Shown: one piece after another, positions 1 to 64,000 of the stretch | Position numbering within the stretch: position 1 is the first letter of the stretch | Layout of the letters: each line of letters starts with the position of its first letter | Assembly: GCF_029338355.1 (NCBI RefSeq) | Contig: NZ_CP119802.1 | Coordinates: 2,108,001-2,172,000 of the forward strand | DNA: 64,000 nucleotides | Direction: 5' to 3' | DNA from: Halosegnis marinus | GTDB lineage: Archaea; Halobacteriota; Halobacteria; Halobacteriales; Haloarculaceae | The notes under the pieces: generated by a model | Database searches by the model: none | Told to the model about the DNA's origin: nothing | Seen by the model: only the letters and a program-made list of their open reading frames with translations | Made by a program: the position numbers and the translations under genes

Positions 1-593
1 CGCTCGGCTGTGCGCTCTCCGTCGAGGGGCTGGTGCCGCTCGACGGCGACGCCCTGCTCTACTACGTCTCCGTCGAGGGGGTGCCGACCGAGGCGGCGCT
101 GGACCACTTCGGCGACGCCGCCGAATCGGCGCGACTCATCGCCGCGGCCAGCGACGCCTCGCTGCTGGAGGTGACCGCGCCCGGCGACTCCCTGCTCGGG
201 GAGCTCATCGCGCGCGGGGCACACGTCACCGACCTCGGGGCGGAGGAGGGCGCGGCGCGGCTCACCTGCGAGACGGCCCCGAACGCGGACGTCCGCGACC
301 TCGTGGAGGGGGTCGCCGAGCGGTTCCCGGGCGTGCGCCTCGTCGCCAAGCGCGAGGTCGAGCGCTCGGTGCGGACGCCGACGGAGTTCCAGCAGGCGCT
401 GGAGGAGCGGCTCACCGACCGGCAGCGCTCGGTGTTGCAGGCCGCCTACCACGCCGGCTACTTCGACTGGCCGCGCGGCTCGACCGCCGAGGAACTGGCC
501 GACTCCATCGGCGTCTCCTCGCCGACGCTCCACAACCACCTGCGCCGCGCTCAGCGGAAGCTCCTCGCGGCCTTCTTCGACGGCGAGACGTAG
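1..593 (+). CDS. Bat-like regulator, C-terminal part (HTH_10)
   Basis: The reading frame is open to the left edge, so the gene is cut by the window; the GTG at 33 is internal rather than a likely start. The last 60 residues form the bacterio-opsin-activator type helix-turn-helix (HTH_10): LTDRQRSVLQAAYHAGYF, then a helix with ELADSIGVSSPTLHNHLRRA. The preceding 120 residues resemble the BAT linker domain found between PAS/GAF sensors and the HTH in haloarchaea. Family members are transcription regulators of light, oxygen or redox responses; the sensor half lies outside the window, so the signal cannot be told. Target genes are unknown. Confidence 0.85.
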   Translation, partial: LGCALSVEGLVPLDGDALLYYVSVEGVPTEAALDHFGDAAESARLIAAASDASLLEVTAPGDSLLGELIARGAHVTDLGAEEGAARLTCETAPNADVRDLVEGVAERFPGVRLVAKREVERSVRTPTEFQQALEERLTDRQRSVLQAAYHAGYFDWPRGSTAEELADSIGVSSPTLHNHLRRAQRKLLAAFFDGET

Positions 594-638
594 CGCGGGC
601 CGTCGTCGGCCGGGAGTTGGGATAGTTAGGTGGCGTGA

Positions 639-647
639 TTAATATAC
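639..647 (+). promoter_or_regulatory. TATA-like box of acs
   Basis: TTAATATAC is centred 28 nt before the ATG at 671, the spacing expected for a leaderless archaeal transcript. This supports ATG 671 over the in-frame GTG at 656. Confidence 0.6.
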
Positions 648-670
648 TCCTGTAGGTGGTAGCGGGTAGC

Positions 671-2656
671 ATGTCCGAGTCAGACGATACCGACGTGCAA
701 CTGGAAGCACGGCTCCGGGAGCAGGACTACTTCCGCCCGCCATCGAAGTTCGTCGGGCAGGCGAACGCCACGGACCCGGCCATCCACGACGAGGTGGGGG
801 AGTTCCCCGAGGGGTTCGACCGCTACGCCGAACTCCTCGACTGGGACGAGCGCTGGGACGAGACGTTCGACGGCTCGAACCCGCCCTTCTTCGAGTGGTT
901 CGTCGGCGGCAAGCTCAACGCCTCCTACAACTGCGTCGACCGCCACCTCGACGAGCGGAAGAACCAGACGGCCCTGCTGTGGGAGGGCTCGGACGGCGAG
1001 CAGGAGAACATCACGTATCAGGACCTCTACGTCCGGGTCAACGAGATGGCCGCCGCCCTCCGCTCGATCGGCGTCGAGGAGGACGACGTGGTCACCGTCC
1101 ACCTCCCGATGGTGCCCGCCCTCCCGGTCACGATGCTGGCGTGTGCCCGCATCGGCGCGCCCCACTCCGTCGTCTTCGCCGGCTTCTCGGCGCAGGCGCT
1201 CGCCGAGCGCGTCGACTCCGCCGACTCCGACTACGTCGTCACCATCGACGGCTACTACCGCCGCGGCGAGTTCCTCGACCACATCGAGAAGGCCGACGAG
1301 GGGGTCGAGTCGGCCGACAACGACCCCGAAGTGCTCGTCCACTACCGCCACGACGAGCCGAACGCCGACGTCTCGGACGACTACACGCCCGTTGACGACC
1401 TGCTCGCCGAGCACGAGCGCGAGCGGGTCGAGCCGGTGTCGCGCGACGCCGAGGACCCGCTCTTCCTGATGTACACCTCGGGGACCACCGGCAAGCCGAA
1501 GGGGTGTCAACACCGCACCGGGGGGTATCTCGCGTATGCGGCCGCAACCTCGAAGAACGTCCTCGACATCAAGCCGGAGGACACCTACTGGTGTGCCGCG
1601 GACATCGGCTGGATTACGGGCCACTCCTACATCGTCTACGGCCCGCTCGCGCTCGGCACGACGAGCGTGATGTACGAGGACACGCCCGACTACCCGCACA
1701 AGGGCCGTATCTGGGAGATAGCGGAGCGGTACGACGTGGACATCTTCCACACCTCCCCGACCGCGGTGCGGATGTTCATGAAGTGGGGCGAGGAGTACCC
1801 CGAGGAGTACGACTTCGACTTCCGGCACATGACGACGGTCGGCGAGCCGATCCAGCCGGAGGCGTGGCTGTGGTACTACAAGCACATCGGCGACGAGGAC
1901 GCCGTCATCGTGGACACGTGGTGGCAGACGGAGACGGGCGGCCACCTCATCACGAACCTCCCCGCGCTGGAGGACATGAAGCCCGGGAGCGCCGGGAAGG
2001 CGTGTCCGGGCATCGAACCCGCGCTCGTGGACGACTCGGGCGACAAACTGCCGGAGGCGAGCGGACAGGCCGGGAACCTGATAATCGAGAAGCCGTGGCC
2101 GTCGATGCTCCAGACAGTCTACGGCAACGACGAGCGGTTCATCGACACCTACTGGGCGGACTTCTCGGACACCGACTCCGACGACTGGCGCGACTGGAAC
2201 TACAAGGCGGGCGACGGGGCCGTCCAGGCACAGGACGGGTACTGGCGCGTGCTCGGTCGGCTCGACGACGTGATGAACGTCGCCGGCCACCGCCTCGGGA
2301 CGATGGAGCTCGAATCCGCCGTCTCGGAGGTCGAGAAGGTCGCCGAGGCCGCGGTCGCCGCCCGCGAGGACGCCGAGAAGGGCGAGGTGCCGGACGTGTA
2401 CGTCGTTCTCCGCGAGGGCATCGAGGAGAGCGACGAGGTGAAAGCCGAGATAATCGCCGCCGTCGAGGAGGAGATCGGGAAGTTCGCCCGCCCCGCGAAC
2501 GTCGTCTTCGTGGACGACCTCCCGAAGACGCGCTCGGGGAAGATAATGCGCCGCCTGCTGGAGAACATCTCCAACGGCGACGAACTGGGTAACACGACGA
2601 CGCTGCGGGACCCCTCCGTTCCGGAGCGCATCCGCGAACAGGTCCACGGCGACTGA
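671..2656 (+). CDS. acs: Acetate--CoA ligase (acetyl-CoA synthetase)
   Basis: About 661 residues, normal for AMP-forming acetyl-CoA synthetase. It activates acetate (possibly propionate) with ATP to the acyl-adenylate and then the CoA thioester in the cytosol. The phosphate-binding loop reads MYTSGTTGKPKGC, the adenylate motif has DTWWQTETGG, and the C-terminal hinge and catalytic lysine are in LPKTRSGKIMRR. The start is ATG 671, supported by the TATA-like box; a GTG at 656 would add five residues and sit upstream of the predicted transcript start. It stands alone between a Bat-like regulator and a Liv-type importer, so co-regulation with either is only a guess. In this genome it could also feed acetyl-CoA to the polyhydroxyalkanoate locus at 57-62 kb. 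Confidence 0.93.
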   Translation: MSESDDTDVQLEARLREQDYFRPPSKFVGQANATDPAIHDEVGEFPEGFDRYAELLDWDERWDETFDGSNPPFFEWFVGGKLNASYNCVDRHLDERKNQTALLWEGSDGEQENITYQDLYVRVNEMAAALRSIGVEEDDVVTVHLPMVPALPVTMLACARIGAPHSVVFAGFSAQALAERVDSADSDYVVTIDGYYRRGEFLDHIEKADEGVESADNDPEVLVHYRHDEPNADVSDDYTPVDDLLAEHERERVEPVSRDAEDPLFLMYTSGTTGKPKGCQHRTGGYLAYAAATSKNVLDIKPEDTYWCAADIGWITGHSYIVYGPLALGTTSVMYEDTPDYPHKGRIWEIAERYDVDIFHTSPTAVRMFMKWGEEYPEEYDFDFRHMTTVGEPIQPEAWLWYYKHIGDEDAVIVDTWWQTETGGHLITNLPALEDMKPGSAGKACPGIEPALVDDSGDKLPEASGQAGNLIIEKPWPSMLQTVYGNDERFIDTYWADFSDTDSDDWRDWNYKAGDGAVQAQDGYWRVLGRLDDVMNVAGHRLGTMELESAVSEVEKVAEAAVAAREDAEKGEVPDVYVVLREGIEESDEVKAEIIAAVEEEIGKFARPANVVFVDDLPKTRSGKIMRRLLENISNGDELGNTTTLRDPSVPERIREQVHGD

Positions 2657-2760
2657 CCGGCCCGACCCTTCCCGTTCTCGACGCCGTCCGCGCGCCCGCG
2701 AGCGACGCGCCGGCGCGGACGGAAACCGTCCGTTCGCGGCTTCCTCCCGCTGGCTTGGGA

Positions 2761-2769
2761 TAATTATAT
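2761..2769 (+). promoter_or_regulatory. TATA-like box of the Liv-type operon
   Basis: TAATTATAT lies in a G+C-rich spacer and would place transcription start near 2790, giving a short leader before either candidate start (GTG 2809 or ATG 2824). Confidence 0.5.
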
Positions 2770-2808
2770 CGGTCGTTTATGTACCATTAGTTCCTGGCAA
2801 CCTCTGGC

Positions 2809-4143
2809 GTGAGTCAGAACACCATGGAACGACGTGACGTACTGAAGGGTGCCGGGGCGGCGGGCATCGCCGGCCTCGCGGGCTGTATCGGGGGCGGCGG
2901 CGGCTCCTCGGAGTACCCCGAACTCGGGAACTACCCGGTCGAGGGCGACGAGGTGACGCTCGGGTTCAACGTCCCCCAGTCGGGGGCGTACGCCTCCGAG
3001 GGGAACGACGAACTGCGGGCGTACAACCTCGCGGTCGAACACCTCAACAACGGCGGCGGCTGGGTCGATATGTGGGACGACCTCTCGTCGGGGGGTATCC
3101 TCGACAAGACCGTGACCTCGGTGTCGGGCGACACCGCGACCGACCCGGCCACGGCCGAGGAGTCGGCGACGCAGATGATACGGTCGGACGGGGCCATCAT
3201 GATAACCGGCGGGGTCTCCTCGTCGGTCGCCATCTCCCAGCAGAAGCTGTGTCAACAGGAGCGCGTGCAGTTCATGTCCTGTCTGACCCACTCGAACGCG
3301 ACCCAGGGGGCCGACTGCGTCCGGTACGGCTTCCGCGAGATGCACAACGCGTACATGACGGGGAAGGCGCTGGCGCCCATCCTCGTCGACCAGTTCGGCG
3401 AGGACCAGAACTTCTACTCGATGTACGCGGACTACACGTGGGGGACCTCGAACCGCGACTCGATGAAGGAGTTCCTCGAGGAGCGAGGCTGGAACCAGGT
3501 GGAGGCGGCGCCGACGCCGCTCGGCACCTCGGACTTCTCGCCGTACATGCAGGACGTGCCGCGCGAGGAGACGGACGTACTGCTGCTCATCCACTTCGGC
3601 GCGGACGCGGCGAACTCCATCCCGGCGGCGTTCGACGCCGGCCTCGACGACGACATGGAGATCGTCGTCCCGCTGTACGACAAGATCGCGGCCAACGCGG
3701 CGAGCGACAACATCGACGGCGTGCTCGGCACCGTCGACTGGAACTGGCAGGTGGACAACGAGTACTCGAACGCCTTCACCGAGGCGTACCGCGAGGCGGA
3801 GGGGACGGCCCCGTCGTACGCGGCCCGGCTGGCGTACTCCGCGACGATGCGGTACGCCGCGGCCGTCGAGCGCGCGGAGACGTTCTACCCGCCCGAGGTC
3901 ATCCGCGAAATGGAGGACCAGACGTACAGCAACACCGGCATCGGCGAGGCGGAGGCGCGCGCCTGCGACCACCAGTCGATGCGCGACGTGTACGTCGTGG
4001 AGGGCCTGCCCGTGGAGGAACAGACCGACGACGCGCTGCTGTCCGTCGTCGGGACCACGGACCGCGACACCGCGGGCTACGCGTGTGACGCGGGACCGGC
4101 CGCGAACTGCGAACTGGGCACCTACGGCGACGAGGACAACTGA
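2809..4143 (+). CDS. Liv-type ABC transporter substrate-binding lipoprotein
   Basis: About 444 residues. The N-terminus is a Tat lipoprotein signal: ERRDVLKG, a hydrophobic stretch and the lipobox LAGC, then a Gly/Ser linker, so the protein is predicted to be exported folded and anchored by lipid outside the cell. The mature part looks like a type I periplasmic-binding fold of the LivJ/amide-binding group (Peripla_BP_6). GTG 2809 and ATG 2824 are both possible starts; both keep the twin arginines. It heads a tight cluster with LivH-, LivM-, LivG- and LivF-like genes. The ligand is unknown: branched-chain amino acids are the family default, but urea, amides and short organic acids are also carried by relatives, and acs lies immediately upstream. 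Confidence 0.85.
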   Translation: MSQNTMERRDVLKGAGAAGIAGLAGCIGGGGGSSEYPELGNYPVEGDEVTLGFNVPQSGAYASEGNDELRAYNLAVEHLNNGGGWVDMWDDLSSGGILDKTVTSVSGDTATDPATAEESATQMIRSDGAIMITGGVSSSVAISQQKLCQQERVQFMSCLTHSNATQGADCVRYGFREMHNAYMTGKALAPILVDQFGEDQNFYSMYADYTWGTSNRDSMKEFLEERGWNQVEAAPTPLGTSDFSPYMQDVPREETDVLLLIHFGADAANSIPAAFDAGLDDDMEIVVPLYDKIAANAASDNIDGVLGTVDWNWQVDNEYSNAFTEAYREAEGTAPSYAARLAYSATMRYAAAVERAETFYPPEVIREMEDQTYSNTGIGEAEARACDHQSMRDVYVVEGLPVEEQTDDALLSVVGTTDRDTAGYACDAGPAANCELGTYGDEDN

Positions 4144-4263
4144 GCGCCGAGGCCCGCCTCCACGACATATGTCTCTCACTACACCCCTCGACATCGACGG
4201 TTCGCCCCCGACCGGCCGGCGCGACCGACCGGAACGCTCGTCCCCCGCGGAGGTGACCGCGGC

Positions 4264-5214
4264 GTGGTAGACGTCGCCGGTATCCTCATCACCGGCCTCC
4301 AGCAGGGGGCTATCTACGCGCTGTTGGGTATCGGACTGACCATCATCCTCGGCACGATGCAGTTCCTCAACCTCGCCCACGGGGCGCTGTACCTCGTCGG
4401 CGCGTACACGGGGCTGCTCGTCGTCCGCGAGATATCCGTTCAGGAGGGCGCGCTCGCCGGCATCGTCGCCGACCCGACCGCGTTCGGCATAGGCAGCAGC
4501 TTCCTCGTCGCGCTCGTCGTCACGCCGATACTGATGTTCGCCATCGGCGTGGCGATGGAACGGTTCGTCGCGCGGCCGCTGTACGACCGCAGCGAGGTCG
4601 AGCAGTTGCTCCTCACGTTCGGGCTGGCGCTCATCGTCGAGGAGCTGGCGCGACAGCTCATCGGCTCGCAGCCGTTCTCCAGCTACGCCCCCGAGGAGCT
4701 GTTCGGGGTCGTCGTCTCCGGGCAGGCGAACATCCCCTTCGTGGGGCAGTACCCGCGCTGGCGGTTCGTCGTCATCGGCCTGACGTTCCTGCTCATCGGG
4801 GCGACGTACCTCGTCATCGAGCGCACGGACTTCGGGATGGTCGTGAAGGCCGGCACCCGCGACTCCGAGATGGTCCGGCTGCTCGGTATCGACATCACCC
4901 GCTCGTACGCGCTGGTGTTCGGGGTCGGCGCGGCGCTGGCCGGTCTCGCCGGCCTCGTCGGCGGCACCATCATCGACGTGGCGCCCGGTATCGGCACGAA
5001 CAACGCGCTCGTCCCCGCCTTCCTGACGGTCGTCGTCGGGGGCGCGGGCAGCGTCGTCGGCGCCATCGTCGGGGGCATCGTCCTCGGGATGGTCGCCGCC
5101 GTGTTCCAGTTCCAGGCGCCCCAGTGGTCACAGATCGTGCTGTTCGGCTTCGTCGCCGTCTTCCTGCTCGTCCGGCCCGAGGGGCTGTTCGGGAGCGTGG
5201 AGGTGGGCGAATGA
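4264..5214 (+). CDS. Liv-type ABC transporter permease (LivH-like)
   Basis: 316 residues, strongly hydrophobic, with the LivH N-terminal pattern GLQQGAIYALLGIGLTIILG and QFLNLAHGALY. It forms one half of the membrane channel of the importer. The start is GTG 4264, preceded by GAGGTG about 9 nt upstream, a plausible ribosome binding site; the 120-bp gap after the binding protein holds no other gene. The stop overlaps the ATG of the next permease (ATGA), indicating translational coupling. Confidence 0.88.
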   Translation: MVDVAGILITGLQQGAIYALLGIGLTIILGTMQFLNLAHGALYLVGAYTGLLVVREISVQEGALAGIVADPTAFGIGSSFLVALVVTPILMFAIGVAMERFVARPLYDRSEVEQLLLTFGLALIVEELARQLIGSQPFSSYAPEELFGVVVSGQANIPFVGQYPRWRFVVIGLTFLLIGATYLVIERTDFGMVVKAGTRDSEMVRLLGIDITRSYALVFGVGAALAGLAGLVGGTIIDVAPGIGTNNALVPAFLTVVVGGAGSVVGAIVGGIVLGMVAAVFQFQAPQWSQIVLFGFVAVFLLVRPEGLFGSVEVGE

Positions 5215-6449
5215 GCGACGACGCGCGGACGGACGGCGGGACCGCGACGGCGGACCCGAACCTCGTCGACCGGCTCGTCGCGGCGAAACACAGCGAGCGG
5301 TTCGTCGCCGTCGTCTCGCTCGTCGGGCTGCTGGCGATGCCGTTCCTGCTCATCGACGTGCTGGGCGTCTTCGACGACCTCATCGGGGTCGGGCTGGGCG
5401 GCTTCGTCGGCCTGCCGACGCTCATCCTCGCGTTCGGCATCGTCGCGGTCGGCTACAACCTCCTGCTCGGCTACACCGGCCTCCTGTCGTTCGGTCACGC
5501 GGCGCTGTTCGGCGCGGCCGCGTACGCGGCGGGCATCTTCTCGAACGAGGTGGTCGCGAGCCCCGTGCTCGCCATCCTCGTCGGGGTGGTCGCCGCGACG
5601 CTTCTGGCGTGGCCCATCGGCTTCCTGTCCATCCGGCGCTCGGGCGTCTACTTCGCCGTGTTGACCCTGACGTTCGGGCAGATGCTGTACTTCTACGCGT
5701 TCGGCCCCGGCGCGTGGCTGACGAACGGCGACGACGGCTACACGCCCTTCGCGGTGCCGGGCGGTGCCGAGATCGCCGGCGCGGTGCCGACGAGCGACTC
5801 GCTGTCGGACCTGTTCTTCGACCTGACGGGGCTGACGCTCACCCTGACGGACGGGCTCGACGTGACGGTCGGCTACGTCCTGACCGCGCTCATCGGCGTG
5901 GCGGCCATCGTGACCGCCCACCGCATCATCAAGTCGCCGTACGGGCTCATCCTCAAGGCTATCGGGCAGAACGAACAGCGGGTCGCGTTCATCGGGATGG
6001 ACGTGTTCCGCTACAAGCTGATGGCGTTCGTTCTCTCGGGAGTGTTCGCGGGCGCGGGCGGCGGCATCTACGCGCTCTCGAAGGCCGGCCTCACGGTCCA
6101 CCCGAACGCGACCCTGTACTGGATCGTCTCGGGCGACTTCGTCATCATGACCGCGCTCGGCGGGGTCGGCTCGCTCGCCGGCCCGCTGCTTGGCGCCGTC
6201 GTCTTCGAGTACATCGCGCTGGTCGTGCAGGGCATCACCATCCCGATCATCGACTTCCAGATCGGGTCGCTGTGGCGGCTCCTGCTCGGGCTGGCGTTCG
6301 TGCTCGTGGTCGCCTTCTTCCCGGACGGCATCTACGGCGCGTTGAGTTCGCTCGGCGAGCGCATCGCCGAGCGGTTCGGCACCGAGTCCCCGACCGGCGA
6401 CGGCCCCCGCCCGGTCGAGGACGTCGAGGAGACCGGGGGTGACGACTGA
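5211..6449 (+). CDS. Liv-type ABC transporter permease (LivM-like)
   Basis: 412 residues from ATG 5211, which overlaps the stop of the preceding permease by 4 nt. The frame is open further upstream but that part is only the shadow of livH. A hydrophilic N-terminus of about 35 residues leads into many membrane segments with the LivM signature GYNLLLGYTGLLSFGHAALF. The C-terminal 25 residues are acidic and probably cytoplasmic. Second half of the membrane channel of the importer. Confidence 0.88.
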   Translation: MSDDARTDGGTATADPNLVDRLVAAKHSERFVAVVSLVGLLAMPFLLIDVLGVFDDLIGVGLGGFVGLPTLILAFGIVAVGYNLLLGYTGLLSFGHAALFGAAAYAAGIFSNEVVASPVLAILVGVVAATLLAWPIGFLSIRRSGVYFAVLTLTFGQMLYFYAFGPGAWLTNGDDGYTPFAVPGGAEIAGAVPTSDSLSDLFFDLTGLTLTLTDGLDVTVGYVLTALIGVAAIVTAHRIIKSPYGLILKAIGQNEQRVAFIGMDVFRYKLMAFVLSGVFAGAGGGIYALSKAGLTVHPNATLYWIVSGDFVIMTALGGVGSLAGPLLGAVVFEYIALVVQGITIPIIDFQIGSLWRLLLGLAFVLVVAFFPDGIYGALSSLGERIAERFGTESPTGDGPRPVEDVEETGGDD

Positions 6450-6450
6450 C

Positions 6451-7209
6451 ATGGCTATTCTCGAAACCCACGGACTCACGAAACGCTTCGGCGGCCTGAC
6501 CGCCGTGGACGACGTCGACCTCACCGTCGACGCCGGCGAGACGCGGGCCATCATCGGCCCGAACGGCGCCGGCAAGTCCACGTTCATCAACCTCGTCACC
6601 GGCCTGCTCCAACCGACCGAGGGGTCCGTCACCTTCGACGGGACCGACATCACCGGGCAGGAGCCGCACGAGATCGTCCAGCGGGGCGTCTCGAAGTCGT
6701 TCCAGACGGCGTCCATCTTCCCGGAGATGACCGTCCGCGAGAACGTCCAGATGGCGGCGATGGCCGCCGAGCGGGGGTCGTTCCGCTTCGACTTCCTGAA
6801 GCGGCGCGACTCCTTCACCGGCGTCTACGACACCACCGAGGAGATGCTGCGCGCCGTCGAGCTGTGGGGCGACCGCGACACGAACGCCGCGAGCCTCCCC
6901 TACGGCGACAAGCGCCGGCTGGAGATCGGTATCGCGCTGGCATCGGAGCCGGACCTGCTGTTCATGGACGAGCCGACGGCCGGGATGTCGCCCGAGGAGA
7001 CCGACGCGACGGTCGACCTCGTCGAGCGGCTCCAGGACGAACTCGGCCTCACCATCGTCCTCGTCGAACACGACATGGAGATAATCTTCCGCATCGCCGA
7101 CCGCATCGCCGTGTTGAACCGCGGGAGCGTCATCGCCGACGCGACCCCCGACGAGGTGCAGGGCGACCCGGACGTCCAGGAGGCGTACCTCGGGGGTGTC
7201 GAGCTGTGA
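6451..7209 (+). CDS. Liv-type ABC transporter ATPase (LivG-like)
   Basis: 252 residues from ATG 6451; an in-frame GTG at 6439 overlaps livM and would add four residues. Walker A is GPNGAGKST, Walker B LLFMDEPTAG, and the switch histidine is in VEHDME. The usual ABC signature LSGGQ is replaced by LPYGDKRRLEI, as is common in LivG proteins. The C-terminal GDPDVQEAYLG ending is typical of LivG. It energises the importer together with the following ATPase, whose GTG start overlaps its stop. Confidence 0.9.
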   Translation: MAILETHGLTKRFGGLTAVDDVDLTVDAGETRAIIGPNGAGKSTFINLVTGLLQPTEGSVTFDGTDITGQEPHEIVQRGVSKSFQTASIFPEMTVRENVQMAAMAAERGSFRFDFLKRRDSFTGVYDTTEEMLRAVELWGDRDTNAASLPYGDKRRLEIGIALASEPDLLFMDEPTAGMSPEETDATVDLVERLQDELGLTIVLVEHDMEIIFRIADRIAVLNRGSVIADATPDEVQGDPDVQEAYLGGVEL

Positions 7210-7949
7210 GCCTCCTCGAGGTCGAGGACATCGACGCCTACTACGACGAGAGCCACATCCTGCGGTCGCTCTCGCTCGAAGTCGAGCAGGGCGAGGTGTG
7301 TGCCCTGCTCGGCCGGAACGGCGCCGGCAAGACCACGACGCTGCGCTCCGTCGCCGGGGCGCGTCCCCCGGACGTCCGGGCGGGCACGGTCCGGTTCCGC
7401 GGCGACACGGTCTCCGAGATGCCGGCCGAGGACGTGGCCATGTCCGGCATCGGCCTCGTCCCCGAGGAGCGGCGCGTCTTCCCGAACCTCACGGTCGAGG
7501 AGAACCTCCACCTCTCGCAGGTGGCGCGCAACCGCTCGAACACGGTCGGGCGGTCCGTCCGGGCCTCGGGCGACGTGCGGCCGCTCTCGGAGATATACGA
7601 GGCGTTCCCCCGGCTGGACGAGCGACAGAACCAGATGGCCGGGACGCTCTCGGGCGGCGAACAGCAGATGCTCGCCATCGCTCGCGCGCTCCGGCAGAAC
7701 CCGGACCTGCTGATGCTCGACGAGCCGTACGAGGGGCTCGCGCCCCAGATAATCGAGGACGTGGAGGACGCCGTCGAACGCATCAACGAGGCGGGGACGA
7801 CCGTCCTCCTCGTCGAGCAGAACGCCGCCGCGGCCATGAGCATCGCCGACCGGTGTTACATCATCGACCAGGGGCGCATCGTCTTCGACGGCGACTCCGA
7901 GACGCTGCGCGACGACGACGAGACGCGCCAGCGGTACCTGGGTGTCTGA
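7206..7949 (+). CDS. Liv-type ABC transporter ATPase (LivF-like)
   Basis: 247 residues starting at GTG 7206, which overlaps the livG stop (GTGA). Walker A is GRNGAGKTTT, the signature LSGGEQQMLAIARAL and Walker B LLMLDEPYEGLAP; VPEERRVFPNLTVEENL is typical of LivF. A longer open frame upstream is the shadow of livG. Completes a five-component importer. Confidence 0.9.
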   Translation: MSLLEVEDIDAYYDESHILRSLSLEVEQGEVCALLGRNGAGKTTTLRSVAGARPPDVRAGTVRFRGDTVSEMPAEDVAMSGIGLVPEERRVFPNLTVEENLHLSQVARNRSNTVGRSVRASGDVRPLSEIYEAFPRLDERQNQMAGTLSGGEQQMLAIARALRQNPDLLMLDEPYEGLAPQIIEDVEDAVERINEAGTTVLLVEQNAAAAMSIADRCYIIDQGRIVFDGDSETLRDDDETRQRYLGV

Positions 7950-7951
7950 AC

Positions 7952-8632
7952 ATGGCGGCCGACCTCACTACCACGGCGGACCGCTACGACTACCTCCGCG
8001 AGCGCGACGTGCTCGTCGAGCGCGACGGCCGCGTCGCCATCACGGAAGCGTTCGACTCGGCGCGGCGCGTCTATCACGACAGCTACGGGGACATCGACGA
8101 CGAGCGCTTCCACGCCACCCTCGCCGACCTGTTCGAGATGTCCGTCGCGGACGCGAAGTCGCAGGCCGCGGAGCTGGGTATCACGCGCGACCAGCTGGTC
8201 GCGTACCTGTCGCTCCGGTCGTATCTCGACGACGGCGGCGCCGTCCCCGACCCGAACGACCTCGTGTCGATGGCCGGCATCGTCGCCGACGTGGCGCCGG
8301 TGTCGCCCGTTCCCGAGGACATGCGGGAGCTGACCGACGACGACTACGCCGAGTTCGTCGCCGAACACGGCGACGCGGTCGTGTTCGTCTGGAAGCTCCA
8401 CTGTGCGCCCTGCGACGCGATGAAGGGCGAACTCGACGAGGTGCTCGGGCTCGTCCCCGACGGCGTCGCCGTCGCGGGCGTGAACGGCGAGAAGGTGACC
8501 GCCTTCCGCCGCGAGTTCGGCGTGGACGCCGCGCCGGCCACCGTCACCTTCGCGGACGGCGACCACCACGAGACGCTGGAGAGCCGCCGGAAGCCCGAAC
8601 GGCTCGCCGAGCTGTTCGACGAGGCCTTCTAG
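7952..8632 (+). CDS. Thioredoxin-like protein with N-terminal helical domain
   Basis: 226 residues, starting 2 nt after livF, so almost certainly in the same transcript. Residues about 125-226 are a thioredoxin fold with the redox motif CAPC in VWKLHCAPCDAMK and a cis-proline region AAPATVTF. Residues 1-120 are a mostly helical, acidic domain I do not recognise. There is no signal peptide, so it should act in the cytosol, where it cannot touch the exported binding protein directly. It may act on the imported substrate or on a linked enzyme; this is inference from position only. The 3' end overlaps the convergent lipoprotein gene by 4 nt. Confidence 0.8.
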   Translation: MAADLTTTADRYDYLRERDVLVERDGRVAITEAFDSARRVYHDSYGDIDDERFHATLADLFEMSVADAKSQAAELGITRDQLVAYLSLRSYLDDGGAVPDPNDLVSMAGIVADVAPVSPVPEDMRELTDDDYAEFVAEHGDAVVFVWKLHCAPCDAMKGELDEVLGLVPDGVAVAGVNGEKVTAFRREFGVDAAPATVTFADGDHHETLESRRKPERLAELFDEAF

Positions 8633-9444
8633 ACGCGCTCGGCCCACGGGGGCCGCGGCGCCGTCGTGTTCCCGAGTTTCCGGTAGCGGAGGGTCCGCCG
8701 GACGACGACCGGCTCCCCGTCGGCGGTCGCCTCGTAGCGGAGTGTCAGGGTCCGGACCAGCCCCGCGCGCGTCACCGTCGCGCGAAGCGAGACCGCCCCC
8801 GGGTCGGCGTACTCCGGGTCGAACGGCTCGGCCGTCGCGTTCGCGGCGACGAGGTACGCCGTCGACCCGTTCACGCCGATCCGGCCCGCGAGCCGGGTGT
8901 CGGCCGCGGCGAAGGTGTCCTCGACGAAGTCGCGGGGGTTGCCCGTCCCGCCGCCGAACGGAACCGTCCGCGCCCAGTACTGCCACGTCCCGCCGCCCTC
9001 GCGCGGCTCGAACTCGTTGTACACCGTGGTGTTCTCCCGCGAGAGCCGCCGGAGGTACGTCTCCCCGTCGGACCAGAACGTCGCGTTCGCGGGGGGTGTC
9101 CCGAGGAAGACGGGCGCGGCCGGGCCCGCAGTCGCCGTGTCGACGAGGTAGCCGCGGTCGGCCGCCAACCGGAGGTCGACCGTCAGCGACTCCCGGAGCG
9201 TCCCGTTCGCGTACCGGACGGTTTCGGTCGAGACGAGCCGGTAGGAGGTGTCCGCGAGCACTCCGGCGTGGGCGTCGGCCAGCGCGTCGGGTCGCTCGAC
9301 GCCCGACTCCGCGAGTCCCGGCGCTAGCGTCGCGTCATCGGGGACCTCGACCGCGGTGACGGTGTCGGTCGCGGTGCCGCCGTCGCTCGTGGCGCCACAG
9401 CCGGCGAGGACGAGGAGTACACAGAGCGCGAGCGCGCGCCGCAT
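8629..9444 (-). CDS. Haloarchaeal lipoprotein (DUF7537-like)
   Basis: 271 residues with a Sec-type lipoprotein signal: MRRALALCVLLVLAGCG, cleavage before Cys16, then a Thr/Asp-rich linker. The mature part is beta-rich with NxT/NxS sites and a repeated pattern of short strands, resembling the exported haloarchaeal DUF7537 family of unknown function. Stand-alone gene, convergent with the thioredoxin-like gene (4-nt overlap). Confidence 0.72.
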   Translation of the reverse strand: MRRALALCVLLVLAGCGATSDGGTATDTVTAVEVPDDATLAPGLAESGVERPDALADAHAGVLADTSYRLVSTETVRYANGTLRESLTVDLRLAADRGYLVDTATAGPAAPVFLGTPPANATFWSDGETYLRRLSRENTTVYNEFEPREGGGTWQYWARTVPFGGGTGNPRDFVEDTFAAADTRLAGRIGVNGSTAYLVAANATAEPFDPEYADPGAVSLRATVTRAGLVRTLTLRYEATADGEPVVVRRTLRYRKLGNTTAPRPPWAERV

Positions 9445-9475
9445 ACCGGCGCCTCGCGCGCCGCGTGCTAAACGT

Positions 9476-9754
9476 TCACGGTGACCGACCGGGCTCGGCG
9501 TCGTCGTACTTCTCGGAGACGTAGACGACGCCGGCGAGGAGCACGCCGAGGATGGTCGCGATAGTCGCGCCGCCGTACAGCGCCATCCCGAACGGCGTCG
9601 GCGGGAGCTGGATGAAGCCGTACAGCTCGGGGTCGAGCCCCTGCGGGCCGATGTAGCCGATGACGAAGCCGATGGCCGCCGTGAGCAGGACGATGCCCAC
9701 GTAGAGGGTCACCACGAGCCGCCGGCCGCCGGTGCGCGGTTCCGTGTCGCTCAC
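9476..9754 (-). CDS. Two-helix membrane protein near coxA (DUF7520-like)
   Basis: 92 residues from GTG 9754; an upstream ATG at 9805 would add 17 residues and run through the presumed promoter. Two membrane segments (LVVTLYVGIVLLTAAIGFVIG and MALYGGATIATILGVLLAG) separated by a loop with Pro and Gly. Small proteins of this kind accompany haloarchaeal oxidase subunit I genes. It may be an accessory subunit, but that is inference from position. It is divergent from the 31-residue gene at 9814. Confidence 0.65.
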   Translation of the reverse strand: MSDTEPRTGGRRLVVTLYVGIVLLTAAIGFVIGYIGPQGLDPELYGFIQLPPTPFGMALYGGATIATILGVLLAGVVYVSEKYDDAEPGRSP

Positions 9755-9813
9755 GCCCGTACTCGGGGCGTCGCGAAGATTAGCCTTTTGTCCGCGAGTC
9801 CCCAACGCGACGT
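9755..9813. promoter_or_regulatory. Probable bidirectional promoter
   Basis: The 59-bp gap between the divergent small genes contains the only AT-rich patch nearby, AGATTAGCCTTTTG at 9777-9790. It lies about 28 nt before ATG 9814 on the plus strand and about 28 nt before GTG 9754 on the minus strand, fitting leaderless transcription both ways. Confidence 0.4.
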
Positions 9814-9909
9814 ATGACAGAGAAGGAGGCGCTGTTCGGCGTCCTCGCGGGCATCGCGGCCCTGATGTTCCTCACCGGTATCGTCCTCGTGATGACGAGC
9901 CTCAGCTGA
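9814..9909 (+). CDS. 31-residue single-helix membrane protein by coxA
   Basis: An open frame starting MTEKEALFGVLAGI and ending VLVMTSLS, ATG to TGA. The first five residues are charged and the rest is one hydrophobic helix of about 22 residues, the shape of minimal oxidase subunits such as subunit IIa (about 34 residues) of Thermus ba3 oxidase. A TATA-like patch about 28 nt upstream and a clean ATG support expression. It lies between the DUF7520-like gene and the 3' end of coxA, on the opposite strand. No homology can be shown from the sequence alone. Confidence 0.5.
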   Translation: MTEKEALFGVLAGIAALMFLTGIVLVMTSLS

Positions 9910-9946
9910 GGCTCGCGGTCGGAGCGAAACGGAGAACGCGGGCGGT

Positions 9947-11773
9947 CTACTCCTCGTCCTCGACGCGGCGCACGGCGGGTTCGAGCCCGCCGTCGGCCTC
10001 GACGTCGCCGCCGTCGGCGGCCAGGGCCGGCGTGTCGTCGCCGTCGTCGAGCGAGAGCTGGTCCTCGAACCACTGGAACTCGCGGGAGTGCTGGTTCGTC
10101 TCCTTGAGGTCCCACGGGTCGCCGTCCTCGACGACCGGCCCCTCCAGGTACGACTGGACCATGTTCCACACCCAGATGATCTGGGCGAACATGATGATGA
10201 ACGCGCCCACCGTGGCGATCTGGTGGAGCGTCGTCACCTCGGCCAGCGGCGCGATGGCGCCGTTGAACTCGTAGGTCGCGTAGCGGCGCGGCATCCCGAG
10301 GTAGCCGAGCAGCAGCATCGCGAAGAACGTCACCGCGACGCCGACCTCCGAGAGCCAGAAGTGCGCCTTCGCGAGCGTCTTCTGGTACATCTTCCCGGTG
10401 ACGATGGGGAACCAGTAGTAGATGGCCCCGAAGCCGGCGAAGGCGATCATCCCCATGACGATCCAGTGGAAGTGGCCGACGACGTAGTACGTGTCGTGGA
10501 GCACGAGGTCGATGGGAATCGCGGCGAGGAAGACGCCCGTGATGCCGCCGATGACGAAGTTGGCGACGAAGCCGATACAGAACAGCATCGGCGCCGTCAG
10601 GCGGAGCTTCCCGTTCCACATCGTCGTGATCCAGTTGAACGTCTTCACCGCCGACGGTATCGCGATGGCCAACGAGACGGCCATGAAGCTCGCGCGGACC
10701 CGCGGGTCGATGCCCGTGGAGAACATGTGGTGTGCCCAGACGCCGAACGAGAGCACGCCGATGGCGAGCGTGGAGTAGATGACGAACTTGTAGCCGAACA
10801 GCTTCCGGCCCGAGAACTTCGGCAGGATCCACGATACCAGCCCCATCGGGGGCAGCACGAGGATGTACACCTCGGGGTGGCCGAAGAACCAGAACAGGTG
10901 CTGCCAGAGGATGGGCGAGCCGCCGTCGACGGCGAAGAAGGCCGTCGCGAAGTTCCGGTCGAGCAGCAGCATGATGAGCGCGCTCCCGAGCAGCGGGAAC
11001 GCGAACAGGATGAGCGCCGACTGGGTGAGGATGGTCCACGAGAAGATGTCGAGGTTCGCCCAGTTCACCTTCTCCGAGCGCTCGGTGAAGATGGTCGCGA
11101 TGAAGTTTATCGCGCCCATCGTCGCGGAGACGCCCGAGAGGTGCAGCCCCAGCAGCATCAGGTCGACGCCGGGGTTGGCCTGCTCGGCCGACAGCGGCGT
11201 GTACATCGTCCACGAGGTGGCGGCGGCCTCGACGCTCCCGCCCGTCAGGGGCGCGAGGAAGAAGCCGGCCCAGATGAGCAGCGCGGCCGGCGGGAGGAGC
11301 CAGAAGGCGATGGCGTTGATGCGCGGGAACGCCATGTCGTCGGCCCCGATGAGCAGCGGGATGAAGTAGTTCGAGAACGCCGCGATGATGGGCGTCCCGA
11401 ACAGGAACAGCATCGTGATGCCGTGGCTCGTGAGCAGGCCGTTGTAGAAGTTCGCCCCGCCCATGCCGGCCAGCGCGTCCATCGCCGGGGTGGCCAGCTC
11501 GACGCGCATGAGCATGACCGCGAGTCCGCCCCAGACGAAGGCGATGACGGCGTAGATGCCGTACATGATGCCGATGTCCTTGTGGTCGACCGTGGTGAGC
11601 CACCGCACCAGCCCCGAGGGCTTGTGTGCGGTGGACGTCTCGTCCCCGTAGCCGGCGCTCCCGCCGGCCAGCGGCGTGTAGGTGCGCAGGTCCTCCATCC
11701 GCGAGAGGAGGGCGACGACGCCCACCAGGAAGACCCCCATGAGAACGGTTAGCGCAAGCTGTTCTCCTGCCAT
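9947..11773 (-). CDS. coxA: Cytochrome c oxidase subunit I
   Basis: 608 residues, about 12-13 membrane helices. It holds heme a, the heme a3-CuB centre and proton channels, reducing O2 to water and pumping protons. Heme and copper ligands are all present: SHGITM (heme a), FGHPEVY (CuB His cross-linked to Tyr and the helix VI Glu typical of the A1 type), VWAHHMF (CuB) and VGHFHWIVMG (heme a3 and heme a). A hydrophilic acidic C-terminal tail follows. The gene is upstream-linked to the DUF6684-like and DUF7541-like genes on the same strand, while subunits II and III lie near 39-42 kb. Confidence 0.95.
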   Translation of the reverse strand: MAGEQLALTVLMGVFLVGVVALLSRMEDLRTYTPLAGGSAGYGDETSTAHKPSGLVRWLTTVDHKDIGIMYGIYAVIAFVWGGLAVMLMRVELATPAMDALAGMGGANFYNGLLTSHGITMLFLFGTPIIAAFSNYFIPLLIGADDMAFPRINAIAFWLLPPAALLIWAGFFLAPLTGGSVEAAATSWTMYTPLSAEQANPGVDLMLLGLHLSGVSATMGAINFIATIFTERSEKVNWANLDIFSWTILTQSALILFAFPLLGSALIMLLLDRNFATAFFAVDGGSPILWQHLFWFFGHPEVYILVLPPMGLVSWILPKFSGRKLFGYKFVIYSTLAIGVLSFGVWAHHMFSTGIDPRVRASFMAVSLAIAIPSAVKTFNWITTMWNGKLRLTAPMLFCIGFVANFVIGGITGVFLAAIPIDLVLHDTYYVVGHFHWIVMGMIAFAGFGAIYYWFPIVTGKMYQKTLAKAHFWLSEVGVAVTFFAMLLLGYLGMPRRYATYEFNGAIAPLAEVTTLHQIATVGAFIIMFAQIIWVWNMVQSYLEGPVVEDGDPWDLKETNQHSREFQWFEDQLSLDDGDDTPALAADGGDVEADGGLEPAVRRVEDEE

Positions 11774-11839
11774 GGTTCTCCCTGAGGACTGCTGGATAAG
11801 AAAGGTTGTGTTCCGGGCGGGCCGGGGGTCGCCCCGGGA

Positions 11840-12247
11840 CTACTCCTCGTCCGGGATCTCGGGGTCCGTCTCGACGCCGTCGGCGACCGCGGCGGCGCCC
11901 TCGGCGGGCTCGTCGGCGGTCACGTTCCCGTACTCCTCGTCCGGGATCTCGGGGGAGGTCTCCTCGCTCTCGGCGGCCGCGGCGGCCTGCGGCTCGGCGT
12001 GCTCCTCGGGCTCCTCCTCCAGCTCCGACTCGGCCCGCGAGATGGCGCGGCCCGAGTAGTAGGTGAGGACGAACAGCGCGCCGAACGTGATGACGACGAT
12101 ACTCAGCTGGATGGCCTGATTGGCCGGGTCCGACCCGAAGGGGTTGAACGCGACGAATACGACCACGAAGAAGGCCATCATCGCCAGCGGGATGGCGTTG
12201 ACGACCAGGTCGAGGAGCGTCTCCCGGTCGAACGTCCGTGATGACAT
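11840..12247 (-). CDS. Two-helix membrane protein, coxA partner (DUF6684-like)
   Basis: 135 residues. Two membrane segments (residues about 12-35 and 46-64) are followed by a 70-residue acidic, Ala/Glu-rich tail in which PEIPDEE occurs twice: once inside the tail and once as the very C-terminus. The DNA behind the two copies is identical over 24 nt. It lies 66 bp upstream of coxA on the same strand and is probably co-transcribed; families like this are seen next to haloarchaeal coxA and may be oxidase subunits or assembly factors. Confidence 0.72.
   Translation of the reverse strand: MSSRTFDRETLLDLVVNAIPLAMMAFFVVVFVAFNPFGSDPANQAIQLSIVVITFGALFVLTYYSGRAISRAESELEEEPEEHAEPQAAAAAESEETSPEIPDEEYGNVTADEPAEGAAAVADGVETDPEIPDEE
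11841..11954. repeat. Direct repeat inside the DUF6684-like gene
   Basis: A 24-nt sequence beginning TACTCCTCGTCCGGGATCTC is present at 11841-11864 and again at 11931-11954, exactly 90 nt apart, so the reading frame is kept and the C-terminal motif PEIPDEE is duplicated. Confidence 0.85.
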
Positions 12248-12291
12248 GGTCGAAGCTTACGCCACGGCGATTAAGAGGTTACGGGTTTCGC

Positions 12292-12711
12292 TCAGGCCGG
12301 GAAGGGGTCGTCGTCCGCGACGGCGACGCCCGCGACGCTCGCGGCGAGCGCGATGACGCCCGCCGCGGCGATGGAGAAGCCGCGGAGGACGATGGTGTCG
12401 GCCCCGTCCACGGCCGCGAGCATCGCCGCGGCGTCGATGCCGGTCTGGCTCGTCACCACCCACGCCCCGACGACGACGAGCAGGCCGCCCAGCCCCGCGA
12501 GCAGCTTCCACGGGCGCTCGCTGTAGCCCGCCTCCTGGACGATACCGGCGATGCTCCCGACGAACAGCAGGAGCCCCGCGACGGCGACCGGGTACAGTCC
12601 CATGAACACGCCGACCTCCCCGACGGCGAGGCCGAGCGCGACGAACAGCGGCCACGGGCTGGCCTTCGCGGCCTCGCTCGCGGCCACCGCCTCGGTGTCC
12701 GTGTCTGCCAT
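12292..12711 (-). CDS. Four-helix membrane protein, coxA cluster (DUF7541-like)
   Basis: 139 residues from ATG 12711; the frame is open much further upstream, but that is the shadow of the divergent decarboxylase gene. A short acidic N-terminus is followed by about four hydrophobic segments and the charged end ADDDPFPA. It is the first gene of the apparent coxA transcription unit (44 bp to the next gene). Likely an oxidase accessory or assembly protein; function not shown by sequence. Confidence 0.68.
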   Translation of the reverse strand: MADTDTEAVAASEAAKASPWPLFVALGLAVGEVGVFMGLYPVAVAGLLLFVGSIAGIVQEAGYSERPWKLLAGLGGLLVVVGAWVVTSQTGIDAAAMLAAVDGADTIVLRGFSIAAAGVIALAASVAGVAVADDDPFPA

Positions 12712-12793
12712 TGCCCGCTTTCGGGGCGGCGCACCCAAAGCCTCGTCGGTGCCGTTCGGGGGCTTTAAGCCGCGAACGGCCGCCGCTTCGCCC

Positions 12794-13762
12794 ATGAAGG
12801 CGACCGCGAAGGCCCACCCCATCCAGGGGCTCGTCAAGTACCACGGGATGCGCGACGCCGACCTGCGGCTCCCGTACCACGACTCCATCAGCGTCTGTAC
12901 CGCCCCCTCGCACTCGAAGACGACCGCGGCGTTCGACCCCTCGCTCGCCGAGGACGAACTCGTCATCGACGGCGAGGAGGTGACGGGCCGCGGCCGCGAG
13001 CGCGTCGTCCACGTCGTCGACCACGTCCGCGACCTCGCGGGCATCGACCACCGCGTCCGCTTCGAATCGACCAACGACTTCCCGACGAACATCGGCTTCG
13101 GCTCCTCGTCGTCCGGCTTCGCCGCCGCCGCGATGGCGCTGGTCGAGGCCGCCGGCCTCGACATGACCCGCCCCGAGATATCGACGGTCGCACGCCGCGG
13201 CTCCTCCTCCGCGGCCCGCGCGGTCACGGGCGCGTTCTCCCAACTCGACGCCGGGCTGAACGACGAGGACTGCCGCTCGCACCGCATCGAGACGCCGCTG
13301 GAGGAGGACCTGCGCATCGTCGCCGCCGAGGTGCCGGCGTTCAAACACACCGAGCAGGCCCACGAGGAGGCCGAGGACTCCCACATGTTCGAGGCGCGCC
13401 TCGCCCACATCCACGGCCAGATAGCGGAGATGCGTGACCACCTCCGCTCGGGCGACTTCGACGCCGCGTTCGAACTCGCGGAACACGACTCGCTCTCGCT
13501 CGCCGCGACGACGATGACCGGCCCCGCAGGCTGGGTGTACTGGCAGCCGGAGACCCTGCGCGTCTTCGAGACGGTTCGCGACCTCCGCGAGGACGGCGTC
13601 CCGGTGTACTACTCCACCGATACCGGCGCCTCCGTGTATGTGAACACTACTGCCGAACACGTCGAGCGCGTCGAGGCCGCCGTCGCCGAACACGTCCCCA
13701 CCCGCGTCTGGGAGGTCGGCGGCCCGGCCGAGGTGCTCGACGAGTCCGAGGCGCTGTTCTGA
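12794..13762 (+). CDS. mvaD: Phosphomevalonate decarboxylase
   Basis: 322 residues from ATG 12794, preceded by a TATA-like CTTTAAG about 27 nt upstream. GHMP-kinase-type fold of the diphosphomevalonate decarboxylase family: KYHGMRDADLRLPYHDSISV near the N-terminus, the ATP loop GFGSSSSGFAAAA, and RGSSSAARAVTGAF. In Haloferax the characterised homologue decarboxylates mevalonate 5-phosphate to isopentenyl phosphate, which isopentenyl phosphate kinase then converts to IPP for archaeal lipids; I assign that activity by family. The UbiA prenyltransferase at 28.6 kb uses products of the same pathway. The divergent coxA unit starts 82 bp away. Confidence 0.87.
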   Translation: MKATAKAHPIQGLVKYHGMRDADLRLPYHDSISVCTAPSHSKTTAAFDPSLAEDELVIDGEEVTGRGRERVVHVVDHVRDLAGIDHRVRFESTNDFPTNIGFGSSSSGFAAAAMALVEAAGLDMTRPEISTVARRGSSSAARAVTGAFSQLDAGLNDEDCRSHRIETPLEEDLRIVAAEVPAFKHTEQAHEEAEDSHMFEARLAHIHGQIAEMRDHLRSGDFDAAFELAEHDSLSLAATTMTGPAGWVYWQPETLRVFETVRDLREDGVPVYYSTDTGASVYVNTTAEHVERVEAAVAEHVPTRVWEVGGPAEVLDESEALF

Positions 13763-13819
13763 CCCGCGCGACGATTCCGGCGACGGCACACTGAAACGCC
13801 GCGCGCCCCAACTCGAGGT

Positions 13820-14941
13820 ATGCACGTCGCCGTCCTCGGCGCGGGGTACGCGGGATTGACCGCCGTCCGTCGGCTCGAACGCCGCCTTCCCGACGACGCG
13901 GGCCTCACGCTCGTCAACGACGAGCCGTACCACCTCGTCCAGCACGAACTCCACCGCGCGATACGCCGACCCGACATCGCCGACACCATCCGGGTGCCGC
14001 TCGACGACGTCCTCGACCGCGCGGAGTTCGTCGAGGCGCGTGTCGAGTCGGTCGACCGCGCCGCGGGAACGGCGACGCTCGACACGGGCGAGGAACTCGA
14101 CTACGACTACGCGGCCGTCTGTCTCGGCGCGGAGACGGCCTTCTACGACCTGCCCGGCGTGGAGGCGAACGCGATACCGCTGAAGCGGCTCGCGGACGCC
14201 GAGCGCGTCCGCGAACGGTTCCTCGACGCCGACGGGGGCCGGTTCGTCGTGGGCGGCGCGGGCCTCTCGGGGATTCAGGTCGCGGGCGAACTCGCGGCGC
14301 TCGCCGACGAGGAGGGGGTCGATGCCGAAGTAGTTCTGCTTGAGATGGCTGACAGCGTCGCGCCCGGCTTCGCGCCCGACTTCCAGGAGGCCGTTCGGGC
14401 GGAACTCGACGACCGCGGCATCGACGTGCGGACCGGAACGGCCGTCGCCGGGGCCGACGCCTCGACGGTGGAACTCGAATCCGGCGAGGAACTCGACTAC
14501 GACGGCTTCGTCTGGGCCGGCGGTATCCGCGGCCCGGCCGCGCTCGGCGGCGAGCGACCCGAGACGCGGGCGAACCTCCGGGCGGAGAACGGGACCTTCC
14601 TCGTCGGCGACGCCGCCCGGGTCGTGGACGACGAGGGCGCCCCCGTCCCCGCGAGCGCACAGGCCGCGCTCCGCGAGGCGAAGGTCGCGGCGGACAACAT
14701 CGCCGCGCTGGTCGCCCACGACCGCGAGGGGACGGGCGGCTTCGAGCCGCGCCTCGACCGCTACACCTTCGACACGCCGGGGTGGGTCGTCACCGTCGGC
14801 GACGGCGCGGTGGCGAAGGTGGGGCCGACCGTCCTCCGGGGGCAGGCCGCCCGCGCCGCGAAGGCGACCATCGGCGCGGCCCACCTCTCCTCGGTCGGGG
14901 CCATCACCAACGCCTCGCGGCTGGTCCGCGAGGAGCTGTGA
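13820..14941 (+). CDS. NADH dehydrogenase-like FAD oxidoreductase
   Basis: 373 residues. N-terminal FAD dinucleotide fold VLGAGYAGLTAVRRL, a second fold VVGGAGLSGIQVAGELA for NAD(P)H, and the second FAD motif FLVGDAARV near residue 265. This is the arrangement of type II NADH:quinone dehydrogenases and sulfide:quinone reductase relatives; I see no paired cysteines of SQR, which favours NDH-2. A C-terminal segment with Trp and Val may touch the membrane. It probably feeds electrons to quinone upstream of the oxidase encoded nearby. Confidence 0.82.
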   Translation: MHVAVLGAGYAGLTAVRRLERRLPDDAGLTLVNDEPYHLVQHELHRAIRRPDIADTIRVPLDDVLDRAEFVEARVESVDRAAGTATLDTGEELDYDYAAVCLGAETAFYDLPGVEANAIPLKRLADAERVRERFLDADGGRFVVGGAGLSGIQVAGELAALADEEGVDAEVVLLEMADSVAPGFAPDFQEAVRAELDDRGIDVRTGTAVAGADASTVELESGEELDYDGFVWAGGIRGPAALGGERPETRANLRAENGTFLVGDAARVVDDEGAPVPASAQAALREAKVAADNIAALVAHDREGTGGFEPRLDRYTFDTPGWVVTVGDGAVAKVGPTVLRGQAARAAKATIGAAHLSSVGAITNASRLVREEL

Positions 14942-14942
14942 C

Positions 14943-15302
14943 TCAGACGCTCGGGATGCCGACGGCGGAGAGGTCCGTCGCGCCGACCGAGGCCAGAAGC
15001 GAGAGCACGACGACGGCCGCGACCCACGCCACGACCGCGATTCCGCCCGCGAGCAGCCACCCGACCCCGTAGCGCCACTTGATGACGAGCAGGTACGCGA
15101 GCAGCGTCACCGCCGGGCCGAGGAGCGGGATCCCGCCGAACAACCCGCCCACGACGCTCCAGACGATCGCGCCGACGCCCGCCGTGACGACGGCGTGGGT
15201 GTAGCTGCGCGCCGACGCGAGGACGCTCGCGCCGACGTAGATGCCGATACCGCCGACGAACAGGCTCACGAGGAGGACGACGAGGTTGTCGGAGAGTGCC
15301 AT
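14943..15302 (-). CDS. Small membrane protein, unknown
   Basis: 119 residues with about four hydrophobic segments, beginning MALSDNLVVLLVSLFVGGIG. Convergent with the NADH dehydrogenase-like gene (1 bp between stops). No recognisable motif; similar four-helix proteins are common in haloarchaea and unassigned. Confidence 0.65.
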   Translation of the reverse strand: MALSDNLVVLLVSLFVGGIGIYVGASVLASARSYTHAVVTAGVGAIVWSVVGGLFGGIPLLGPAVTLLAYLLVIKWRYGVGWLLAGGIAVVAWVAAVVVLSLLASVGATDLSAVGIPSV

Positions 15303-15344
15303 CGCCGACGAGTCGCCGCCGACGCGGTTAGCCGTTGTGGCCCG

Positions 15345-15451
15345 CTCGCGCCCGAGGACATCGCCCGGACGATAACCTCCGTCGTCACACGGCCCCAGGG
15401 GTTGATGTCAACGAGGTCCCGATTCGCCCGCTCGACCGGATGCAGCCGTAG
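15345..15451 (+). pseudogene. Decayed SDR C-terminus
   Basis: Reading from 15345 gives LAPEDIARTITSVVTRPQ; shifting by one base after the G-run at 15398-15401 gives GVDVNEVPIRPLDRMQP and a stop at 15449. Joined, these match the typical C-terminal end of YdfG-like short-chain dehydrogenases (PEDVA..V..A.TRP..VDVNE..IRP). The rest of the gene is missing, and the divergent membrane protein begins 43 bp upstream. The sequence supports a truncated, frameshifted relic. Confidence 0.65.
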
Positions 15452-15582
15452 CGTCGCGTCGGCGGTCCCCTCGACGGCTCGCTCAACGGCCCCATGCGGA
15501 CAGCGCCGACCCCGAGCCGGACGGGGCTCGGCCGAAGGGCCCCCGCCCCGAAGACTATGCCCCCCGGGCCGTACCCGGAACC

Positions 15583-16740
15583 GTGGACACTGCCCTCGTC
15601 TCCGAGAAGGTCGAGCAAGCCAACCGGGCCGTCGCCGACGCCGACGTCGATGCCTGGCTCACGTTCTGTCGCGAGACGAACGAGATACACGAGCCCTGTC
15701 TCCCCTACGTCCTGGGCTTCGACGTCGTCTGGCCGACCGCCGTCGTCATCGGCCCCGAGGACTCGACGGTCATCCTCGGGCGCCACGACGCCCCGAACGC
15801 CGAGCGACTGGGGGTTCACGAGGTGCGCCCCTACGACGAGTCCATCCGGGAGCCGCTGCAGGCGACGCTCTCGCGCATGGACGCGGAGACCGTGGCCGTC
15901 AACTTCGACCGCGACGACAACGTCGCCGACGGCCTCACCCACGGCCTCTATCTCCGGCTCCGGGACCTGCTCCCCGGTCGCGAGCTGGTGAGCGCGGGCG
16001 ATATCGTCGGCCGGGTCCGGGGTATCAAATCCCGGAGCGAACACGAGCGAATCACACAAGCGGCGGAGACGACCCTCGGGCTACTCACGGAGTTGGCGTC
16101 CGCCTGGACGCCGTCGATGACCGAAGCCGAGGCGGTAGACTGGCTGCACGAGCGGATGCGTGAGGCGGGCTACGGAAGCGCGTGGTCGTGGGACTACTGC
16201 CCGACGGTGCACGCCGGCGGCGACGCCGACCTCGGACACACGCTTCCCGGCGACCGCACCGTCCCCGACGGGGAACTCCTCCACGTGGACTTCGGCGTCG
16301 TCCGTGACGGCTACGCCGCGGACATCCAGCGGCTCTGGGTCCGCGGAGAGGTCGACCCGGGGCTCCGGCGAGCCTTCGACGACGTCCGGGCCGCTATCGA
16401 CGCCGGTCACGCCGCCCTGGAGCCCGGTGCGGTGGGGCACGAGGTCGACGCCGCCGCTCGCTCGGCGCTCACCGGCCGCGGTCGCGACGCGTACGACCAC
16501 GCCTTCGGGCACCAAGTCGGTCGGACGGCCCACGACGGCGGCGTGCTGTTGGGTCCCGAGTGGGACCGCTACGGTGACGCGGTACGGGGTGCGGTCCGGC
16601 CGGGTGAGGTGTACACGATGGAGCTCGGCCTCGACACGGAGTGGGGCTACGTGGGCCAGGAGGAGATGGTCCGCATCACCGACGAGGGGACGGAGTTCGT
16701 CGTCGAGCCGCAAACCGCGTTGTGGCAGCTCTCACGGTAG
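15583..16740 (+). CDS. M24 family metallopeptidase (Xaa-Pro peptidase-like)
   Basis: 385 residues from GTG 15583. An N-terminal creatinase-type domain (about 1-150) is followed by the pita-bread catalytic domain. The five metal ligands can be placed: Asp in LHVDFGVV, Asp in AADIQRLW, His in FGHQVGR, Glu in YTMELGLD and Glu in GQEEMV. It should cleave Xaa-Pro dipeptides or hydrolyse a related amide in the cytosol; substrate unknown. No partner genes adjoin it. Confidence 0.85.
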   Translation: MDTALVSEKVEQANRAVADADVDAWLTFCRETNEIHEPCLPYVLGFDVVWPTAVVIGPEDSTVILGRHDAPNAERLGVHEVRPYDESIREPLQATLSRMDAETVAVNFDRDDNVADGLTHGLYLRLRDLLPGRELVSAGDIVGRVRGIKSRSEHERITQAAETTLGLLTELASAWTPSMTEAEAVDWLHERMREAGYGSAWSWDYCPTVHAGGDADLGHTLPGDRTVPDGELLHVDFGVVRDGYAADIQRLWVRGEVDPGLRRAFDDVRAAIDAGHAALEPGAVGHEVDAAARSALTGRGRDAYDHAFGHQVGRTAHDGGVLLGPEWDRYGDAVRGAVRPGEVYTMELGLDTEWGYVGQEEMVRITDEGTEFVVEPQTALWQLSR

Positions 16741-16789
16741 ATAGCCCGGAACCTTCCTCGGGGACACCTCCGCCGGTCACCCCTGCCGG

Positions 16790-18022
16790 TCACCCGGTCG
16801 GCTCCGGGGCGCGCCACGCGATGAGGACACCCAGCGCCCCGAGCCCCGCGGCGACCACGAACCCGGTGTCGAAGCCCGCCGCATCGACGATGTATCCGCC
16901 GGCGATGGGGGCGACGAACGCCCCGGCCAGCCCGACCGCCGTCTGGAACGCGACCGCCGTCGCCGCGACGTTCGCATCGACGAGTTCGCGAACGTAGGTG
17001 AAGGAGAGGCCGAGCGTCAGCTGAATCGCGAAGCCGCTCACCAGCAGGACGGCCACGAGGACGCCGAGCGTGCCGAGCCGCGGGAACGCGAACAGCAGCG
17101 GGGCGGCGACGAGGAACGACCCGAGGACGAGCGGGCGGCGTCGCCCGCCGAACAGCCGGTCCGAGAGCAGGCCGCTGGAAACCCGGGCCAGCACCCCGAC
17201 CGCCGGGAAGACGGCGACGAGGGCGCCGCTGATAGCCAGCGACAGCTCCAGTTCCCGGGCGAGATACGTCGGGCCCCAGCTGTTCACGAAGAGGTACAGC
17301 GCGTAGCCGAGGAACCCGAGCGAGCCGACGAGCCAGACGGCGGGCGTACGGAGCACGGCGACGAACTCCGACAGCGTCGGCGGCTCGCCGCGTGTTCCGC
17401 CCGTCCCCGCGCTGACGGGCCAGAACACCACCAGCCCGAGCGCGGCGAGGCCGGTGAACACGACGAAGACGGCCGACCAGCCGGCCGCGGCCGCGATGAT
17501 CGGGCCCGTGCCCTGGCCGAGCGCGAACCCGACCGGTCCGCTCGCGGTGAAGATGCCGACGGCGGTCGCGCGCCGGCTCGGCTCGACGCTCCGGCTGACG
17601 ATGTCGATACCGGCGTTCCAGACGAACACGTAGCCGACGCCGCCGAGGACGCGCGACGCGATGACCTGCCGGAAGTCGCCCTGTCGGCCGGCGACCCAGC
17701 CCCAGACCCCGGCGACGACGACGACCGCGACGACCGCCGCGACGGTCCGTCGGGAGTCCACCCTGTCGAGTATCGCCCCCGCCGGGAGACTCGTCACCAC
17801 CGCCGTCCCGAACATCACGCCCACGATGAGCCCCGCTGTCGCCGCGTCGATACCCAACGAGGACTGAACGAGCGGCGTGACGCTCGCGGGCGATATCTCG
17901 TAGGCCGCCAGCCCCGTCGAGATGAGGCTCACGCCGGCGACGAGCAGCCACGTTCGCGCGGCCGAACGCGTGACTCGGTCCGTGGACGGAGCTGGCTCCC
18001 CTGTGTCGGTCGGTGGTGTCAT
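16790..18022 (-). CDS. MFS transporter
   Basis: 410 residues, about 12 membrane segments, with the loop 2-3 motif LPAGAILDRVDSRRTVA and the loop 8-9 copy SGLLSDRLFGGRRRP of the major facilitator superfamily. N-terminal 22 residues are polar. Substrate cannot be told. It is convergent with the M24 peptidase gene (49 bp between stops). Confidence 0.85.
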   Translation of the reverse strand: MTPPTDTGEPAPSTDRVTRSAARTWLLVAGVSLISTGLAAYEISPASVTPLVQSSLGIDAATAGLIVGVMFGTAVVTSLPAGAILDRVDSRRTVAAVVAVVVVAGVWGWVAGRQGDFRQVIASRVLGGVGYVFVWNAGIDIVSRSVEPSRRATAVGIFTASGPVGFALGQGTGPIIAAAAGWSAVFVVFTGLAALGLVVFWPVSAGTGGTRGEPPTLSEFVAVLRTPAVWLVGSLGFLGYALYLFVNSWGPTYLARELELSLAISGALVAVFPAVGVLARVSSGLLSDRLFGGRRRPLVLGSFLVAAPLLFAFPRLGTLGVLVAVLLVSGFAIQLTLGLSFTYVRELVDANVAATAVAFQTAVGLAGAFVAPIAGGYIVDAAGFDTGFVVAAGLGALGVLIAWRAPEPTG

Positions 18023-18275
18023 TCTCAGCTTTCCCTTGCTCGCCGCGAACGGCGCGTGGGTAGTCCCGGCTCGTGTCGAGCCGGTCGTCTCGAGTACGAG
18101 CGCGGGAACCGCCGGCTAAGTGTTGGCGGTTCGCCGCGACAGCGTGTCGGGGGCCGAGCCGAACGGAGCGTTCGACGGCGGCGCCCTCGTCGAGCGCGGG
18201 GACTCCACCGTCCGGGAACCGGACGCGACGAGCGGGACGGAGGTACAAGTGCCGTCCCTCCGTGGCTCGGGACGA

Positions 18276-19175
18276 ATGCTCGAAGAGACGGTGCAGATCG
18301 TATGCGGTGCCGGGGGCGGACTCGGCGAGGAGACGGCGGTCGCGATGGCCGACCACGGCGCGACGGTCGTCGTCAACGACCTCGGCGTGGACGTCGACGG
18401 AACGGGCGCGGACGCCGAACCGGCCCGGGAGACCGCGGACCGAATCGAGGACGCCGGCGGCGAGGCGATGGTCCACTACGGCGACGTGACCGACCTCTCG
18501 TACACCGAGGCGCTGGTCGCGGACACCGTCGAGGAGTACGGCGCGGTCCACGGCGTCATCAACTACGCCGGCATCCTCCGCGACTCGATGGTGTTCAACA
18601 TGGAAGAGGCCGAGTGGGACGCGGTCATCGACGTCCACCTGAAGGGCCACTTCTCGGTCGTCCGGGCGATATCGCGCCACTGGCGCGAGCGATACAAGGC
18701 TCGGGACGGCTTCGAGCGGCAACGCTCGCTGACCTGTGTGTCGAGCGGGGTCGCGGCCGGCAACCCCGGTCAGGCGAACTACTCGGCCGCGAAGGCGGGC
18801 ATCCTCGGTCTGATGCGGACGACGGCGCGCGAACTCCACCAGTACGACGTCCGGGCGAACGCGCTGTGGCCCACGGCCCTGACGCGGATGACCGAGGACC
18901 TCCCGGGGATGGCGGGAGCCGACGAGGGGACGATGGGGCCACAGCTCGTCCCCGGCGTCCCGGTGTTCCTGGCGAGCGAGGCCGCCGAGGACGTGAACGG
19001 CGTGACGCTCGCCGTCGCCGGGGGGACGCTGTCGGTCGTGTCCGACCCCGAGCGCGGGCGGTCGCTCTCGAAGGACCTGGATGCGGACGGCCGGTGGACC
19101 GCGGCGGAGATCGAAGCGCGGTGGGACGAGCTCACCGACGGCGTGAACACGATGCGGATGAGTCCCGGTTACTGA
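18276..19175 (+). CDS. SDR family oxidoreductase (MFE-2-like)
   Basis: 299 residues from ATG 18276; the frame is open 52 codons further upstream but those codons are Gly/Ser-rich and lie before the likely promoter. Nucleotide-binding motif CGAGGGLGEE, catalytic Ser in VSSGVAA and Tyr/Lys in ANYSAAKAG. The structural motif NNAG is changed to NYAG in VINYAGILRDSMVF. The GILRD segment resembles the hydroxyacyl-CoA dehydrogenase domain of peroxisomal multifunctional enzyme 2, suggesting an acyl-CoA or steroid-like substrate. It is the last ordinary chromosomal gene before the island. Confidence 0.8.
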   Translation: MLEETVQIVCGAGGGLGEETAVAMADHGATVVVNDLGVDVDGTGADAEPARETADRIEDAGGEAMVHYGDVTDLSYTEALVADTVEEYGAVHGVINYAGILRDSMVFNMEEAEWDAVIDVHLKGHFSVVRAISRHWRERYKARDGFERQRSLTCVSSGVAAGNPGQANYSAAKAGILGLMRTTARELHQYDVRANALWPTALTRMTEDLPGMAGADEGTMGPQLVPGVPVFLASEAAEDVNGVTLAVAGGTLSVVSDPERGRSLSKDLDADGRWTAAEIEARWDELTDGVNTMRMSPGY

Positions 19176-19207
19176 GGAAGGAGCCCGAGAAGTGAGCGAC
19201 GAGGGAG

Positions 19208-19234
19208 GGGACGAGCCCTGAGGGATTGTGAACC
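19208..19234 (-). repeat. Distal attachment-site copy (tRNA-Arg 3' end)
   Basis: Twenty nucleotides (GGGACGAGCCCTGAGGGATT) are identical to 28502-28521 and, after one inserted base, TGAACC also matches. On the minus strand this reads as the T-loop and 3' acceptor strand of tRNA-Arg, but the rest of a tRNA is missing. Confidence 0.75.
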
Positions 19235-19311
19235 ACGGTCGCTCGCGCTGCTCGCTCCCTGCTTCAAACCCCGTGACTCGCTCTGCTCGTCACGGACGTT
19301 CCTCGCAGAAG

Positions 19312-19333
19312 CGAGCCCTGAGGGGAGAGAACC
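19312..19333 (-). repeat. Second, decayed tRNA-Arg 3' end copy
   Basis: CGAGCCCTGAGGG is shared with both other copies and is followed after a few changed bases by GAACC, as in the T-arm. Between this and the first copy lies a 7-bp inverted repeat (CCGTGAC at 19271, GTCACGG at 19289). Suggests more than one integration at the same site. Confidence 0.5.
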
Positions 19334-19334
19334 G

Positions 19335-19712
19335 CAGTAGGGCGTCGGAACAGACTGCCGCTCTACGATTATATGCGAGGAGCCGCAGCAACTATTCCGA
19401 GTGACACTGCTACTGCCCGCTCTGCGGGGAGCGTGGGGTTGCTTTTCCAGAAAAAGGGAATCCACTTCGAGCGACGACCCGACCAAGCCCACGATCCCCT
19501 GATCCAGTCACGAAAATCGGCCGTTGCGTTGGTACAACGTTGCTTTCAGTTAGCGCCGGGACTAACTGCCTCTCCCCATTTGTAATCGGTATGAACGGTC
19601 TTTCACATCGTCGTCGACAAACAGAGAGATACAAGCACTCGCCCCCGGATAATACAGACGAGTTCACGCTGACCGCTACGGCTGCTGCTCATTCCACCTA
19701 TAGGGGTGACTC
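19335..19712. other. Non-coding left end of the island
   Basis: About 380 bp with lower G+C. Short open frames exist on both strands (for example 19373-19585 plus), but none has a recognisable domain or haloarchaeal codon pattern. I see no gene here. Confidence 0.5.
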
Positions 19713-20906
19713 GTGACTCGGAAAGTGACGCGTCGTGCACTCCTCGGGACGGTCGGGCTAACGGCGACCGCTGGCTGTCTTGGCTTTGACGCTAACGAGG
19801 AGAGTGCTCAGAGGGGTGGGTCAACTGATGGCGCCGGCTTCTCAACCTGGGAGTTCGGAGCGCAGCCGGCCGTGCCGATGGTGCGGTACGACGCGTCGAA
19901 CACTGGCTCGATACCCGACACGACTGGCCCAAAGACCGCACCGACCGAGACCTGGCAGACCGACCAGACCCTCGGGAGTCCGGCCCGGCCGACGACGCTG
20001 CGGGACGTTCTGTTTACCAACGCCACCAACGGCATCGCGGGGTTCACGACGGATGGCGAGCGTCGCTGGGCCTATCGAACGAACCAGCCGGACTTCAACC
20101 CGACACCCCCGGTGGTTGTCGATGATCGGGTATTCGCGACCCGAACGACCGCGCTGTTTGCTCTCGACGCGAAGGTCGGCGCCGAGCGGTGGGTGTTCAC
20201 CCCCTCCCGGCAAACTAACCGCCTCAGTGCCCCCGCTGTCGCGGGTGATACTGTCTACGTCGTCGGCCAACACCCGGAGCACCCACCGACGCTGTGGGCG
20301 TTGGCTCGCGGTGACGGTACTGTCCGTTGGCGGGTGGAATTGGGCGGCGAGACGGCGGCGCCACCGATTGTGGACGGCGGAGCGGTCTACTGTGTCACGA
20401 CGAACGGCGGGTTGTACGCCGTCGACATCGATGACCGAACTACGACGTGGACGCGGTCGCTCTCGCCCGTCGTGGGGCCGCCTGCCGTAGGTGCGAGCGG
20501 TGTGTTCGTCCCGCTTGACGACGAAGTTGTCGCGTACGGGACGGACGGCTCGTCCCGATGGCGAACTCCGGGCGTGACGGGGCCACGCAGCGCACACGAC
20601 GGGTTAGTCGCGAGCAACGGGACGGTCTACGGTGTACGTCCCGACGAACAGGGGCTTGTCGCTCTGTCAACCGAGACCGGCGACGAGCAGTGGCGAGTCC
20701 AACAGTCCACGGACACCAGGTCACCAATCGTCGTTGACGAAACCGTCTACGCACAGGATACTGCCGGCAGTATCCGTGCTCTCTCGACAGCGGACGGGGT
20801 CGAACAGTGGTCGACGCGCGGGCTACCCCGTGAGGCGACCGGCATCACGGTCACCGGCGGCGGACTCATCGTGGGCGGTGACGGGCTGTTGGCGCGGTAC
20901 GACTGA
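19713..20906 (+). CDS. PQQ-type beta-propeller Tat lipoprotein
   Basis: 397 residues from GTG 19713, with GGGGTGAC just upstream as a possible ribosome binding site. The Tat signal has RRALLGTVG and lipobox TAGC at Cys22. The mature protein is a series of PQQ/BamB-like blades of about 40 residues with recurring Ala/Gly-x-[ST]-x-x-Gly-x-x-x-Trp patterns (ERRWAYR, AERWVF, GTVRWRVELGG, DEQWRVQQ, VEQWSTRG). Such exported propellers are common in haloarchaea; they usually lack proof of cofactor binding and may be scaffolds. A truncated relative lies at 22588. Confidence 0.8.
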   Translation: MTRKVTRRALLGTVGLTATAGCLGFDANEESAQRGGSTDGAGFSTWEFGAQPAVPMVRYDASNTGSIPDTTGPKTAPTETWQTDQTLGSPARPTTLRDVLFTNATNGIAGFTTDGERRWAYRTNQPDFNPTPPVVVDDRVFATRTTALFALDAKVGAERWVFTPSRQTNRLSAPAVAGDTVYVVGQHPEHPPTLWALARGDGTVRWRVELGGETAAPPIVDGGAVYCVTTNGGLYAVDIDDRTTTWTRSLSPVVGPPAVGASGVFVPLDDEVVAYGTDGSSRWRTPGVTGPRSAHDGLVASNGTVYGVRPDEQGLVALSTETGDEQWRVQQSTDTRSPIVVDETVYAQDTAGSIRALSTADGVEQWSTRGLPREATGITVTGGGLIVGGDGLLARYD

Positions 20907-21114
20907 GCGGCGCCCCAAGTCTTTCGTCGGCTGCGCGACTCTCAGCTGAAGTAAGCGACGGCGCGGAAGACTCTGCTCGAGAAAGACTGTTACCGGCGGT
21001 CGGACGAGGATGGCAGCGGTCGGCATGGAATCCCCCGGACAGCTGCTATCCGCCAGCAGCTGTGGCGACAACTGCCTCGGAAGTCACTCCCCTTCGTCTA
21101 TTGTGCCGGCTACA

Positions 21115-22473
21115 TCAGTTGGTAGACTGCTGCCCCCGTGTTTCCGAGAGGCCGAGACATTCGAGAACTGCCCCGGCGTTCGATAGGTGGCGAACTGTCA
21201 ACGGAACACTCTGGTTCGCAATATCGCTCGTTTTCACCTCCTCGGGTGGCGGCGCGAGCATCTGTATTTCCGGAACTTCGGGCGGATTCGTCACCTCGAA
21301 ATCAAGGGTCTCGGTACTCAGACGTTCGTCAACTCGGTCTTGGGTTACGGTTACGCCGGCGACATCACCGACGGCGACCTTCGACTGGGGTTCGCCGAGA
21401 AGGCGATCGAATACCACCAGCTGGTCGGTGTAACAGCGGTACTCGAGCGTACCGTACCGTAGATACCTCGTCAGAGACCGAACGCTACCCAGCAGAATCG
21501 CTAATGCCCCGACAGAAAGAAGAATTCCGGAACTTTCGGCGATGATTCCGAGGGCCACGAGCAATCCGAGGACAGCTGTCACTTCGCCGTTCCAGAACAC
21601 GTACCGAACACCCGAACCGAGTGCGTCGATCAAAGCAGTCGACCGGCTCATGGAGAACCGCGCCTTGGGAGAACTGTCCGGCATGGTGACCGGCTCGGGG
21701 GAAATCTCTGATTTCTGACTCCCGTACAGTTTCGCGAACCAGCTCCTGCGTTGGGGGTTCCGAGCGAGTTGAAGCGTCCGGACGTCGTATCCGAGCTTGC
21801 CGATTGCGAGTCCGACGACTGCCAGGCGGGGAGACACGAGCGGAGTTTCGGCGCCACCAGACTCGAGGCCCAGAAAGACGATGAACAACACACCGAGGAC
21901 GAAGAGATACTTGGCCGGATTCAGGAGAACCGACCGAGGCGAGTGCTCCTCGTATCCCCCGGCGGAGAAGAACTGGCGCCAGATGGCTATCGAACGTCCG
22001 ACAACTACCGTCGTCCCACCGATCAAGAACGAGGCCGCAACCGATTGCGTAATCGTCGGACGGGTGAGAGCGACCAACACGAATCCCATGCTCACGACTA
22101 CGAACGTGACCACGAGTGCCGTAATGAACGTCGGCACGTTTCGGAGATATATCGGTGGCAGCGGCCTGGCGAGTCCGGTCGAACCGCGCTTCTGTTGCAA
22201 GGGGCCGAGGAGTTCGAATCGGCGTCGCGAGTCGTTCAACGCCCGTCTGAGGAAATTGTTCGGCCGCTTCCGAGCGAACAGCGTCTGAACGGCGGCCCAG
22301 AGGCAGATCGTTGCGAGCTCGGCTAGATAGACCAACAGGAGAGTCTCGGGCCGCCACCCGGCGACTGCGACGCCGATGATAGGGACGAGGTTTCCGATTG
22401 CGACGACGACTGATTCGCTGTATAGTGGGAACTCGAAGCTACGGGGCAAGATATTCAGTTTCAATATGCTCAT
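21115..22473 (-). CDS. DUF6498-like multi-spanning membrane protein
   Basis: 452 residues. The N-terminal half resembles the DUF6498 family: NLVPIIGVAVAGW followed by LLVYLAELATICLW, then four or more helices. A second set of helices (about 270-340) is followed by a soluble C-terminal domain with short strands (LEYRCYTDQLVVFDRLLGEP) reminiscent of a bacterial PH-like fold. Function unknown. The gene lies alone in the island, 115 bp from the truncated PQQ gene on the same strand. Codon use is less G+C-rich than in the flanks. Confidence 0.65.
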   Translation of the reverse strand: MSILKLNILPRSFEFPLYSESVVVAIGNLVPIIGVAVAGWRPETLLLVYLAELATICLWAAVQTLFARKRPNNFLRRALNDSRRRFELLGPLQQKRGSTGLARPLPPIYLRNVPTFITALVVTFVVVSMGFVLVALTRPTITQSVAASFLIGGTTVVVGRSIAIWRQFFSAGGYEEHSPRSVLLNPAKYLFVLGVLFIVFLGLESGGAETPLVSPRLAVVGLAIGKLGYDVRTLQLARNPQRRSWFAKLYGSQKSEISPEPVTMPDSSPKARFSMSRSTALIDALGSGVRYVFWNGEVTAVLGLLVALGIIAESSGILLSVGALAILLGSVRSLTRYLRYGTLEYRCYTDQLVVFDRLLGEPQSKVAVGDVAGVTVTQDRVDERLSTETLDFEVTNPPEVPEIQMLAPPPEEVKTSDIANQSVPLTVRHLSNAGAVLECLGLSETRGQQSTN

Positions 22474-22587
22474 ATCAGATCAGGCGTGTTCATGGAGCTG
22501 TCTCCTAATGGTAACTCCAACCAACCTGTACAGAGCGTGCAGCAATCGGGACATCTCGTAATAGAGCGGTGACCGGCTCTCATCGTC

Positions 22588-23073
22588 TCAAGATGTCGGC
22601 TCCGATTCGAACACTCGAAGTATGCCCATGTACATCCGGAATACGATTAATCGGTCACTCCCGCGTCGACACTGAGCAGGCCGAAGCGACGTCTCGACGA
22701 ACCACTCGCGGTTACCGTCAGACCGGTACAGGGCCCGGACACCATCACAGCCCGCGACGTACACGCGTTCGCCTTCGGCGGCGAGTCCCGTCGAGAGACA
22801 CAAGCTGCCGTCGCGCTCGGCGTCCGCCTCGAACGCCTCGGCGTCCCAGCCGGTCTTCCACCGGGTCTCCCCATCCGTCGGTGAGAGCGCGTGGAGTCGC
22901 AGCCGATCCATCGCGTACAACGTCCCGTCGGCGAGGTGAGGTCGACCGCTGATGCCTCGTCGCCAGCGAACCCGTTCCGAGGACGGGCCGAGCAGGCCGA
23001 GACATCCCGTACTGGCCCCCGCGAAGAATGCACTCATCGACCCGAGGAAGCTACGACGAGAGACCATACCCAC
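22588..23073 (-). pseudogene. Truncated PQQ-propeller Tat lipoprotein
   Basis: 161 residues, against about 400 in the full-length relative at 19713. A good Tat signal is present (SRRSFLGSMSAFFAGAS, lipobox STGC), then two or so blades (DGTLYAMDRLRLHALSPTDG, GERVYVAGCDGVRALYRSDG). After NREWFVETS the pattern is lost and the frame stops within 30 codons. Missing the remaining blades, it cannot close a propeller. Truncation by deletion is the simplest reading; translation of a short product is possible. Confidence 0.6.
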
Positions 23074-23138
23074 CGTAGCTGTCCCCCAGCTGAAGTAGCG
23101 TTCGACCTGTCGGTCGGCTGGGGTGCCGAGGCGTTGGG

Positions 23139-23960
23139 TTAGCCAAGGTCGGCACCCTGGAACAGTCGATACCCGACCAACGGGCCGACTATGGCTACGA
23201 ACAGGACGACCCCAGCGGAGATCATAGTGGGCCCGAGTCCGGTCTCACTCGTCGCCGGCGTTAGGGCGGCCAACAGCCATTCGGCGACGAACCCCAGCGA
23301 GATCGTGGGATTGAGCGCGGGGACGTACCCGTGTAGGTCGGGCGGGAGGGCGGCCCGCAGTCCGGGCTCCAGCACGGCCTTCCAGACCGGAGCGTTCCAC
23401 GCCAGTACGATGTAGGTGCCGGCGACGGCGGCCAGCGCGCGGTACTGTGAGGCGAACGCGGCCGACAAACCGGTCGCGAACGCCGTCCAACAGAGCGCGT
23501 AAACGACGACCCAGACGGAGACGGCACCGAACCCGGCGACCGGGAGGCTTCCGCGGCCGAACGCGACGAGGCCACCGAGGAGCATTAACAGGGCTCCGAC
23601 CACCAGGGCCAACAGGACGCTGCGGGCGAGGAGCTTCCCAGCCAACACGTCCCGGCGTGTGGCCGAGAGGCTCAACAGCAGGCGGACGCCCCCCGATTCG
23701 CGTTCGCTCGCCACCGCGGCGTACCCCAGCGCCGCCACTAGGAGGAACAGATATGTCGAGAGATAGCCGGGAATACGACCGACTGCCCTGACGGCTGCCG
23801 GGGCCGCGTTCTCGACGGCGTGGAGCCCCGTCACCATCGACCAGAACGAGGGAACGACTAGGAGGAAGAGGAGGCCGAACGCGCCCCAGAACAGCCGACT
23901 TCGGCGTGCCTCGGCGAGGTCGCGCCGGGCGACGGGGAGGTACCGACTTTCTCGACTCAT
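23139..23960 (-). CDS. ABC-2 type exporter permease
   Basis: 273 residues with about six membrane segments and the ABC-2 pattern AVASERESGGVRLLLSLSATRRDVLAGKLLAR. Its ATG overlaps the stop of the ATPase gene by 4 nt, so the two are translated together. Membrane partner of the ATPase at 23957. Substrate unknown; related haloarchaeal pairs are often called copper or NosY-like transporters without proof. Confidence 0.85.
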   Translation of the reverse strand: MSRESRYLPVARRDLAEARRSRLFWGAFGLLFLLVVPSFWSMVTGLHAVENAAPAAVRAVGRIPGYLSTYLFLLVAALGYAAVASERESGGVRLLLSLSATRRDVLAGKLLARSVLLALVVGALLMLLGGLVAFGRGSLPVAGFGAVSVWVVVYALCWTAFATGLSAAFASQYRALAAVAGTYIVLAWNAPVWKAVLEPGLRAALPPDLHGYVPALNPTISLGFVAEWLLAALTPATSETGLGPTMISAGVVLFVAIVGPLVGYRLFQGADLG

Positions 23961-24928
23961 TCGACCGCCTCCTGGGCCATCACTGGTCTCCCCGTGGTCT
24001 CCCGCTCGTCATCGGTCAGCGTCAGGAACAGTTGCTCCAGCGACCCGCCGCGCCCATCGACGTCGAGGAGGGTCGCGTCAGCAGCGTCCAGCCGCGCGAC
24101 GACCGACCCGGTGGCCTCAGGGTCACGGCAGGTCACCCGGACGCCGGCCTCACGCTCGTCGACGCTGGTGACGCCGGTGAGTCCCTCTAGCTCCACCTCC
24201 GGCGGCCGCTCGGCGAGCGTCAGGACGACCGAACGGTCGGTGTCCAGCCGCTCCCGGAGGCGGGTGACGGTGTCGACGACGACGAATTCGCCCTCGGACA
24301 GAATGCCCACCCGGTCACAGAGGGTCTCGATCTGCTCGGTGATGTGACTCGAGAGCAGTACGGCCGCCCCCCGGTCGCGCTCCTCACGCACCAGCGTCCG
24401 GACGCGACGAGCACCCGCGGGGTCGAGTCCCGCGAGCGGTTCATCGAGTACAAGGAGGTCGGGTCGGCCGACCAGTGCCATCGCCAGCCCGAGACGCTGG
24501 CGCATCCCCTTCGAGAACCCACCGACGGGTCGGTCGACCGCGTCGCCGAGTCCGACCCGTTCGAGCTTCCGCTCGGGCGTGGGGTCGGCGTCCTTCATCT
24601 CGGCCGCGAACCGGAGGTGTTCGCGGGCACTCGCCCGCTCATAGTAGCCGGTCGCCTCCGGCAGCACCCCGACCCGTCGGCGCACCGCACGAGGGGCGGT
24701 CTCTGGGTCGTGGCCGCAGACGCGAACCGACCCGCTGGTCGGCCGGACGAAGTCCAGCAGAATGTCGATGGTGGTCGACTTGCCGGCCCCGTTCGGCCCG
24801 AGGAACCCGAACACCTCCCCCGGGCCGACCTGGAAGCTCAGTCCGTCGACGGCGGTCACCTCACCGTAGCGTTTGGTGAGCGAGTCCACCTCGAGACGAG
24901 GCGTCTCGCCCGAGTCGAATCGCGTCAT
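23957..24928 (-). CDS. ABC exporter ATPase
   Basis: 323 residues. Walker A GPNGAGKST, signature FSKGMRQRLGLAMAL, Walker B LLVLDEPLAGLDP and the switch His in SSHITEQ. A C-terminal domain of about 90 residues follows, as in NatA/CcmA-type exporters of the DrrA group. It begins 6 nt after the small two-helix protein gene and overlaps the permease, giving a four-gene operon with the sensor-domain protein. Confidence 0.88.
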   Translation of the reverse strand: MTRFDSGETPRLEVDSLTKRYGEVTAVDGLSFQVGPGEVFGFLGPNGAGKSTTIDILLDFVRPTSGSVRVCGHDPETAPRAVRRRVGVLPEATGYYERASAREHLRFAAEMKDADPTPERKLERVGLGDAVDRPVGGFSKGMRQRLGLAMALVGRPDLLVLDEPLAGLDPAGARRVRTLVREERDRGAAVLLSSHITEQIETLCDRVGILSEGEFVVVDTVTRLRERLDTDRSVVLTLAERPPEVELEGLTGVTSVDEREAGVRVTCRDPEATGSVVARLDAADATLLDVDGRGGSLEQLFLTLTDDERETTGRPVMAQEAVE

Positions 24929-24934
24929 GGCCGC

Positions 24935-25135
24935 TCACCCACCTCCCTCGACGAGCACTGGCCCGATGAGTCCGATCCCGGCCATCAGGAGGCCGGTGAC
25001 GACGAGGAGGCTCCCGAGACTCGGGTTCCCCGGTGGGTAGCCCCACGTGGACATCTGGAGGTCGCGGAAGGCGCCGATGAGCACGAGCACGACGCCGAAC
25101 AGCTGCGTTCGGAGCCCGAGCGAAGCAGTTGTCAC
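24935..25135 (-). CDS. 66-residue two-helix membrane protein
   Basis: GTG 25135 overlaps the stop of the sensor-domain gene (GTGA), which fixes the start; the longer open frame upstream is its shadow. Two membrane segments (about 11-23 and 42-62) flank a loop with STWGYPPGNPSLG. It lies between a sensor-domain gene and an ABC exporter pair, all overlapping or nearly so, which argues for a real part of that system, for example an extra exporter subunit. No family recognised. Confidence 0.6.
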   Translation of the reverse strand: MTTASLGLRTQLFGVVLVLIGAFRDLQMSTWGYPPGNPSLGSLLVVTGLLMAGIGLIGPVLVEGGG

Positions 25136-25854
25136 GCGGTCCCCCCGGCGTCGACACGCAGCAGGGCAGCGGTGTAGCGGGCCTGCACCCGTGTCAGCAG
25201 GTTCAGCAGGTTCAACGCCAGCACGCCGAGGACGAGGCCACCGGCCGCGACGACCAGCGCCTCGGGGAGCGTGTCGATTACCCACGGGCCGACGCTGTAG
25301 GCACCGACGCCGGCCTCGCTCACCAGCCCGAGACTCACGGTCGCGTCCTCGTAGACGAACGGCGCTGCGATCAGCGTGGCCGTGACCGCAGCACTCGTCA
25401 CCAGCGCGACGAACGAGACGATGCCGAACACGAACTTCGACAGCACGAGCACCACGCTCGTCCACGTCGAGGGAGCGGTCAGGAGTCGCCGGACGGCGTC
25501 GAGGAACCCGTCACCGGGGAGGACGAGCCCCTGCTCAAGCGTGCTCTCGCGGAGGACGGCCGGCACCGACGCCTCAACGCCGACCAGCCTGGTCGCGAGC
25601 CACGCCTCGAGACTGGCCGCGAGCGTCGTCGTGCTTAGCGTCACGAGCAGGATAGGGAGGCCGACCAGCGTGATCAGGAGGCCGACCCCGAGCGCCACCC
25701 CCGTCACCAGTCCGACGAAGTAGCCGAGACCGAGCGGTAACGCCAGGGCGAGATACAACAGATTGCGATACGTCTGGCCGCGGAACGGAGCCCCCATGAC
25801 GCGCTGGAAGGCATCGGTCGCTCGGATCGTCGACCGCGTCGTGTTCGTTGACAT
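25132..25854 (-). CDS. Sensor-domain membrane protein (PF13796-like)
   Basis: 240 residues from ATG 25854; an in-frame start 12 nt upstream is also possible. The pattern YRNLLYLALALPLGLGYFV, GVGLLITLVGLPILLVTLS and a later PSTWTSVVLVLSKFVFGIVSF fits the Putative sensor family, which in bacteria is fused to histidine kinases but in haloarchaea often stands alone next to ABC exporters. First gene of the operon, so it may sense the exported compound or membrane stress and tune the exporter; that is inference. Confidence 0.75.
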   Translation of the reverse strand: MSTNTTRSTIRATDAFQRVMGAPFRGQTYRNLLYLALALPLGLGYFVGLVTGVALGVGLLITLVGLPILLVTLSTTTLAASLEAWLATRLVGVEASVPAVLRESTLEQGLVLPGDGFLDAVRRLLTAPSTWTSVVLVLSKFVFGIVSFVALVTSAAVTATLIAAPFVYEDATVSLGLVSEAGVGAYSVGPWVIDTLPEALVVAAGGLVLGVLALNLLNLLTRVQARYTAALLRVDAGGTA

Positions 25855-25882
25855 GGGTCGTCGCAAGTGTGACGGCCCACCG

Positions 25883-25903
25883 ACATAATCGATTGGTTAT
25901 TTG
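25883..25903 (-). promoter_or_regulatory. Promoter region of the sensor-exporter operon
   Basis: An AT-rich patch with the perfect 8-bp palindrome AATCGATT (25887-25894) sits about 30 nt before ATG 25854. On the minus strand CGATTATG could serve as the TATA element; the palindrome overlapping it could be a repressor site. Confidence 0.35.
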
Positions 25904-26045
25904 AAACGACGATTTGTGCAAGGCTGTCCCACACGGTCAGGACGGCCTTGGGAAGTCAGCCCAGCGGCCGATAGATGGCTCCATTCTGTGAAAATAGCCT
26001 ATATAGAAGTGGCACTACCATCGAGTCAGCTTACTCTGACAGTCG

Positions 26046-26867
26046 TCACTCGCTCAGTACCTCGACGTCAAACTTCGACCGCCAGCGGTAGCGTCGCCCA
26101 CCCCAGACGAACGTATCACGAGCGAGGCCATACAATCCAAGCGGGGCCGCGGCAACGAGCGCCGGCACGGCGAGCAGCGCCGAGGCACGGCGAACCCCGA
26201 ATCCGGTGTACACACCAGCGGTCAGTGCCGTCACCACCGCCATCAGCGGTGGGAAGAGAAGAAAGCCAAACAGGGTGGCGAGCAATCCACCGAAAGAGAC
26301 CATCGCCACCGTCGGGTCGAAGGTGGCAAACGTCTGGTTGAACCGTACGTGCCGTTCGAGCGTCTGACGGAGTTCTTTTTAAAACGCCGTCTCGTCGAAG
26401 TCGCTTCGGTCGAAGATGACGGCCCCACCCCAGGCGTGATCGCCGGTGTAGGTACCGAGCGTTCCACCGATGGCGTAGATCGGTTCCAACAGGATCGCAA
26501 GCGGATCTTGCCCGACGAACACCGGGAGCTCCGTCGTCGGGCCGTATTCAGCATAGTCCTCGTGTAGGCGGTCGAGCCAGTCTGGTGGATGATAGAAGTC
26601 GTCGTCAGTCCAGACGAGGCGGTCGTGACGAGCCGTCTCTATCCCGACAGCGATTGCGTTCGCTTTTCCGGAGCATCCGATCGGGTCGCCGCCGGCGACC
26701 AGACGAACCTGCTCCGGTAATGAGTCACGGTTTGCAACCGGATCGTCGCCGTTGTCGTGAATGACGAGTAACTCGTCTTCTGGACGTAACTGGGCAGCGA
26801 CCTGATCGCACGCATCCGTCCAGGAAACCGTCGGCAGGAGTACGCTCGTCGGCTCACAGGAGGGCAT
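26046..26867 (-). pseudogene. Family 2 glycosyltransferase broken by a stop codon
   Basis: The frame from ATG 26867 (TATA-like ATTTATG about 28 nt upstream) encodes a GT-A fold: VLLPTV near the N-terminus, HDNGDDPV, SGKANAIAVGIE and the metal motif WTDDDF, then the acceptor segment YTGDHAWGGAVIF. After FDETAF a TAA at 26379-26381 interrupts the frame; the same frame then continues with KELRQTLERHVRFNQTFATF and two or three membrane helices, as in intact haloarchaeal relatives of about 280-300 residues. One stop in an otherwise uninterrupted frame suggests a recent nonsense mutation or a sequencing error in the TTTTTAAAA run. Confidence 0.72.
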
Positions 26868-27089
26868 GTAGAACACCTGTTAGAATAGCGGCATAAATGC
26901 CTCGGAGTCGCTAAGTCTGACAGAAACTCACAGGGCGAAATGTGCCGTGTATTCGGTAGGAGCTTCGGTATTCGAGGTGACATACAATCAGCTTCAGAAC
27001 CTGATTATGGTTAAGACGGGGCAGCGGAACGAGCAGTGTACGAGAGACGGGGAATTACTTCGACACGAGAGAGACGAACAGCTCAGCGG

Positions 27090-27299
27090 TCAGGGCTGTG
27101 CGGTTGGCGTCTCGGACGTCTCGAAGCGCTCGGCCCACTGGATGAACCGCTCGAAGCCCAGCAGGACGACCACGAACAGCCCTAGGAACACACCCGCGGC
27201 CACGAGGTCGAGCGTGCCGGTGAACGCGATGACCGCGAACAGGTACGCGACAGAGGCGGCGACGAGGCTGGCGACGATGAGTCGAATACGGGAATCCAT
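27090..27299 (-). CDS. 69-residue two-helix membrane protein
   Basis: Starts MDSRIRLIVASLVAAS; two membrane segments are followed by a short charged tail (WAERFETSETPT). A TATA-like TTAATATC about 27 nt before ATG 27299 supports this start and a leaderless transcript. Similar small proteins occur in many haloarchaea; function unknown. Confidence 0.6.
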   Translation of the reverse strand: MDSRIRLIVASLVAASVAYLFAVIAFTGTLDLVAAGVFLGLFVVVLLGFERFIQWAERFETSETPTAQP

Positions 27300-27585
27300 A
27301 CACCCTGGATATTCGTTTCAGATATTAATCATTCCGTGAGTCGAGATACACCAGAACACCCACCTATGGTATTCTCTGGAGAGATTCGGGTGCTCAACCC
27401 GCACCGTTTATACAGCACACAACGACCAACGCACTCGGTCTCTGACAGGAACGGGGTAACCGAAACAGAGAATGCAGTCAGCAGCCGGCCGGTGGTCTGT
27501 TTCAGCACCTGCCCACTGGAGACGCCACCAGAACGAGAGTGCGTGTGTAGCGAAACGTCTTCACTGAGAAGGACAGTCCGGAGGT

Positions 27586-27975
27586 ATGACCAAGCGCCTG
27601 CGGACTGTCGCAACTACTATCGTTGAGTTCATCGCGCTCACCGAGCGTCGTCGTCTCCTCGTCGTTGCCGGAGTCCCGGTCGTACTTGCGGCACTGTTGT
27701 ACGAGGTGAACATGCTCGGCACCGCCGTTCTTCTCCTCGCCGCTGGGGTAGCGGCGTTTCTCTACACGCGACCGACGGCTCAGAAGACGGTAGCAGCCGG
27801 CGCCTACGCGACTGGAGTGGTGCTGATCGGGCTCGTCCTGCTTCTGTTGTACTGGAACTGGGCACAAGCCGGCACAGCAGCACCAGCAGCCATCGTCGCA
27901 GCGCATCTCTGGTGGGTGGTGACGGGCACGGTACTGATTGGACTCGGATTGTGGCTTCGCCAGACCGAGCTCTGA
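27586..27975 (+). CDS. Four-helix membrane protein, unknown
   Basis: 129 residues: a basic N-terminus (MTKRLRTVATT), then about four hydrophobic segments, two of them in LLLYWNWAQAGTAAPAAIV and HLWWVVTGTVLIGLGLWL. GGAGGT directly precedes the ATG. No recognised family; lies near the right end of the island. The 286 bp before it hold no clear gene. Confidence 0.55.
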   Translation: MTKRLRTVATTIVEFIALTERRRLLVVAGVPVVLAALLYEVNMLGTAVLLLAAGVAAFLYTRPTAQKTVAAGAYATGVVLIGLVLLLLYWNWAQAGTAAPAAIVAAHLWWVVTGTVLIGLGLWLRQTEL

Positions 27976-28111
27976 CACTGTACGACTCGAAAGAGGCAGT
28001 CCTGACCGAATCGTGTACCGTCTGTACTGACCGATTCGAGGCGGTAAAATCGTGTCCTAAACCGGTGACCGACTCGCGCCCTCTATTCAGCACGACCTCT
28101 GACACTTACTA

Positions 28112-28243
28112 ATGGAAGAGGAGTCCAACAGAGCAGTTCTGAAGCAATTCGCGAAAATAGGATTTGGGTCTGTACATGCCGATGCCGCGGATTTAATATC
28201 CACAATAGATGATTTCTTCATAGACAAGCAGCTGCTGCTATAG
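28112..28243 (+). other. 43-codon open frame, possible gene remnant
   Basis: Encodes MEEESNRAVLKQFAKIGFG and ends DDFFIDKQLLL before a TAG. The helical, non-membrane character and mixed codon use look like the N-terminal end of a larger protein cut short, possibly a transposase, but I cannot assign a family. Could also be chance. Confidence 0.3.
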
Positions 28244-28408
28244 CTCGTATTCACCGGATTCATCCGCGAGTTGGAGAGTGGGGTTTCTACGTTCGGCGGA
28301 GTCACCGATGGTAGACGGCTGAAACTCTCGCGGAATCCGAACATACCAACTGCGCAAATAATGTGATAAATATGACTATAGAACTCAAAAATGCACGGAG
28401 GACGCGGC

Positions 28409-28429
28409 TCCAACCCTTTGAGGGTTGGA
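28409..28429. repeat. Perfect hairpin, possible IS200/IS605-type end
   Basis: TCCAACCCT, loop TTG, AGGGTTGGA: nine paired bases, followed by ATCCTCG. A hairpin followed by such a tail resembles what I recall of the right ends of haloarchaeal IS200/IS605-family (TnpB) elements, where the same sequence forms the 3' part of the guide RNA scaffold. No TnpB or TnpA remains here, so this is a tentative reading. Confidence 0.35.
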
Positions 28430-28501
28430 ATCCTCGCTAGTCGCGGCCAAAGTTATATATACACCGACGCGCTGTCCCGCAAATCCTGAGCAACGGGGAG
28501 A

Positions 28502-28527
28502 GGGACGAGCCCTGAGGGATTTGAACC
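28502..28527 (-). repeat. Proximal attachment site in tRNA-Arg
   Basis: The T-loop, T-stem and acceptor 3' strand of the intact tRNA plus four bases beyond it. It pairs with 19208-19234 as the island's direct repeat. Confidence 0.72.
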
Positions 28528-28580
28528 CCCGGCAACGTGGTCCGAAGCCACGCACTCTGTCCAGGCTGAGCTAAGGGCCC
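28506..28580 (-). tRNA. tRNA-Arg (anticodon TCG)
   Basis: 75 nt on the minus strand, folding as a full cloverleaf: acceptor GGGCCCT/AGGGCTC with one G-U pair, D-arm GCTC...GAGT, anticodon stem CGTGG/CCACG with loop CTTCGGA (anticodon TCG, decoding CGA and probably other CGN codons), T-arm GGGGG TTCAAAT CCCTC, discriminator G. No intron and no encoded CCA. Its 3' end is the attachment site of the island to its left. Confidence 0.93.
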
Positions 28581-28618
28581 TACAGGGCGGTAGCGCGGTG
28601 CCGCTCAAAAGCCCTTCC

Positions 28619-29512
28619 ATGGACCGACGCGTTGAAGCCGCGGCCGGGACACCGCCCGGCATGGAGCGTGCCCGCGGCCTGCTCGAACTCACGCGGCCGG
28701 GCAACGCCGTCTCCGCCGGCCTGCTGACGGCCATCGGGGCCGTCGTCGCCGGCGCGGGTTCCACGTCGGGACTGGTGCTCGACGCGGGCCCGACGGTTCG
28801 AGCGGCGGCGGCCGTCCTCGCTACCGTCCTCGCGGTGGGCGCGGGCAACGCCATCAACGACTACTTCGACCGGGACATCGACCGGGTGAACAAGCCCGAC
28901 CGGCCCATCCCGCGGGGCGCGGTGTCGCCGCGCGGCGCCCTCGTCTTCTCGCTTGCGCTGTTCACCGCAGCCGTGGCGCTGGCGCTCGTCCTGCCGCTCG
29001 TGGCCGTCGCCATCGCGGTGGTGAACCTCCTCGCGCTCGTCGCGTACACGGAGCTGTTCAAGGGATTACCGGGGGTGGGCAACGCGCTCGTCGCCTACCT
29101 CGGCGGCTCGACGTTCCTGTTCGGCGGGACGGCCGTCGGCGGGCCGCTCGACGCCGTGTTCGTGCTCTTCGTCCTCGCGGCGCTGGCGACGTTCGCCCGC
29201 GAGGTGGTGAAGGACGTCGAGGACGTCGCCGGCGACCGCGAGGAGGGACTCGCGACGCTGCCCATCGCCTACGGGGAGGGGACCGCGCTCCGAGTCGCGG
29301 CCGTCGCGCTCGCGCTCGCCGTTCTCGCCAGCCCGGCGCCGTACCTGCTCGCCGGGTTCGGCGTCGCGTACCTGCTCGCGGTTACGGTCGCGGACGCGGT
29401 GATGGTGGCCGCCGCCTACCGGAGCTTCGGGGACGCGACGACCGGCCAGACGTGGCTGAAGTACGGACAGCTGCTCGCGGCGGGCGCGTTCGTCGTGGGT
29501 CGGCTGGCGTGA
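28619..29512 (+). CDS. UbiA-type digeranylgeranylglyceryl phosphate synthase
   Basis: About 297 residues from ATG 28619; ATG 28661 (MERARGLLELTRPGN) is an equally good start that matches relatives more closely. Eight or nine membrane helices. First Asp-rich motif NDYFDRDIDRVNKPDRPIP and second motif KDVEDVAGDREEG are those of UbiA prenyltransferases; the short length and LLELTRPGN start fit the archaeal enzyme that adds the second geranylgeranyl chain to geranylgeranylglyceryl phosphate in membrane lipid synthesis. A quinone or heme prenyltransferase is less likely, since heme farnesylation is covered by the gene at 37870. Confidence 0.85.
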   Translation: MDRRVEAAAGTPPGMERARGLLELTRPGNAVSAGLLTAIGAVVAGAGSTSGLVLDAGPTVRAAAAVLATVLAVGAGNAINDYFDRDIDRVNKPDRPIPRGAVSPRGALVFSLALFTAAVALALVLPLVAVAIAVVNLLALVAYTELFKGLPGVGNALVAYLGGSTFLFGGTAVGGPLDAVFVLFVLAALATFAREVVKDVEDVAGDREEGLATLPIAYGEGTALRVAAVALALAVLASPAPYLLAGFGVAYLLAVTVADAVMVAAAYRSFGDATTGQTWLKYGQLLAAGAFVVGRLA

Positions 29513-29641
29513 CCGGGCCACGCACGGCCGAGAGACGGCGACGGCTCCCGCAAGCAAAAACGCTAAATGCGCGTCGCGGGGTGTATATCGTAATGCAAGG
29601 GTCCGTCCTGTGCGTCCGAGCAGCGCGGGCGGGGTTCCGCG

Positions 29642-30247
29642 ATGTATGACCTCGGGGGTCCCCTCGACGGGAGCGAGGTCGCGCCCGGGACGAACCTCCT
29701 CCTGTCCGGCCCGCCGCTGAGCGGCAAGACGGCCGTCGGCTACGAGCTGCTGGAGGCCGGCGCCCGCCGCGGCGAGGGCGCGCTCGTCGTCTCGAACAAA
29801 CACAGCGCCGAGCGCGTCCGGGCCGAACACCCGGACCTCTTCGAGTACGACGTCCCCGTCGGCATCGTCGACTGCGTGACGAAACACCAGGGTCAGGGGA
29901 CCATCGCCGACACCGACCTCGTCCAGTACGCCTCCTCGCCGGAGGACATGACGGGCATCGGTATCAAGTTCTCCGAACTGCTCGAACAGTTCTACAGCCG
30001 GCAGGGCGTAACGCGCAACCGCGCGCTGTTCGTCTCCGTCTCCACGCTGTTGATGTACTCCGACCTCCAGACGGTGTTCCGCTTCCTCCACGTGTTCACC
30101 TCCCGCATCGAGAACGCCGACGCGCTCGGGCTGTTCGTCATCCAGTCGGAGGCCCACGACGCCCAGACGATGAACACGCTCTCACAGCTGTTCGACGGCG
30201 TCATCGAGACGGACGAGGAGGGCGAGTTGACGGCGAACCTGCCGTAG
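29642..30247 (+). CDS. RecA-superfamily ATPase (RAD55/KaiC-like)
   Basis: 201 residues. Walker A GPPLSGKT at residues about 23-30, then a RecA-like sheet. The region expected to give Walker B reads ALGLFVIQSEAH, and no clear Asp or Glu of a normal motif B is visible, suggesting weak or no ATP hydrolysis. Haloarchaea encode many such single-domain RAD55-like proteins, often as signalling partners of response regulators. The TATA-like TGTATATCG at 29580 would give a leader of about 30 nt. Confidence 0.75.
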   Translation: MYDLGGPLDGSEVAPGTNLLLSGPPLSGKTAVGYELLEAGARRGEGALVVSNKHSAERVRAEHPDLFEYDVPVGIVDCVTKHQGQGTIADTDLVQYASSPEDMTGIGIKFSELLEQFYSRQGVTRNRALFVSVSTLLMYSDLQTVFRFLHVFTSRIENADALGLFVIQSEAHDAQTMNTLSQLFDGVIETDEEGELTANLP

Positions 30248-30286
30248 CGCGCCACGCTTTTCGCCCCGCGTCCCTTCCTTCTGGTT

Positions 30287-30697
30287 ATGCCCGTCACCGA
30301 CGACGAGACGCTGCGCGAGCTACTCGACGCCGAGACCGTCGCCGTCGTGGGCTGTTCCGCCACCCCCGGCAAGGCGGCCCACGGCGTCCCGAAGTACCTG
30401 CAGGAGCACGGCTACCGCATCGTCCCGGTCAACCCCACGACCGACGAGGTGCTCGGCGAGCGCGCCTACGACTCGCTGTCGGCGGTCGAGGAGGACATCG
30501 ACATCGTGGACGTGTTCCGCCCGAGCGCCGAGGTTCCCGGCATCGTCGACGAGGTGCTCGCGCGCGACGACGTCGAGACGGTGTGGCTCCAACTGAACAT
30601 CCGCGACGACGCGGCCGGCGAGCGCGTCGAGGACTCGGGGCGCGCCTTCGTCCAGGACAAGTGCATCAAGGTCGAACACGGCCGCCTCGTCGCCTGA
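30287..30697 (+). CDS. CoA-binding protein (YccU-like)
   Basis: 136 residues, a single Rossmann-type CoA_binding domain: TVAVVGCSATPGKAAHGVPK, then VPVNPTTDEVLG and VWLQLNIRDD. Relatives bind CoA but have no proven reaction; the fold is that of the succinyl-CoA synthetase alpha N-domain. Convergent with meaB, stops adjoining. It may act in acyl-CoA metabolism alongside the mutase genes next door, which is inference. Confidence 0.85.
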   Translation: MPVTDDETLRELLDAETVAVVGCSATPGKAAHGVPKYLQEHGYRIVPVNPTTDEVLGERAYDSLSAVEEDIDIVDVFRPSAEVPGIVDEVLARDDVETVWLQLNIRDDAAGERVEDSGRAFVQDKCIKVEHGRLVA

Positions 30698-31762
30698 CTA
30701 CTCCCGCGCGTCGCCGACGCAGTCGCGTATCGGCGCCGTGACCTCCGCGGCCACCGCGTAGGGGTCCGTCTCGCGGTCGAGCACCGCGTCCACGTAGGCG
30801 TCCAGTCCCCCCCGCGCGTCAACCTCCTCGCGGACGAGGTCGGCGGCCTCCGCGCGCAACAGCCGGCGTATCTCCTCCTCCGTGCGCTCGCGCCGCCGCG
30901 ATTCGAGTTCGCCGGAGGACTCCAGCCACGCCCGGTGGTCCACCAGCGTGTCGAGGAACCCCTCGACCCCGTCGCCGGTCTTGGCGACCGTCTCGACCAC
31001 GGGCGGCTCCCACCCGTCGCGTTCCCCGTCGTCGTCCTCCTCGTCGTCGGACAACGCCGACTCGTCCATCCCGTGGTGGCCCGCGGTCCCCGCCAGCGGC
31101 GAGGCGTCGCGCATGTGAACCATCTCCTTCAGTTCCTGCACCGTGCGGTCCGCGCCCTCCATGTCGGCCTTGTTGACGACGAACACGTCCGCGATTTCGA
31201 GGATGCCGGCCTTCAGCATCTGCACGTCGTCGCCCGACGAGGGCGGGACGAGGACGGCCACCGTGTCGGCGGTGCCGACGATGTCCACCTCGTTCTGCCC
31301 CGCGCCGACCGTCTCGATGATGATGCGGTCCTTCCCGAACGCGTCGAGCGCCTTCACCGCGTCCGTCGTCGCCGTCGAGAGGCCGCCGAGCGTGCCGCGC
31401 GCGGACATCGACCGGAAGAACACGTCCATGTCGCCGACGTTCGAGGCCATCCGGATGCGGTCCCCGAGGACGGCCCCGCCGGTGAAGGGCGAGGAGGGGT
31501 CGATGGCGATGACGCCGACCGTCTCGCCCCGCCGTCGATAGGTCTCGGCCATCTTGTCCACGAGCGTCGATTTGCCCGCGCCGGGCGACCCGGTGATGCC
31601 GACGACGGTGGCGTCGCCCGTGTGTTCGTGGAGCGCGCTCACGAGGTCGCGGTAGCCCGGCGCGCGGTCCTCTATCTTCGAGATGACGCGCGCGAGCGCC
31701 CGGTGTTTCCCCGCGAGGAGCTCCTCGATGAGCCGGTCGGTCTCGGCCTCCGCGCCGCTCAT
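30698..31762 (-). CDS. meaB: Methylmalonyl-CoA mutase chaperone GTPase
   Basis: 354 residues from ATG 31762 (ATGA overlap with the mutase subunit fixes the start). G3E GTPase: Walker A GSPGAGKST, switch DPSSPFTGGAVLGDR, ETVGAGQNEV, and base recognition NKAD. It gates B12 loading and protects methylmalonyl-CoA mutase. An unusual acidic, disordered insert of about 20 residues (SALSDDEEDDDGERDG) sits before the C-terminal dimerisation arm. The mutase large subunit is not in this window. Confidence 0.92.
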   Translation of the reverse strand: MSGAEAETDRLIEELLAGKHRALARVISKIEDRAPGYRDLVSALHEHTGDATVVGITGSPGAGKSTLVDKMAETYRRRGETVGVIAIDPSSPFTGGAVLGDRIRMASNVGDMDVFFRSMSARGTLGGLSTATTDAVKALDAFGKDRIIIETVGAGQNEVDIVGTADTVAVLVPPSSGDDVQMLKAGILEIADVFVVNKADMEGADRTVQELKEMVHMRDASPLAGTAGHHGMDESALSDDEEDDDGERDGWEPPVVETVAKTGDGVEGFLDTLVDHRAWLESSGELESRRRERTEEEIRRLLRAEAADLVREEVDARGGLDAYVDAVLDRETDPYAVAAEVTAPIRDCVGDARE

Positions 31763-32178
31763 CGCTCGGGGACGTTCTCGCGGATGAAGTCGATGGTCTC
31801 GGCCATCGACGCGCCGGGACCGAAGATGGCGTCGACCCCCGCCTCCCGGAGGCCGGGGCGGTCGTCCTCCGGGACGATGCCGCCGACGATTATCAGGGTG
31901 TCCTCGAACGCGTCGTACTCTTCCAGCCCCGCGACGATCTTCGGGACCAGCGTGTTGTGTGCTCCCGAGAGGATGGAGATGCCCAGCACGTCCACGTCCT
32001 CCTGGACCGCCGCCTGGACGATCTCGTCGGGCGACTTGTGGAGCCCGGAGTAGATGACCTCGAAGCCGGCGTCGCGGAAGGCGCGCGCGATGACGTGCGC
32101 GCCGCGGTCGTGGCCGTCGAGGCCGACCTTCGCGACGAGACAGCGGATGGTTCGCTCCTCGTGGTCCTGCGTGCTCAT
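31759..32178 (-). CDS. Methylmalonyl-CoA mutase B12-binding subunit
   Basis: 139 residues from ATG 32178; the frame is open 17 codons further. The cobalamin-binding signature GLDGHDRGAHV (DxHxxG), ISILSGAH (SxL) and IVGGIVPEDD (GG) are complete. As a free subunit it pairs with a separate catalytic subunit to interconvert methylmalonyl-CoA and succinyl-CoA. In haloarchaea this serves propionyl-CoA use and can link to 3-hydroxyvalerate supply. It is translationally coupled to meaB. Confidence 0.92.
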   Translation of the reverse strand: MSTQDHEERTIRCLVAKVGLDGHDRGAHVIARAFRDAGFEVIYSGLHKSPDEIVQAAVQEDVDVLGISILSGAHNTLVPKIVAGLEEYDAFEDTLIIVGGIVPEDDRPGLREAGVDAIFGPGASMAETIDFIRENVPER

Positions 32179-32302
32179 ACGGCCTCCTGCGTCGCGCGCC
32201 GCTTTCACAGTTACGGAGGGGGGTTCCACCGCGGTTGTCTCCGGACAACTCGGGTTGTGCCGAAAGCGGAACCGCTACTTGTCGGCCTTCCCTACTCGGC
32301 CT

Positions 32303-32887
32303 ATGGCAACTGCGGACGCCGCCGTCGTGAAACAGCACCCGCGGGCGACCGTCGCCGTCCTCACCGCCGTCGGCTACGCGCTCGTCGTCGGCACCCTGTA
32401 CGTCGGCCTCCCCATCTACCCGACCATCGACCTCCCGACCGTGAACCTCCTGTCGCACGCCATCGCGGCGGTGAACACCGTCACGGTCGTCTGTCTGCTC
32501 GCCGGCTGGCGCGAGATACGCCGCGGGAACGTCCGCCGACACCGCGCGCTCATGCTCGCGTCGTTCGCGCTCATCCTCGTCTTCCTCGTGATGTACCTCC
32601 TGAAGACGGGCGGCGGCGGCCGGAAGGACTTCGTCGGCCCGACGCTGCCGTACTACGGCTACCTCGCGATGCTCGGCATCCATATCGTGCTCTCCATCCT
32701 CTCGGTGCCGCTCGTCCTCTACAACGTCGTCGTCGGCCTGACCCACACGACGGAGGAGATGACGCGGACCGCCCACAAGCGCGTTGGCCGGGTCGCCGTC
32801 GCCGTCTGGGCCGTCTCGCTCACCCTCGGCGTGCTCGCGTACGTCCTCCTGAACCACGTGTACGCCTTCGAGTTCGTGCCCGCGTGA
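32303..32887 (+). CDS. DUF420 membrane protein (oxidase assembly related)
   Basis: 194 residues from ATG 32303, five or six helices. The pattern TVNLLSHAIAAVNTVTVVCL, RRGNVRRHRALMLASF, LGIHIVLSILSVPLVLYNV and HKRVGRVAVAVWAVSL is that of DUF420 proteins, which carry conserved histidines and are often placed near heme-copper oxidase genes. Role in oxidase or heme assembly is likely but unproven. Divergent from the mutase genes, 124 bp apart. Confidence 0.8.
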   Translation: MATADAAVVKQHPRATVAVLTAVGYALVVGTLYVGLPIYPTIDLPTVNLLSHAIAAVNTVTVVCLLAGWREIRRGNVRRHRALMLASFALILVFLVMYLLKTGGGGRKDFVGPTLPYYGYLAMLGIHIVLSILSVPLVLYNVVVGLTHTTEEMTRTAHKRVGRVAVAVWAVSLTLGVLAYVLLNHVYAFEFVPA

Positions 32888-32989
32888 GCGGCTTCCGACG
32901 ATAGGACCCCCGCGGCGCACGACCGCTCGCCCCTCATATACTCGCCTCGCTTACCTCGGGTTACTGTGTGGCTACGTGCCACACGTCCC

Positions 32990-34024
32990 ATGACAGAACT
33001 CGACACTCGAACCCTGTACCGCGACACCGTCCCCTCGGTGGTGTCGGTGTACGTGGCCGCCGACGCCGCCGGCCGCGGCCGCGCCTCCGGCTCCGGCTTC
33101 GTCTACGACGACGGGCACGTCCTCACGAACGACCACGTCGTCGGCCGCGCCGCGGAGGCGGAACTCCGCTTCGCCGACGGCTCGTGGCGCGTCGGCCGCG
33201 TCGTCGGGAGCGACCCGTACACCGACCTCGCCGTCCTCGCCGTGGACGACCTGCCCCCCGACGCCCGTCCGCTCCCGCTCGCCGAGTCGCCCCCCGAACC
33301 CGGCACCCCCGTCGCCGCGTTCGGCAACCCGATGGGGCTCGACGGCTCCGTCTCCACGGGCATCGTCTCGGGGGCGAACCGCTCGATGCCGACTGGGAAC
33401 GGCTTCACCATCCCCGACACGGTCCAGACGGACGCGGCCATCAACCCCGGCAACTCCGGGGGACCGCTCGTCGACTCGTCCGGCCGCGTCGTCGGCGTGA
33501 ACCGCGCGAAGGGCGGCGACAACATCGGCTTCGCCGTCTCCGCGGCCGTCGTCGCCCGCGTCGTCCCCGCCCTGCTCGACGGCGGCGGCTACGCCCACCC
33601 GTACCTCCGGGTGCGGACGCTCGACGTGTCGCCCTCCGTCGCCCGCGCCAACGGCCTCGACGCGACGCGCGGCGTCCTCGTCGTCGACGTCGCCGAGGGG
33701 CCCGCGGAGGGCGTCCTCGTCGCCTCGCACACGACCCGGCGCGTCGGCGGCGCGGAGGTCCCCGTCGGCGGCGACGTCATCCTCGCCGTGGACGGCGCGC
33801 CGACGGACTCCCACGAGGCCCTGCTGAGACATCTCCTGCTCGACGCCGAACCCGGACAGGCCGTCGAGCTCCGCCTCCTCCGCGACGGCGTCGAGGCGAC
33901 CGAACGCGTGACGCTCGCCACCCGGCCCGCGCCCGAGCGCCGCGGCCGACGGGGGCGGCGGGGTCGCCGCGGCCGCCGCGACCCGCCCGAGGCCGAGTCG
34001 GGCGTCGATATCCCCGTCCGCTAG
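32990..34024 (+). CDS. HtrA-type serine protease, no signal peptide
   Basis: 344 residues from ATG 32990. A trypsin-like domain has the full triad: His in TNDHVVG, Asp in PYTDLAVLAV and Ser in NPGNSGGPLV. A PDZ domain follows (about 205-310: VEVPVGGDVILAVDG). I see no Sec or Tat signal or membrane anchor, unlike most haloarchaeal HtrA proteins, so it may act in the cytosol. The C-terminus carries a run of RRG units (ERRGRRGRRGRRGRRD), strikingly basic for a halophile. Stop overlaps the convergent gene by 4 nt. Confidence 0.85.
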   Translation: MTELDTRTLYRDTVPSVVSVYVAADAAGRGRASGSGFVYDDGHVLTNDHVVGRAAEAELRFADGSWRVGRVVGSDPYTDLAVLAVDDLPPDARPLPLAESPPEPGTPVAAFGNPMGLDGSVSTGIVSGANRSMPTGNGFTIPDTVQTDAAINPGNSGGPLVDSSGRVVGVNRAKGGDNIGFAVSAAVVARVVPALLDGGGYAHPYLRVRTLDVSPSVARANGLDATRGVLVVDVAEGPAEGVLVASHTTRRVGGAEVPVGGDVILAVDGAPTDSHEALLRHLLLDAEPGQAVELRLLRDGVEATERVTLATRPAPERRGRRGRRGRRGRRDPPEAESGVDIPVR

Positions 34025-34401
34025 TCCTCCCCGCCTCCCTCGCGCTTCTCGCGGACGTGTTCGACCAGCGCCGTCGGGCCGTCGGACTCGGCCCACCGCT
34101 GCTCCGTCTCCCGCGCCCACGTCTGGAGGTCGCGCCCGACCGCCTCCAACTGGTCTCTGACCGCCTCGCCGGCCGGTTCGCTCGCGACCCGTGTCCACCC
34201 CGAGTCCATGTCGTAGCCGACGCCCACGACCCGCCCCTCCTCGCCGGGCGTCACGAGCACCGCGGCGGGGACGAGCTTCGCCTCGGAGCCGTCGATGTCG
34301 AACACCGCGGCCGGGAACACCGCGCGGAACCGCCCGGCCTCGTTCAGCTCTCGGAGTTCGGCGAGTTCGAACGGGCGGTCCGGCAGCGACGACAGGTGCA
34401 T
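34021..34401 (-). CDS. Conserved haloarchaeal protein, unknown
   Basis: 126 residues from ATG 34401 (a GTG-free extension of nine codons upstream is open). Soluble, acidic, mixed alpha/beta with no recognised motif: starts MHLSSLPDRPFELAEL and ends in a charged helix. Convergent with the htrA-like gene. Confidence 0.6.
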   Translation of the reverse strand: MHLSSLPDRPFELAELRELNEAGRFRAVFPAAVFDIDGSEAKLVPAAVLVTPGEEGRVVGVGYDMDSGWTRVASEPAGEAVRDQLEAVGRDLQTWARETEQRWAESDGPTALVEHVREKREGGGED

Positions 34402-34480
34402 ACCCCCTCGTCGCGCCGGGCGCGACAAACGCCTGCCGGTCCGCCGACACGGTGATACCCTCGTCCGCCGTCAGGAACGC

Positions 34481-35431
34481 ATGAACCCCACACGGTACGA
34501 CTACCTCGCCCTCCTCGGGGCGGCGCTCGTCGCCGTCGCCGCCCTCGTGCCCGGCGTCCGGGCCGTCGCCGCGTTCGTCGGCGGCGTCTACCTCCTGCTC
34601 GCGGGCTACGCGACGCTCCACGGCGCGGCCCCGACGCGAGCGGCGCTCGCGGCCGGGACGACCGCCCTCCTCGTCGGTACCCTGCTCGCCCTGTCCGCGC
34701 GCGCCGGCCTCCTCGCGCTTCCGCCGGTGGTCGCCGCCGGCGATACGCTCCCCGCGCACGCGCTCTCCGGGTTCGCCCTGACGCTCGCGCTCGCGCCGCT
34801 GCCGGCGGCGTTCGCCCTCGCCGCCTCGGGGCGGGCGCTCGACAGGGGACCGTACGTCCTCGCCGCGGTCGCCGCCGCCGTCGGGGGGCCGCTCGCGGCC
34901 GTCGCGCTCGCCCGCTGGCTCGGGACCGCCGTCGGGACGGCCGAGGTCGCGGTCGGCACCCTCGCCGCGGGCGCCCTGCTCGCGGGCGGGCCGGCCTACC
35001 TCGCCTTCCGCCGGCGCGTCCCCGGCGTCGCCGACGCCTACCCCTCGCTCGACGACCTGCCGCTGTCGCGCCCTACCATCGTCGCCCTGCTGTGGCTCCT
35101 CGTCGTCGTCTCCGGGTGGGGCCCGGTCAGGGTCGTCTCCGGCGCGGTCCTCTCGCGGCCGTGGGGCGTCGTCCCGCCCGACTCCGTGCTGGCCGTCCCG
35201 TTCGTCCTCCTGCTCGTCGCCGCCGCGTACGTCGCCGTCGGCCTCCGGAACCACCCGGCGTGGCCGGAGCGCCTGTTCGGCCTCGCCGTCGTCGGCTACG
35301 CGGTCGGCGCGCTCGCGTACGCGGCGCTGACGCTCGCCGACGTGTCGGTCGCCACGCCGCGCTACCTCGGGTTCGGCGCGACGGTGCTCGTGACGGTCCT
35401 CGCGGCCGTCGCGCTCGTCCGGCGGCTCTGA
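34481..35431 (+). CDS. Polytopic membrane protein, unknown
   Basis: 316 residues from ATG 34481, about nine to ten hydrophobic segments rich in Ala, Leu and Val. The frame is open upstream but that is the shadow of the divergent gene. A central cytoplasmic loop has RRRVPGVADAYPSLDDLPLS. No transporter or enzyme signature is visible. Convergent with the ABC-2 exporter genes (1 bp between stops). Confidence 0.65.
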   Translation: MNPTRYDYLALLGAALVAVAALVPGVRAVAAFVGGVYLLLAGYATLHGAAPTRAALAAGTTALLVGTLLALSARAGLLALPPVVAAGDTLPAHALSGFALTLALAPLPAAFALAASGRALDRGPYVLAAVAAAVGGPLAAVALARWLGTAVGTAEVAVGTLAAGALLAGGPAYLAFRRRVPGVADAYPSLDDLPLSRPTIVALLWLLVVVSGWGPVRVVSGAVLSRPWGVVPPDSVLAVPFVLLLVAAAYVAVGLRNHPAWPERLFGLAVVGYAVGALAYAALTLADVSVATPRYLGFGATVLVTVLAAVALVRRL

Positions 35432-35432
35432 C

Positions 35433-36212
35433 TCAGTCCGTCCGCGGGATGGCGACCGCGCCGGCCACGAAGAACGCGACCGCGAGCGCCGCGAGCACGG
35501 CGAGGTTGAACAGTTCGGGCGGGAGCGCGCCCGGCACCGTCGAGGCCGCCACGGTCCCCTCCGGGACGTACGCCGCGGCGCGGACGCCCCGCGAGAAGTA
35601 CGTGAGCGGCGAGAGCCACAGCGGGAGCCACTCCGGGAGCAGGCCCGGCGGGACGAACGTCTCCGAGAGGAACAGGAGGGGGAGCGCCACCCCGTTCGAC
35701 GCCGCGATGACGCCGTCCTGCGAGTCGGAGACGCGCCCGAGCACCGCGCCCAGCCCACAGAACAGCGCGACGCCGAACACGACGTAGGGAACCAGAAGCG
35801 GCGAGAACCGCACCGACGCGCCCGTGACGGCGACGACGAGCGCGAGGATGCCCGCGGCCGCGGCCCCGATGACGGCGACGTTCACGAGCGTCTGCCCGGC
35901 GAGCCACTCCCACCGCCGGAGGGGCGTGGTCGCCAGCTTCTCGAAGCGGTTCCCCTCGCGGTGGCGCGCGACCTCGCTCCCCACGCGCGACAGCGGCGTG
36001 AAGAGGACGACGACGGCGAGGTAGCCGGGGACGTAGTAGCCCGGCGGCTCCGTGAACACGCCGCCCGACCCGCCCGCGGTGTTCACCAGCGCGCCGAATA
36101 TCAGGATGATGATGGCCGGGAAGAAGAACGTGAAGAAGACGGCTGTGCGCCGCCGCAGGAACGCCTTGCCCGCGGCGACCGTCTCTGCGCGCACGCGGCG
36201 GACTCTACTCAC
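35433..36212 (-). CDS. ABC-2 type exporter permease
   Basis: 259 residues from GTG 36212, which overlaps the end of the ATPase gene by 8 nt. Six membrane segments; the ABC-2 domain shows FTFFFPAIIILIFGAL, REGNRFEKLATTPLRRWEWL and LFLSETFVPPGLLPEWLPLW, the daunorubicin/NodJ-like arrangement. Partner of the ATPase upstream. The pair lies in the heme synthase neighbourhood, so heme, copper or a lipid could be the cargo; nothing in the sequence decides. Confidence 0.85.
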   Translation of the reverse strand: MSRVRRVRAETVAAGKAFLRRRTAVFFTFFFPAIIILIFGALVNTAGGSGGVFTEPPGYYVPGYLAVVVLFTPLSRVGSEVARHREGNRFEKLATTPLRRWEWLAGQTLVNVAVIGAAAAGILALVVAVTGASVRFSPLLVPYVVFGVALFCGLGAVLGRVSDSQDGVIAASNGVALPLLFLSETFVPPGLLPEWLPLWLSPLTYFSRGVRAAAYVPEGTVAASTVPGALPPELFNLAVLAALAVAFFVAGAVAIPRTD

Positions 36213-37128
36213 TGTTCACCTCCCGGGGGTCGCCCCCCGTGCCGACGGCCTGCCCGCTCAGTTGGAGGTACACCTCCTCCAAGTCAGGCTGTCGCCACAG
36301 CAGGCCGTCGTACTCGACGCCGGCGTCCGCGAGCGCGTCCGCGACCCCGCCCACGTCCTCGGGGGCCACGTCGTCAACGACGAGGCGGCGCTCGTCCGGG
36401 ACGAACGCGAACCCCGCCGATTCGAGGGCCGCGCGGGCGGCCGCCACGTCCGCAGCGCGCACCTCGACGCGGGGCGCGCCGCCGTACTCGCTCACGAGGT
36501 CGCGGGGCGACCCCTCGGCGACCATGCGGCCGTCCGCGAGCAGGCCCACGCGGTCGCAGAGACGCTCGGCCTCCTCCATGTAGTGGGTCGTCACGAGCAC
36601 GGTCGCGCCCGCGTCGGCGAGCGACTCCACGAGCCCCCACACGTCGCGGCGGCCCTGTGGGTCGATGCCGGTGGTCGGCTCGTCGAGGAACAGCACCTCG
36701 GGGTCGTTCACGAGCGCGGTGGCGACGCAGGCGCGCCGCTTCTGCCCCCCGGAGAGGTTCTCGTAGTAGGTGTCCGCGGCGTCGGCGAGGCCCACGTCCG
36801 CGAGCACGGCGTCGGTGTCGCGCGCCTCGTCGTAGAGCCCGCCGTAGTAGTCGACGAGTTCGCGCGCGGTGAGCCGTTCGGGCGGCGAGAACTCCTGCGG
36901 GAGCAGGCCGACGAGTTGGGGGTCGGCGTCGGCCGGGTCGCGCCCGAGCAGTTCGACCTCTCCCTCCGGCTCGGTCGTCCCGGTGAGCGCGCGCACGAGC
37001 GTCGTCTTGCCGGCCCCGTTCGGCCCGATGAGACCGTACACCTCGCCCGCCTCGACGGCGAGCGAGACGCCGTCGAGCGCGACCGTCCCGCCGTAGGCGC
37101 GGCGCACGTCGGACGCGCGGATGGTCAT
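36205..37128 (-). CDS. ABC exporter ATPase (DrrA/NosF-like)
   Basis: 307 residues from ATG 37128. Walker A GPNGAGKTT, signature LSGGQKRRACVATAL, Walker B VLFLDEPTTGIDP, switch His in TTHYMEE, and a C-terminal domain of about 85 residues with GSPRDLVSEYGGAPRVEV, typical of DrrA. It drives the ABC-2 permease that follows. Forty-nine bp separate it from the DUF7546-like gene upstream on the same strand. Confidence 0.88.
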   Translation of the reverse strand: MTIRASDVRRAYGGTVALDGVSLAVEAGEVYGLIGPNGAGKTTLVRALTGTTEPEGEVELLGRDPADADPQLVGLLPQEFSPPERLTARELVDYYGGLYDEARDTDAVLADVGLADAADTYYENLSGGQKRRACVATALVNDPEVLFLDEPTTGIDPQGRRDVWGLVESLADAGATVLVTTHYMEEAERLCDRVGLLADGRMVAEGSPRDLVSEYGGAPRVEVRAADVAAARAALESAGFAFVPDERRLVVDDVAPEDVGGVADALADAGVEYDGLLWRQPDLEEVYLQLSGQAVGTGGDPREVNSE

Positions 37129-37177
37129 ACGCCCGCTCGTGGCGCGCCCGTCTAAGCGGTTGCGTTCCGGCGACGGC

Positions 37178-37873
37178 TCACCGGCCCAGCGCGCGGCGCA
37201 GTCGGGCGAACTCGGCCACCCCCGGCCGCCACCGCAGGAGCGCGACCGTGAGGACGAACACGGCGGTCGAGAGGACGTACGACCCCTGACCGATCGTGGC
37301 CGCGAACGTCGCGCCGCCGGTGACGGTCGAGACGACGGCGGTGATGACCGGGAACGCACACGAGACGCAGGAGAACAGGCCGACGACGCCGGCCGCGGCC
37401 GACCCGGAAACGTCCACGACGGTGGCGTAGACGAGCCACGCGAGCGCGAGGTAGCCGACCGTCTGGTAGGGGATGAGGTTCACTACCACGGCCTCACCGC
37501 TGTAGAGGACCGCGGGGCCGAAGCCGGGCGGCACCTGGTAGGTGACGACCCGAAGCCCCGTTGCGAGGTCGCCGAGCCCCGGCAGCACGAGTCCCCCGAC
37601 CCGCGCGAGCAGGAGGAAGTACCCGACGGCGAGCGCCCCCGCGAGGCGGCGGCGGCGACGCGGCGCGGCCGGCACCTCCGTGTTCCGGTAGGCCCACACG
37701 GCCGCGTTCACCCACACCCACGGGACGGCCACCAGCGCGGCGAACCGGAGCGAGCGCGGTACGCCCGTCACGAACGCGAAGTACAACAGCAGGACGAGCA
37801 GTTCGGCGTTGACCACGGCGGCCCAGAACACCGTCGTCCGGCGGTCGGGCCGGTAGCGCGCGACCGCGTTCAT
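37178..37873 (-). CDS. Membrane protein fused to heme-synthase operon (DUF7546-like)
   Basis: 231 residues from ATG 37873, overlapping the stop of the COX15-CtaB gene by 4 nt. Five to six helices. A Cys pair in FSCVSCAFPVITAVVSTV lies near the membrane surface and could bind copper or heme or form a disulfide. Coupling to heme o synthase suggests a role in oxidase cofactor insertion; similar proteins are called DUF7546 in haloarchaea. Confidence 0.7.
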   Translation of the reverse strand: MNAVARYRPDRRTTVFWAAVVNAELLVLLLYFAFVTGVPRSLRFAALVAVPWVWVNAAVWAYRNTEVPAAPRRRRRLAGALAVGYFLLLARVGGLVLPGLGDLATGLRVVTYQVPPGFGPAVLYSGEAVVVNLIPYQTVGYLALAWLVYATVVDVSGSAAAGVVGLFSCVSCAFPVITAVVSTVTGGATFAATIGQGSYVLSTAVFVLTVALLRWRPGVAEFARLRRALGR

Positions 37874-39234
37874 AGCGCGAGCGAGTCCACCACGACTGCG
37901 AGCAGGAGCGCGCCGAGGTAGGCGTTCGAGGCGTGGAACGCGCGGAACGCCGCGCCCTCCGTGCGCTCGCGGTGGAGGCGGACGACGGCGTAGAGGAAGA
38001 CGGCCCCGAACACCACCGTCGTCGCGGCGTAGACGACGCCGAGTCCCGTCACCGCCGCGAGGCCGCCGGCCGTCGCGAGCGTCGCGGCGAGGTACCAGAG
38101 GATGTGTTTCCGGGTTTCGGTCTCGCCGCGCACGACGGGCATCATCGGGAAGCCGCCCCGCTCGTAGTCGTCCTTGTACGCCAGCGCGAGGTTGTAGAAG
38201 TGCGCCGGCGTCCACAGGAAGATGACGCCCGCGAGGACGACGCCCGGGAGGCCGACGTTCCCCGTCACCGCGGCCCAGCCGATGAGCGCCGGGAGCGCGC
38301 CCGCCGCGCCGCCGATGACCGTGTTCTGGACGGTGTTCGGCTTGAGCACGAGCGTGTAGACGACGGAGTAGAACACGATGGCGACGAAGCCGAGCGCCGC
38401 GGCGAGCGCGTTCACCTGCAGGAACGCGACCAGCGACAGCGCCGCGAGGACGACGCCGAACGCCACGGCGTTGCGCACGGGGACGAGTTCGGTCGCGAGC
38501 GGCCGGTCGCTGGTACGCTTCATCCGGCGGTCGATGTCGCGTTCGAGGACGTGGTTGAACGTTCCCGAGGCGCCGATGGCGAGGACGCCGCCGCCGAGCG
38601 TGTAGACGACCGTGTCGACGGCGAGGCCCGGTCCCGACGCCAGCGCCATGCCGGCGGCGGCGACGAGCGCGAGCAGCCACATCAGCCGGGGCTTGGTCAG
38701 CCGGAAGTAGGCGGCGACGGTGGCTTTCGCGCGTCCGAGGGCGGAGTCGAACGCGATGTCGGGGTCGGCCGGGTCCGCGAGGTCCGGCTCGGGGGCCGAG
38801 GTCGGGGCGTCGTCGCTCCCCGTCTCGGCCTCCAGTTGCCACGCGAGCGCGAGCGACAGCGCGGCGAAGAGACCCACGGCGACGGCGAGGTGGACGCTCG
38901 GTATCGCGCCGGCCGCGCCCCGGACGGCGACGAGCGCGCCGAGGCCGACCTGGACGGCGTACAGCGCGAGCGCGACGGCGAGGCCGGCGCGGACGCGGGT
39001 GTCGGCGTCCGACCAGCCGACGACGGCCGTAGCGACGACGAGGATCCCCACGAGCGTCGCGACGGCGCGGTGGCCCAGCGCGACGAGCGCGGCCGTCGAG
39101 TCCGGGGCACACAGCGGCCACGTCGAACACGCCGCCGCGGCGTCGGCGAGCGCGGCGGTCGCGCCCGCGACGACGAGGAGGTACACCCCCACGACGGCCC
39201 CCGCGAGGAGCGTCGTGAACTTCGGGCGGCTCAT
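37870..39234 (-). CDS. ctaB: COX15-like/heme o synthase fusion
   Basis: 454 residues from ATG 39234. Residues about 1-145 form four membrane helices resembling half of CtaA/COX15 heme A synthase, with a Cys pair (ACSTWPLC) and His in LGHRAVATLVG and PSVHLAVAV. Residues about 185-454 are protoheme IX farnesyltransferase CtaB, with LERDIDRRMKRTSDRPL and the second motif YKDDYERGGFPMMP. The CtaB half makes heme o from heme b; the COX15 half may help form heme a, perhaps as a homodimer. An acidic linker joins them. Divergent from coxB, 109 bp away. Confidence 0.9.
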   Translation of the reverse strand: MSRPKFTTLLAGAVVGVYLLVVAGATAALADAAAACSTWPLCAPDSTAALVALGHRAVATLVGILVVATAVVGWSDADTRVRAGLAVALALYAVQVGLGALVAVRGAAGAIPSVHLAVAVGLFAALSLALAWQLEAETGSDDAPTSAPEPDLADPADPDIAFDSALGRAKATVAAYFRLTKPRLMWLLALVAAAGMALASGPGLAVDTVVYTLGGGVLAIGASGTFNHVLERDIDRRMKRTSDRPLATELVPVRNAVAFGVVLAALSLVAFLQVNALAAALGFVAIVFYSVVYTLVLKPNTVQNTVIGGAAGALPALIGWAAVTGNVGLPGVVLAGVIFLWTPAHFYNLALAYKDDYERGGFPMMPVVRGETETRKHILWYLAATLATAGGLAAVTGLGVVYAATTVVFGAVFLYAVVRLHRERTEGAAFRAFHASNAYLGALLLAVVVDSLAL

Positions 39235-39343
39235 TGCTCGTACCTTAGCCCGGCCGCACTTATGCCCCGCGCTTTCGCGGGCGGGCGCCCGAGCGCGGCG
39301 CCCCATCGCGGGGTTAATGAGGGGCCACTCCTAAGCGCGAGTC

Positions 39344-40183
39344 ATGACACGCAAGCGTCTCGCGGCGCTCGCGGCCGCCACGCTGGCGCTCCTCGCGCTG
39401 GCCGTCGAGCCGGTCGCGGCGCAGGCCTCGCTCAACGACGAGCTCATCACCGGGCTCAATCTGGAGCTGCTGTACGTCGCCATCGTCATCACGGTCATCG
39501 TCGAGGCGGTCCTCATCTACACCGTCGTCCGGTACAAGGACGCCGAGGAGCCGAAGCCGACACAGGAGAACCGCCGGCTGGAGATCACGTGGACGGTAAC
39601 CACGGCCGTCATCCTGCTGTTCGTCGGCGTCGCCGCCTACCAGGTGCTCGGCGTGCAGGCCATCGGGGGCGTCACCGCGGCCTCGAACCCGAACGCCGTG
39701 GACGCCGCGACGACGTACGAGTTCTCCGGCGCCGTCGGGCCCGAGCAGAGCGAGGCCGACGACGTCCTTGAGGTGGAGGTCGTCGCCCAGAAGTACTACT
39801 GGACCTACAACTACCCCGAGCAGACGGTGAACGGCAACGAGTCGAGATACGTCTCCACGAGCAGTCTCAACGGCGAGCCGCTCGTCATCCCCACCAACCG
39901 GACCGTCTACTTCCACGTCACCTCCGTGGACTGGCTCCACGCGTTCCACGTACCGGACCTCGGCCTGAAGCAGGACGCGTTCCCGGAGCGGTACAACACC
40001 ATCTCGACGGTCGCCTACGAGGAGGGCACCTACCAGCTCTACTGTGCGGAGTACTGCGGCGTCGGCCACTCCGCGATGCTCGGCGAGGTACAGGTCGTCT
40101 CGCCCGAGGAGTACGAGCGGTGGCTCGCCGACCAGCGTGCCTCGATGACCGAGAGCACGAACAGCACGAACGCGTCCGCCTAA
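39344..40183 (+). CDS. coxB: Cytochrome c oxidase subunit II
   Basis: 279 residues. A signal-like N-terminus (to about residue 25, AVEPVAAQA) is followed by two membrane helices and an exported CuA cupredoxin domain. CuA ligands are complete: His in HAFHVPDLGLK and the CAEYCGVGHSAM block (two Cys, Glu carbonyl, His, Met). It accepts electrons from a donor such as halocyanin and passes them to subunit I, encoded at 9947-11773. Convergent with the biotin ligase gene (4-nt overlap). Confidence 0.93.
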   Translation: MTRKRLAALAAATLALLALAVEPVAAQASLNDELITGLNLELLYVAIVITVIVEAVLIYTVVRYKDAEEPKPTQENRRLEITWTVTTAVILLFVGVAAYQVLGVQAIGGVTAASNPNAVDAATTYEFSGAVGPEQSEADDVLEVEVVAQKYYWTYNYPEQTVNGNESRYVSTSSLNGEPLVIPTNRTVYFHVTSVDWLHAFHVPDLGLKQDAFPERYNTISTVAYEEGTYQLYCAEYCGVGHSAMLGEVQVVSPEEYERWLADQRASMTESTNSTNASA

Positions 40184-41022
40184 CGCCGCCGTAGTTCCTC
40201 GCACTCTCCCGTCCGTACTTCTCGCCGCCCGTTCCCCGTCTCGACCAGCAGCGCGCCCGTCGCCGCCACGTCCGTCGCGCGCCCCGTTACCGTCCCGCCG
40301 TCCACCGTCGCCCGCACGTCCTCGCCGAGCGTGACCGCGTGGCCGCGCCAGTCGTCCAGCGCGTCGGCGAACCCGGCCGCGGATTCGACCTGTTCGGCCC
40401 GCGCCGACAGGCGCTCGTGGAGCCGCGCCGCCACCTCTGCCCGCTCGACCGGGCCGCCAGTCTCCGCGCGCAGGGTGGTCGTCGGGCGCTCCGTGTCGAT
40501 GTCATCGGGGTCGAGGTCGGCGTTGACGCCGATACCCATCACGACCGCCTCCAGCTCCTCCGGGTCCGTGAGCGCCTCGTCCACCGGCTTGCCGATGACC
40601 GGCACGGCGTCCACGACGGCCTCGACGAGCACGCCGGCGAGCTTGTAGCGCGCCGCGGGGTCGGCGTCCGGTCGCCCGGACGAGTCGCCGTCCACGACCA
40701 CATCGTTGGGCCACTTCAGCCGCGCGTCGACGCCGAACGACCGCGCCGTCTCGCAGGCGGCCAGCCCCCCGGCGAAGGTGAGCCGCCCGACGTGTTCGGG
40801 GCCGAACTCGGGGTACAGAAGCGTCGAGGACCAGACGCCGCCCGGGGGCGCGGCCCACGCGCTCCCCGAGCGGCCGCGCGCCGCCGTGAGTTCGTTCGCG
40901 ACGGCGAACGCTCCGTGGGGGGCGTCGGGGACCCGTCGCCGGAGGTAGCCGCTCGTGTCGGGCGTGGCGTCGAAGACGGTGACCGGCACGCCGAGGCGGG
41001 CTTCGAGCGCGGGCTCGTCCAT
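40180..41022 (-). CDS. birA: Biotin--protein ligase
   Basis: 280 residues. The catalytic domain has NELTAARGRSGSAWAAPPGG (adenylate loop), RLKWPNDVVVDG and KLAGVLVEA, followed by the small C-terminal SH3-like domain (VRATVDGGTVTGRATDV). No N-terminal DNA-binding wing, so it is a ligase only. It attaches biotin to carboxylases such as the propionyl/acetyl-CoA carboxylase of haloarchaea, which would link to the methylmalonyl-CoA genes at 31-32 kb. Confidence 0.9.
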   Translation of the reverse strand: MDEPALEARLGVPVTVFDATPDTSGYLRRRVPDAPHGAFAVANELTAARGRSGSAWAAPPGGVWSSTLLYPEFGPEHVGRLTFAGGLAACETARSFGVDARLKWPNDVVVDGDSSGRPDADPAARYKLAGVLVEAVVDAVPVIGKPVDEALTDPEELEAVVMGIGVNADLDPDDIDTERPTTTLRAETGGPVERAEVAARLHERLSARAEQVESAAGFADALDDWRGHAVTLGEDVRATVDGGTVTGRATDVAATGALLVETGNGRREVRTGECEELRRR

Positions 41023-41094
41023 GTCGGGGCCAGGGTCCGCGCGCCCGGTGAAGCTGTCGCTACGGGGCAGAGGGAGAGAGAGGAGGAACGGCCG

Positions 41095-41952
41095 TCAGAC
41101 CGTGATGATGGCGCCGACGTACAGCACGACGACGAGGAACACCCACACCACGTCCACAAAGTGCCAGTACATCGAGACGGTGGTGACGGAGGTGTGCTTC
41201 TCCGCGGTGTACTGGCCGAACAGCGAGCGGACGAAGATGATGCCCAGAAGCACCGCGCCGAGGCTCACGTGGAGGCCGTGGAGGCCCGTCAGGCCGTAGA
41301 ACGCCGAGCCGTAGGCGCCCTCGGTGAGGGTGAAGCCCTCGTGGACGATGAACTCGTAGTACTCGTACACCTGGCCGCCGAGGAAGACGATACCCAGGAG
41401 CAGGGTGAGGCCGAGCAGGCCGATGAAACGGCGGCGGTCGTTCTCCCGGAGCGCGACGTGCGCGTAGTGGAGCGTCACCGAGGAGATGATGAGCAGCACG
41501 GTGTTGGCGATGACGAGGCTGCCGAAGATGCTCCCGTTCTCGACGAGTTCGGGGAGGTTCGCCCACGCGTCCGAGCGGATGAAGAAGTAGTAGACGAAGC
41601 CCGCGCCGAAGGTCGCTATCTCGGAGCCGAGGAAGGCCAACATCCCCATCCGGAGGCCGACACCGGTCGATTCGCTCTCCCAGTACGCCTTCACGAAGGC
41701 GTGGTACGTCCAGCCGTAGAGGCCGGCCAGGAACACGAAGGTGCTGGCGATGAACACCGCCGGGCCGTACGCCATGGGAACGAGCGGGCTGTCGCCCGTC
41801 CCGAGCACGTACAGCGACGCGCCGATGTAGAAGCCCGCCGCGCCGATGGCCGTGATGAAGGGCCACCAGGAGGCCTCGCCGAAGCCGCGGGGCCAGTCCT
41901 CCACCGCGGGGAGGTGGTGTCCGTGGTCGTCTGATTCGTCCGCGTGACTCAT
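41095..41952 (-). CDS. coxC: Cytochrome c oxidase subunit III
   Basis: 285 residues from ATG 41952. After a His/Asp-rich N-terminal 25 residues there are seven helices with the subunit III pattern: SEIATFGAGFVYYFFI, QVYEYYEFIVHEGFTL, FYGLTGLHGLHVSLGAVLLG and SMYWHFVDVVWVFLVVVLY. Stabilises the oxidase and supports proton uptake. It lies 72 bp from the start of the biotin ligase gene and is divergent from the membrane protein at 42050. Confidence 0.92.
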   Translation of the reverse strand: MSHADESDDHGHHLPAVEDWPRGFGEASWWPFITAIGAAGFYIGASLYVLGTGDSPLVPMAYGPAVFIASTFVFLAGLYGWTYHAFVKAYWESESTGVGLRMGMLAFLGSEIATFGAGFVYYFFIRSDAWANLPELVENGSIFGSLVIANTVLLIISSVTLHYAHVALRENDRRRFIGLLGLTLLLGIVFLGGQVYEYYEFIVHEGFTLTEGAYGSAFYGLTGLHGLHVSLGAVLLGIIFVRSLFGQYTAEKHTSVTTVSMYWHFVDVVWVFLVVVLYVGAIITV

Positions 41953-42049
41953 ACGGCGCGCTTGTGACCCGACCGTCAAAAGCCCTCCTACTCTCCTCCC
42001 CCCGCCCGGTTCCGACGGCTATACGGTCGCCGCGCCGCTAGCTCGCGGC

Positions 42050-43429
42050 GTGACTCGTCCCCGCGCTCGGCGCCTCCGCGCGGCCGCGCTCGTCTGTTCG
42101 CTCGCGGTCGCCGCGACGGCCGCCGTCGGCCGCGCGCTCGCCCACGGCGGGAGCCTCGGCTCGAACGCGGGGCGCTCGCTCGCCGTCCCGACGTGGCTGT
42201 TCCTCTCGACCGGCGGGGCCGTCGTCGGCGCCTCCTTCCTCCTGTCGTCGTTCGCCACCGACCGCGCCTTCCTCCGGCGCGTCCACGGCTGGCGGCGCGA
42301 CCTCCCGGCCCCGAGCGACGCGCTCGCGACGGCCGGCCGCGCCCTCGGCTTGGTCGGGCTGGCGGTCGTCCTCGTCGCGGGGTTCGTCGGCCCGACCGAA
42401 CCGCTCCGCAACGCCGCCGTCCTGCTCGTCTGGGCCGGGTGGTGGGCGGGGCTGGCGATGAGCGCCTACCTCGTCGGCAACGCGTGGCCCGTGCTCAATC
42501 CGTGGCGGTCGGTCGCACGCGTCCTGCCGAGCGCCGGCCGCGACCTCCCTGTCTCGGGCGCGTGGCTCTCGACGGTCGGCCTGCTCGTCCTGATCTGGAT
42601 CGAGGTCGTTAGCCCGCTCGCGGACGCGCCGCGGCTGCTCGCGGCGGTGGTCGTCGCCTACTCCGTCGTCGCGCTCGGCGGGGCCCTCCTCCTCGGGGAC
42701 CGCTACTTCGCCGAGTACGACCCCGTCTCGCGGGTGTTCCGCTTCTACGGGGCCGTCGCGCCCGTCGAGTACAGTTCGGAGGAGGGGCTCCGCCTTCGCG
42801 TGCCGGGGTCGGGGCTCGAACGCGACTTCCTCGCCGGGTCCGGCGAGGTGGCGTTCGTCGTCGCCCTGCTGTGGGGGACGACGTTCGACGGCCTCGTCGC
42901 CACGCCGCCGTGGGGCGACTTCGCCCGCGCCGCCGTCGGCCGCGGGATGCCGCCGGCCCTGCTGTACCCGCTCGCGCTGGCGGTCGGCTTCGTCGCGTTC
43001 TACGGCGCCTACCTGCTCGCAGTGCGCTACGGCGTCCGCGTCGCCGAGACGCGCCGCGACCCCGCCGAACTCGCGCGCCGGTTCGCCCCCTCGCTGCTCG
43101 CCATCGCCGCCGGCTACCACGTCGCCCACTACCTCGGCTACTTCCTCTCGCTCGTGCCGGCGCTGGCCGGCGCGCTCGCGAACCCGTTCGCGCCCGGACA
43201 GGCGTACACGCTCGTGGTTCCGGGCTGGCTCGGCGGCCTCTCGCTCACCTTCGTCCTCCTCGGCCACCTGCTCGCGGTGTGGGTCGCGCACGCCGTCGCG
43301 TACGACCTGTTCCCCTCCCGCTTGCAGGCCGTCCGGAGCCAGTACGCGCTCACGCTCGTGATGGTGTTCTACACCATGACCTCGCTGTGGATCGTCTCGC
43401 GACCGTACGCCGCGCCCCCCTTCCTATGA
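42050..43429 (+). CDS. Twelve-helix membrane protein next to coxC, unknown
   Basis: 459 residues from GTG 42050, about 12 hydrophobic segments. Notable elements are AYLVGNAWPVLNPWRSVARV, HYLGYFLSLVPAL and FYTMTSLWIVSRP. Its stop overlaps the ATG of a zinc-finger membrane protein by 4 nt, so the two are coupled. Position beside oxidase subunit III suggests a respiratory role but no family is recognised. Confidence 0.65.
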   Translation: MTRPRARRLRAAALVCSLAVAATAAVGRALAHGGSLGSNAGRSLAVPTWLFLSTGGAVVGASFLLSSFATDRAFLRRVHGWRRDLPAPSDALATAGRALGLVGLAVVLVAGFVGPTEPLRNAAVLLVWAGWWAGLAMSAYLVGNAWPVLNPWRSVARVLPSAGRDLPVSGAWLSTVGLLVLIWIEVVSPLADAPRLLAAVVVAYSVVALGGALLLGDRYFAEYDPVSRVFRFYGAVAPVEYSSEEGLRLRVPGSGLERDFLAGSGEVAFVVALLWGTTFDGLVATPPWGDFARAAVGRGMPPALLYPLALAVGFVAFYGAYLLAVRYGVRVAETRRDPAELARRFAPSLLAIAAGYHVAHYLGYFLSLVPALAGALANPFAPGQAYTLVVPGWLGGLSLTFVLLGHLLAVWVAHAVAYDLFPSRLQAVRSQYALTLVMVFYTMTSLWIVSRPYAAPPFL

Positions 43430-43656
43430 CCGACCACGACTGCCCCTACTGCGACCGCGTCTTCGCCCGCGGGGCGTACCGCGACCTCCACCTCGGCCTC
43501 GACCACGGGGGCGACCTGACGCCGGCCGAGCGGGCCGCCTACGAGGACGCGCTCGCCGACGAGGAGGAGGCGCTGACGCTGTTCCGCTACAAGGCGCTCG
43601 GTCTGCTCGTGCTCATCTACTTCGGCTTCCTGATGGCCTACGCCGTCTCGCTGTAG
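43426..43656 (+). CDS. C2H2 zinc-finger membrane-anchored small protein
   Basis: 76 residues. The N-terminus carries a C2H2-type zinc finger (Cys6, Cys9, His22, His27 in HDCPYCDRVFARG and RDLHLGLDHGG); an acidic helix and a single C-terminal membrane helix (LGLLVLIYFGFLMAYAVSL) follow. Resembles small haloarchaeal DUF7410-type proteins. Translational coupling to the preceding polytopic protein suggests a complex of the two. Confidence 0.72.
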   Translation: MTDHDCPYCDRVFARGAYRDLHLGLDHGGDLTPAERAAYEDALADEEEALTLFRYKALGLLVLIYFGFLMAYAVSL

Positions 43657-43716
43657 CGGTCGCGAGCGAGCACGGCTCACGGCGTGTTTATCATCCCCCA
43701 CGACAGTAGGGGGGCG

Positions 43717-44040
43717 ATGACAACCACCTCCGCCTCTCGCTTCGAGGGCGTCACCGGCCTCGCGTCGGCGCTCGCCGTCCTCGTCGGCCTGCTCGTGACC
43801 GCCTACGGCCTCCTGCTCGTCCCGCTCTCCGCGCTCGGGGGGCTCTGGATAGCCGCCATCGGTCTCTCCCTGCTGCTGTCGGGGCTGTTCGCCAGCCGGT
43901 TCGTCGCCGACCGGATGGACCTCGCCCCGGCCGCGCGCCGGAACCTCTCCGTCGGCTTCGGCCTGCTCGCCGTCGTCCTGCTCGTCGCCTTCGCCGCGGT
44001 GAACGGGATGACCGTCGAGTACGGCGAGGCGTCCGCCTGA
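43717..44040 (+). CDS. Three-helix membrane protein, unknown
   Basis: 107 residues from ATG 43717; the TATA-like GTTTATC centred about 30 nt upstream argues against the in-frame ATG at 43684. Three hydrophobic segments with a short Arg/Asp loop (RFVADRMDLAPAARRN). No recognised motif. Confidence 0.62.
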   Translation: MTTTSASRFEGVTGLASALAVLVGLLVTAYGLLLVPLSALGGLWIAAIGLSLLLSGLFASRFVADRMDLAPAARRNLSVGFGLLAVVLLVAFAAVNGMTVEYGEASA

Positions 44041-44081
44041 CGACCGCGCCGCTTTAGTCCGCGACACCGCTTCTCCGACCC

Positions 44082-45155
44082 ATGCGACGTATCGGTGTCG
44101 TGGTCAACCCCATCGCGGGGATGGGGGGCCGCGTCGGCCTCAAGGGAACCGACGGGAAGGTCGAGGAGGCGCGCCGCCGCGGGGCCGAGCGCCGCGCGCC
44201 CGACCGGGCCGTCGAGGCGCTCGAACACATGCGCGGGCAGGGCGTCGCGGTCGACCTCCTCGTCTGGGGCGGCGACATGGGCGAGGCGGAGGCCCGCGCC
44301 GCGGGCTACGAGCCGACGGTGGTCGGCGCGCCCGGCGAGGGCGACACCTCGAAGGCCGACACCCGCGAGGCCGTCCGCGCCCTCGTCGCCGAGGGCGTGG
44401 ACCTCGTGTTGTTCGTCGGGGGCGACGGCACCGCCGTCGACGTCGCCGAGACGCTGGACGAACTCGACGACGAGACGCCGATGCTCGGCGTCCCCGCCGG
44501 CGTGAAGGTCTATTCCTCGGTGTTCGCGGTCACGCCCCGCGCCGCGGGGCGGCTGGCCGTCTCGTTCGACCGGACCGAGACGCGCGAGGTGAACGACATC
44601 GACGAGGACGCCTTCCGAGGCGGGGACGTGAACACGGAGCTGAAGGCGCTCGCGCGGGTCCCGGTCGGCGAGGACCTCCAGTCCTCCAAGCAGCTGGGCG
44701 GCGGCACCGTCGAACAGCTGGCCGAGGCCGTCGCCGCCGACGCGCGGGCGGACGCGGGCGTCACCTACGTGCTCGGGCCGGGTTCGACGCTCGACGCGGT
44801 GAAGACGGAGCTCGGCTTCGACGGCAGCCCCCTCGGCGTGGACGTGTGGCGCGACGGCGAGGTGCTGGCGCGCGACGCCGGCGAGTCGGATATCCTCGCG
44901 GCGCTGGGCGACGAGAACCGCATCGTCGTCTCGCCCATCGGCGGCCAGGGGTTCGTCTTCGGGCGGGGCAACCCCCAGATATCGCCGGCCGTCATCGAGC
45001 GGAGCGAGGTGGAGGTCGTCGCCTCCCGCCGGAAGCTCGACGAGACGGGCGTCCTCCGCGTGGACACCGGCGACGCCGACCTCGACGAGGAACTGCGCGG
45101 CTGGATGCGCGTCCGCGTCGGGAAGTTCGAGCGCCGGCTGATGAAGGTCGTCTGA
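44082..45155 (+). CDS. ATP-NAD kinase family protein (AcoX-like)
   Basis: 357 residues, longer than canonical NadK. N-terminal VVVNPIAGMGGRVGLKG and the nucleotide loop LFVGGDGTAVDVAE are those of the ATP-NAD/AcoX kinase group, followed by GVPAGVKVYSSVFAVTP in place of the NadK NE motif region. Likely phosphorylates NAD or a related diol-containing substrate; whether it is the cell's NAD kinase cannot be judged here. Confidence 0.82.
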   Translation: MRRIGVVVNPIAGMGGRVGLKGTDGKVEEARRRGAERRAPDRAVEALEHMRGQGVAVDLLVWGGDMGEAEARAAGYEPTVVGAPGEGDTSKADTREAVRALVAEGVDLVLFVGGDGTAVDVAETLDELDDETPMLGVPAGVKVYSSVFAVTPRAAGRLAVSFDRTETREVNDIDEDAFRGGDVNTELKALARVPVGEDLQSSKQLGGGTVEQLAEAVAADARADAGVTYVLGPGSTLDAVKTELGFDGSPLGVDVWRDGEVLARDAGESDILAALGDENRIVVSPIGGQGFVFGRGNPQISPAVIERSEVEVVASRRKLDETGVLRVDTGDADLDEELRGWMRVRVGKFERRLMKVV

Positions 45156-45223
45156 GCCGTTCCCGTCCTACATATTACCACCATTAGTCAAGATTAAGGT
45201 CGCTGGCAGCCATCTGCCGATAT

Positions 45224-46258
45224 ATGGAGACTCGTAAGGTCCAGCGGCTGGGTCCGTCGACGCTGGCGATGACGCTGCCGGCGGAGTGGGCCAAGGCGCA
45301 GAACGTCGAGAAGGGGGACGAGGTGTCGCTGCGGATGGGCGGCAAGGGGACGCTGACGGTCATGCCCGAGTCCGTCCAGCAGGAGGAGTCCGAGGCCGTC
45401 ATCCACGCCGACGAACTCGAGGCCGAGGCCGTCGAGCGGGCCATCCTCGCGCAGTACGTGCTCGGCCGCCGCGTCATTCAGGTGGAGGTCGAGGAGGGCG
45501 GCACGCTCGACTCGCACACCATCAACGCCGTCTACAACGCCGAGACGCAGCTGATGGGCCTCGGCGTCATCGAGGAGACGCCCGAGCGCATCGCCATCCG
45601 GTGTTCCGTCGACCCGGAGGACTTCACGCTCGACAACCTCCTCGAACGGCTCGAATCCACCGGCTCGACGATGCGCAACGAGGCCGTCAAGGCGCTCGCG
45701 CACGGCAACCCGGACCTGGCGCAGCGCGCGCTCAACCGGGAGCGGCAGGCGAACAAGATATTCGTCCTGCTGCTGCGCCTCATCTTCACGGCCTACCAGA
45801 ACCCGAACCTCGCGCGCGCCGTCGGCCTCGACTCCGGCTTCCCGCTCATCGGCTACCGCTCGGTGGCGAAGAACCTCGAACTCACCGCGGACAACGCCGA
45901 GGACATCGCCGAGATCGTCCTCGAAACGGAGGGTCACACCCTCGACGTGGACGACGCGACGATGCGCGACATCCGCGACTTCACCGACGCGGTCAACGAG
46001 GTCACGGAACTCGGCGTCCGCTCCGTGGTCGAGCGGGACTACGACCTCGCGCTCGAAACCAAGGAACTGTTCCGCCAGATAGAGGACCGCCAGCGCGACA
46101 TCCTCGCCGAGCTGCCGGAGATGGACAACGAGGACCTCCTGCAGGTGCGGGAGGTGCTCGTCGCGCTCCAGCAGACGGCCCAGTACGCCGTCCGCAACGC
46201 CGAGATCGCGACGAACCTCGCGCTCAACGAGAACAGCGAGTACGTCACCATCTCCTGA
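45224..46258 (+). CDS. AbrB-PhoU phosphate regulator
   Basis: 344 residues. An N-terminal swapped-hairpin AbrB/SpoVT domain (METRKVQRLGPSTLAMTLP, EVSLRMGGKGTLTV) is followed by two PhoU helical repeats (about 120-340) with ERQANKIFVLLLRL and KELFRQIEDRQRDIL. Proteins of this design regulate phosphate uptake genes in haloarchaea. No pst transporter adjoins, so its targets are elsewhere. AT-rich patches at 45167-45177 and 45190-45197 are candidate promoter elements. Confidence 0.87.
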   Translation: METRKVQRLGPSTLAMTLPAEWAKAQNVEKGDEVSLRMGGKGTLTVMPESVQQEESEAVIHADELEAEAVERAILAQYVLGRRVIQVEVEEGGTLDSHTINAVYNAETQLMGLGVIEETPERIAIRCSVDPEDFTLDNLLERLESTGSTMRNEAVKALAHGNPDLAQRALNRERQANKIFVLLLRLIFTAYQNPNLARAVGLDSGFPLIGYRSVAKNLELTADNAEDIAEIVLETEGHTLDVDDATMRDIRDFTDAVNEVTELGVRSVVERDYDLALETKELFRQIEDRQRDILAELPEMDNEDLLQVREVLVALQQTAQYAVRNAEIATNLALNENSEYVTIS

Positions 46259-46312
46259 CCTCGGGCTTCCGGGTTCCGACGGAGTTTACTCCCGGACGAC
46301 CGATTCCCGCCC

Positions 46313-47119
46313 ATGCCCGGAGAGATGCCGCGACTCGGCTTCGGCACGTACAAGCACTCCGACCGCGAGACCTGTATCGACTCCGTCGAGCGGGCGCTGG
46401 CGCTCGGCTACCGCCACATCGACACCGCACAGGGGTACGAGAACGAGGGGTACGTCGGCGAGGGCATCGCCCGCTCGGACGTGCCCCGCGAGGACGTGTT
46501 CCTCGCCTCGAAGCTCTCGACGGAGAACCTCGCGTACGACGACGTCATCGAGACCACGGAGGCGAGCCTCGACCGCCTCGGCGTCGATACGCTCGACCTG
46601 ATGTACGTCCACTGGCCCATCAACACCTACGACCCCGAGGAGACGCTCCCCGCGCTGGACGAACTCGTCGACCGCGGCCTCGTGGACAACGTCGGCGTCT
46701 CCAACTTCGAGCCGCGCCACCTCGCCGAGGCGCGCGACGTCCTGGACGCCGATATCTTCGCCAATCAGGTGGAGTGTCACGCCCTGCTCCCGCAGGACGA
46801 CCTCGTCGCCGACGCCCGCGACCACGACTACTGGCTCGTCGCCTACTCGCCCATCGCGCGCGGCGAGATATTCGACGAGCCGGCCATCGCCGAGACGGCG
46901 GCGAAACACGACGCCTCGCCGGCACAGGTGTGTCTCGCGTGGCTGCTGGCGCGCGACAACGTCGCGGCTATCCCGAAGGCGACGGGCGACCACATCGCGG
47001 ACAACTACGGCGCGCTCGACCTCGACCTGGACGACGAGGACCTCGCGCGCATCGACGCCGTCACCGACCGCCACCGGGTCGTGGACTTCGAGGAGGCTCC
47101 CTGGCACACGACGGCCTGA
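46313..47119 (+). CDS. Aldo/keto reductase
   Basis: 268 residues. The catalytic tetrad is complete: Asp37 and Tyr42 in HIDTAQGYENE, Lys67 in ASKLST and His100 in MYVHWP. NADPH-binding AIPKATGDHIADN near the C-terminus uses the shortened bacterial/archaeal pattern. Reduces aldehydes or keto groups; substrate unknown. Fifty-four bp after the PhoU gene. Confidence 0.88.
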   Translation: MPGEMPRLGFGTYKHSDRETCIDSVERALALGYRHIDTAQGYENEGYVGEGIARSDVPREDVFLASKLSTENLAYDDVIETTEASLDRLGVDTLDLMYVHWPINTYDPEETLPALDELVDRGLVDNVGVSNFEPRHLAEARDVLDADIFANQVECHALLPQDDLVADARDHDYWLVAYSPIARGEIFDEPAIAETAAKHDASPAQVCLAWLLARDNVAAIPKATGDHIADNYGALDLDLDDEDLARIDAVTDRHRVVDFEEAPWHTTA

Positions 47120-47161
47120 CGCGCCCGCGGCTTTTTCCCCGGCGTCGGCGTGCCCTCGGAC

Positions 47162-48037
47162 ATGACCGTCGCGCCCGCCCAATTCGCACGGCCCGCGCTC
47201 CCCGAACCGCTCGCCCCGTACGCGCCGCTCGTCACCGACGTGGTCGTCTTCCTCGCCGTCGCCGTCGGCGTCTATCTCCTCGGACGGCTGTTGGTCGTCC
47301 CCGTCGTCCTCCGCGTGCTCCGGGTCAGGAACCGCAACAACCCGACGCTCGTCACCGCCACGGAGACGTACCTCGCCGTCGCGATCGCGGCCGTCGCCGT
47401 GTTCGCCGGCCTCGTCGCCACCGGCCAGGCGGCCTTCCTCCTCGACACCGACTCGGCCATCCTCATCGCGGCGCTGACGTTCGCGTTCGGCGTCGCCGGC
47501 CAGGAGGTGTTCGGCTCGCTCATCTCCGGCTTCTTCCTCGTCGCCGACCCCGACTTCAACGTCGGCGACTGGATATCGTGGTCGGGGGGCGAGGGCGTCG
47601 TGGAGGCCGTCGACTTCCGGGTGACGCGCATCCGCACGCCGGACAACGAGACGGTCACCGTCCCGAACACGGAACTGACGACGAACGCGCTCACCCGGCC
47701 GTTCGGCCGCGACAGCTACCGCGTGACGGAGCGCGTCTTCGTCGCCTACGCCGAGGACACCGAGCGCGCGCTGAAGGAACTGCGCGACCTCGCCGCGGCC
47801 CACGACCGAACCCTCGAGGAACCGGAACCCACGGCGCGCATCGTGGACCTCGGCCCGGACAGCATCACGGTCCGCGCCGAGTTCTGGGTGGACGACCCGG
47901 CGAACCGCGGCGTCGCGGACGTGCGCTCGGACTTCCGGCGGCGCGTGAAGCGCCGGTTCGACGAGGCGGGGCTGACGCTCGCGCCCGCCGCCGGTCGCGA
48001 GCTCTCCGGGTCGGTCACCGTGGAGTCGCGCGAGTGA
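47162..48037 (+). CDS. MscS-type mechanosensitive channel
   Basis: 291 residues from ATG 47162; an in-frame start four codons upstream is also possible. Three N-terminal helices, then the pore-lining segment FAFGVAGQEVFGSLISGFFL with the Gly/Ala packing of MscS, the beta domain VGDWISWSGGEGVVEAVDFR and TVPNTELTTNAL, and a C-terminal alpha/beta domain. Releases solutes on hypo-osmotic shock, an evident need for a halophile. Confidence 0.88.
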   Translation: MTVAPAQFARPALPEPLAPYAPLVTDVVVFLAVAVGVYLLGRLLVVPVVLRVLRVRNRNNPTLVTATETYLAVAIAAVAVFAGLVATGQAAFLLDTDSAILIAALTFAFGVAGQEVFGSLISGFFLVADPDFNVGDWISWSGGEGVVEAVDFRVTRIRTPDNETVTVPNTELTTNALTRPFGRDSYRVTERVFVAYAEDTERALKELRDLAAAHDRTLEEPEPTARIVDLGPDSITVRAEFWVDDPANRGVADVRSDFRRRVKRRFDEAGLTLAPAAGRELSGSVTVESRE

Positions 48038-48080
48038 CCGGGAGGACCACGGTTTAGTCGCCCGCCTCCGAGACACGGGT

Positions 48081-48851
48081 ATGTATCTCGCAGACGAGGC
48101 CTGGCCCGACCTCGAGTCCTACTTCGAGTCGGAGTCGCTCGCGCTCGTCCCGCTGGGTTCGACGGAACAGCACGGCCCGCACCTCCCCGAATCGACCGAC
48201 CACGTCATCGCCGAGTCGCTGGCGCGCGAGGCCGCCGCCCGGTCGGGCTACCTCTGTACCCCGACGGTGAACGTCGGCATCTCGCGCCACCACCGGCAGT
48301 TCCCCGGAACGATGTGGGTGAGCCCCGACACCTTCCGCGCGTACGTCCGCGACCTCACGGAGAACCTCACCTATCACGGCATCGACCGCGTCGTCTACGT
48401 CAACGCCCACGGCGGGAACGTCGACGCGCTCCGCGAGGTCGCGAAGGACCTCCACGCCGACGAGACCTGCTACGCGCTGGAGTGGATGTGGGACGAGTCG
48501 ATTCCCGAGCTGGTGGACGACCTCTTCGAGCACAACGGCCCCCACGGCGGCCCGAAGGAGACGGCGATGCTCCAGCACCTCACCGACCTCGTCCACGACG
48601 ACCGGCTGGCCGACGCCCGCGACGGCGGCGTTCGCGACATCTGGAGCGCCGAGGGGACGAACCGCCACGGCGCGGCGACGTTCTTCGACGCGCGGGACAA
48701 CAGCGACAACGGCGTCTTCGGCGACCAGACCGACGCGACGGCGGAGAAGGGGGAACGGCTGTTCGAGGCCGCGACCGACCAGCTGGTCCGGCTGTGCGAC
48801 TGGCTGGCGGCGAGAGAACCCGAGGAACTGCTGCCGGAACCGCGCGTCTAG
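48081..48851 (+). CDS. Creatininase family amidohydrolase (ArfB candidate)
   Basis: 256 residues. Metal-binding motifs of the family: PLGSTEQHGPHLPESTDHV near the N-terminus and VYVNAHGGNVDAL, plus NGPHGGPKETAML. In archaea a member (ArfB) deformylates the GTP cyclohydrolase III product on the way to riboflavin and F420; other members hydrolyse creatinine or other amides. I favour ArfB because creatinine use is unexpected here, but arfA is not in the window. Confidence 0.8.
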   Translation: MYLADEAWPDLESYFESESLALVPLGSTEQHGPHLPESTDHVIAESLAREAAARSGYLCTPTVNVGISRHHRQFPGTMWVSPDTFRAYVRDLTENLTYHGIDRVVYVNAHGGNVDALREVAKDLHADETCYALEWMWDESIPELVDDLFEHNGPHGGPKETAMLQHLTDLVHDDRLADARDGGVRDIWSAEGTNRHGAATFFDARDNSDNGVFGDQTDATAEKGERLFEAATDQLVRLCDWLAAREPEELLPEPRV

Positions 48852-49075
48852 CGCGCGTAGAGCTTCGCGCCCAGGAGCGTCGCCGGCGAGACGCCCGAAT
48901 CGGGGGTGACCGCGACGTAAGGCCGCGAGACGGGGCCGAACACGTCAACGACGCGACCCACGTCGTCGAGCGACTCGTCGAGCGCGGCCGACCCGATGTC
49001 CGGCCGCTCGTCGTCCGGGCACCGCGCGACGACGAGCCCCTGTGCCGTCGACACCACCTCGCCGAGGCGCCGCAT
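48848..49075 (-). CDS. gar1: H/ACA RNP protein Gar1
   Basis: 75 residues from ATG 49075. A single small beta-barrel: RRLGEVVSTAQGLVVAR, VVDVFGPVSRPYVAV and LLGAKLYAR are the Gar1/Naf1 hallmarks. With Cbf5, Nop10 and L7Ae it forms the box H/ACA pseudouridylation complex. The ATG shares one base with the SRP19 stop (TGATG), so the pair is co-translated. Confidence 0.9.
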   Translation of the reverse strand: MRRLGEVVSTAQGLVVARCPDDERPDIGSAALDESLDDVGRVVDVFGPVSRPYVAVTPDSGVSPATLLGAKLYAR

Positions 49076-49350
49076 CAGCGCAGCGCCCCGAGGTAGGCGC
49101 CGACCGCGCCGAGCAGGTCCGACTTGCCGGCGTCGTCGGCGTTCTGCACGAGCACGCGGCCGCGCGGCTCCCACTCGCGGGGGTACTGGACGTCGCGCTC
49201 CACGACGGCGTCGTAGCCGACCTGCTGGACCGCCTTGGCTATCTCGTCGACCGTCGGCTCGTCGACGGCGAGGTCCATCGGGACGCGGCGTCCCTCGGCG
49301 CGCGTCAGTTCGGCGTCGAACTGCGCGGGCCACAGCACGTTCTCGACCAT
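49075..49350 (-). CDS. srp19: Signal recognition particle subunit SRP19
   Basis: 91 residues, start [17 protein letters not shown] and [20 protein letters not shown] as in archaeal SRP19. It binds helices 6 and 8 of 7S RNA and prepares the site for SRP54. A TATA-like GTATAAG about 27 nt upstream fits a leaderless transcript covering srp19-gar1. Confidence 0.92.
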
Positions 49351-49442
49351 ACCGGCACCTGTCGGGTCGGGCTTATACGTCTTGTCGAAGCGCGATTCCG
49401 GCGGGGGTTGGGCATTCAGGTGCGCTTATTAGCGGCCGCCGA

Positions 49443-50624
49443 GTGGTGCCGGTAGTGCTCGTCGCCGTCGTCGTGACCGTGCTCGGCCTGTTGGCCGTCT
49501 CGCTCGTCACCCAACTGTTCGGGTACCGGCTCGCCGGCACCATCTCGATTCCCGTGCTCGCCGTGTACACCCTCAAGAACGCGGTCACGCTTCCGGTGTC
49601 CGTTCTCAGCGCGGTCATCGCGTTCGTCGGCCTCTCCGTGCTGAAGGACCGGACGCTCGTGTACGGGCGCGACGAACTGCTCGCGGCCATCGCCATCGGC
49701 GCGGCTGTCCCGCTCGGCATCCTGCTCCTCTTCGACCAGTTCGTCCCGGGGAGCCTCCGGGCCGTGCTGTTCATCGGCAGCATCCTCCCCGGCCTCGCGG
49801 CGTACAACTACCACCAGCTGAAGCCCGAGTACCGCAAGTGGGACCTGCTCGTCTCCGTCCTGCTGTTCTGCGTCCTGTTCGGGCTCGGCTACCTGCTCGT
49901 CTCGCCGGGCCTCCGCCCCCTCCTCGGCGACCTGTTCCCCCCGACGCTGTACGCCGCGACCGCCGACGTGGCGAACTGGCGCGACGCCGTCGTCGCCTCG
50001 GAGCTCCAGCCGGTCGTGCTCGGCCGGCCGGTGACCGTCGTGCTGTTCGGCGCGGCGATGGTCGCCTCCGAGGTCGTCCGGGACCGCTACGACGTGCGGG
50101 TCGGCGTCATCGCCGTGGGCCTGCTCGCGCTGTACGCGCTCGCCTCCGTCTGGCTGCTCGTCCTCTACGCCGTCGTCATCGTCGTCACCTACGCCGTCGT
50201 CCACCTGCTCCACCGCCGGACGCTGTTGTACGGCCGCGTCCTCATCGGCATCGCCGGCGCGTTCGCGCTCCTGCTCGCGCTCCCGACCGTGCTCGCGCTC
50301 CCGGTTCAGCGCGGTCTCTCGGCGTACTTCGTCGCGCTCGTCGCGGGCATCAACGCCTACAACGTCCACGTCACCGCGAGCCGCTACCGCCGGCTGGTAC
50401 CGTTCCTCCAGGTCGCGGCGTTCCTGCCGCTGTTGGCCGCCGCGCGGCTCGTCTCCCGCCCGCTCCCGCGGGGAATCCCGCAGGAACTGACCCCGGTCGT
50501 CGTGGTCGTCGGGGCGCTGCTCACGCTCGCGTGTCTCGCCGTCGCGGAGCGGGCCACCGTCCGGCGACCGAGCGAGGAGGCGGTGTATCGCGACTCCGTC
50601 CTCTCCGGGGGTGGTGACGCGTGA
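49443..50624 (+). CDS. Poly-gamma-glutamate synthesis protein CapC/PgsC-like
   Basis: About 393 residues from GTG 49443 (GTG 49446 or 49455 are also possible; a TATA-like CTTATTAG at 49425 favours a start near 49455). The first 140 residues match the PgsC/CapC pattern LFGYRLAGTISIPVLAVYTL, KDRTLVYGRDELLAAIAIG; the protein continues with further helices and appears to contain a second CapC-like unit (HRRTLLYGRVLIGIAGAFAL), making it about twice the bacterial length. Membrane part of a poly-gamma-glutamate polymerase; TGATG overlap couples it to the Mur-ligase-like gene. Confidence 0.78.
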   Translation: MVPVVLVAVVVTVLGLLAVSLVTQLFGYRLAGTISIPVLAVYTLKNAVTLPVSVLSAVIAFVGLSVLKDRTLVYGRDELLAAIAIGAAVPLGILLLFDQFVPGSLRAVLFIGSILPGLAAYNYHQLKPEYRKWDLLVSVLLFCVLFGLGYLLVSPGLRPLLGDLFPPTLYAATADVANWRDAVVASELQPVVLGRPVTVVLFGAAMVASEVVRDRYDVRVGVIAVGLLALYALASVWLLVLYAVVIVVTYAVVHLLHRRTLLYGRVLIGIAGAFALLLALPTVLALPVQRGLSAYFVALVAGINAYNVHVTASRYRRLVPFLQVAAFLPLLAAARLVSRPLPRGIPQELTPVVVVVGALLTLACLAVAERATVRRPSEEAVYRDSVLSGGGDA

Positions 50625-52174
50625 TGGACGCCGCCGCGTTCGAGGTGCTCGGTACGGCGGAGGGGTGGCACTGGCGACTCCGCGACGGCGAGACGGTGCT
50701 CGCCGTCTCCCCCGAGCACTACCCCGACCACGCCGACGCCCGCGAGCACGTGGACCGGGTGCGGGCGGACCTCGCCCGGCTCACCGGCGAGGAGTACGTC
50801 GATACGGACGTCGAGGCGCACGTCCCCGAGTTCCGCCTCGTCGACCACGGCCCGTACCACGAGTGGACCCTCGTCGACGAGGGCGAACTGCTCGCGGAAC
50901 CCCCGGCGACCTACCCGACCGCCGCCGCCGCGGCCGAGGCGATGGCGCGCGTCCAGCGGCTCGCGGTCGGCGCGCTCCCGGTGTACTTCGCCGGCACGAC
51001 CGAGGAGGCGGGGCGCGACCCCTTCCCCGTCGGGACGCCGGCCGCGCTCGCGAAGGCCGCCCGCTCGCTCCTCTCCCGCGGCCCGCGCCACCGGCGCTAC
51101 CTCGACAGCGCGGAAACGCGCATCGTCGTGATGGGTATCCGCGGGAAGTCCTCGACCACGCGGCGCGTCGGCGACGTGTTCGACCGCCGCGGCTACGACA
51201 CGCTCGTGAAGATAACCGGGAACCGCCCCCACCTGATACACAACGGCGACCCGGTGCCCATCGACCGGCGGGGGCCGCGCGTGACGCTGTACGAGAACAT
51301 CAAGACGTTCTGGCGGTTCCTCCCCGTGCTGGACGAGTACTCGCCCGACGACGTGGTCGTCTTCGAGAACCAGGGCATCACGGAGTACACGACGCGGCTG
51401 GTGAACGAGCGGTTCGTCCGCCCGCACGTCGTGTTGCTCACCAACATCCGACAGGACCACCAGGACACCCTCGGGAAGACGCGCGCGGACATCGCGCGGA
51501 GCTTCGCCCGCGCGGTGCCGCCGGACACCCACGTCATCAGCGGCGAACAGCACCCCGTGCTCTCCGACTACCTCCGCCGCGAGATAGAGCACGCCGGCGC
51601 GACGTTCCAGCAGGTGTCGGTCCCCGAGGCCGACCGCGGGAGAATCGGCGCCGAGACGGTCCACGCGGTGGACGAACTCCTGACCTACCTCGGCGAGCCG
51701 TCGCTGCCGGCGGACGAACTCGACGCCGCGCTCGCGGCCATCCAGCCGCGCTGGACGCGGCTGCCGCGCGGCCGCGTCTACAACGCCGCCGAAGTGAACG
51801 ACGTGGAGAGCACCGAGGCGGCCCGCCGCGCGCTCGCCGGGGAGGACACGGTCTCGCCGTTCCTCTACCTCCGCGCCGACCGGCGCGCCCGGACGGCCTC
51901 CTTCGCGACCTACCTCGACACGCTGTACGAGCGCGACCTCGTGGAGAACGTCCACGTCGCCGGCGACGACACCCGGACGTTCGCCCGGGAGACGGCGGTG
52001 CCGGTCGTGCGCCACGGTCCCGACGAGGCCGCGGCCGACGTGCTCGACGCCGTGCTGGACGAGGGGTACCCCGTCGTGTTGATGGGGAACACCGTCGCGG
52101 ACTTCATGCGCGACCTCGAAGCGGAGATAGCGGCCCGCGCGGCGCGGGCCGAGTACGAGCTGTCGGCCGAGTAG
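50624..52174 (+). CDS. CapB-like Mur ligase with N-terminal DUF1508-like pair
   Basis: 516 residues from ATG 50624. Residues about 1-60 (FEVLGTAEGWHWRLRDGE) and 65-120 (FRLVDHGPYHEWTLVDEGE) look like two tandem DUF1508/YegP-type small domains. From about 165 a CapB/PgsB Mur ligase core follows: GIRGKSSTTR (P-loop), VFENQGITEY and LTNIRQDHQDTLGKTR. This enzyme should activate glutamate (or a related amino acid) with ATP and extend a gamma-linked chain. I see no CapA or CapD homologue adjoining, so export and anchoring must differ or lie elsewhere. The DUF1508-like extension is not part of bacterial CapB as I know it. Confidence 0.8.
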   Translation: MDAAAFEVLGTAEGWHWRLRDGETVLAVSPEHYPDHADAREHVDRVRADLARLTGEEYVDTDVEAHVPEFRLVDHGPYHEWTLVDEGELLAEPPATYPTAAAAAEAMARVQRLAVGALPVYFAGTTEEAGRDPFPVGTPAALAKAARSLLSRGPRHRRYLDSAETRIVVMGIRGKSSTTRRVGDVFDRRGYDTLVKITGNRPHLIHNGDPVPIDRRGPRVTLYENIKTFWRFLPVLDEYSPDDVVVFENQGITEYTTRLVNERFVRPHVVLLTNIRQDHQDTLGKTRADIARSFARAVPPDTHVISGEQHPVLSDYLRREIEHAGATFQQVSVPEADRGRIGAETVHAVDELLTYLGEPSLPADELDAALAAIQPRWTRLPRGRVYNAAEVNDVESTEAARRALAGEDTVSPFLYLRADRRARTASFATYLDTLYERDLVENVHVAGDDTRTFARETAVPVVRHGPDEAAADVLDAVLDEGYPVVLMGNTVADFMRDLEAEIAARAARAEYELSAE

Positions 52175-52177
52175 GGG

Positions 52178-53269
52178 TTACTCGCGCCGGGCGAGCAGCG
52201 CCGCGCCGGCGAGCGCGACGACGGCGACGGCGACACCGAACCCGGTCTGGCCGGGCGAGTCGGTCGGCGTCGCGGTCGGGTCGGCCGTCGCGCTCGCCGT
52301 TTCCGTCGGCGTCGCCGTCGCGAGGGTCACGTCGTCCTTCGCGACGAACGCCGCGTCGGCCGCGGCGTCGGGGTGGAGCCCCCGCGTGATGTTGCGGACG
52401 CCGTAGACGATGGACCGGGGCGCCGGCTGGGTCAGGTAGTTGTTGTCCACGTACACCGTCCGGTTGTTCCGCCCGGCGGTCGTGGAGGCGTACGGCTCCT
52501 CGCCGACCGGGTAGCCGCTCCGGCTGGAGGTGAGCAGGACCTCGGGGTCCTCCCGGAGGACGACCTCGTCGTTGACCTGGGGGTAGGCGAGCGAGAAGTT
52601 CGTCCCCGCCATCGCGTTGACCCCGCCGCCGGCCTCTATCATCCCGGAGACGAACGTGTTCGTGTTGGCGACGTAGCCGCCGCCGAGCGGGTAGAGGACG
52701 CGCGGGCGCTCGACGTCGGCGGTCGCCTCCCGGGCGGCCTCGACGTTCGCGTCCATCCACGCGTTCGTGCGCTCCGCGGCCGCGCAGTTCCCGGTCAGCC
52801 GGCCGATGAGCGTCGTCTTGTTGCGCACGTCGGAGATGGAGGACGCGAGCTCGAACTTGAACACCGTGACGCCCGCGTCGCGCAGGGCGGTCACCGTCTC
52901 GGCCCGGGTGACGTTCGGCGCGAGCACGAGGTCCGGCTCCGTCCCGATGACGGCCTCGACGGACGTTGAGAAGCCGGCCGAGACGTTCGTCCGGTCCTCG
53001 GCCCCGTCGAGGTACGAGGCGTACCGCGTCATCCCGACGACCTGCGCCTCGGCGTCGAGCGCCCACATCGTCTGTGCGGCCGAGGGCGTGAGCGTCGTGA
53101 TGCGCTCGGGGCGCTCCTCGACCGTGATCTCGGTTCCCGTGGCGTCCGTCGTCGTCAGCGGGAACGCACAGTCCTCCTGCGTCGTCGCGGCCGCCGCGCC
53201 GACGCCCGCTGGAACGAGCGCGGCGAGCACGACCAGTGCCGCGACCGTCGCGGCGGTTCGGTGTCGCAT
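52178..53269 (-). CDS. btuF: BtuF/FepB-type binding protein with PGF-CTERM anchor
   Basis: 363 residues. Sec signal peptide (to about Ala27), then a helical-backbone metal-receptor domain: PERITTLTPSAAQTMWAL, GTEPDLVLAPNV, DAGVTVFKFELA, GGGYVANTNTF. A Thr/Pro/Ala linker leads to SPGQTGFGVAVAVVAL and the final ARRE, a PGF-CTERM sorting signal for archaeosortase processing. Ligand is cobalamin or an iron chelate. Divergent from the BtuC permease gene. Confidence 0.85.
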   Translation of the reverse strand: MRHRTAATVAALVVLAALVPAGVGAAAATTQEDCAFPLTTTDATGTEITVEERPERITTLTPSAAQTMWALDAEAQVVGMTRYASYLDGAEDRTNVSAGFSTSVEAVIGTEPDLVLAPNVTRAETVTALRDAGVTVFKFELASSISDVRNKTTLIGRLTGNCAAAERTNAWMDANVEAAREATADVERPRVLYPLGGGYVANTNTFVSGMIEAGGGVNAMAGTNFSLAYPQVNDEVVLREDPEVLLTSSRSGYPVGEEPYASTTAGRNNRTVYVDNNYLTQPAPRSIVYGVRNITRGLHPDAAADAAFVAKDDVTLATATPTETASATADPTATPTDSPGQTGFGVAVAVVALAGAALLARRE

Positions 53270-53328
53270 CGTCTATCCGACCGGCCTAACCCAATAAGTA
53301 TTTACCTAACTAAACTCGGTTTGTGTAC
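53270..53328. promoter_or_regulatory. Divergent promoter of btuF and btuCD
   Basis: The 59-bp spacer is AT-rich in the middle (ATAAGTATTTACC). CCTAAC occurs twice, at 53285-53290 and 53305-53310, exactly 20 bp (two helical turns) apart, the second in ACCTAACTAAAC. CCTAA half-sites recall DtxR-family metal repressor boxes, so iron- or metal-dependent control of both genes is possible. Confidence 0.45.
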
Positions 53329-54426
53329 ATGCGGCCGAGGGTCCGCGCCGGCGTCTGGTCGGCGGCGTTAGCGGCGGCGCTCCTCGGCGTCTCGACGGTG
53401 GCGGCGGGCGTCGGTCCCGTCGCCATCGACGCGCTCGTCGTCGCGAAGGTGCTCGCGAACGCGGTCCGGGTCCCCGTCGGCCTCACCGTCGCCGGCGGCG
53501 GCGCCGGGTCGCTCCTCCAGCTTCCGACGCTCGGCGTCGAGTGGGCGCCGGTCGTCAGCTACGACGTGAAGCCGCTGTACGCGACCATCGTGACGAAGGT
53601 GCGCCTGCCCCGCATCGCGCTGGGCGCGACGGTCGGCTTCTCGCTCGCGGCCGCCGGCACCGTGATGCAGGGGTTCTTCCGCAACCCCATGGCCGACCCC
53701 TCGGTCATCGGCGTCTCGTCGGGCGCGGCCGTCGGCGCGGTGCTGTTCATCGTAGCCCCCGTCGCCGTCCCGCTCGGACTGGGGCTGCGGGGCGCGGCGT
53801 TCGTCGGCGCGCTCGCGACCGCCGCCGTCGTCTACCTCATCGCCACCGAGGGCGGGCGCACGCCCGTCGCGACGTTGCTGCTCGCGGGCGTCGCGATACA
53901 GACGTTCCTCGGCGCGGTCACCTCCTATCTGCTCTTGAACAGCGGCGAGTCGATGCGCCGGGTCGTCTACTGGCTGATGGGCCACCTCGACGCGACCCGG
54001 ATGTCCGAGGCGGTCGTCACCGGCGCGCTCGGCCTCGGCCTCGTCGGGCTGATGTACCTCTACGCGGAGGACCTCAACGCCCTGCTGATGGGCGAGGAAC
54101 AGGCGCGCGCCGTCGGCGTCGAGGTGGAGCGGACGAAGCGGATACTGCTCGCCGCGTCGAGCGTCGTCACCGGCGCGGCCGTCGCCGTCGCGGGGGTCAT
54201 CGGCTTCGTCGGCCTCATCGTCCCGCACGCGATGCGGCTGCTCGTCGGCCCGGACCACCGGGTCCTGCTGCCCGTGAGCGCCTTCGCCGGCGCCTCCTTC
54301 CTCGTGCTCGCCGACACCGTCGCGCGGTCGGGCGCGGCGTCGCTGCCCGTCGGCATCGTCACGGCCGCCGTCGGCGCGCCGTTCTTCCTCTACCTGCTGC
54401 GCCGCCGGGAGGTGAGCGAACTGTGA
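53329..54426 (+). CDS. btuC: BtuC/FecCD-type ABC permease
   Basis: 365 residues from ATG 53329 (GTG 53323 would add two residues). About ten helices with the FecCD signature VRLPRIALGATVGFSLAAAG, MQGFFRNPMADPSVIGVSSG and IGFVGLIVPHAMRLLVGPDH. Imports cobalamin or ferric chelates with the ATPase that overlaps its stop by 4 nt. A 35-residue insert between helices 1 and 2 (VAGGGAGSLLQLPTLGVEWAP) is longer than usual. Confidence 0.88.
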   Translation: MRPRVRAGVWSAALAAALLGVSTVAAGVGPVAIDALVVAKVLANAVRVPVGLTVAGGGAGSLLQLPTLGVEWAPVVSYDVKPLYATIVTKVRLPRIALGATVGFSLAAAGTVMQGFFRNPMADPSVIGVSSGAAVGAVLFIVAPVAVPLGLGLRGAAFVGALATAAVVYLIATEGGRTPVATLLLAGVAIQTFLGAVTSYLLLNSGESMRRVVYWLMGHLDATRMSEAVVTGALGLGLVGLMYLYAEDLNALLMGEEQARAVGVEVERTKRILLAASSVVTGAAVAVAGVIGFVGLIVPHAMRLLVGPDHRVLLPVSAFAGASFLVLADTVARSGAASLPVGIVTAAVGAPFFLYLLRRREVSEL

Positions 54427-55208
54427 TAGCGGTCGAGGACCTCGCCGTCGAGCGCGGCGGCGTCGAGGTGCTCGCGGACGTCTCGCTCGCGGTCGAGGAG
54501 GGGGAGTTCCTCGCGCTGGTCGGCCCGAACGGGGCCGGGAAGTCCACGCTGCTGAAGGCCGTCGGGGGTATCCTCCCGGCGGCCGCGGGTCGGGTCACCA
54601 TCGACGGCCGGGACGTGGCCGGCATGTCGGCGCGCGAGACGGCGCGGCTCGTCGCCTCCGTCCCGCAGGACAGCTCCTTCGACTTCGACTTCACGGTCCG
54701 CGAGGTGGTGGAGATGGGGCGGACGCCCTACCGGAAGCGGCTCCGGCGGAACCCCGACCCCGACGGCCCCGACCGGGTCGCGGCGGCGCTCGACCGCACG
54801 GACACCGCCGGGTTCGCCGACCGCTCGGTCGCGTCGCTGTCCGGCGGCGAGAAACAGCGCGTGCTGCTGGCGCGCGCGCTGGCACAGGACGCGCCCGCGC
54901 TCCTGCTCGACGAGCCGACGGCGAGCCTCGACATCAACCACCAGGTGCGGACGCTCGACCTCGTCGCGGGGCTCGACGAGACGGTCGTCGCGGCCGTCCA
55001 CGACCTCGACCTCGCGGCGCGCTACTGCGACCGCGTGGCGCTGCTCGCGGGGGGCCGGCTCCGCGCGGCCGGCACGCCTGCGGAGGTGTTCACGGCCGAC
55101 CGCCTGGAGAGGGTCTTCGGGGTCGGCGTCGCCGTCGGCGAGAACCCGGCGACCGGGACCGCCTCGGTCACGGCTCTTTCCGACGGGGACGCGGGCGAAA
55201 GGATATAA
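54423..55208 (+). CDS. btuD: BtuD/FepC-type ABC ATPase
   Basis: 261 residues from GTG 54423 (GTGA overlap with btuC). Walker A GPNGAGKST, signature LSGGEKQRVLLARAL, Walker B LLLDEPTASLDINHQ, switch His in AAVHDLDLAARYCD. The VASVPQDSSFDFDFTV Q-loop and EMGRTPYRKRL are typical of FepC/BtuD. Completes the importer. Confidence 0.9.
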   Translation: MIAVEDLAVERGGVEVLADVSLAVEEGEFLALVGPNGAGKSTLLKAVGGILPAAAGRVTIDGRDVAGMSARETARLVASVPQDSSFDFDFTVREVVEMGRTPYRKRLRRNPDPDGPDRVAAALDRTDTAGFADRSVASLSGGEKQRVLLARALAQDAPALLLDEPTASLDINHQVRTLDLVAGLDETVVAAVHDLDLAARYCDRVALLAGGRLRAAGTPAEVFTADRLERVFGVGVAVGENPATGTASVTALSDGDAGERI

Positions 55209-55232
55209 CCATCGGCGGACACCCTACCGGGT

Positions 55233-55943
55233 ATGGTGAACAAGGTCGTTCTCGTTTTCGTGGCGGTCATCGCCCTCACGGCGATGGCCGTCGGGGCCTT
55301 CGTCGGCATGGAACTCGGCGGGCCCGGAACCGCGACGCCGGCCGGCGCGACAGCTACTCCGACGGCGACGGCGACGGCCGGCGGGGGCGGAACCGGCGGC
55401 GGGACAGCCACGGCGACGGCCGGCGGGGGCGGAACCGGCGGCGGGACAGCCACGGCGACGGCGACAGCCACGGCGACGCCCCGCCCCGACATCGACCGCG
55501 AGGAACTCCGCTCGGCCGTGGTCGCCGAGATAAACGAGCGGCGCGGGAACCGGAGCGTTCAGCGGCTCTCGACCGACCCGACGCTGATGGAGATGGCGCA
55601 GTTCCACAGCGACAACATGGCCGCACAGGGGTACCTCTCGAACACGGCCGACGGCTTCACGACGGCCGAGCGGTACGAGGAGTTCGACCTCGCCGACCGG
55701 TGTCGCATCGCGGACGACTCCAACACCGGGACGCGCGAGGACGAGGAACTCGAAGTGCTCGGCCGCGTGACGGTCGGCGAGGACGGCAGCACGGTGGAGG
55801 AGCTCGCGACGACGGCCGTGGACACGTGGTTCTCGCAGACGGAGCCGCGCCGCCGGCTCACCTACCGGAACGCGGACCAGATCGGTGTCGGCGCGAACGT
55901 TACCGACGCCGGGCGGGCGTACCTGACGGTGGACCTCTGCTGA
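55233..55943 (+). CDS. Exported CAP-domain protein
   Basis: 236 residues. An N-terminal membrane helix or signal (about 5-29), a 55-residue Ala/Thr/Gly/Pro linker built from a 14-residue repeat, then a CAP/SCP (PR-1) domain from about 88: INERRGNRSVQRLSTD, MAQFHSDNMAAQGYLSN and ALTYRNADQIGVGANV-like end. The His of AQFHSDNM fits the CAP cavity; the second cavity residues are less clear. Extracellular; function unknown. Ends with a Cys. Confidence 0.78.
   Translation: MVNKVVLVFVAVIALTAMAVGAFVGMELGGPGTATPAGATATPTATATAGGGGTGGGTATATAGGGGTGGGTATATATATATPRPDIDREELRSAVVAEINERRGNRSVQRLSTDPTLMEMAQFHSDNMAAQGYLSNTADGFTTAERYEEFDLADRCRIADDSNTGTREDEELEVLGRVTVGEDGSTVEELATTAVDTWFSQTEPRRRLTYRNADQIGVGANVTDAGRAYLTVDLC
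55374..55457 (+). repeat. Two tandem 42-bp repeats in the CAP-protein linker
   Basis: Two identical copies starting ACGGCCGGCGGGGGCGGAAC, at 55374 and 55416, encode TAGGGGTGGGTATA twice. Length variation by slippage between strains would be expected. Confidence 0.9.
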
Positions 55944-55958
55944 AGGTGTGTTAACAGT

Positions 55959-55997
55959 ACCCATACCTTTAACAGCATGAAGGTTATTGGCATGGGT
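55959..55997 (+). promoter_or_regulatory. Interrupted palindrome at the wHTH gene promoter
   Basis: ACCCATACCTT (55959-55969) is mirrored by AAGGT (55980) and ATGGGT (55992-55997). It spans the TATA-like CTTTAAC and the expected transcription start, so it could be an operator for the product of the adjoining gene. The arms are unequal in length, so the symmetry is imperfect. Confidence 0.45.
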
Positions 55998-56009
55998 AGG
56001 TGTCCCACG

Positions 56010-56267
56010 ATGAGCACGAACCGACTCCGGCCGGCCGACCGGCAGCTACTCGCGTACTTGGACGATAACCCGCCCGAGTACGTGCCGTTGATGGCGACGC
56101 GGCTCGGGCTTCCGCTGGGCCACGCGAACGACCGGGTGGCGGCGCTCGTCGAGCGCGGCTACGTGCGGCCCGTCACGAACGAGTGCATCTACCGGCTCAC
56201 CGACGACGGCCGCGAGCGGCTGGCGGACGCCGCCGCCGACCGCGAGCCCGGCCTCGCCGACGACTAG
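56010..56267 (+). CDS. Winged-helix DNA-binding protein (MarR/PhiH1-like)
   Basis: 85 residues from ATG 56010, preceded by GGTAGGTG about 8 nt upstream; the in-frame ATG 55977 lies inside the presumed promoter. A compact winged helix: RPADRQLLAYLDDNPPEYVP, recognition region LGLPLGHANDRVAALVERGY, wing YRLTDDGRERLADAA. Resembles small haloarchaeal repressors of the PhiH1 type. Stop overlaps the end of the convergent zinc protein gene by 3 nt. Confidence 0.8.
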   Translation: MSTNRLRPADRQLLAYLDDNPPEYVPLMATRLGLPLGHANDRVAALVERGYVRPVTNECIYRLTDDGRERLADAAADREPGLADD

Positions 56268-56422
56268 TTCCCGCGCGTCGAGCGCGCCTCGCGTATCTCC
56301 GCGCCGTCCCGGAGCTTGTCCTCGCAGTTCGGACACACCCGCACCGACGCCATGTCGTCGGGGGCGAAGACCCGAACGTAGTCCTCGGTGACGAACCCCT
56401 CGCAGTTGTGACAACGCGGCAT
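56264..56422 (-). CDS. 52-residue zinc-ribbon protein (DUF7563-like)
   Basis: Starts MPRCHNCEGFVTEDYVRVFA; the four zinc cysteines are CHNC and CPNC, followed by EDKLRDGAEIREARS. This closely follows the small haloarchaeal DUF7563 pattern. GGAGGT lies directly before the ATG and an AT-rich GTACAATAC about 20 nt upstream. Such micro-zinc-finger proteins are abundant in haloarchaea; function mostly unknown. Confidence 0.75.
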   Translation of the reverse strand: MPRCHNCEGFVTEDYVRVFAPDDMASVRVCPNCEDKLRDGAEIREARSTRGN

Positions 56423-56483
56423 ACCTCCACGGGACGGGCCGGGGGTATTGTACTTTTCCCCGACCTGTCGGAAGAAAGGGACG

Positions 56484-56978
56484 TTACGGCTCGAAGACCG
56501 TGTCGCACTCCAGGCAGGTGAGCCGGAAGTTCCCCTCGTCGGTGAGTTCGAGCCCGTGGCCCGTCTCCTCGTCGCACTCGCGGCAGAAGACGAGCGACTC
56601 TATCTCGTCCCAGTCGTGGCGGGACGCGGGGGCGCCGAGCGCCCAGCCGACGAGTTCGTCGTCGCCCGTGTTGCGGCCGATCTGGAACTCGCCGGGCGCG
56701 AACCGTATCAGTTCGCCGCCCGCGACTTCCACCTCGTCGTCGCGGTCGCGCCCGACGGTGAACGTCGCCTCCCCCTCCTCGACGTAGAACACCTCCTCCT
56801 GGTCGTGGTGGGTGTGGAGTCCCCCGGAGAACGACTCGCCCGGCTGGAGCCGGAAGAAGTTCATCGCGAAGTCCTCGGTCCCGAGGACGGCCGAGACCGG
56901 GCGGCGTTCGCTGTGGACCCCGAGGGGGTTGTTCTGCACGTCGACGTCGTCGATGGCTGTCTTCTTCACGTCCGCCAC
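56484..56978 (-). CDS. Cupin with C-terminal zinc motif
   Basis: 164 residues from GTG 56978 (MADVKKTAIDDVDV; GTG 56969 is an alternative). A single cupin barrel: GGLHTHHDQEEVFYVEEGE carries the HxHx(3-4)E metal motif and ELIRFAPGEFQIGRNTGDD the second. The last 45 residues hold two CxxC pairs (FCRECDEETG and LTCLECDTVF), a probable structural zinc ribbon. Reaction unknown. Confidence 0.8.
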   Translation of the reverse strand: MADVKKTAIDDVDVQNNPLGVHSERRPVSAVLGTEDFAMNFFRLQPGESFSGGLHTHHDQEEVFYVEEGEATFTVGRDRDDEVEVAGGELIRFAPGEFQIGRNTGDDELVGWALGAPASRHDWDEIESLVFCRECDEETGHGLELTDEGNFRLTCLECDTVFEP

Positions 56979-57004
56979 TGCGAGCGCGGGGGCTTGAATC
57001 CCCC

Positions 57005-58273
57005 CTACCGCCCGTCGGCGAGGTCGGCGGCCTGTGCCATCCAGTCCTCCAGCCGGCCGCGGGGCACGTCCGCCCGCTCGGCGAGGTCGGCGGCGTCGGC
57101 CGCGACCAGCGCGTCGAGCGTGTCGATGCCCGCCTCGCGCAGCCGTTCGGCGTAGCGCGGCCCGATGCCGTCCACGTCGTCGAGCGAGTGGGTGTCGGCG
57201 TCCCGCTCGGCGAACCACTCCGCGACCGCGGGCCACAGCTGTTCGTGCGCGGTTCGCGAGACGGAGAGCCCGATGTGGCCCGTCGCTATCTCTATCGTCC
57301 CGGTGTCGTCGCTCGGGATCACGTCGTTGAACGGCCGGCTCGCCGTCGGCGGGACGAGGTTGTCGTACTCCGCGAGCACCTGCAGGACCGGCATCGTCAG
57401 CCCGGACAGCGGCACCGGCTTCCCGTCGAGCGTCAGTTCGTCGTTGTAGAAGCGGTTCCCCTGGTAGATGTCCTCCAGGTACTGTCGGTACGTCTCGCCG
57501 GGCATCCCGATGCCGTCGGCGAGCCACCGCTCCATCCGCGCGAAGTTCGCGACGAACTCCTCGTCGTCGAGGTTCTCCGCGAGGCCGACGTACTTCGAGA
57601 CGGCGTTCTGGAGCGGGTCCATCAGCGAGAACCCCGACCCGAAGAAGGACGCCGGCACGGTGCCGAACGTCTCCGAGAGCGCCGCCGGCCGGAAGTAGTC
57701 GCCGTCGCCCCACGTCTCTAGGAGCCCGCCGGTGTCCTCGAAGTAGAGGCTCGGGGCCATCAGCGCGAGGTTACGCACCTTCTCGGGGTGGGTCGCGGCG
57801 TACATCGCGCTCATCGTCCCGCCCATGCAGTAGCCGAGGAGGTTCACCGCCGGCACGTCCGACTCCTCGCGCACGACGTCGACGCAGTTGGCGATGTAGC
57901 GGTTCACGTAGTCGTCGAGCGTCAGGGTGCCGTCCAGCGCCGACGGCTCGCCCCAGTCGATGAGGTACACGTCGAACCCCTCTTCGAGGAGCCGGCGCAC
58001 GACGCTGCGGTCGGGCTGGAGGTCGAGGATGTACGGGCGGTTGATGAGCGCGTACACGACGAGTATCGGCGTCTCGTGGCGCCGCTCCGCCAGCGGCTCG
58101 TAGCGCAGCAGCCGGAGCTTGTTCTCCCGGTACACCGTCTCGGCCGGCGTCTCCCCCACGTCGACGTCGCCCATCGTCTCGACGGCCTCGGGGAGCATCG
58201 CCGCCGCCTCGACGGTGTCGGCCGCGGCGGTCCACGCCGCGGTCAGGGCGTCGGGACCCCGCACGGGACTCAC
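57005..58273 (-). CDS. phaC: PHA synthase catalytic subunit, class III, with HhH tail
   Basis: 422 residues from GTG 58273 (GTGA overlap with phaE). The alpha/beta-hydrolase has the lipase-like box GYCMGG with nucleophile Cys, Asp in AEYDNLVPP and His in ATGHIGLSV. It polymerises 3-hydroxyacyl-CoA into polyhydroxyalkanoate at the granule surface together with PhaE. After the enzyme domain, about 55 residues form a helix-hairpin-helix pair (LDDVDGIGPRYAERLREAG, IDTLDALVAADAADL), a fold usually used for DNA or protein binding. Confidence 0.92.
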   Translation of the reverse strand: MSPVRGPDALTAAWTAAADTVEAAAMLPEAVETMGDVDVGETPAETVYRENKLRLLRYEPLAERRHETPILVVYALINRPYILDLQPDRSVVRRLLEEGFDVYLIDWGEPSALDGTLTLDDYVNRYIANCVDVVREESDVPAVNLLGYCMGGTMSAMYAATHPEKVRNLALMAPSLYFEDTGGLLETWGDGDYFRPAALSETFGTVPASFFGSGFSLMDPLQNAVSKYVGLAENLDDEEFVANFARMERWLADGIGMPGETYRQYLEDIYQGNRFYNDELTLDGKPVPLSGLTMPVLQVLAEYDNLVPPTASRPFNDVIPSDDTGTIEIATGHIGLSVSRTAHEQLWPAVAEWFAERDADTHSLDDVDGIGPRYAERLREAGIDTLDALVAADAADLAERADVPRGRLEDWMAQAADLADGR

Positions 58274-58815
58274 CCCTCCTCGACCGCGTCGAGGACGCGG
58301 TCGAGCCGTTCCTCGACGGCCTGTTGTCTGCGTTCGAGTTCGACCAGCCGCTCGCCCACCTCGCGGACGTCGCCGGCCGTCGCCAGCCCCCACTCGTGGA
58401 GCAGGTCCTCGCGGACCTCGTCGTACTCGCGGCGGACGGCGAGCGCCTCGTCCACGGACTCGCCGGTGAGCGCGGCGAACGCGGTGGTCTCCATCGCGTT
58501 CTTGAACGCCCGGTTCGCGGCGTTGAGCCAGATGTCGCGGAACCGCTCGGGCTCTATCTCCTCGCCCTCCACGGCGTCGGCCGCCCGGTTGGCGGTGTCC
58601 TCGGCCGCGCGCAGCCATATCTCCTGGGACTCGACCGCCGCCTCGGCCGTCTCGTCGAGGTACGACTGGTCGGTGGTCGCGTCCACGAGGTCCATCCACG
58701 CGTCGGCGAAGCGGTTGCCGGCGGTCATCGTCCGCCCGACGGACTCGGCGTACTGCCGGTTGGCGGCCGTCGCGGTCTCCCACCACGCGGTCATCGGGTC
58801 CGAGCGACTGCTCAC
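58270..58815 (-). CDS. phaE: PHA synthase subunit PhaE
   Basis: 181 residues from GTG 58815, overlapping the phaP stop by 4 nt. Largely helical with a C-terminal coiled coil (VREVGERLVELERRQQAVEE). Starts MSSRSDPMTAWWETATAANR, as in haloarchaeal PhaE, and is shorter than bacterial PhaE. Non-catalytic partner needed for PhaC activity. Confidence 0.87.
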   Translation of the reverse strand: MSSRSDPMTAWWETATAANRQYAESVGRTMTAGNRFADAWMDLVDATTDQSYLDETAEAAVESQEIWLRAAEDTANRAADAVEGEEIEPERFRDIWLNAANRAFKNAMETTAFAALTGESVDEALAVRREYDEVREDLLHEWGLATAGDVREVGERLVELERRQQAVEERLDRVLDAVEEG

Positions 58816-59288
58816 GGCTCGGTCACCCCGACGTCGGCCCAGTCGCCGGCCCAGTCGTCGCCGTCCATCGAACCGAAGCGCTCCGCGGCGTCGGTCGTCG
58901 CCGCGAACACGGCGTCGAGGAACGCGGCGTAGCTCTCGACCACCGCGGCGTAGCTCTCCACCCCATCGTCGGCGGCGTCCCCGACGGCCAGCCACCAGTC
59001 GTCGGCGGCGTCCTCCAGCGACGCCGTCTCCTCCTCGATGGCGGACTCCAGCCGGACGAGCGGGCGCTCGCTGCCCGGTACCGCGGCCCGGGCGGCGAAC
59101 ACCGGCGCTTCGAGCGCCAGCCCGAACAGCGACACCGCCTGTCGGCCGGCAGTTCGCTGCTCGTCGAGGCTGTTGACGGCGGCCCGTGCCGTCCGGACCT
59201 GCAGGCCCAGCGACTGACGCGCGAACCGGTGTGCCCGCTCCACTTCCGCCGTCGGATACGTCGGCCGCGGCGACGGTTCACTCCGCAC
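58812..59288 (-). CDS. phaP: Phasin-like granule protein
   Basis: 158 residues from ATG 59288, overlapping the phaR 3' end by 11 nt. Helical and Ala-rich with amphipathic segments (VESYAAVVESYAAFLDAVFA), as in phasins that coat PHA granules. Assigned by composition and by its place in the order phaR-phaP-phaE-phaC known from Haloferax mediterranei. Confidence 0.75.
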   Translation of the reverse strand: MRSEPSPRPTYPTAEVERAHRFARQSLGLQVRTARAAVNSLDEQRTAGRQAVSLFGLALEAPVFAARAAVPGSERPLVRLESAIEEETASLEDAADDWWLAVGDAADDGVESYAAVVESYAAFLDAVFAATTDAAERFGSMDGDDWAGDWADVGVTEP

Positions 59289-59580
59289 GCTCGCTCACCC
59301 CCGGGAGCGGCACGACGAACGCCTGGACGATGTCGCCCTCCTCGATGCCGAGCGCCTCGCGCTCCGCGTCGGGGATGGAGAGCCGCCCGCCGCTCTGGAC
59401 GCGCGTCTTGAACGCCGCGAGGCTCCCCCCGGCCATGCCCGGCATCCCCGCGCCCATCCCGGGCGGCGCGAGGAGCCTGCGCATCAGTTCGGTCTGCTGT
59501 TCGAACGCCTGTTCGCCCGCCTCCTGGAACCCCCGGAGCAGGGTCGCCGGCGGCCACGCGGCCTCTGAGTCGGTCGCCAT
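59278..59580 (-). CDS. phaR: AbrB-type PHA regulator
   Basis: 100 residues. The C-terminal half is an AbrB swapped-hairpin (FKTRVQSGGRLSIPDAEREA and ALGIEEGDIVQAFVV); the N-terminal helix with LLRGFQEAGEQAFEQQTELM could bind granules or phasin. In Haloferax mediterranei PhaR represses the phaRP promoter and leaves DNA when it binds granules; the same circuit is likely here. First gene of the minus-strand PHA operon. Confidence 0.82.
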   Translation of the reverse strand: MATDSEAAWPPATLLRGFQEAGEQAFEQQTELMRRLLAPPGMGAGMPGMAGGSLAAFKTRVQSGGRLSIPDAEREALGIEEGDIVQAFVVPLPGVSERAE

Positions 59581-59800
59581 CGGTGTCGGACGGCTACACC
59601 GTTTCCGCCCATATGCGTAGTTACCAGTTGGGTCCGGTTACCCCCGAGCGCCGACGCGCGGTAGCGGACGGTAGCCGACGGCGACTCGCGGTGTCGTACG
59701 TATCCGGTAGCAACCCCGCGACTACACGGTTCGTATCCGTCGCCGTCCGGTCGCCAGTTCCCGATAACGGCTGTTACCCTCCGCGCCCCCTGCCGAGGCG
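59581..59800. promoter_or_regulatory. Divergent phaR/maoC control region
   Basis: 220 bp without a gene. GTTACC occurs at 59620, 59637 and 59773; CGGTAGC occurs at 59659 and 59669, with CCGGTAGC again at 59704. GATAAC-GGCT-GTTACC (59763-59778) is a near-perfect inverted repeat 23 nt before the maoC ATG. These are candidate sites for PhaR. Confidence 0.45.
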
Positions 59801-60442
59801 ATGACCCGACCCACAACCGACCCGGCGTCGCTCGTGGACCCCTTCGGCGTCTGGGCGCGCGCGACCGACCGCTGGCTCCGCTTCTACGGGGGAGTCACCC
59901 GCGACGCGATGGAGCGCTCGCGGGCCGCGACGGCCGCGTACGGGGGGACCGCCCCCGAGGACGACAGCCCCGCCCCGGCGCTCCCCTCGATGGGGTATCG
60001 CCAGCGCGACTGGTCGTTCGAGCGCAGCGTCGAGTCGCGCGAGGACATCGCCGTCGGCGACACCGTCACGTTCTCGAAGCGGCTCACCGGCGACGACGTG
60101 CGCGCCTTCGCCCGCGCGAGCGGCGACACGAATCGCCTCCACCTCGACCGCGCGTTCGCCGAACGGACGCGGTTCGGGGAGCGCATCGTCCACGGGACGC
60201 TCGTCTCCGGGCTGGTGAGCGCCGCGCTCGCGCGCCTCCCCGGGCTCACGGTTTACCTCTCACAGGAGGTGAGCTACCTCGCGGCCGTCCCCGTCGGCGA
60301 GCGGGTGTCCGCGACCTGCGAGGTGGTCGAGGCGCTCGGCGACGACCGATACCGGCTCGCGACGACGGTCGCCGACGGCGACGGCGAGACGGTCGTGGAC
60401 GGGGAGGCGCTCGTCCTCATCGACCCGCTCCCCGAGCGCTGA
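59801..60442 (+). CDS. maoC: MaoC-like (R)-specific enoyl-CoA hydratase
   Basis: 213 residues. A helical N-terminal region of about 65 residues, then a hot-dog hydratase 2 domain with the catalytic Asp/His pair in ARASGDTNRLHLD and RIVHGTLVSGLVS. Makes (R)-3-hydroxyacyl-CoA for PHA synthase, or removes PHA monomers. The N-terminal part (DPFGVWARATDRWLRFYGG) looks like a granule-binding segment similar to PhaE/PhaP, suggesting it sits on the granule. Divergent from phaR. Confidence 0.85.
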   Translation: MTRPTTDPASLVDPFGVWARATDRWLRFYGGVTRDAMERSRAATAAYGGTAPEDDSPAPALPSMGYRQRDWSFERSVESREDIAVGDTVTFSKRLTGDDVRAFARASGDTNRLHLDRAFAERTRFGERIVHGTLVSGLVSAALARLPGLTVYLSQEVSYLAAVPVGERVSATCEVVEALGDDRYRLATTVADGDGETVVDGEALVLIDPLPER

Positions 60443-60635
60443 CGCCGGTAAGCCGCGGCCCGTCCGCGCGGGTCGCCGGCGGCGACGCCGGCGGCATCGC
60501 CCGGTAACCCCGGCGTACCGGCCCGGTCGCTCCACGCAGGGGTGCCCGCGCCGACGACGCCGGCCGGTAAGCGGCGGTTGCCGCGCGTGGGGAGCGGATA
60601 ACAATACCGGGCCGACGCCTCCCTGCGGACGACAG
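60443..60635 (+). promoter_or_regulatory. Spacer with repeated CCGGTAA motif
   Basis: 193 bp without a gene. CCGGTAAGC at 60445-60453, CCGGTAACC at 60501-60509 and CCGGTAAGC at 60564-60572, with TACCGG at 60516 and 60605. The last lies near the TATA-like GGATAACAATA. The GGTAA core is shared with the phaR/maoC spacer, pointing to one regulator for both transcripts. Confidence 0.45.
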
Positions 60636-61214
60636 ATGAGCGAGAGAGCCGAGTACCCCGCGCCCACGGCGCGACCGGGAGCGACCGGAACCGCACGGGG
60701 CCGTGGCGCGGGCCCACGACCCGAGAGCCGGACCGAGAGCGACGACGACCGCGACGGCCCGACCGCCGTCCTCTACACCCGGGGGTCCGCGGTCGGCCGT
60801 GACCTGGACCGGGCGCACGGCGTCGTCCGCACGCTCGATGCGCTCGCCGCGGAGGGCGCCATCGGCGCCGTCGAGGTCAGGACGTGGCCGGCCCGGGTCA
60901 GCCTCCGGGGCGACGACCGCGACGGCGTCGTCGCGACGTTCGAGACCATCGAGGCCTGGGCCGAGGCGAACGGCGTCTCCGTCCGGCCCCCCTTCGACGT
61001 GCGCGAGCGCCGGTCGACGGTCCTCCGGGAGACCGACGAACTGCTCGTCACGCCGACGCTGTGTCTCACGGTGTGGGACGGCGAGGAGCTGCTCGACGCC
61101 TACCCCCGCTGTGAGGCCGACGGTGCGGCGACCGTCGAGGAGGGGCTGGACCGCTACCTGCCCGCCGAGGAACCGACCGCGATGCCGGTCGCCGACGGCC
61201 GGGGTGACCGATGA
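60636..61214 (+). CDS. Haloarchaeal protein in PHA locus, unknown
   Basis: 192 residues. The first 40 are a disordered Arg/Gly/Pro-rich lead; the rest is a compact alpha/beta domain (AVLYTRGSAVGRDLDRAHGV, FETIEAWAEANGVSVRP, VTPTLCLTVWDGEELLDAYP). It resembles a broad haloarchaeal family sometimes annotated as HTH-domain protein, but I see no clear helix-turn-helix. The stop overlaps the ATG of the reductase gene, so it belongs to the PHA operon. Confidence 0.65.
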   Translation: MSERAEYPAPTARPGATGTARGRGAGPRPESRTESDDDRDGPTAVLYTRGSAVGRDLDRAHGVVRTLDALAAEGAIGAVEVRTWPARVSLRGDDRDGVVATFETIEAWAEANGVSVRPPFDVRERRSTVLRETDELLVTPTLCLTVWDGEELLDAYPRCEADGAATVEEGLDRYLPAEEPTAMPVADGRGDR

Positions 61215-62032
61215 GCGACGGCGACCGGTCGGCGACCGCCTCCGCCCCCGTCGGCGGGGAGTGGTCGCGCGCCGACGGCGAGCCCGAACCGCTGCTCGCG
61301 GGCAAGACCTGCGTCGTCACGGGCGGGTCGCGGGGAATCGGCCGCTCCATCGCGACCGAACTCGCCCGTTACGGGGCGACGGTCGCGGTGAACTACGTCT
61401 CCTCGGAGACGGCCGCCGGCACCGTCGTCGAGGACATCCGGGGTGCGGGCGGCGACGCGGAGGCCGTCCGCGCGGACGTGGCCGACGCCGAGGCCGTCGC
61501 GTCGATGGCCGAGCGCGTCCACGGGGCGTTCGGACCGATAGACGTGCTCGTGAACAACGCCGGCGTCACCGCGGACGGCCGCTTCGAGAACCTCACCCGC
61601 GAGGACTGGGACCGCGTCGTCGACGTGAACCTCGGCGGCGCGTTCAACTGCACGAAGGCGTTCTACGACGACATCGTCGAGTCGCCGGCCGGCCGGGTCA
61701 TCAACGTTTCCAGCATCGTCGCCCAGCAGGGGAACTTCGGGCAGGCGAACTACGCCGCCTCGAAGAGCGGGCTGTTCGGCTTCACGAAGTCGCTCGCCCG
61801 CGAACTCGCGCGCCACGGCGCGACCGCCAACTGCATCGCGCCCGGCTTCACCGAGACCGACATGGTCGAGGGGATGCCCGACGCCGCCCGCGAGCGAACC
61901 CGCGCGCGCATCCCGCTCGACCGCTTCGCCGACGCGACCGAGATCGGGCCGGTGGCGCGCTTCCTCGCGAGCGACGGGGCGAGCTACGTCACCGGAGAAA
62001 TCGTCAACGTGAACGGGGGGATGTATGGCTGA
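61211..62032 (+). CDS. phaB: Acetoacetyl-CoA reductase-like SDR
   Basis: 273 residues from ATG 61211. NADP(H)-type fold TGGSRGIGRSIATELARYG, NNAGV, catalytic Ser in VSSIVAQQGNFG and Tyr/Lys in ANYAASKSG, C-terminal VTGEIVNVNGGMYG. The QGNFGQANYAASK stretch is that of PhaB/FabG reductases, which reduce 3-ketoacyl-CoA to (R)-3-hydroxyacyl-CoA for PHA. A 30-residue polar N-terminal extension is unusual. Translationally coupled to both neighbours. Confidence 0.85.
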   Translation: MSDGDRSATASAPVGGEWSRADGEPEPLLAGKTCVVTGGSRGIGRSIATELARYGATVAVNYVSSETAAGTVVEDIRGAGGDAEAVRADVADAEAVASMAERVHGAFGPIDVLVNNAGVTADGRFENLTREDWDRVVDVNLGGAFNCTKAFYDDIVESPAGRVINVSSIVAQQGNFGQANYAASKSGLFGFTKSLARELARHGATANCIAPGFTETDMVEGMPDAARERTRARIPLDRFADATEIGPVARFLASDGASYVTGEIVNVNGGMYG

Positions 62033-62471
62033 CTCCGTCCGGGCGGGCCGCTACCGCGCCATCCTCGTCCCGACGGACGGGAGCCGCGGCGCGATGCGGG
62101 CCGTCGAGCGCGCGCTCGACATCGGCCGACAGTCCGACGCCACCATCCACGTGATGCACGTCATCGACGAGCGCTCGCGCGCCGAGACGCCCGCGCTGAG
62201 CAGCGAGGAACTCGTCCTGGAGAAGCTCGGCCGCGTCGCCGACGAGACGATAGAACGGGTGGCCGCGGAGGCGGAGCGGGCGGGGCTCCCCGCGGTGCGC
62301 CACTCCTGTCGCGGCGTCCCCCACGAGCGCATCCGCGAGTACGCGGAGCGCAACGACGTGGACCTCATCGTGATGGGGGTCCACGGCGTCGGCCGGGAGG
62401 GACGACCGCACATGGGGAGTACGACCGCGCGGGTCAGGGAGACCTCGACGGTTCCCGTGCTCCCGGTGTGA
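62025..62471 (+). CDS. Universal stress protein UspA family
   Basis: 148 residues, overlapping the reductase by 8 nt. ATP-binding type: ILVPTDGSRGAMRAVERAL, VMGVHGVGREGRPHMGST and the final VPVLPV. The ribose/phosphate motif Gx2Gx9GS is only partly kept. As last gene of the PHA operon it may report energy or carbon stress. Confidence 0.85.
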   Translation: MADSVRAGRYRAILVPTDGSRGAMRAVERALDIGRQSDATIHVMHVIDERSRAETPALSSEELVLEKLGRVADETIERVAAEAERAGLPAVRHSCRGVPHERIREYAERNDVDLIVMGVHGVGREGRPHMGSTTARVRETSTVPVLPV

Positions 62472-62510
62472 GCGGCCGCTCGGCTCCGAATCCGGCGTGT
62501 TCGGCAGAAG

Positions 62511-62583
62511 AGCCGGAGGAGGGATTTGAACCCTCGGCCTATTCCTTACGAAGGAATCGCTCTGCCAGCTGAGCTACTCCGGC
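62511..62583 (-). tRNA. tRNA-Thr (anticodon CGT)
   Basis: 73 nt on the minus strand. Acceptor GCCGGAG/CTCCGGC, D-arm GCTC AGCTGGCAGA GAGC-type, anticodon stem ATTCC/GGAAT with loop TTCGTAA (anticodon CGT), T-arm GAGGG TTCAAAT CCCTC, discriminator T. No intron, no encoded CCA. Reads ACG codons, frequent in this G+C-rich genome. Confidence 0.93.
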
Positions 62584-62655
62584 GCTACCGTATTCTGGTA
62601 CGATGAACAGTATAAGGGTTGCGAACCGGCCCGGCGTGTGCGGGTTCGCGCGGCG

Positions 62656-63639
62656 TCACCGCCGGACCAGCCGCGCGTCCAGACAGACGTTCACCTCGTG
62701 GGGCGCGTAGGAGCGGACGACCCGCTCCGTCTCCGTGCGGACCTCGTACTCCTCGCCCGCGGCCTCGCGCAGGGCGCGCTTCCCGGCTGCGAACGGGTCG
62801 TCCTCGTGCTGGATGTCGTAGAGGTGGACGACGCAGTCGTCGCCCGCGAGCGCGACGGCGGTGTCGGCGAACGCGCTCGCGGAGTGGGGGAGGTTCGCCA
62901 CGACACGGTCGGCCCACCCCTCGTAGTCGGTCGCTATCTCGCGCACGTCGCCCTCGCGGGCGGTGACCCGCTCGGCGACGCCGTTGCGCTCGGCGTTCCC
63001 GCGGAGGTACTCGACGGCGACGGGGTTGAGGTCGCAGGCCACTACGTCGGTGCCCCGCTTCGCCATCGGGACGGCGAAGGGGCCGACGCCGGCGAACATG
63101 TCGAACGCGTGCTCGTCCGCCTCCACCTGCTCGACCACGCGGTGGCGCTCCGTCGCCAGGCGCGGCGAGAAGTACACCTCCGCGATGTCGAGCAGGAACT
63201 CCGTGCCGTACTCCGTGTGGACGGTTTCGGTGCCGTTCCCGGCGAGCACGTCCCACTCGCGCACGCGGTACTCGCCCTTCACCTTCGACGCGCGGTTGAC
63301 GACGGTGTCGCAGGGGAGGTCGGAGGCCATCACGGCGTCGGCTATCTCCCGGGCGCGGGCGTCGTCGTCCTCGTCGAGCACGACGATGCGCCCCAGCCGT
63401 TCGAGCGACGGCTCGAAACCCAGGATATCGGCCGGGAGTGTGTGTGTCTGGCGGCGCTCGGCGTCGAACGGGACCACCTCGTACTCCGCCGGCACGGCGT
63501 CGGCGTCGGCCACGGGGAGGTAGAGCCAGCCGTCCGCGACGGTGATGTCGTACGCCTCGGCCAGCAGGTCCCGCTCGGCGAGCGCCTGTCGGGTCGCCTC
63601 GCCCGCCTGCGGGCGGACGCGGACGCACGGGACGGTCAT
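62656..63639 (-). CDS. trm5: tRNA (guanine37-N1)-methyltransferase
   Basis: 327 residues. An N-terminal D1-like domain, a D2 domain (PCDTVVNRASKVKGEYRVRE) and a Rossmann catalytic core with AdoMet motifs FDMFAGVGPFAVPMAKRG and DLNPVAVEYLRGN, and the motif VANLPHSA (NLP-type). Adds m1G37 to tRNAs with G at 37 using AdoMet. Divergent from dphB, 76 bp apart. Confidence 0.9.
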   Translation of the reverse strand: MTVPCVRVRPQAGEATRQALAERDLLAEAYDITVADGWLYLPVADADAVPAEYEVVPFDAERRQTHTLPADILGFEPSLERLGRIVVLDEDDDARAREIADAVMASDLPCDTVVNRASKVKGEYRVREWDVLAGNGTETVHTEYGTEFLLDIAEVYFSPRLATERHRVVEQVEADEHAFDMFAGVGPFAVPMAKRGTDVVACDLNPVAVEYLRGNAERNGVAERVTAREGDVREIATDYEGWADRVVANLPHSASAFADTAVALAGDDCVVHLYDIQHEDDPFAAGKRALREAAGEEYEVRTETERVVRSYAPHEVNVCLDARLVRR

Positions 63640-63715
63640 CGCCGGCTCTCCGCGACCGGCGGCGGTAAGGCTGACGTTTCACCGCGTTTATTCGCGGCGG
63701 GAGCGAGGGTCGGCC

Positions 63716-64000
63716 ATGCTCACGTTCGTCGGCCTCGGCCTGTGGGACGAGGACTCGATAACCGTCGAGGGCCGCGATGCGCTCCGCGCTGCCGACCGCG
63801 TCTTCGCGGAGTTCTACACCTCGCGGCTGATGGGAACCGACGTCGAGTCGCTCGCCGACCACCACGGCGTCGATATCGAGGTTCGCGACCGCGTCGGGGT
63901 CGAACAGGAACCGGAACCGGTACTCGACGCCGCGGCGGCCGGCGACGCCGTCTTCCTCACCGCCGGGGACACGATGATATCGACCACGCACGTCGACCTG
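63716..64000 (+). CDS. dphB: Diphthine synthase, N-terminal part
   Basis: The first 95 codons only; the gene runs off the right edge. MLTFVGLGLWDEDSITVEG, FAEFYTSRLMGT and AVFLTAGDTMISTTHVDL match archaeal DphB, a tetrapyrrole-methylase-fold enzyme that trimethylates the modified histidine of elongation factor 2. A TATA-like GTTTATTC about 28 nt before the ATG fits a leaderless start. Confidence 0.9.
   Translation, partial: MLTFVGLGLWDEDSITVEGRDALRAADRVFAEFYTSRLMGTDVESLADHHGVDIEVRDRVGVEQEPEPVLDAAAAGDAVFLTAGDTMISTTHVDL

Follow-up and report, generated by a model that had tools for sequence, protein, structure and literature searches.

Tandem DUF1508 domains precede the Mur-type ligase of a capC-capB locus in Halosegnis marinus

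The capC-capB locus

The window, the whole 64,000-nucleotide stretch of Halosegnis marinus DNA that we analyzed, carries on its forward strand a double-length capC (pgsC) gene (49455-50624) followed by a gene for a CapB/PgsB-like ligase of 516 aa with N-terminal tandem DUF1508 domains (50624-52174), the latter recognized by its open reading frame and profile matches. The capB gene is intact (516 codons), and its ATG overlaps the stop codon of capC (TGATG), a stop-start overlap found both in the window and in relatives. The reading frame of capC is open from before 49440, and the GTG at 49455 falls in an alignment column with Met in 90% of relatives; CapC probably starts at this codon, with a length of 389 aa. 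A frame or start artefact was ruled out for the N-terminal extension of CapB by the open frame, the overlap with capC, the selection on the extension and the conservation of the start in relatives.

On the other strand, a gene for SRP19 with a Gar1-like gene and then a creatininase gene lie upstream of capC, and genes for a PGF-CTERM periplasmic binding protein and then a FecCD permease lie downstream of capB (Pfam). The preliminary description had reported a double-length CapC with neither CapA nor CapD beside CapB, and this was borne out: no CapA, CapD or poly-gamma-glutamate (PGA) hydrolase adjoins capC-capB, and no other gene of the system is adjacent. The H. marinus genome contains one capC-capB locus. 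Searches of this genome gave no match to CapA/PgsA (PF09587) or to an Asp/Glu racemase and found no PGA hydrolase, and its single gamma-glutamyltransferase is encoded far from capC-capB.

The N-terminus of CapB consists of two DUF1508 repeats

The N-terminus had been read as two DUF1508-like domains joined to the ligase, and profile searches placed both repeats in DUF1508. The Pfam model PF07411 (DUF1508) matched residues 1-129 at 30 bits in two stretches and the whole CapB at 24.4 bits, above the gathering cut-off of 22. When scanned singly, repeat 1 (residues ~2-57; 50627-50794; core FEV..GWHWRL) and repeat 2 (residues ~67-119; 50822-50980; core HEWTLVDEGELLA) reached 17.1 and 16.7 bits, respectively, both below this cut-off, which was also missed by the relatives scanned whole. 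Because single repeats and whole relatives fall under the cut-off, the fusion is easily overlooked; in public records the fusions are annotated as "Mur ligase family protein" or "hypothetical protein".

We built repeat profiles from 24 homologous repeats and searched them separately against all PDB sequences. The results showed that HVO_2922 of Haloferax volcanii (6q2z) was the first match of the repeat 1 profile (E 9.4e-6) and the sole match of the repeat 2 profile (E 1.7e-5), and a profile of both repeats together found 6q2z at E 4.7e-5. A plain phmmer search of the PDB with the whole CapB gave no match, a limit of sensitivity that was overcome by the profiles. With hhalign, repeats 1 and 2 aligned to stand-alone haloarchaeal DUF1508 proteins at probabilities of 96.8% and 96.6%, respectively, and to each other at 97.5%.

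The AlphaFold model of CapB shows two successive strand-strand-strand-helix units (pLDDT mostly 87-96), then a linker predicted to be flexible (residues ~123-152; 50990-51079), with pLDDT below 50 at residues 123-142 and 144-152, and then the ligase. A fold search with the whole model listed only Mur/FolC-type ligases, the list being filled by the ligase part. Within the CapB extension, W15, W17, W81 and L83 are invariant and the DUF1508 core is kept, whereas the NGNIIADSGEGY loop (NG(N)II-D-GEGY), conserved in 11 haloarchaeal stand-alone DUF1508 proteins, is absent from both CapB repeats. Since the hydrophobic core is kept and the loop of the stand-alone proteins is lost, these results suggest that the CapB pair has retained the fold and acquired a new surface.

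DUF1508-like repeats also occur in haloarchaeal membrane proteins of 933-985 aa (L161:1650-4451(-), L162:675-3632(+), L163:1747-4656(-), L164:2156-4963(-) and L165:1607-4468(-)), which have hydrophobic segments near the N-terminus and ~8-11 tandem repeats spaced ~58 residues apart. Among DUF1508 proteins, others of this multi-repeat membrane kind match the CapB extension best.

The ligase region resembles PgsB, and CapC is internally duplicated

The region of the Mur/FolC-type amide ligase (residues ~155-508; 51086-52147) matched the PgsB model TIGR04012 at 76.2 bits (E 2e-21), below the curated cut-off of 222.7 bits. It contains the ATP-binding motif GIRGKS at residues 171-176 within a Mur-type ligase fold, the P-loop motif described for Bacillus PgsB (PMC6029982), and shares this and other ligase motifs with PgsB. 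The fold search returned FolC (1w7k, Z 22.9) and a pseudomurein ligase (7tzi, Z 22.7). By its sequence, the window CapB is a homologue of PgsB outside the curated TIGR04012 equivalog and a candidate for working like it.

We then compared the N-terminus with bacterial proteins, covering the TIGR04012 profile, plasmid-borne pgsB matches and WOR-3 loci. The TIGR04012 model was matched only from its position 20, and bacterial pgsB matches to the window CapB begin at residue 155 or later. The extension is thus not shared with bacterial CapB in the TIGR04012 profile or the plasmid-borne pgsB matches, whose alignments begin after it, and the earlier statement that the architecture is unlike that of bacterial CapB holds. 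In B. subtilis PgsB, residues 1-23 form a hydrophobic N-terminal segment directly before the ligase (PMC6029982). Four bacterial PgsBs (Corynebacterium, Chroococcidiopsis, Streptomyces and WOR-3) have KD19 values of 1.69-2.51 in this segment, whereas the window CapB lacks the hydrophobic helix (KD19 0.12 in the first 45 residues). None of the archaeal CapBs compared has a hydrophobic N-terminus (KD19 of the first 45 residues ≤0.81, except for a truncated gene at 1.25).

CapC matched PF14102 at 99.7 bits (gathering score 27) in two stretches, and its halves align to each other (E 5e-4). Its AlphaFold model is all-helical (pLDDT 88), and a fold search with this model gave no meaningful structural match. 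CapC is double-length beside haloarchaeal CapB, fused or unfused, wherever capC is intact, apart from one gene split in two, and double CapC also occurs in the bacteria Corynebacterium glyciniphilum and Chroococcidiopsis thermalis. We therefore rejected the double CapC as a special feature of the locus. In the split case (L097:4677-5974), a pair of neighboring genes encodes parts of 232 and 199 aa. In another archaeal family (L194:5045-6746 and L195:5020-6719), CapC is of single length (156-159 aa) and the accompanying CapB is short and distant.

Distribution, origin and locus partners of the fused capB

Only part of the haloarchaeal CapBs carry the extension. Of 391 Halobacteria genomes, ~28 have a full-length fused capB and ~46 have unfused capB, both forms occurring together in 2 genomes (counts taken by reading profile match ranges). 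The four genomes of the window's congeners have neither form. Among named loci, the fused form occurs in Haloferax, Halorubrum, Natrinema, Natronomonas, Halobellus and others, and in the methanogens Methanohalophilus and Methanococcoides; among plasmid pgsB matches, a fused capB is plasmid-borne seven times. Among 112 Methanosarcinaceae genomes from 14 genera, 11 genomes from 3 genera encode a CapB ligase, and 8 of the ligase matches are full-length with DUF1508 at the start. We found no description of a DUF1508-CapB fusion in the open literature on DUF1508, YegP and PGA in haloarchaea and methanogens. The combination is real, occurs in about two dozen haloarchaea as well as in some methanogens, and has apparently not been described before.

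In a phylogeny based on the ligase region, a one-time origin of the fusion was not rejected (p-AU 0.31), and the short CapBs L089, L091 and L125 fall among the fused ones. The data are compatible with a single origin and one loss or a sister line; the three short CapBs may be such losses or the sister line. All fused CapBs share one architecture. Pairwise dN/dS was 0.03-0.37 for the extension and 0.05-0.14 for the ligase. The extension is under purifying selection and diverges faster than the ligase, with an N-terminal identity of relatives to the window of 27-43%. In the halophilic archaeon J07HX64 (L087:5671-7068), the DUF1508 part of capB is broken, and the linker and ligase remain.

The partners at these loci vary. 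Halorubrum lacusprofundi and H. aquaticum carry fused capB in a capA-capC-capB operon, which in H. lacusprofundi ATCC 49239 lies on pHLAC01. One clade of fused loci (L071-L074, L076, L077, L079-L081 and L084), with Haloferax prahovense and Halohasta salina among its members, has a receiver-only response regulator gene directly upstream of capC, at 34-109 bp and usually beside a PAS/GAF histidine kinase gene; no receiver gene adjoins capC in the window or in the other fused clades (L066-L070, L078, L085, L086 and the methanogens). At one Methanosarcinaceae locus (L187:8782-11783(-), genus g124), capC is preceded upstream by a LolA-like gene and three genes that match nothing in Pfam. A transposase-like 558-aa gene beside some loci was rejected as a system component by its match to PF01609.

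Discussion

Our preferred reading, in which we place about even confidence, is that capC-capB encodes a synthase of L-poly-gamma-glutamate in which the DUF1508 pair takes the place of a membrane anchor, docking the ligase either to CapC or to itself. CapB, as a Mur/FolC-type ATP-dependent ligase, would add glutamate, probably the L form, through gamma-amide bonds; the internally duplicated CapC would be the membrane component by which the chain exits. The tandem DUF1508 on its flexible linker would take the position that a hydrophobic N-terminal helix occupies in bacterial PgsB and act as a protein-protein adaptor, holding the soluble ligase at CapC or making CapB dimerize, and would be neither catalytic nor a source of new ligase specificity. 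A synthase is indicated by the complete Mur-ligase fold, the PgsB profile match with its GIRGKS P-loop, the stop-start overlap with capC, and the PGA context in relatives (CapA in Halorubrum operons, PGA hydrolase beside unfused relatives, and Natrialba aegyptia, which is reported to make gamma-L-PGA (PMC5751247) and carries unfused CapB homologues). B. subtilis with pgsBC alone, without PgsA, produced 26 g/L PGA with 95% L (PMC6029982), and the window genome gave no racemase match. Because the pair occupies the position of the PgsB helix and appears to keep its fold with a new surface, we favor an adaptor; a core retained while the NGNIIADSGEGY loop is lost would be expected of a module kept for fold and packing. 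Against the preferred reading stand the TIGR04012 score of only 76 of the required 222.7 bits and the unfused archaeal CapBs; since these also lack an anchor, DUF1508 is not needed as an anchor replacement in general.

The main rival, which we consider unlikely, is that the pair is a regulatory input: sensing of a ligand, or binding of a regulator such as the single-domain response regulator whose gene lies upstream in many fused loci, would switch the ligase. The receiver gene of one fused clade and the flexible linker, which would suit a regulatory arm, are consistent with this, but DUF1508 is also kept under selection in the window and in those fused clades that have no receiver beside capC. 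A broader proposal is that the fused enzymes are gamma-polyglutamate synthases of a distinct archaeal class, the DUF1508 pair serving as an anchoring or switching arm of the ligase that is addressed by a two-component receiver in some lineages. We hold this only tentatively and think it somewhat improbable; if true, it would give DUF1508 its first defined role and reveal a post-translationally controlled polymer synthase common to haloarchaea and halophilic methanogens.

The preliminary description had suggested that, given the fusion, the double CapC and the missing CapA and CapD, a different or differently placed gamma-linked polymer could be made. A gamma-linked product different from plain PGA, or attachment to another acceptor, with DUF1508 binding the acceptor or the chain, would fit the ligase identity of only ~40-57% to unfused haloarchaeal CapB, the absence of CapA, PGA hydrolase and racemase from the window genome, and the LolA-like protein gene near a methanogen locus. 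However, the double CapC is general in haloarchaea, and the ligase has its P-loop and other motifs in common with PgsB. The missing CapA does not tell of the product, because PgsBC without PgsA makes L-rich PGA (PMC6029982) and some fused loci, as in Halorubrum, have CapA; we rejected it as a sign of another polymer. The fusion alone does not show a different polymer, and we regard this explanation as doubtful. It is equally doubtful that the DUF1508 part aids solubility or folding in the high-salt cytoplasm with no specific partner: all archaea in which the fused form was seen here are halophilic or marine, and its extension diverges faster than the ligase, but unfused CapBs function at the same salt with no DUF1508, and the extension is under strong selection in one architecture across all fused CapBs.

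To our knowledge, DUF1508 is widespread and structurally solved and has no established function, and its fusion, maintained by selection, to an enzyme whose product can be defined offers a testable handle on it. Archaeal polyglutamate synthases comprise at least two lines, fused and unfused, and the fused line reaches halophilic methanogens, from which we know of no described polyglutamate. Archaeal and bacterial synthases differ in how the ligase meets the membrane.

Among known systems, HVO_2922 and YegP (DUF1508, UPF0339; 6q2z, 2k8e and 3bid) resemble each CapB repeat in sequence profile and core motif, but are small stand-alone proteins with the NGNIIADSGEGY loop that the CapB repeats lack. 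FolC, the pseudomurein ligase pMurE and cyanophycin synthetase share the ligase fold (Z 20-23) and differ from the window CapB in substrates and N-terminal domains. The unfused haloarchaeal CapBs (Natrialba aegyptia, Haloquadratum) likewise adjoin a double CapC and lack an N-terminal anchor, but have no DUF1508; a PGA-hydrolase-like gene (PF05908) accompanies unfused capB in 12 loci and was seen beside none of the fused genes examined. Bacterial PgsB/CapB (B. subtilis, Corynebacterium glyciniphilum) shares with the window CapB the GIRGKS P-loop, the Mur-type ligase region and the adjoining CapC, whereas it has a hydrophobic N-terminal helix before the P-loop and no DUF1508, the window CapB being the opposite in both respects.
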